From: Smittium mucronatum
Lineage: Eukaryota > Kickxellomycota > Harpellomycetes > Harpellales > Legeriomycetaceae
DNA length: 28,461 bases
NCBI GenBank assembly: GCA_001953115.1
Contig: LSSL01000492.1
Span: forward strand, 1-28,461
Direction of reading: 5' to 3'
How positions within the stretch are numbered: position 1 is the stretch's first letter; every line of letters starts with the position of its first letter. Positions 1-28,461 of this stretch are shown here, one piece after another. The notes under the pieces are model-generated. The model did no database searches, had not been told where the DNA came from, and was given only the letters and a program-made list of their open reading frames with translations. Both the position numbers and the translations under genes were made by a program.

Positions 1-1
1 T

Positions 2-640
2 TCAAAAGGTGAAACCACCATCACCATAGTCAACAGGAAAAATAAAAATAACCAGTCTAAAATCCACCAATGGACGGTGGACCGAAAAATCGGCGGAAAA
101 GGAAACTGGACGAATCTTCAGCTGCTGTACCCTGACCTGAAACTTGGCCTCCAGGAAATTGGGAAAATGCGAATGGGGTCCTTCCGAACCATCCAGCGAC
201 TATCAAATATTAAATTTTTAGATGAAAAATAATAAAAATATTGCCCCATCTGCAAAATTGATTTGCCTGAAACTGTCAACCACATCTTATTAAATTGCTC
301 TCGATGGGATATACAGCGAAACGAAACGATCGGCCGGTTCATACCAGCACTGATCCGCTCGGACATAAAAAACCAACTTTCTAATTTCAATGAATCCCGG
401 TTGGGGATAGTTGGAAAACTCCTTGGGGGGGGAGTCTAAACATACTTTAAGTCAGCTACAGGCTGACACTGCTGATAATAAATTTTTGTTGGAAACTGCC
501 AAATTTCTGATTTCATCTTCATGCAACGAACAATTAAGTCCCAGAGTTTTCTTTATTCGCCAGCCACCTCAAAACTGGTCCAATTGCGTATGTATTTTAT
601 ATTTTTACAACAAGTTGGAGTTATTACAACTGGAGTAGGT
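2..640 (+). pseudogene. 3' end of a LINE (non-LTR retrotransposon) ORF, broken, copy 1
   Basis: Reading from base 2, one frame stays open through a basic stretch (TVDRKIGGKGNW, LGLQEIGKMRMGSFRTIQRL) typical of the region after LINE reverse transcriptase. Two adjacent stop codons follow at 230-235. The same frame continues into CPICKIDLPETVNHILLNC (242-298), a CX2C...HX4C finger like the one found after the RT of R2/R4/Dong-type LINEs, followed by SRWDIQRNETIGRF. The frame ends at 437 after an 8-G run (425-432). A one-base shift there restores an open frame (GESKHTLSQLQADTADNK...) to about 638, so a homopolymer indel probably broke it. The RT core would lie left of the window. This copy is visibly less AT-rich than its surroundings and looks younger than the related copy at 19.15-21.66 kb. 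A LINE is near certain; the exact clade (R4/Dong-like) is inference. Confidence 0.8.
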
Positions 641-1650
641 TTTTTAATGGGGCACTTCAACAACAGCTCGATCTCTTGAGTTTTATTGTTGGGGCGTAAG
701 AATTTTTCAGGAATTTGACTTGTGCATGCCGTTAACATTAATATTCAAAGTTTTGACTTATAATTATAATTTTGTATGTTTATTTTTTTATGTATATGAT
801 ATATATATATTATGTTTTTTATATTCATTTTTTTTATTCCATTGGTATAAAATGAAAGAGTTAGAACATGATTAGTATAGAACAAGTTTTTTTCTTTTTT
901 TGTCAAAATTTAAAGTAAAAGATAGAAATTGAGGCCGATTCAAAAGAGTGTAGCCCTAAATCACTAACTATTATAAGTGAATATCCTTAAATTTTCTTAG
1001 GCAAGCTAGATTTATCGTTTCTATTTTTCCCATACTCTTTAATTCTTTTGGAAGTGTTTTTATTTTTATATAAAATAAATGAAAAAAATATATAAAAAAT
1101 TGAAAGCTCTCCAGACGTTTTTTAAGCCTTTAAATCCTAAAACATTTAAACCAAAGAATAGATACCACCTTTAATTTCTATATGGCCTCTCTTTAAATGA
1201 TACTCTTTGTTTCTTAGTTCCTGCGCTCACTCTAATCATTTAAAATACTTTATCCCAGTTGGCGTTATAATTGGAAGTGTAAAAGAAAGGGAATCTCTTT
1301 CTGTTCTTACAATTCTATTCTATATTGATAGTAAGAAAAAAAAATTCAGAATAATATTCTTGGATATTGAATAATTTTAAAATTTAGACGGATGTATTTA
1401 ATTTATCATTTAAAATAGAGTAGTTTATATCAGATTCAGCTTTAAAAATATCAAATTCCATAAAAATCATTTTAAGGACTATAAAGAAAACATTACTGGC
1501 TTCAAACTTCAAAAAATTGAAAAAATAACAATAAGCGAGAATTATAAATTGTTCATGGATAGACTCTATCTCGATATATCTATAATGTAAATTATACCAA
1601 TAGGTGAAGTTTTTAAAAAATCTAAAATTTTGTTTACAGAAAATTGGGGA
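641..1650. other. AT-rich stretch, no gene seen
   Basis: This follows the LINE 3' end and may include its 3' untranslated region. It contains a short TA run near 798-809 and scattered A/T homopolymers. No coding frame, RNA gene or clear terminal repeat could be recognised. Confidence 0.5.
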
Positions 1651-1912
1651 AATTTTTCCGAGTTGGATAGCGCGTTAACTAAAATATCTAAAAATAATTT
1701 CAACTCTAATACTAGTTTTTTTTAAACGCATTATATATTTTCACCGTATAAAAATAGCTATCTTAAACAACTAAATAAAACATCAAAAGATGAATACACT
1801 AGAAAAAAAGGGAATAATAGAAATAATTCATTTATCAATTAAAAAATACACAATTACGAAGAGCTAAAAAAAGCCAGAGCTTTTTAAAATGAGCTAGAAT
1901 GAATTAGCATCA
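1651..1912 (+). pseudogene. Possible decayed ORF, unrecognised
   Basis: One plus-strand frame gives a protein-like string interrupted by only a few stops. It runs through NFSELDSALTKISKNN, then YLKQLNKTSKDEYTRKKGNN and NYEELKKARAF. The mix of charged and polar residues is less biased than random AT-rich DNA would give, which is the only reason to list it. No motif was recognised and no family can be assigned. It may be a remnant of another mobile element or chance. Confidence 0.2.
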
Positions 1913-4200
1913 TCTAATATCAAAACAACAGAGATACATATTTCGTCACTAAATAAAACAAATTTCAAGTAAAAATGGTAATTTTTGGCGATTTTATTAA
2001 ATATTATTCTAATCAAATATCCATTACATCCAAGTAATTATCTTGGGAGAGATTAGATGACCCTATAAAAGATTTTAGTAATATATATATATATTTAGTA
2101 AACTTATAACTAAAAAGATAGGATGATTTATGCTGTTCTTGCAGAAATTTTTTAAAAAGTAAATGGTGCTACCTTGTTTGTGCTTTTTTTTAAAATCATA
2201 AAAAATTAAACTTAATTAACATAAACATGTACAAAATATGAAAAATGTAAGAAGACCCAAAAAATAAAAAATAAACACTAGCTTGAAAGATTGTAATTTT
2301 ATCCAATAAGAAGAACTTTAATTTATATATTTTTATTAATTAAATAATTAATAAATAAAATACTACAAATAAAAATTGTGATTAATATTTTTTAAAAAAA
2401 ATAATAAATTTTATTGATAAAAATAATCGAAAATAGTTTTAAATAAAGGATAAGGAACTAAAAATAATTATAAAACTTGAAAATTCGAGGAAATAAATAA
2501 AAAATAAAATTATAATACGTTATTCTTAAAAAAATACGAAGTTTTAAGCGTATTAATACTGAATTTTTTGAAAGATAAAACCTAAAATGACAAAAAATAA
2601 GCAAGGCAGAGAAAATAAATCATAGATAAATATTTACTAATAGGCTACAGAAAAAAAAATTCCTGAAATAAATCGAAAAAAAACACTAGCTGTAATAATT
2701 GATATTGGATCAAAATTATCTGAGCTAAAGAAATAAATTGAATTTTGAGCAATTGTATTGATTAATTATGAAAAATATGCAAAAGAGGCTGTAGTATTAT
2801 TAAAAATGATCGTTTTAGTAGTCATAGTCAAGTTAGTATTAGTATTAGTATTAGTAGTAATAAACAATTGTTTTTTATTTTTATTTATTTTTTTGTATGC
2901 AATTTATTATTTATTATGTTTTTTTATCTATTTTGTTTTTGTGCTTATATTGTTATTATTCTTTTTAAAATTCTTAAATGAATTATTAAAATAAATTTTT
3001 TAATTATTCTTTGTAATAAAACAATTAATTTATTTTTTCGGGCTATAAATCATTTCAATAAAATGTCGCTGAGTTTTATAGTTTTTTATTTTATCAGTTT
3101 TTATTGTAATTGGATATTATTTTCGGTTTAATTTTTATTAAAATTCTAAATCGATATTTATTCTTTTGATTTAAAGTTAATTATAGCTAAAAAAAATATG
3201 TAATAGAATGTATATTAAATTTTCTATCCATAACTGATGCATAAAATATAAGCTCATTTGATTAGCTTAGCAAGTTCATTTATAAATCTGTTTAAATAAA
3301 TATTAATCAAAGAATTTTTACATTAGATTTTAAAATAAAATTAAAAACAATTTGATATGAATGAATCTCATGAACACGACTTTGAAGTCTTTATATAAAA
3401 TTTTAAATAAAATTTAATCCATTTGATTTTCAATTTTTTATCTTCAAAAATTATATGTTTTTTATTATTTAAAAAAATTATAAAAGCTTGCTAATTTTTA
3501 TGGAAATTTTTTAATTGAAGTTTTTTAACCAATAAAGACTAAAAGTTTAACTTATTTTCTACAGGGTCAAATATTTTGAGATCTATACTAATATAAAATT
3601 TACAATATATAGGCATTAAAAATATTTGAATCAAATTAAAAAATATAATTTATGTAAGATAAGCTTTTTTTATTAATAATATTAATCATTTATATTGGCC
3701 ATTTTTGTTTTGGGAAATTTAAAAAAACAAATAATAATTGACATTAATTTATCAAATTTGATTTAAAATTTCCAAATAATTACATAAATAGATTTTTTTA
3801 ACTTAATTTGACGAATGAAGTCATTTTTGTTTTTTAGCAACACAAGCTGATTGCTACTAATCAAATTTGTTTAAATTTTACAATTTAACCTAAAATTATT
3901 ACGCGAAATCAAGATAAGATACTTTTTTTTAAAAAATATATACTACTAAAAGTAATGCATTATGGTATCCTTACCATCTCTAGAAAATTAGCTTGAAATC
4001 GGAGGGATTATCTCAATATTCCCACATCTTATATATAATATTGATTGATATTGCATTTTATTTGACAGGGTGGTCATAATAAGTTAACCCAAATATATTA
4101 TCGCCTCTGCCATGTTTGACTTGACACTAAGTTCCAATCTGTAATAGGTATCGAAAATAGTAAATTTGGACCAAAAAGCATGCAATACTATTTTTTCACA
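1913..4200. other. Very AT-rich stretch, no gene seen
   Basis: Almost entirely A/T-rich sequence with homopolymers and short TA runs (near 2083-2094). A small TATTAG repeat lies inside it. The 78-codon open frame at 2758-2994 is a product of base composition (runs of Val, Leu, Phe and Ile) and has no domain character. Nothing else could be supported. Confidence 0.5.
2833..2856. repeat. Short TATTAG microsatellite
   Basis: About four copies of a TATTAG hexamer followed by TAG/TAA variants. It resembles the longer TATTAC array at 22.87 kb in composition. It is too short and too internal to be telomeric. Confidence 0.7.
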
Positions 4201-4978
4201 ATGTTTCTAGCATTGGACGCCAGAATTTTCCCACTTTCTAGAGCTTTAGGTATTGGGGTATTTTTTTTTAGCACCATTAATCCTGAAGATTTCATTAGTT
4301 CTGGTTATACTCTCAACATATAGTGGCTTTTTGTGAAAATTTGTGTTTATAAACATCCTTTTGACCATAATATCTCCGCCTTTGAAGTGTGGAGTAGGGA
4401 ATTTTTTTTTACACCTTATAATTGTAGTTGGAATATGCAATTAATAGACATATCAGAGATTCGTAAAAACATTTATTTCACAACACGCTTAACTGGTTGA
4501 CCTTTTCTTTTTTTTTTTTCCCTTGGAAACAATTATTACCAAATTAAATGTTTCATAGTTTAATATTAATCTTGCACCATTGATTTGATGATTATTTCTA
4601 GAGTGTAGGAATCCGCATAATGTTGTTAGGTATCATCATTTTGTTGTAAGTATTGATAAATCCATTTTTCTAGTTTCTCCTCACTCCTGTAGCTTGGATA
4701 TGATCGATGATATGTTTATTTCAGGACTAACTAATTTTTTTTCTCCGTTTCATCTATCGCTATCAAGAAATCTTTTGTGCACTTTGACTTTTCCATATTT
4801 CTTAAATATAAAATCAAGTTTAAAATTGCAAATTTATAAGATCAAATCGTGTTGAAATTGAACTTAATTGTTATAAAAAAATATAAAGATAGTTTAACTT
4901 GTGATTGGCTTGAATTAAGGCTGATTTTTTGTTTTTTAGTCTCACGTATAGAAACTTCTGTTGGGTAGAATGGTACTT

Positions 4979-5215
4979 TTATCTACGTTTTGCCTCTCTT
5001 TGGCCAGAAAATATGGTTTTAATGGCGGTATCAGACAAAATTTGAGCTTTAATGTTACCCCACAGATCCGAAACGACATAATGCACCTGTTCTTGACGTT
5101 TAATAGCGGTGGCTTTCTGTTTTTCGAATCTGGAACTTCTGATATCATTTGAAAGTGTAAAGGTGAAAACACTGACCATCTCATTACGAGGGGAAACCAT
5201 ATCTCTATCCTCCAT
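4979..5215 (-). pseudogene. Decayed coding fragment, unrecognised (possibly retroelement gag-like)
   Basis: The minus strand is open for 78 codons and has a protein-like composition, with segments FEKQKATAIKRQEQVHYVVS, DLWGNIKAQILSDTAIKTI and a basic end GQREAKRRR. Local GC is slightly higher than in the flanks. The basic, helical character recalls the C-terminal part of DIRS/Ngaro-type Gag, which normally precedes the RT, but no RT motif was found downstream on this strand (4.2-4.95 kb), so this is only a suggestion. The overlapping plus-strand frame (4961-5152) and the second minus-strand frame (4942-5184) are best treated as shadows. Confidence 0.3.
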
Positions 5216-5655
5216 AGTGGTTTATCCGAAGCTATTGCTAGATGTTATATCAGGATCTTCTGATATATTTGGATTATAAGATTACAATAAAGTCGGCAGT
5301 ATTTTTACTCAGTCTAAACTCTTGAAGGCTAAGGCGCTCTACCTCATCAATTTATTGTCGGAGAACTAACTATAATAGTTTTATAAAGTATTTTTTGTTT
5401 TAGATGAGAAAAAATATACATCTTTTACTCCTTAGAGTTTAACATCTCTGAAAATGTCTGGTCCAAGCAAGAAGTTTTGTTTGTGCTGTCATTTTTATGT
5501 TTGCATCTACTGGACTAATTTTTTACACTAAATAAGCCACCTGAAGATACGTATTCTTAACCAAGAATATAACGTAGATTTTATAAAAAATATGTTACAA
5601 TTTGGGAGAGGTGGTTCCTTCAAACCTCTTCATTTATGGAAGAGCTGTTGTTTTT

Positions 5656-5871
5656 TCATAGTAAATCAGAACCAAACGATTTATAATTTCCAGGAAATGA
5701 GGAGAGTATAAAATTTCCAACTATTATTTTCTGTTGAAACGAATTGAAAATATCAAAGATTAATATCAAATCACATATTATTGGTACCGAAACTATTTCC
5801 CAGAAGTTATCTTTGTAATATTGGAGAATTCCTTCATTTAGGTTTCGGGAAGGAAATAAATCCCTTTTCAA
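5656..5871 (-). pseudogene. Possible decayed coding fragment, unrecognised
   Basis: A 71-codon minus-strand frame begins KRDLFPSRNLNEGILQYYKD and continues into a hydrophobic segment. Further upstream on the same strand (near 6.05-6.15 kb) another frame gives KDSENLRDVKKALKGLASL, a helix-like charged segment. Together with 4979-5215 these could be parts of one frameshifted minus-strand gene spanning about 4.95-6.15 kb. No catalytic or binding motif was recognised. Confidence 0.22.
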
Positions 5872-6428
5872 AATTTAGTTTGTGAAACCTGAAAGACAGT
5901 TTTTAAATAGCCGGTTCTTTAAGAATTAACTTTAATTTCCACTAATTATTCTTCACTAAAACTTTATTTTTCAGCTCACGCAATTCAGATGGGCATGGGA
6001 TGTTAAGTTAGCAGTGTAATTTAAATTTCTTGAGCCTTTCCTATTAAACTCGCCAAACCTTTCAAAGCTTTTTTTACATCTCTCAGATTCTCTGAATCTT
6101 TCCTACTGGAGTACCTGAACTTAGATGAAGAGGTATTGAAGCTCATCTCACTTAAATTGATTATCATTCCCATTTAAGTTATCGATTAAAATGGTGCTTA
6201 TATGAAAATTTACATCTTAAGCTTGCATCTTTTCCTTTCAACTTAATTTACATCAGCTGTGTTTGGTTGATGTACTTTTAGGTAATTCCGAATACAGAGC
6301 TATATCCTGAAATAATAATAGACTTGGGGGAGATTCGTTTCATTAGAATCTGTGCTGCCAATAATTTTATATTTGGTTTTATCAAAAATTATAAAAAAAA
6401 ATCTATTGCAGATTTTTTTAGAAATAGG

Positions 6429-6625
6429 TACTATAATATATATTTAACGGACTGGAATAAAGAAATAGTCAAAAATTAAAAGAAAAATATATCAGAAATT
6501 TTCGTGTAAAAGTATACTATAAAATATTTTGACCTGACTGGAATGAAGTACTGGAAAAAATCATAAGGCGAAAATAAATAGAAAAGATATACTGTAAAAC
6601 TTATGCCAAAATTTTTTTACCGGAA
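6429..6625. repeat. Degenerate tandem repeat, roughly 75-85 bp
   Basis: The word TACTATAA or a variant occurs at 6429, 6515 and 6590. Each is followed some 20 bases later by a CTGGAAT- or CCGGAAT-like word (clear at 6450 and 6535). The copies are strongly diverged. The repeat abuts the palindromic element on its left side but does not share its ends. Confidence 0.4.
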
Positions 6626-6869
6626 TTTAATATTTCCATAACTAAAATCATGAGAAAAATTAATTATCTGAATTATATTAAATCAAATACTCCAAAATTA
6701 AATTATGCAAGCCTGAATAAAAGACAAAAACAAAAAATTATAGCAATTAATTGTATAACAAAATTTGAAATAAATCCATCGCCCTGGAATTTCAAAACTA
6801 AAAATTGAGAAACTGAAAACAAAGGGAGTGAAAAAATCATATATCAATATCCCACAAACGAATCTAAAA

Positions 6870-7811
6870 TACACCTTTTCTAAGGCAAATTCAGAAAAGA
6901 TGTAAGCAAATAAAAAAAAAGTGAAACCAATTTGGAAATAGTACGGCAAAATCAGATTAAAGTGAAAATTAATTGTGAATAAGTGAATGTAAAATTTGGT
7001 CTCAATGCACCCAATTAAAACAAAATTAAAAATTAATATGAAAAAGTGCATCCAATTACAATAAAAGTAAATTTAAATCGGAAAAAAGTGAATCCGGATT
7101 GGTTTAAATAAAATGAAAATAATTTATAGGTTAATTATATGTTTATGATTAGGGGGAAAAATAGGTGGTAATTTCTAAGCTTATTTTACAAGTTTTTGAA
7201 TTACAGAGCAGAAAATGTGTATATGCAAATTTATTGGTTTTTAATAATAAAATATGTTCCTACTTTAAAAAGGCATCAGATTATTTCCATTAAAAGAATC
7301 AAAATAATTTTTTAAAGATATTTTGTCACATCAAATTTTTTTACAATACTGCATCATTAAAACCCAAAATTTAAGAGAAAATAGGAATTTCTGATTAATA
7401 AAAAATCCCATGGATTAAAAAGTACTTTTTCTTTGAAATATCAAAACTTAATAAATATTTCCTTTCTAAGTTTACTTTTTATAGAAATTTTATAAATATC
7501 ATGTTGAAAATATATGAAGCTTTTTAAATTAGATTTTATTTTTTCAATTTATATAAATAGAACCAAGAATTTCTAACGGAAAATTTTTTTTCCTATATCC
7601 AGGGGAAAATAAAATAGATATTTTCAATTTTTCAGAACAGCGGTAGTACACCTTTTCAATGCAATTTTGAAAAAAGTGGGGCCAAAATAAAAAAAAGTAA
7701 ATCCAATTTGAAAAAAGTGAAAGTTAATAAAAAATAAGTAGAAATAAATTAAAAATAAGTGAATTAAAATTGGTCATAGTGCATCCAATAAAAGAAAAAG
7801 TGAAATTGAAT
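6870..7811 (+). repeat. Left inverted arm of the palindrome
   Basis: This 942-bp arm begins TACACCTTTTCTAAGG. Within it, 6870-7105 and 7647-7811 are diverged direct repeats of each other. Both begin TACACCTTTTC and both consist of ~21-bp units. They flank a non-repeated core (about 7106-7646). Confidence 0.9.
6900..7105 (+). repeat. Outer block of phased 21-bp repeats, left arm
   Basis: The core word AAGTG, or a close variant (AGTA, AATG), recurs with GT at 6921, 6941, 6962, 6983, 7005, 7046, 7067 and 7088. One weak unit falls near 7025. The mean spacing is about 21 bases. A rough unit is AAAAAGTGNATCCAATTNGA. The mirror-image block lies at 8670-8875. Confidence 0.8.
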
Positions 7812-7880
7812 TCGAAATAGAGCGAAAATTTATTAAAAAAGTTAATATAAATTCGAAGAAAGTGAAAAAATTCCATGGAT
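7655..7880 (+). repeat. Inner block of phased 21-bp repeats, left arm and spacer
   Basis: GT of the core word falls at 7676, 7697, 7717, 7738, 7759, 7779, 7800, 7841 and 7862, with a weak unit at 7822. The spacing is 19-22 bases and averages about 20.7. The phase runs past the end of the inverted arm (7811) into the spacer, so the array is older than, or independent of, the present arm boundary. The mirror block covers about 7964-8120. Confidence 0.8.
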
Positions 7881-7963
7881 TTAGATGTATCAATCTTTCT
7901 TTTTAAAATAACCGCAAACTTAAACTATTAACCCTATGGAATTTTTAATTTTACTAAATTGAG
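7812..7963. other. Spacer between the palindrome arms
   Basis: A 152-bp asymmetric centre. Its left half continues the 21-bp repeats. Its right half is AT-rich with CTATGGAATTTTT, which loosely mirrors CCATGGAATT... read from the other side near 7873-7880, at a different offset. This may be a decayed continuation of the palindrome. No coding or regulatory site was seen. Confidence 0.6.
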
Positions 7964-8905
7964 ATTAAATTTCACTTTTTCTTTAATTGGATGCACTATG
8001 ACCAATTTTAATTCACTTATTTTTAATTTATTTCTACTTATTTTTTATTAACTTTCACTTTTTTCAAATTGGATTTACTTTTTTTTATTTTGGCCCCACT
8101 TTTTTCAAAATTGCATTGAAAAGGTGTACTACCGCTGTTCTGAAAAATTGAAAATATCTATTTTATTTTCCCCTGGATATAGGAAAAAAAATTTTCCGTT
8201 AGAAATTCTTGGTTCTATTTATATAAATTGAAAAAATAAAATCTAATTTAAAAAGCTTCATATATTTTCAACATGATATTTATAAAATTTCTATAAAAAG
8301 TAAACTTAGAAAGGAAATATTTATTAAGTTTTGATATTTCAAAGAAAAAGTACTTTTTAATCCATGGGATTTTTTATTAATCAGAAATTCCTATTTTCTC
8401 TTAAATTTTGGGTTTTAATGATGCAGTATTGTAAAAAAATTTGATGTGACAAAATATCTTTAAAAAATTATTTTGATTCTTTTAATGGAAATAATCTGAT
8501 GCCTTTTTAAAGTAGGAACATATTTTATTATTAAAAACCAATAAATTTGCATATACACATTTTCTGCTCTGTAATTCAAAAACTTGTAAAATAAGCTTAG
8601 AAATTACCACCTATTTTTCCCCCTAATCATAAACATATAATTAACCTATAAATTATTTTCATTTTATTTAAACCAATCCGGATTCACTTTTTTCCGATTT
8701 AAATTTACTTTTATTGTAATTGGATGCACTTTTTCATATTAATTTTTAATTTTGTTTTAATTGGGTGCATTGAGACCAAATTTTACATTCACTTATTCAC
8801 AATTAATTTTCACTTTAATCTGATTTTGCCGTACTATTTCCAAATTGGTTTCACTTTTTTTTTATTTGCTTACATCTTTTCTGAATTTGCCTTAGAAAAG
8901 GTGTA
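7964..8905 (-). repeat. Right inverted arm of the palindrome
   Basis: Exact inverted counterpart of the left arm apart from two inner mismatches. It ends GAAAAGGTGTA at 8905, after which similarity to the left flank stops. It carries the mirror copies of both 21-bp repeat blocks. Confidence 0.9.
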
Positions 8906-9500
8906 GATTTATGATTTCAAAAATCACCAAAATCTTCAGATTTTTTAGAGTCATGAAGAAATAATGTTGTTATTATATACAATTCAGCAATTTCATAAAT
9001 ACTTAGAAGATTTTGAGGAAAAAATGATAGATCTTTTAATCAGTAAAAAATAACCAGTAAAATTATTAATAAAATTATCTTAATCTTATAAATATAAATG
9101 TAAATGTAAATATTATCGTATAGTGATTTAATTTTTAGATTAATATCATTAAGTAAATTAAACTCAAATAATTAGTATTTAGAAGTAGTACTCCCAAAAT
9201 AAATTCAGCTAAAATTGGCATAAGTTTAGTACTAGTGTGTATCAATAAAGGATACCGTCTAAATTCGCAAAATAATATTACTATTTAATAATGTTTGTAA
9301 ATATATTGGTTTCCTCTAATTTTCTGTCAGAATTATTGAATCAATTTTTCTTGTTAATAATCATAATATTTAATCCACATCGTTCCTACCTTCGGAAACA
9401 CTTATCAGGAGAATTTTTCAGCTTAATATTCCCCAAATTTTAATCTAACCTGCGCTTGGAATAAAGGCTGATCACATAAACCAAGTTAATAAACTTTAAA
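8906..9500. other. AT-rich stretch, no gene seen
   Basis: Sequence to the right of the palindrome, with a minor TAAATG-type repeat near 9095-9115. The far C-terminal part of the minus-strand RT relic next to it may extend into this stretch, but I could not recognise it. Confidence 0.4.
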
Positions 9501-10070
9501 GATTGCTACCAATATAAATATTTTTCGAAAAACTTCTTTCGTTTCTCCTAAGATCAAAATATCATGTAAATACGATGATATTTATATTTAGCTTTTTTCG
9601 ACCATTTCAATATCTGACTGAGAAATTTGATGAAGGTGTTATGGTAGAGTATAGTTTGAATGGGAACAATTTGAATTGGTAACTACTCCAGCTACAATAA
9701 AATTGTCGTTACTTCTTTCAATTATTATGGATGAGTATGTGCATGAAAGAATTATTCAGGATGAGGAAGTCTTGAAATCCTTTCTATAGATCATACGAAA
9801 AATTTAGGCAAAAATTATATCTTTAAATTATTCTATTTCACGCTTGGTCCAGTATCTTTAGGCTTAGGACCTGTATTATTACCCTTGTCTTTTTTTATTA
9901 CGACGAAAATATCACTATGAAATCTGGGATTCAGCGTTTTGACCTCCTCAATTGCGTTCTTCGAGAAAAAAGACGCGATCGCACCTATCAGTAAAAAATA
10001 AGGTACAGAATATATCTTTCTTTTTTACCAATTCAGGAAATTTTTCATCTGCTGAGGTTCTGTAAGAAAT
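9500..10070 (-). pseudogene. DIRS/Ngaro-like retrotransposon reverse transcriptase relic, copy 2
   Basis: Read on the minus strand, RT blocks appear in the correct order across several frames. At about 9981-9892 there is KNAIEEVKTLNPRFHSDIFV followed by VIKKDKG, which matches the RT N-terminal block (usually ...GAIEEV...FYS..FVVPKKDGG). Around 9770-9652, FMHILIH and YQFKLFPF match the HIPI and YEF..LPFGL blocks, although the usual Gly after PF has become Lys. At 9561-9572 the catalytic box reads YLHD, within YLHDILILGETKEVF, so the first catalytic Asp has become His. Stops and frameshifts lie between blocks, and no RNase H or tyrosine recombinase domain was recognised downstream. The HIPI/PFGL pattern favours the DIRS/Ngaro group over gypsy. 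The element is inactive. Confidence 0.7.
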
Positions 10071-10258
10071 ATTTTTTAGGATTTCTAAATCCTAGAACCT
10101 TTAGATTCAGTTCTGTTTTCTTCAATGAAATCTGGAGCATTTCTCAATGATTTCTTGAGAATTATTGCTGCACATTAATTCTTTTCTGTTAAATGAAGCA
10201 TCGTGAGGTGTTCACTTACTAGGGATATGCACAGGTTTTATATTAAGACCCTCTTCAT

Positions 10259-10295
10259 CTACCCGGACGTCTCCTGCGAAATCTTGTCCGGGTGG
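10259..10295. other. GC-rich stem-loop
   Basis: ACCCGGAC at 10261-10268 pairs perfectly with GTCCGGGT at 10286-10293. A G-T wobble and one further C-G pair extend the stem, around a 17-base loop. The stem is strikingly GC-rich for its surroundings. On the minus strand it lies about 200 bases before the RT relic and could be coding there (PPGQDFAGDVRVDEE), so a structural role is unproven. Confidence 0.5.
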
Positions 10296-10399
10296 AGTTA
10301 CTTTTTACTGAGGAGATAGTGTTTGCAGTATCAGCAGTTTGCACATGAGTAGGTTTTCTGCATGTAAAATTTTGTAAACAGAACTTCCGGTGGTCGTGA

Positions 10400-13300
10400 G
10401 AAGACAGTCCGGTTTCCTATCATTATTCTGACTTCTTGTTGAAAATAATTAAAGATTAACGAGCTTTAATAGTTTCTATGGTGTGAATAGTAGATTATTG
10501 ACTTAGTAACTTAAAAAAGAACTGTTGGGTTCCATAAATAATGGAATCGGTTTTATTCACTTTGGCTGAATCCAAAGTTATCACTAACGGTGGCTAGTAA
10601 CTCATAATATCGCTTCTAAAAAAAGACAATCACCTCTTCCCTTTCTTCTTCGGTTAATCAAGTAGAAGAAGAAATCTTATTCAATTGAAGGTAAAGAATT
10701 TAGAAGCTTTGTATAGACTTTAAATATTTAATGGGTATTTTTATGGAAAATTAAGGGACTGAAAATTATGTTTTTTATTTATTTTCACCATAGAATTACT
10801 CAAACGTACTATTAGGCCCACTTACCTGTTTTTCAATCATTTATACCTGATTTGTAGCGTCTTTATCCATTTTTTCATTTTTTTTATGAAAATAAGATCT
10901 AATAAATTGAAATATGTCTAAATAGAATTAAAATTTTAAGGTTAGTAGAGTACTTTTACGAAAAAAAATTGATAAGGATACCATAATAAATTACTTTCAT
11001 TAGTATATAAATGATTTTTTTAGTAATATATTTAATTACGCACTATAACATATTTTTTTTTGAAGTTCGGTTTTATTAACCAATAAAATATTATAAAAAT
11101 AATTGAAACCATCCCTCGAAATGTTATTGATAATTTAACTTATATCTTTTATTTCTTGATTTATCCAAATCATAATATAGAATCAAAAAAATAATTGATA
11201 AAGATTTTAAATAAAAACAAGAAAAAAAAATTGAAACGAAAAAATAAATAAATAAATATATTTATGGAAAAAGGAAAGGGAACTATAGAATAAAAAAAAA
11301 TAAGCACCTATAATTTTAGAAGTATCTGAGGGTTTTTATATAAAAAAAGCCGCTTTTAGTTTTTTCCTGCAAATTTGATCCTTTTCTGCTATTTTTTTGA
11401 ATCTGAAATCCTCTTTAGATATAGTGAAATATTCATACCATTATAATATTTTTCTAAATTTATCCATTGTATTATATATGGATAATTTTTTTTTAATCAT
11501 TATGTGATGTCATGTATTCTTAAAACAAATATAGTTTAATAAAAGCAAAATTTTTTTAACCCAAAGCAACCGCACAAAATAATCGCATAAAAAATTACAA
11601 TGTATTATATAAAAAAACCAATATTTAAAGGTGAAAATAAATAAAGAATAAAGTTTATAATAATTTTAATATTAATTAAAAATAAAGCTCTATAATTGAA
11701 ACAAGATTATTAATTTTTGTGACCTGAGTGACATTATGCTAATATATGAATCTTACGTCAAATAAACAAAACAAAAACTATATTAATTTTAAAAAGGATT
11801 ACATTTTCCAATATTGTTTATAATATAGATATTTTTAAAATACTTTTATTTGATTTAATTTACCTTATATACTAATACAATGATATTAAAAGGATAATTA
11901 CAATATATCATGACTATAATTTTAAATTTTTATTTTTTTTAAATCACTATTTATCTTTTAAAAGTGGGAAAATTAATTATATTTATATCTATAAATTTAA
12001 TTTACACATTTTATTAAATTTGATTAGAGATTTAAATAAGATGATGTCGTTTATCTTGAAGGGAAAATTTTTCTAAAGTTGAAGATGCCAGTTAAGGTAA
12101 CAAAGATATCCTCCAGTAGTTTAATATCAATTATTTGGTAAATATGCATAGTTAAAATATGGCATCAATAATAAATAACGGTTATTATTAAAGATTCAGT
12201 ACTTATTAATTCTCATCAGCATAAAAGTCTAATCATTTAGCGGTTGAGTGACATAAAAAACTTCATTTAAAACGGGGGAAAAACCTCAAGGAAGATAATA
12301 AATTTTTCAACAAAGAAATAGGGTAAAACTTTACATTAGATCTTATATTTTTAATATTAAAGTACTAAAAAAATATTTATAAAAATTTCACAATATTGAT
12401 ATCTAGTTAAAAATTTATTGATATAAGGCTTTAGTGGAATTTTTACTAAAAAATTATATAATATATATCAAACACAAATAAAAAAATTATTAATTGAAAA
12501 AATTACAGATCTATAAAAAATAAAAAAGATTTGACGCTATTTTTGATAAAAAGACGTGAATTAAATTCTGGAGAATTTTTAAAATTTCAATGTGGAGTTT
12601 AATTTTATTACAAATTTTTTTCGATTTCAGGCAAAAATACCCGGATTTACATTAAAAAATAAAAAGATATCTATAGCAAAACAAAAAAAAGATAAATTTT
12701 CAAGATTGTATTTTAATTTTATTTCTTTCTAAAACCCAAGAATAAATCGATTATACATTTAATTTATATATTAAATACAGTATTTATACATTTACTTATT
12801 AGATTTAATGTGTTAAGAAAAATTATCTCTTTTTAAAATCAATTTATCTGCTTTAGAAAAGACTAATTTTAGTCTAAAATAAGAATTTATTAGAATTTTA
12901 TAAATGGATTAAATTTAATTTAATTTAATTTAATTTAATTTAATTTAATTTAATTTAATTCAAAATATAATTTAATTATCTAATAAAATAAGAATGTATA
13001 GTTTTAAATTTGTAATTTTTCTAAGAAAAATTATTTTTTTCAGCTGTGGGAAATTGGTTTATTTTTATATGTATTTCAGTAAAAATATTCTCTAAATAAA
13101 CCTTAATTTTAATTAAAGATTTTAGAAACTATTCTTAAATTATACCTCTTTCAATCAATTTAAATCCAAAATGGAATGTTTTGAAGTTATATATTAAGTG
13201 TTTTTAAAAAAAAAATTGTTAATTTTTGAAAAATATAATCTAATTTAATTAAATTGTGTCTCTGTTTCCTTAATGAATTAATATTCTAATTTAATTATGC

Positions 13301-15170
13301 AATCATGCTCCAAATAATAATTTATTTAGTACCTTGTTTGGGTTAAGAGAAAATTAAGTTGTTATTATTCTTTATAGGCTTTCTTAGAGTCTCATAAATA
13401 TTATTATCTAGTTTAAAGATTTTTTAATTGGTGTTTTAAAATTTTTTATATTTATTTAATAATATATAGGTAATTTAGAGTAAATTATATTGGCTAAAAG
13501 TATAATATTGGTTCCCAAAAATGAATTTTAAAACTATATAAATGCTAATTATGGGAATCACAAAATCAACACCCAAGTATAAAAAATCATAAATTAATAG
13601 GAAAAAATGGCATAGAAAACCAATCTGGAACAGTGAATAATTTAATTAAATATTGAAAACAAGGATCCGAATTCTAGTCATTATGATAATTAAAAAGCTT
13701 ATAATTATTTTTGAAATAAATCTTATAACATCTATCATGTTTGATATTGAATAAAATACCCAATTTTTAAAAAATCTTTTGAAAATCGCAGTTTAAAAAA
13801 AATTACAAAAAAATTCTAAATTTGCAAGAATAGATTAAATACGGTGATTTTTGTACAAAATAACAGAATTTTTTTAGAAATACATATTTTTAATTAGTTA
13901 AAAATATAAAATAGCTTTTTTTAACCTTTCAATTAGTTTTTCCTCATAGTCCTGGATTTAGTTTATTATTTATTTCAGTTCCCTGAATAAAGAAATTTAA
14001 GAAGGTAAGTTGAAGATAAAATAAACATTACTCATGGGTATTTAATTGTTATAAAATTAATAATAAATAGTCACAAATTTTTTTGCAAAAGTAAAATTTC
14101 ACTAATTTTGTAATTAAAAGATATTGATTTTCACTTTATACTTATATATAAACTAATGGGCATTGAATTAAATATTTTATTTTTAGCGGAGTTATCAGCC
14201 TAATTTCAGAAACCTAAGGTTTAATATTATCATTAGATGATATATATTAAAAATTTTCTATAAAATTTAGCTTTTTCTAATAGTGAAGCTGTAATGAATT
14301 TGAATTTGTGGAATTTTTCTTTTTTAGTACTGATATTTGAAATCAATCTAATTGTATACGTAAAATCAGAATATGGTTTTTTTCAACACAAAATTAGATG
14401 AATTTTATTACAACCCGGCCTATATGGTTAAATTAAAAAATTTATTTAATAGGTGAACTAAAATCTATTCTAGTCAATAAATAATTTAAAACTTTTTTTT
14501 ACAGAAATTAAAACAATAAAACCTTCACCTATTGAGTTAATAAAACCCTTTCTAATCCCTTAAATTCAACAAAAAAAATTAAATTTTTAAATTTTTTCCA
14601 CTCCTCCTATTTATAATATATAAAAAATTTAATGCTAAATTATCGATTTCAAAGTGAATTTCTTATATCATAAAATTTTAAATACACACAACCTTTTTTT
14701 TTACAGCTTCGAATGAGTTTTTTAATAAAAAATAATCTTGTTTTTAAATGGCGTCATGACTATTTACATACTATCATTTCGTCTACTTTCTCTACCTATT
14801 ATTTTAGTTGATTTGGTTTTTATTGTCAAATGAAATTTGTGTATTTCATAAAATTATGCAACAAAAAATTCAAATCTTAATTCCTTCTATTTATTGGTAA
14901 AAAGTATACAAAATGTCCATTATGTGAATTTTTAGTATAAAAATAGTCCTGACACCATTTTTAGGGGTAGAACTGAAAATAAATATTATATATCCTTATC
15001 ATCTTTTCCTTCGCAAAGCTACTCAATCTATTATAAATATGATTTTCAAACTAATTTAAATCATTTTATTTTATCTATAATCAATCTTTTAAAATGGAAG
15101 AAATTATCCTGAAGTTTTTAGCAGAGCTAAAAAAAAAGTTATCTAAATCTTATCTTTAAAATTTGCAAAA
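10400..15170. other. Long AT-rich stretch without recognisable genes
   Basis: Nearly 5 kb of very AT-rich sequence with frequent homopolymers and stops in all frames. Apart from the pentanucleotide array at 12.91 kb I see no domain, RNA gene, terminal repeat or other organised feature. The part near 10.4-10.7 kb is slightly less AT-rich and may hold unrecognisable Gag sequence of the minus-strand DIRS-like relic. Confidence 0.5.
12912..12960. repeat. AATTT pentanucleotide microsatellite
   Basis: Just under ten uninterrupted copies of a five-base AATTT unit (49 bp). It is clean, in contrast to the decayed surroundings, which suggests recent slippage. Confidence 0.95.
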
Positions 15171-15179
15171 GAAATTAGC

Positions 15180-17280
15180 AAAGAGTATATTTCTACAGAT
15201 ATAATATAATGGATAACAATACTTATTCACGCTTAACTGAGGCACTCTTTCAATCGATGAATATTTTTAAAGGTATTCAATTTAGGATAACTGCAGAAAT
15301 GAAGTAATATATGCATACACATGACTTAATTTAAAAATTTACAGTCCACCAGCTTTTGAAAATGCTGTTCCTATGTCATCGAAGAATATAGAGTCATTAT
15401 TGAGTAATATCATAATAACGCTAACAATAACATCCAGGCTTGTGGATTAATTTTTAAATAAAAGGTTACGGGATAACTCTGAAGTCAAAATAGACGACGA
15501 GTTAATATATTTTGCAAACACAATGTGAGTATTAATATCTGAAATAGTCACAAAAATCACTTAAAATCAAACCTATAGCTTTAATCAATCCATGAAGCTT
15601 AAAGAAATGGCTTCGCAACTAAATATGCGAGAATTGCGGCCTATGATTGATCTAACAGTACTATAATGATTATTGTAGTTAAAAAGTCTATTTAACCTAA
15701 TTGGACTAGACAGCTCTTTTGCAAGCACCAGCAGATTGCTCCAAAAAGATGCAGCCTCGATATCAAATGTAGCCTCATTCCAACTACTTCTGAGACAAAA
15801 TAATGTTTTACATTATAAAATCACATGCTTCGGGAACATAGCAGGGTTTTCAGAGGCTCGGAAAAATCCAAGGGGGAGAGTCCTAGTATGTGGGCACCTA
15901 TAAAATTCCCTTCAGGATTGGGGTATATTGAGGTATAGCGAATAGATAAGGAAATCCATAAAAAAAGGTTTCAAAATAAAATTATCGAAAAATCTCTTAC
16001 CTTAAATTACATCCACAATGAAACAAGAGGAGATTAGACATGAAACTAGTAAAGATAATATCGGAGGAAGTAGCCATGTTGTTGTCGAAACTAGAAATAG
16101 ATGAAGTGCAAACGAAATTTTCGGGTTAATATTCGATTATGTTTACATTAACGAAAAAAAAAGTAGGACCTCCAACCAGTACTCGATTTACGGAAGCTGA
16201 AACATAACCTGGTATAGAAAAACTTTAGATAGAGACGATATAATAAATATGAAAGATGATACTAATCAAGGAATGGATGGAATATTTACGTTTGAAGGAC
16301 ATATTCCCGAATATACTTAACAAAAAAACTACAGAAAAATTTCCATATTTCTATGTAATGATAAGAGTTACAAATTCAGTGTACTCCAATTCGGTCTTTC
16401 TCTTAGTCTATTTGTATTCCAGAAGTTTCTCAGACCAGTATTGCAGCGTGATCAATCTTTGAAAAATAAGAATGGCAGATTATATAGACGATCTTCTAAT
16501 TTTATGAAAAGTCTAAGAAATATACTCACTGAATAAATCGCTGATTTTTAAAAAAATCAAGGTATTGGGTTACAAGATAAAAAAGATAATCTTCACAAGT
16601 CTCATAGTAAAAAATTCAAGATTTGGGTATGTGAATCAATTCAAGATGAATGACGCTCAAATTGTCCCCAAAAAAGGTCAGATGCCATTGAAATGATGTA
16701 GTAAAGCTCATCAAAAAAGGATTGATTTCTATTTGAGCCCTGGATTTATTGATCGAGGAAGCTCAAGTGATTTCATTAGCTCTACTAAGATGCAAAATTG
16801 TGCTTTGGAGACCCCTAAAATTTAATAATATCAACCTATTATAGAAGAAGTGAAAATTAGTGGCTACAGTAAAACTTCAGGCGATCAGAAAATGAAATGT
16901 TGGCAAGATAAACTGAAAAAATAGGATAGGTCCACTTTTATTCCAGAAGTTCTAGAAATAACAATTTTCACAGATACAGGTGAAAACGCACGAGTAATAG
17001 TTTCAAGATCACAATCTTATTCGAATTTCTGGAGAAAATTCAAAATATCTGCAAATCATCAAATAACAATTGCTAGCAATATTTTATTCAGCCCGCCTCC
17101 TAAATGTTTCTGGAATATCTGTAATGATAAATATAGACAAAAAAAACTTTATTTTACATTGGAAGGTTTAGCATAACTACTTTGAACAGAGTAGCAGATG
17201 TTTCAGAAAAAACATGGCTTCATTTACTTGCTCTATTAATAGTAGCACAAAAAAATTAAGTGCATCCTTTTGGAATAGCC
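15180..17280 (+). pseudogene. DIRS/Ngaro-like retrotransposon pol relic (RT and RNase H), copy 1
   Basis: Plus-strand RT blocks appear in order with many stops and frame changes. SIMFTLTKKKVGPP (about 16132) corresponds to the PKK...GG block. EYLRLKDIFPNI (about 16277-16315) corresponds to IDLKDAYFHIPI. KNYRKISIF, then YKFSVLQFGLSLSLFVFQKF and LRPVL (16324-16440), match the RKYLRF and YEF..LPFGLS...F.KLL.PV blocks. The catalytic box ADYIDDLLIL is intact at 16478-16500. About 470 bases further on, EITIFTDTGENARV and SRSQSYSNFW (16955-17035) match the RNase H blocks TDAS..GWG and SQSYSGFW. NRVAD (17184-17199) matches the NV.AD.LSR end. The first 700 bases, including MDNNTYSRLTEALFQS at about 15210, may be Gag but are not diagnostic. 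No tyrosine recombinase domain was recognised. It is inactive. Confidence 0.78.
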
Positions 17281-19140
17281 CTGAATAATACTTCCTCATT
17301 CAGAACCTCTATCTTTTTCTGTTTTTTTCTATAAAGTTTATAAGTTTAAAGTTTTAATGGTACCATTCATGACCCCATGTATTAATGATAGTTTCATAAT
17401 GACAAACAGGAAGATGTTACACATTTTCAAATAAGATTTTCCCGTTTCGGTGTATATAAACTAGACAAATTTATAAATTTTCAGCATGGTTAGCCACCTG
17501 ATTAACATATAAATTCCAAAATCCAAAGCAATTGGAGTAATATTGAAAGAATATGCTGTTATTTATTGAGAAGATATTTACGTACATGGATTTCAGTCGA
17601 ATTATTATATCTTCTATACATAATATAGACTGTAACACAGTTCACAATCGAACTTTACTGATGAGATATTACCTCTTATTTAACATTTATGACTTCACTC
17701 CGTTTAGTAATTTATTATTTGTCGAGCCCTTAGGGCGAAAAGTTATCAATAAGATATTAGTAGAGTAGTTATATTTAATATCACCCACCATTAACCCTGT
17801 TTTACTTTGTATATGATGATTCAGATATAAAATATATGTAGTTTCAATTTTTAAACCTGAAAGTAAAAAAACTAGAGTTCTATTTTATTTTTATCTCATT
17901 GGGAATTTCGAACTCATATCCAACAATGATGGTGACACAATATTGACTTCAATAATAATTTTTTGTTAATTTTTACTCTAAAGGGCTCGATCAATCATAA
18001 AAACTACATTATTTCAAAATTATTATTCAGTTAATTAAAATTAAAATTCTTATAACATTTTTTTACTGAAGAATATTATTTTTAGGCAAAATATTTGAAC
18101 GATGTGGCTATGTGTATCCTAAATATTTTTATTTGAATTTTGATAAAATAAATAAATAAAATATACTAATTTTTTTTTTTGAAAAATGTCACAAATATCA
18201 TTTCTATTTAAAAAGTTTATAAGACAGAAAATGTAAATAAAGTATAAAAACATATTTTTGCAAATTTTTGGATTATTTTATTTATCAAAAGATTCAAAAG
18301 CATAAAAATATCATATTTATCTTGGGAATATAGAAATATCACCAGATTGTATAGCTTATTTCTATACATCATTTATCAAAACGTATTATATATGAGGTTT
18401 TAAATGAGGAAAAATAATTTAGGATAAAATTTTTTTGAAATTTTTCACTCATTTAAATCTATCTCGTTATTTATAAGTATAATTTTAGTGTATATTAATT
18501 TTTTTTTATACTAAATATAATCCCCAATTATATTCAAGCATTTTTAAAAATTGACATACATAATTTTAACTATTCAAACTCCATTAATAATACAATATTG
18601 CTATTGTTCGTAATAAAATTCAGTTTCCTTAGTTTGAAACTTTTATTAAATAAATTTTCGTATTTTTTAAATCAATCAAAATAATTAAGTACATAATTTA
18701 ATATAATAGCATTATTGAATAAATTTATAATTCTAATGTGATAAATATTTATAAAATTAGTATGTAATCTGTGATAAATAATATAATCATGTGATCTAAT
18801 CAATCTTATACACACTAATTTTTTTTTAAAAAAAGTATTTACAAGATTAAAAAAAATATGTTATATTATAACTTGTCAAAATTTTATATAAAGATTTTTT
18901 TGGATATATAATTAATTTTAAATTTTAAAAAAATCTACATCAAAGTTTATTTAAACTTAAAAAATACATAAATATTTTTCTTATCTTGTAAATACAGAGA
19001 TGTTATTTTTTAGTTATATTTATTTGCTATACCATTTTTTTACGTAATAATATAATAAATAAATATTAAGCTATAAAGTTATAATTTAAAAAATAATAAA
19101 ATAAAAAAAATAAAAAAATTCAATCACACAATCTTTTATT
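17281..19140. other. AT-rich stretch, no gene seen
   Basis: Follows the DIRS-like pol relic and separates it from the minus-strand LINE. It becomes extremely AT-rich from about 18.0 kb. The 71-codon frame at 17553-17768 has no recognisable domain. A recombinase domain of the adjacent element could once have lain at the left end, but nothing of it is readable. Confidence 0.5.
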
Positions 19141-19149
19141 TTTTTTCTA

Positions 19150-21660
19150 GCAGCTTAATACCTCAAAGTTATTGTTTATAAATTGTTTTCGAACTAGTTT
19201 TACTTTGAGTATTAAGCTTAGAATACTTAAGAATGCAAATCTAAAATTTAAATTTTCCATCGAAAATTCAATATCCGTGTTTTCAAATTGATTTTAACTG
19301 AAAGTATATTTATGCCCCCCTCCCCCTAACTGTTTTTAAATTATCTTTAAAATTAATTTTATGAGATTAATAGAATATTTATATACAAGATTGGGTTGTA
19401 GTTGGGATGAGCAAAAGGATCCACTCATTTCGTTGTTTATTCCATCTAGAGAAATAAATTAAGATGTGATCGACAGTTTTATTATCATCAATTTTAAATA
19501 AAAAAAATTTTATAAAATTTTTTTAGTGATTATTAGTCCGAAAAAATCCATTCTATTTTTACCATAGTTTTTGAATCCTAATTTTAGCGCGAAGTGCAGC
19601 AGATTAATATTCGCCAGATCCTTATTCGCAATTTTTTTGATCTATCGTATATTGGTAGATTTTGGAATGGGTAATTTTATTTTTACTGAAGAATATAGTG
19701 ATGTTTGTATTGCCATTTGAATTTAAACAAAAGTAATTTATATTCATCTTGCACAGATATCCACCCAGGTGATCAATCTAGCATTGATATATGATTTAAT
19801 CTAGTTCATTTTCATGCTTTCAAAGTTGATCAATATTGATATGTACCCAAATTATCAGTCATAGTTTTAAAAAAGACAGATTCTATTCCTATTTTTGCTC
19901 TGAATCGTTCTATGTAAGTTAATAATAACTTCGAATCAAGTTTGAGCCCTTAGTATATTTTGTTTTAGGTTGGCTCGACTCATGTTACTTCCATAAAATT
20001 GGTATTGAATCTATTAGAGACAACAGGAATCTGGAAAAAATGCATTAATTATATCTTTAGTTTACTAGAAACTTCATTACAGTTAATAGTAATTTATTTA
20101 TCGTAGAAAATCTTTATGACTTAAGTTTTATTTTTTATCCTGGAATCAGACAAGTTCCGTTTTTTTTCAGTATATACTCCAAGTATGTATATTGATCATT
20201 TTTAAATATGTTTTGCGTATATAATATCAGTTAGTGCAATCGATGGCCGGAGAAATTCAATGATTTTTTTTTTGGATTTATTTCAGTCATTTTTATTGCG
20301 TCCGAAAATTAATCAATTTTAATTTATGCCGATCGAATTTCGGTATCTTATTTTATCAATATCAGTGCTTCAACCGCAAAGAGCAGTTCATGTATTTTAA
20401 AAGTGATTTCAGTAACAAAAAAGTATAGTTATTTTTAAAAATGTCACCAATGTAGAAATAGAAGAATTTAGGGGAAGAGGTCTTCCTTTAAAGGGCACAC
20501 AAATGTGGCCATTGGTTTTATATAAATTATCTAAACTAAAAAATTCTATTTACAAGGATTGAAAAATACCTCAGATATCATTTATTAACTTCCCGAAAAT
20601 TCCAATGGCCTTAAGTTTGTTATGAATTGTGGTGTTTTAAAATTGTTCTTCGGCTTTGCTTAAATATATATAGCTTATGTAGTTTTTTTTTATATATTAT
20701 TTTTCTTAGGCATGAAATTTCGTATTTGGTGTTCACTTGAGCGGTGAACCCTTATAAATTTCCAAATATTTATTGTTCTTTGACTATTATTTCGTATTTT
20801 TTATTGATTTGTGCCAATTTGGTAGATATTATTTTGAATAAAAGCTTCATAAAAGTTGGAATAATCGAAATTACCCGATAAATAACAGTTTCCTTAGTAT
20901 CAACCTTTTCAATTACTGTAAATTTGGTACTAGCACCCACTTTTTTTGGGAAATACTCTTAATATTCGATTAAATCGATAATTTTGAAAATAACTTTTGA
21001 TATTTTTGGATCACGAATTTATTCTGAGGCCATCAATTTCCATACCTAAGTGGATATCACGTCAGATCCAGGAGAATTTTATTTGGATCTATCGGATATC
21101 TCCATGATAATATCAGTCTAATTGATATTATAGTTTCACACTAGGAAGTAGTCAAATTTGGCGAATATCAGCTATTCCCATTTAGTAATCCCGCAACTAT
21201 TTCCAGTAGTATCATTGGCCAGTTCAAAAAAAATGATTATTCCAAATTTGAAACCTTTTATTTTTATCGTACACCGGGCCGTACAAGATGCTCCTGATCG
21301 TATTCCCAGTATAAGATTTTTTGGTTCTCGAGTATTTTCTAGAGTCATTCTTGATAATTTGATTCTAAAGAAATTTCATTTTTTTATCGTAATAAAATTC
21401 GAATCAGCATTTATTTCGTTAATGGAATTCGATTTGGAGATTAAGTAATAGTTATGATTGATTTTTCTAAGCTTATAATCGTTAAATTTATTAATACGAA
21501 TTATAATGGCAAAAGCCTTTTTTTGCTTAGGGGGTTTTAATAGGCCTGTTAGCAGCTTTAGTGTCTTGAAGTCGCTTTTTTCTGATCATAAATTATCAAT
21601 AATATCTTCATAGAGCTCATTTAGAATGTTTTCGCGATCAATTAACACGCTAAATCGGAT
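19150..21660 (-). pseudogene. LINE reverse transcriptase relic with C-terminal finger, copy 2
   Basis: Minus-strand LINE blocks appear in order. FFELANDTTGNS (about 21222-21187) matches the FENLA.DTTG.S segment before the RT. SPGSDVISTQVWKLM (about 21075-21031) matches SPG.DGIP.E.W. DTKETVIYRVISIIPTFMKL (about 20905-20846), then FKIISTKLAQINKKYEIIVK and EQ (20778), match D...NYRPIS..P...KL..KII..KL and SEEQ. LLFAVEALIL (20386-20357) is the LLFADD.LIL catalytic box with both Asp residues lost. FKIDDNKTVDHIL with SRWNKQRNEW (19507-19421) matches the finger of the copy at 242-330, but its cysteines are gone. QLGGGGHKYTFS and NTDIEFSMENLNF (about 19330-19240) match that copy's LLGGESKHTLS and DNKFLLETAKF. 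The two copies are therefore related. The GC-rich run at about 19315-19326 is the Gly-rich codons. It is thoroughly decayed and more AT-shifted than copy 1. Confidence 0.8.
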
Positions 21661-22850
21661 AATATTGACTAATTATTCCATGGTAAATAGAATTATTTTT
21701 ACTATGATTTTTATTTTTTTGGCTGAAATTTGAGGTGAATCGAAATTTCAATTTTATGAAATCATAATATGGTCTAATATTTCGAGAATCTTATTTGCTG
21801 TGCATCAATAGTTTTTTCTGATGATTCCGACCTTGAAAAATACATTGATTCTCCGGTCAATTTCACTTTTTTTATATTAAGAGCTAACTTAATTTGCAAA
21901 TTACTCTTATATATGGCTCAAAACAATCCGATTTAATTTTCATGCTTTTTTATAGTCAAAATTGAAAATCCTAAGGATATATATATATTTTTAGTTTTTT
22001 AATTTTTTTATGAGGCTTTGTTTTAAACATGTCCAAAATAATATTATTTTACTCATAACTTTCTTTTACGAAATTCCCTCCTTTTCGTTAGACTCTTTAT
22101 AAATAAAACACTGATATCCAATAAATTTTTTCTTTTTTCTTAGATCACTTAGACCATTTATGTATCAGCAAAACTAAGGCTAAGATAAATTTTGTCTCAA
22201 TAAGAGCTCCAAATTAAATAATCAATCAAATAATTGGATTGATTTATAAGATATCGAAAATTAAAATTATATTTAACGAATAGAAACTTAACGAGGTATT
22301 TGAAAAAGATATATTTAGATATGGAATTATCCTCGAATATTATGGCAGTTTAATAAGAAAAATTTAATAATATCTCAATTAGAAAATTATCAATGTGTTT
22401 TTAATGAGGAATGATCTGAGAATAATTTTATATCTAAAAAAAGGATGTTAGCGTAAGAATTTTTTTAAATTTTTGATTTTTCCCACCGTTAATTATGAAA
22501 ATAATCGGTCATAATCATGAGTTATCCATTTTGACGTTTTGAAACGTCAAAATTTTCGATGGGTGTGATGTAAAAAAAGAACCAAAATCAAACGGATTCT
22601 CCGCAATCTAATTTGTAATTTATCCCGAATTTATTTTTGCTTATTTCTGAGGAAAAAGAATGAAATCTCTTCAATAATATACAGAATCTGCGGAATTTGT
22701 CGATTTAAACCGAAACTTCTTAACAAAAAAAATTTTTTAACAAGAAATAAAGCATTTTTACAACTAAAAATGCCCGTTCCATGTATAAATCGCTTTTTAA
22801 AAAGAAATTTGAGCCGAAAGATTGATGTTACTAAATTTTAAACCTGAGTA
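21661..22850. other. Mostly unassigned stretch between LINE and MULE relics
   Basis: If the LINE was interrupted by the MULE, the junction should lie here. Short minus-strand coding-like strings occur (for example RSFGLNRQIPQILYIIEEIS near 22.7 kb), but no endonuclease or other motif can be defended. A perfect hairpin lies at 22528-22553. Confidence 0.35.
22528..22553. other. Perfect 12-bp inverted repeat with 2-base loop
   Basis: ATTTTGACGTTT is followed by TG and then AAACGTCAAAAT, giving a perfect 12-bp stem. It contains two ACGT-type cores. It could be a transcriptional terminator-like hairpin, a protein-binding palindrome or chance. It lies between the MULE and LINE relics but matches no terminal repeat that I can identify. 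Confidence 0.6.
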
Positions 22851-22864
22851 AACTTATTTTCTTT

Positions 22865-22922
22865 TATTACTATTACTATTACTATTACTATTACTATTAC
22901 TATTACTATTACTATTACTATT
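22865..22922. repeat. TATTAC hexanucleotide microsatellite
   Basis: About 9.7 uninterrupted copies of TATTAC (58 bp). On the minus strand it would read as alternating Asn-Ser. That produces the apparent end of a 92-codon frame at 22854-23132, which I do not regard as a gene. Confidence 0.95.
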
Positions 22923-23129
22923 TATATTTATGATAAATAAGCAATTTAAAACTCTAATCCATTTAATATCTTTGTAATAAAAGTTTGTCTTTTTATAAAA
23001 GAAATATTTTAATTTCAAGCTGTTCTTAAGTCTACTAAAAACTTGGATATAATCTTTTACTGAAATAATATAAGTATAAAGGTTTATTTCTTTTATTGAT
23101 AAGTGAATAAAATATAAAAAATATAAATA

Positions 23130-24690
23130 CATCGTTTAAATTTCCGACTTGCAAGTTTTCAAATCATGAGCCTCACACTTACATTTGCTGAAAACTTACT
23201 TTCTTTTCTTATTAGATTTGATGTTTTCAGTTAATATTGATTAAGATTCTATTATTTTTCTTTGTGGTCTTCCTCTAGATACACTTTAAATTAAAGGACC
23301 AATAAAATCGTCATCATTATTTTTAAACATGGAAAAAACTGTCACTATGCAGTTATTGTTACCTGAATACATGTATATACTCATTTAAAGTTAAATATAT
23401 CTATATCAGAGAATTTATAACTATATACAAGAATTTCGCTGCAGAAATTTCATGATTACATGGAATTCAAAACTCTTGGAACTCATCGCATGTACAAGTG
23501 TTGTTGTTAAAATTTACAATAAAAGGTACTTTGTTTCGACTCTCCGAAACAATGACAGTTTTATCAGTAGTTCTATTTATAAAATTCAACGTTATACTAT
23601 TGGAAAAATATATTTTAATCTTTTGCTGAACGATAGGAAGTATATTTGAATTTTTTTAGTACTTAATTCATATGAGTACAATTAGTATATAATTATATAA
23701 AACTGTTTTTAGTTATTTAAATAAAGTATGCTTAAATAAACAACTATTACATTTTTTCAAGCACATAATTCTCCAAACTTATCAAGATATCTAAAGGAGG
23801 AAAAAATCGTAATTCTTTCATAGCAGAAAAAAAAACAATAACATTTGAAGTTACGAAACTAAACCATGTTTGGTTTCGAAAATTTCTTGACCATATCTCA
23901 GGGTTTGATTCGACTATCCAATCCTTTATTTTTTTAAATTTTTTTATGCGTATTATCTTTTCTATACACGTGTTACATATACATTTCGTAAAAGGTTTTG
24001 TCAGTTCCAAAAGTATTTTAGAGGTTTTTCATCCGAATTTCTAAGAAAAATTAACCTGAATATTCAATAATTAAGAATAACCTGTCACATTTTAGCTGAA
24101 AAAATCTTTAGTAGCTTTTACAGCCTCTTATCTCTATCTGAGATAGCTGTATTAATTGGGTTAGTTACATCAGCTTTTTTTAAATTTATAAATTAAAAAC
24201 TCCAATTTTTTCCATAATCAACTGGACTATTGATTGAGCCGATATCTATACGTTATTATTTTCATCTATTGTGGAAGCCATCATTAGGACGTTTTTTTTA
24301 GCATTTATTTGAAAACAAGTAAGTGAATCAGAAAAAACGACACCGTTTATATGTTTTAGAACTTGGATTTGATACGAAAGTGAAATTAATATTCTTTTAA
24401 ACCTTATTTAATCTCATAAATTTTCATGTTACAAAACAACAAACCCATTTGCATCTTTGAATTTGGAAATATGCACTTTCATAAATTTAAATCTACCATC
24501 AGGATCAAATAATTAGCCACTTTTAGTTATTTAAAAACAACCCCAAACTATAAATCGATCATTATTTCACTTCTGATTTGAATTATATCATCTCAAAATC
24601 CCATTTTGCTCTTTTTAGGCTCGTTTTTGATCATCTAGGATAAATTTTTTGAATTTGAGGCACAAAATCTAGATTTTATTTTAACTTCAA
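23130..24690 (-). pseudogene. Mutator-like (MULE) DNA transposase, decayed
   Basis: MULE transposases cut and paste DNA with a DDE catalytic core and usually carry a SWIM zinc finger. The minus strand shows the expected order in shifting frames. HISKFKDANG (24473-24444) is followed by SLSYQIQVLKHINGVVFSDS (24383-24324), the equivalent of VIGIDGTH, with a candidate first Asp at 24327-24329. LMMASTIDENNN follows (about 24282-24250). Next come GSINSPVDYGKNWSF and AISDRDKRL (24147-24121), the usual W.WFL and ISDRDKGL blocks with the second Asp. ESNPEIWSRNF, TSNVIVFFSAMKELRFFPPL and DILISLENYV (about 23910-23750) match NPE.W, TSN..E and the PP..L helix. CTCDEFQEF, a stop, then IPCNHEISAAKFL (23496-23440) is the SWIM CXC...CXH finger with all four ligands. 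GRPQRK (about 23260) and CKCEAHDLKTC (23183-23151), a shortened CCHC knuckle, end the protein. At least two frameshifts and several stops make it inactive. The last catalytic acid is not identifiable. Terminal inverted repeats were not found. Confidence 0.85.
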
Positions 24691-25430
24691 ACACAAGACA
24701 CTTGTGAAGCATGTTAGAACTTTTTGATAAAAAACAAGAGTAATTTATTTTTGAGAAATAAAATAATAATTTATATCCGCATTATTTTTTGACTCAAATT
24801 GCTACTTTTTGTCTCTTTAACATTTATTTAATTTAATATTTATGTAAATAAGAGCATTTTTATATGTAGTATCATTTATTCCCTTATATTTATTTGTACA
24901 ATCATTTTTTTGATACATCATACTTGGTATCTAAAAATTTTGAAGTGGATATTTTGAACTTAAAATAGAATATAAATTGTCTTATTCTTACCTTTAAAAA
25001 CATTTTTCTGTTTAAAAAATCTAAATTAATTGATTATTTTGAAGTATTTGTTGGTTTAAATAGAATCAATTTTTTTTTCTTCAGTACTCTGGTTATTTTT
25101 TTAATTCTATTCAAAAAAAAGAACATGAATAACACAAGAAGCTTAATTCATACTCCAGATTTTATTTTTATTGGTTATTATAGTATTTTATATAAGTTTT
25201 TTAACGAAATGGAGAGGATTAATTAAAAGGGGGAGAAATGTAAAATATGTTATTTTGGAATTTTTTTAAAAAATACTCTTTATATATATATATGGCCAGA
25301 ATATTCAACTTTTGACCTTATAAGCTTATAAATTCGCTTGGTATGTGCAAACAGGTGACTAAAAATCAATATTATTTTTTTAGGCATTTCCAATCAATAA
25401 TCCAATATACCCATGTTTAAGGCGATTTAT
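24691..25430. other. AT-rich stretch, no gene seen
   Basis: Upstream (minus strand) of the MULE relic. It would be expected to hold that element's 5' terminal repeat and its boundary with older DNA. I could not recognise either. A short TA run lies near 25280-25292. Confidence 0.4.
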
Positions 25431-25439
25431 GTTTACTTA

Positions 25440-25640
25440 TTTTTAAGCAAGCTTTGTACCTGATAGCAAATAATAGTTTGGTACCACCTTTAGAAGTGTC
25501 AGTTTTGGTCTAAATTTATCAGTATCCAGTACTTGTATATCTGTATGTTTTTTATTAAGAATTTTTATGATTTGTTCCAAAATATCTTGCTGTGCAGAAT
25601 TAATGTAGTTTTCAAGCTCTTCTCCTGAAATTTTTAGCTC
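25440..25640 (-). pseudogene. Decayed coding fragment, unrecognised
   Basis: One minus-strand frame is open over about 65 codons and reads like real protein: ELKISGEELENYINSAQQDI, LEQIIKILNKKHTDIQVLD, then FRPKLTLLKVVPNYYLLSG. It starts helical and charged and ends more hydrophobic. No family was recognised. It lies on the same strand and downstream of the RRM/knuckle relic at 26.3-27.6 kb and upstream of the LINE RT, so it could be a middle part of the same LINE. Further fragments occur at 25.65-26.0 kb (for example SIRKSIL and NFNWLNLMIDELINILNF). Confidence 0.4.
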
Positions 25641-26279
25641 TCTGAAATTAAATGTTACATATTATTTTATTATTAAGCGGTTTATTTAGGTGATTTATCT
25701 TAGACCGTAATTAAAAATTTAAAATATTAATCAATTCATCGATCATCAAATTTAACCAATTAAAATTCTACAAAATAGATTTGCGGATGGAAAATTTTAT
25801 TTATTTCCCGTCGAATTTTGGCATTTATAGATTTTTCGATTAGACTCATTTATTTTGACAGTGGTTTATTTTTTGTGGTCTCGCGACCAAATCTCGTGAC
25901 GCCATCGGTTTTTACGATGCTTTATTATTTTTACTATAAGCACGTTTTCCCTCAAGAATTAGTTGTAAACAATATGCTGTTTAACTGTATGCTTTTTGAG
26001 CTCTTGTATGATAAGCACAAGTAGTTCATCTACTATTTTTCATGGCTTTTTTGATATTTAGTAAGATTGTTAAACGTTTTCGTATTCATTAAATCGTAAT
26101 TTAGATGTGCGATTAATATAAAAATATAATTGGCTCAATTCGATAATATTGATCACCTAAATAGATGTTGGATACATACAGCATGTGGCAGTTTATCTTT
26201 TCATTCCTGTAAAAATCAGCCTCATTTTCTATCAATGGGCTCGAATTTTCTTAGCCTACAGTCATAAAAGCGGGTGAGT

Positions 26280-27580
26280 TGAGCAACATGTTATAATTGA
26301 CACAATAAGAGGCTTTCTTGGTCTTATTAATGCAAGAGAACAGATTTTTTCATCGATTATTGCTTGAATTTGAGAAATAATTCCTTTAATGCTTTTAAAT
26401 TATGTGGCCTCAGGTTCATTAGACATACTTTTAATTATAATTTCTACTCATTTATTAAATTCAGAAGTTTTTTGTTCTTCGATGGCCATTACATCTTTCT
26501 AGTAACTTTCCGAGATATTCTTTTTTTTTGTTATTGTTGGTTTCTTATAACACCCTCATTAAAATTTTTTTCATTAAATTTAATTCCAATATTTGATTTT
26601 TCTGATTTATGGGGACGTTCTTTTGAACGGTTGTTCCACTCCTGCGTTCAATTACCTTTTCGATTTCTATTATCGAACTAATTTTCCCGTCGAATTTAAA
26701 GGTTATCAATTTAATTTCATTATCAATTGATGAGTTGCCTCTTTTTTTAAGCTCCGGGAATCCGACTTCAATTGTTCCATATTTTTGCAATATCTGCAAG
26801 CCTTATTGCATAATTTGTAGAATATATTGATTTTACATTCCTCGTGATATATTAAGCTCGGCAAGACTGTGTTTTTACTGTCTTATTATTTTTAAAAAAC
26901 AATAATTCCATGTTTTAGATATTTTATGGTCCCCTTTTTGCACCATGCGCTGATGTCGCATATAGTGCCAAAAAGTGAAAGCTGTTGGTTTACTAGCTCA
27001 GTTATATCTTTGATTCCAAGATCCCTGCAATTGGGGATGTTGATAAACACAACATTTTGCTCTATCCAAACTGTTTAACACAGTTCAACCAGTTTATTAT
27101 ATTAGACTAAATAATTAGAAATAAGGATATTGGCATCATCTGTATTATTAAAAATAATTTACGTAATTTTTTGTCCTGGGGTCATCCTTTTTCATGTGGT
27201 GTATGTCAGATATATACCGGTGGAAATACTCGATGCCATTTACATAGTCATCCTTGATTTGGCTCCAGGAACAGCATATTTTAATATCTGATCCACCAAC
27301 ACAGAACTTCTTTAGACATTTTTGTTCCCCGTCATGAAGCATATGTTTAACAGAGACCTCTGAATAGAGGCTCATGTCAATTATGCTTTGGAATTTGGGG
27401 ATGTTTTTTTTTTTTTGGGTTTCTTTTTTTATAGTTATTTTAGTATTATAATTCTTAGACTAGATTTGGAATTCAGCCGAATATCGGTCCTGAGGCCCAG
27501 GGAAGTTTACCACCCATTAGTTTTGAAGACCCGTGGTGAAATTTCTTGCAGCCTCCCCTTTATCAACCTTAGACCATAAT
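26280..27580 (-). pseudogene. Retroelement ORF1/Gag-like relic: RRM-like domain and zinc knuckle
   Basis: The minus strand carries consecutive protein-like segments in different frames. A 75-codon opening segment (27375-27148) includes LYSEVSVKHMLHDGEQKCLK and WSQIKDDYVNGIEYFHRY. Then 54 continuous codons (27055-26895) read NVVFINIPNCRDLGIKDITE, LVNQQLSLFGTICDISAWCK and KYLKHGIIVF. This is the pattern of an RNA-recognition motif: an RNP2-like VFINIP, a helix, LSLFG.I, and an RNP1-like HGIIVF. A knuckle follows, CRYCKNMEQLKSDS (about 26798-26757), where CX2CX4HX4C has lost its His (now Gln) and last Cys (now Ser). Beyond it FNK.VEIIIKSMSNEPEAT and FKSIKGIISQIQAIIDEKI extend to about 26.3 kb. 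RRM plus CCHC is typical of RNA-binding ORF1/Gag proteins of fungal and other LINEs. Coding-like sequence may continue upstream to about 27.58 kb. The 105-codon plus-strand frame at 26364-26681 is a shadow. Confidence 0.6.
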
Positions 27581-27620
27581 TGCCTGATACGTTTAGAGGG
27601 TCTTGGCTCCTACATGGTTG

Positions 27621-27688
27621 GTAAGCTTAAAACAAAAAATCGAAATGGTCTTTCTGTGCTTTCTTACATTTTTTTTTTTTGGTTTTAG
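27621..27688 (+). other. Intron-like segment in tandem unit 1
   Basis: Within ATGGTTG|GTAAGCTT...TTTTTGGTTTTAG|GATC there is a consensus-like 5' splice site, a poly-T tract and a TTTTAG 3' site, 68 bases apart. No open reading frame spans it, so splicing is only a possibility. Confidence 0.3.
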
Positions 27689-28211
27689 GATCGAGAATCG
27701 GATTCCAGATCTCAATCTTTATTTTTTTTGGCTTTCCTGCTATTTTTTCTAATAAGAGCGTTTAGAGATCGATATAAACTAAGTTTAGATAGCCTATATA
27801 CAATATACAGCTCTCTGGTGCTATCTGGGCAGCTTTAAGCAGCCTGCTTAGTAAATGGTAATAGTAATAAACTTTTTTTTGATAACGGAATTCAGCGATT
27901 TTATTGGCTAATTCAATTTAAAAAATCTAAAGGAGAGAGAGAAGTCCAGTGTAGCGGAATTCAGATCTTAATCGTATTTTTTCTTTCTTTTTTTCCTTAT
28001 AAGAGTGTTTATTAATCAATGAATACTAAGTTCAAATATCCTGTATACAATATATAGCTTTCTAGTGCTAGCTTTTAGCTTATAGTAGCAGGCTTAGTGT
28101 CGATAATATAAAAAATGAGAATAGAAATAAACTTTTTTTGATAATGGGATTCTGCATTTTTATTGGATATTTCAACAAAAAAAAACTCTAAAGGAGAAAG
28201 CGAGATGGTTG

Positions 28212-28280
28212 GTAAGTATAAAACAAAAAAACAAAAGTATTTTTTGTTTATTCTTCTTTTTTATTTTTTTTTGGTTTTAG
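28212..28280 (+). other. Intron-like segment in tandem unit 3
   Basis: Counterpart of the unit-1 segment: ATGGTTG|GTAAGTAT...TTTTGGTTTTAG|GATC, 69 bases. Both ends are conserved although the middle has diverged. The middle unit lacks the segment together with some flanking bases and has about 12 unrelated bases in its place, so the absence is not a clean splice-out. Confidence 0.3.
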
Positions 28281-28461
28281 GATCATGATTCGAAATTGAA
28301 ATCTCAATCTTTTTTTTTTGGCCTTTTGAATCGTGTTGTATTTAAGAGCGTTTGGAGGTCGATAAACACTAAGTACATATAGTCTGTACACAATATAAAG
28401 CTTTCTAGTGCTAACTGGTTAGCTTATAGTAGCAGGCTTAGTGTCGATAATATAAAAAATG

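Follow-up and report, generated by a model that had tools for sequence, protein, structure and literature searches.

How does a nearly perfect palindrome come to be present in DNA that is otherwise decayed? The window (the whole 28,461-nt stretch of DNA analysed here) contains two open reading frames of at least 100 aa counted from a start codon. A Pfam search of all 24 frame-pieces that span it (stop codons read as X) gave one match, which is under the cut-off, and five single window open reading frames gave matches under the cut-off only. The palindrome displays two arms (6870-7811 and 7964-8905) of 942 bp each that are 152 bp apart and pair at a constant coordinate sum of 15775. The inverted-repeat listing rounds their identity to 100%, but direct comparison of the arms shows that arm positions 921 (7790/7985) and 939 (7808/7967) do not match; these two mismatches are confined to the innermost 22 bp adjoining the palindrome centre. 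Pairing ceases at the palindrome termini, which gives sharp ends, TACACCTTTTC and GAAAAGGTGTA, and two different flanks lie beyond. An earlier note, made from the letters of the window, had described the arms with their coordinate sum and two mismatches, the sharp ends with a shared motif, and the decayed surroundings, and the listing, the direct comparison and the Pfam search bear this description out. The runner-up inverted pair in the window (inverted-repeat listing) is only 63 nt with 73% identity, and a chance origin of the palindrome is therefore excluded.

The genome (73.8 Mb, 2957 contigs; C-numbers denote contigs and L-numbers fetched regions) was searched for further copies. There are at least 43 matches to the outer part of the palindrome (query 6870-7646) and at least 42 to its centre (query 7641-7840), both counts being lower bounds because scoring in this search is limited to the top candidates. 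Forty regions around these matches were fetched for comparison. They sort into two related families, an outer type (the host) and an inner type (the guest). Outer-type elements are mostly 2.5-2.6 kb with ~600-610-bp arms and a ~1.35-kb interior; inner-type elements are ~2.6 kb with ~620-670-bp arms, and are also found as 419-561-bp MITEs and in one 1.5-kb form. Outer and inner arms are ~60% identical across 600 bp. Element termini are TACACC...GGTGTA or variants, and TA is present at both ends in 17 of the 22 elements listed, some of whose ends were set by eye.

The TACACCTTTTC end motif is found twice per arm, at 6870 and 7647, with an inverted copy of the inner one at 8118-8128; the inner motifs belong to a second, enclosed element whose ends are of the same kind. 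Intact outer-type copies match the query to ~768-776 on one arm and to ~591-629 on the other. Intact copies carry host bases 612-777 on a single side; in the window these bases are on both sides of the guest, and the remainder of the host interior (half Y) is absent from the window. Half a host has therefore been mirrored around the guest. TA is present at the guest insertion point in several intact outer-type copies. The host/guest junction at 7646/7647 was found only at the window locus, among the at least 42 guest and at least 43 host matches listed. As judged from these alignments, the palindrome is real and composite, a guest MITE with one half of a host transposon mirrored about it (Table 1); the earlier note was right as to the palindrome itself, but had overlooked the nest of two elements and the mirrored host half. 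Imperfect tandem arrays are present in the arms (2.2 copies at 7006-7095, 4.2 copies at 7685-7768), and tandem-repeat rows at 8004-8091 mirror the second array.

Table 1. Parts of the palindrome, in window coordinates.
Feature	Positions	Strand	Basis
Composite palindrome, mirrored host half around guest MITE	6870..8905	.	Alignment to other copies
Left terminal inverted repeat of host (outer-type), host bases 1-611, starts TACACCTTTTC	6870..7480	+	Matches left and right arms of intact copies
Host subterminal segment, bases 612-777	7481..7646	+	One side only in intact copies
Guest: 482-bp inner-type MITE, own TACACCTTTTC ends	7647..8128	.	Matches ends of inner-type elements/MITEs elsewhere
Guest left arm, 165 bp, mismatch sides 7790 and 7808	7647..7811	+	Arm comparison
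Central 152 bp without pairing, common to guest and composite	7812..7963	.	Inverted-repeat listing
Guest right arm, mismatch partners 7985 and 7967	7964..8128	-	Arm comparison
Host bases 612-777 in mirror image, at the place taken in intact copies by the other interior half	8129..8294	-	Alignments
Host right terminal inverted repeat, ends GAAAAGGTGTA	8295..8905	-	Alignments

The outer-type transposase is best displayed by L041, which has a Pfam DDE_3 match of 49.8 bits (cut-off 28.6). L045 gives 31.3 bits in one piece and 26.7 bits, under the cut-off, when read through whole, and L038 gives 24.8 bits, also under the cut-off. Inner-type DDE_3 matches are all under the cut-off (L012, 16.4; L010, 15.0 and 17.4 in two frames; L013, 14.9 bits), and L009 showed no Pfam match with both strands scanned. 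The distance from the second D to the last E/D is 33 residues in L041, L045 and L012, i.e. in three of 12 copies; the other nine are decayed and do not match the D...E/D pattern (the script covered the second D onward). The longest open frame across 16 elements is 133 aa, and there is no open transposase frame among them. An alternative genetic code was considered and rejected: no frame was convincingly intact under codes 4, 6, 10, 12, 15 and 16, code 6 opening long frames on both strands. Two protein searches gave no transposase relative at E <= 0.001, and a search of solved structures gave none at E 0.1.

The host and guest families fit the Tc1/mariner superfamily, the host with a broken DDE_3 transposase. 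The guest is a non-coding MITE of 482 bp with 419-561-bp relatives (L015-L018) and 2.6-kb relatives (L009-L013), and it is assigned to this superfamily from its ends and the 2.6-kb relatives. The suggestion in the earlier note that the element may be undescribed is thus partly upheld: the superfamily is a known one, with a DDE_3 domain, and no relative of the transposase was found at the threshold given above.

Side observations were also made on other contigs. One and the same MITE locus appears in L016 (C2239) and L017 (C1810), which agree in every feature measured, a doubling which suggests retained haplotypes or duplicate contigs. In L057 (C2957) the bacterial model finds an organelle-type SSU rRNA at 691 bits, and tRNA-Asn, tRNA-Ser and the end of an LSU are also present; its open reading frames are presumably nad4L- and cox2-like, and we take the upstream one to be a LAGLIDADG-type intron protein. 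C2957 looks mitochondrial.

Elsewhere in the window, known RNA families gave no match at gathering score, and a tRNA reading was rejected after a fruitless search. A weak SWIM zinc-finger match is on the minus strand at 19701-28461 (16.1 bits, cut-off 19.6), which may be what is left of a MULE transposase. Positions 27629-28461 contain imperfect repeats: a 74-nt unit is present three times (27753, 28000 and 28343) and other units twice. An exact 43-nt repeat is found at 28075 and 28419, and its second copy finishes at the window end. An inverted 40-nt pair (3937-3976/10970-11009), 88% complementary and 7 kb apart, has the palindrome between its members; the two may mark the limits of a larger element, now decayed, and the six frames between them gave no Pfam match. 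Each 1-kb flank of the palindrome (5870-6869 and 8906-9905) gave a full-length match to itself and four weak partial matches in the genome search. This search did not yield another haplotype, an allele with an unmirrored host, or an empty site of the kind that the earlier note had proposed to look for and that would show a TA target duplication.

The two arms of a copy were compared with each other across copies. The comparison covers 15 of the 40 fetched regions and the window, i.e. 16 copies, over ~600 bp with gaps ignored; it omits L042 (one terminus missing), the short MITEs L015-L018, and one-armed or contig-cut loci. L027 and L037 are on the same contig, L043 has an N run, and L014 was compared over ~240 bp (239 columns). 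Arm identities (%) are: window 100, L037 99.2, L038 96.7, L039 78.5, L040 100, L041 96.8, L043 99.7, L044 87.9, L045 99.0, L046 98.0, L009 99.7, L010 96.8, L011 98.7, L012 99.7, L013 99.7 and L014 82.8. Thus 13 of the 16 copies have an identity of at least 96.7%; L044 and L014 are weakly homogenised and L039 not at all.

Between copies the picture is different. Arms of different outer-type copies have a mean identity of 77.1-78.2% (maximum 84.7) and those of inner-type copies 75.4-75.8% (maximum 82.8), with left-right identities equal to the left-left values. A maximum-likelihood tree places both arms of a copy as sisters in 15 of 16 cases, the exception being L039. Among seven outer copies the identity is 77.8% in the left arm, 74.5% in the subterminal segment, 75.4% in the interior and 77.6% in the right arm. 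Divergence at the three codon positions of seven outer copies (the window excluded) is 0.242/0.231/0.235 and 0.257/0.234/0.247; as these values are nearly equal, the copies have diverged as dead DNA. Copies are ~22-26% diverged from one another, and both families are, on these comparisons, old and diverged. Arms that decayed ~22% apart without correction are therefore expected to be ~78% alike, and L039 fits this value, its differences being even along the arm (22, 20, 19, 28, 22 and 29 per 100 bp). Near-identical arms within diverged, dead copies indicate that the arms have been rewritten after insertion by arm-to-arm copying.

The distribution of the remaining differences is in accord with this. 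Per 100 bp they number 0, 0, 0, 0, 0 and 22 in L038, 8, 1, 0, 0, 0 and 26 in L041, and 1, 0, 0, 0, 0 and 11 in L046. Identical runs extend over 920 bp in the window, 601 bp in L040 and L045, 546 bp in L037, 534 bp in L038 and 531 bp in L046; these runs break off abruptly, that of L038 into 26 differences within 78 bp. Long identical runs with abrupt edges are, as read from the alignments, the pattern of gene-conversion tracts. The differences in L010 are scattered along the arm, as would be expected of an older conversion tract, and L009, L011, L012 and L013 (4, 10, 4 and 4 differences) have a less clear edge. The near-zero differences inside tracts could come in part from the merging of near-identical arms in assembly, but a jump from ~78% to near identity should not. 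Of the two choices given in the earlier note, comparison with other copies supports that of an old element kept uniform by gene conversion.

Mirrored structures are also found at other loci. The guest in C2805 (L037) is a 2550-bp outer-type element, with 808 bp mirrored on either side of it at 100% identity. This stretch is inner-type interior (bases 556-1353 of the L009 element), and in L009 the other side holds only its first 78 bases. The contig begins inside the mirrored host, and the far mirror end is beyond it. In C717 (L040), 250 bp of the arm of a third family is mirrored with one difference, and the mirror stops at most 3 bp from the apparent terminus of that family, TACAGGGTTTCC. In C2739 (L011), a 142-bp flank, for which the genome search gave no second match, is mirrored at 98.6%. 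L043 has a 42-bp mirrored flank (90%), and the remaining copies have 9 bp or less. In the window, C2805, C717 and C2739, i.e. in four loci, the centre of the mirror coincides exactly with an element. A counter-example is the L016/L017 MITE, which lies between 110-bp inverted repeats (79%), a probable nest in a putative host, with unmirrored flanks. The nest, the mirrored half, the absence of Y, the homogenised arms, the sharp tract ends and the recurrence of the pattern can all be read from the aligned loci.

A copy of the third family (L068, C877:27300-29850) has the left end TACAGGGTTTCC, and 505-bp arms that are 95.6% alike. Its matches to a Tc3-type HTH and to DDE_3 are weak, both under the cut-off, and it is ~78% identical to the C717 copy. 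The third family is, on these features, a Tc1/mariner-like one with the same arm homogenisation. A second, weaker palindrome (159-bp arms, 74%) was observed at L010:4348-5067, ~190 bp past the element end.

We regard it as probable that the composite arose when a host decayed, a guest inserted into it, and a break was repaired from the opposite side, by which the host half was mirrored. A ~2.6-kb Tc1/mariner-like host, consisting of arm A, the interior parts X and Y and the inverted arm A', would have died and decayed, and a guest MITE (G), which has inverted repeats too, would have entered at host base ~777, giving A-X-G-Y-A'. The repair of a later break at or beside the far end of the guest may then have used the opposite side as its template. 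The end left by the break, terminating in a guest inverted repeat, would prime on the matching repeat opposite (by fold-back or on the sister chromatid); copying would proceed outward through X and then A, and closure would follow by annealing with the host's other inverted repeat. The product would be A-X-G-X'-A', with Y lost and one near-perfect tract across the guest and host arms to the host terminus. In guest-free copies the same arm-to-arm copying would merely maintain arm likeness. Copying past the element, if closed without homology by joining to the flank, would leave the flank mirrored, as in C2739. The order of events, the break and its position, the direction of copying and the repair pathway are those that we infer. 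The palindrome is a recurrent product, most likely one of repair between transposon inverted repeats; it counts against this explanation that many tracts are nearly free of differences instead of displaying a spread of ages, that the flank searches gave no allele or empty site with an unmirrored host, that the probable L016/L017 nest is unmirrored, and that L044, L014 and L039 are homogenised weakly or not at all.

An assembly or amplification artefact, in which the true locus is a complete host with its guest and the assembler, having passed the palindromic guest, turned back through the identical arms, appears unlikely. It is true that 13 of the 43 listed host matches are within 60 bp of a contig end, that L043 contains its N run and L012 one ~630 bp outside the element, and that C2805 itself starts within the mirrored host. 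However, a walk-back would give the same flank twice, and the palindrome halts at the host terminus with two different flanks. An assembler should not merge arms ~22% apart, and the arms of L039 were resolved. Such an artefact should also leave an orphan Y half with the guest. None was found by position in a search with the L037 half (39 matches, 35 of 35 scored candidates), C1721, C2453 and C540, whose context was unclear in this search, being ordinary host sequence after fetching. Mirrored nests are moreover found again with different partners. The other choice of the earlier note, a recently transposed foldback-type element which brought its identical arms along, has the intact appearance of the TACACC/GGTGTA ends and the almost nil arm divergence in its favour. 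It is nevertheless very improbable, as the composite junction is present once among the matches listed, both families are old and diverged, arms are equally alike in other dead, ~22%-diverged copies, and differences tend toward tract edges.

Two further explanations have a very slight probability at best. The guest may have entered the centre of an existing perfect palindrome or cruciform by target preference, with no need of later copying. AT-rich palindromic TA sites are favoured by Tc1/mariner elements, and the four loci with an element at the exact mirror centre agree with such a preference; but in the two loci whose host family is known, intact host relatives are not palindromic at that place (bases 612-777 for the window, bases 79-808 for C2805), and insertion alone would not equalise the guest's own arms, through which the identical tract extends. 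By breakage-fusion, sister chromatids cut at the guest end would have fused head to head, with collapse of the guest repeats and healing via the host arms. This likewise would give A-X-G-X'-A' and an outward tract able to overrun the element (as in C2739), but it takes more steps than templated repair, and the sequence holds nothing to distinguish the two; we consider it scarcely probable.

Repair templated by the opposite side has consequences for the reading of such loci. High arm identity can be taken to mark an inverted-repeat element as young; in this genome the arms of dead copies reach 100% identity while the copies themselves are 22-26% apart, the arm-identity clock has therefore been reset, and such dating would be wrong. 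Visible tract ends, one of them reaching flanking DNA, make inverted-repeat-templated repair measurable from an assembly. The mirrored nests also display a way in which ordinary transposon nesting can give rise to long palindromes, which break assemblies. A tentative extension, which we find possible but doubtful, is that the long-TIR transposons here seed palindrome growth, in that nesting followed by inner-repeat-templated repair mirrors the outer element and sometimes the flank. If this were so, successive insertions might give ever larger near-perfect palindromes with dead arms that are continually rewritten.

The Tc1/mariner superfamily includes members with long inverted repeats, e.g. 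Tc3 and Minos. The elements described here resemble this superfamily in their TA ends, the DDE_3 relic and the spacing of 33 residues from D to E/D in three copies. They differ in that the arms are ~610 bp, there is no sequence relative at the thresholds used, and there is no open transposase frame in the 16 elements.

Foldback (FB) elements consist almost entirely of inverted repeat. The composite is similar to these and to the Tetris foldback elements, as outlined in PMC4079207, in that nearly all of it is inverted repeat. Unlike them, as that source outlines them, it shows no sign of mobility, is made of two other elements and is present at one locus. A foldback element moves as a unit and has several copies, and the junction of the composite is found only here among the matches listed. 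Foldback elements also have long inverted repeats composed of short tandem repeats; the tandem arrays in the arms here are only the imperfect ones given above. Sex-chromosome palindromes, according to the outline in PMC7023750, likewise have arms held alike by arm-to-arm copying, but those palindromes are gene-bearing and the structures here are transposon nests. Among the titles and abstract openings of the open-licence papers listed, no paper on mirrored nested transposons was recognised, which is weak evidence of absence.

The closest precedent in the sources consulted is the 2RT form of Galileo in Drosophila. As outlined in PMC3573991, 2RT copies have long TIRs of at least 600 bp with 98-100% identity within a copy. 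An internal sequence that is one-sided becomes inverted beside the other TIR (TIR1-F1-F1-TIR2); Marzo et al. (2013, PMC3573991) propose that a break was repaired there with the other TIR as the source of the copy. Host bases 612-777 have likewise been recruited, mirrored, to both arms. Galileo is of the P superfamily (PMC3573991), however, and the relatives found here carry DDE_3 and are Tc1/mariner-like. Compared with 2RT copies as outlined in that source, a second transposon is at the mirror centre here, and flanking DNA can be mirrored as well. The composite thus appears to work like a 2RT copy, but it is not Galileo.
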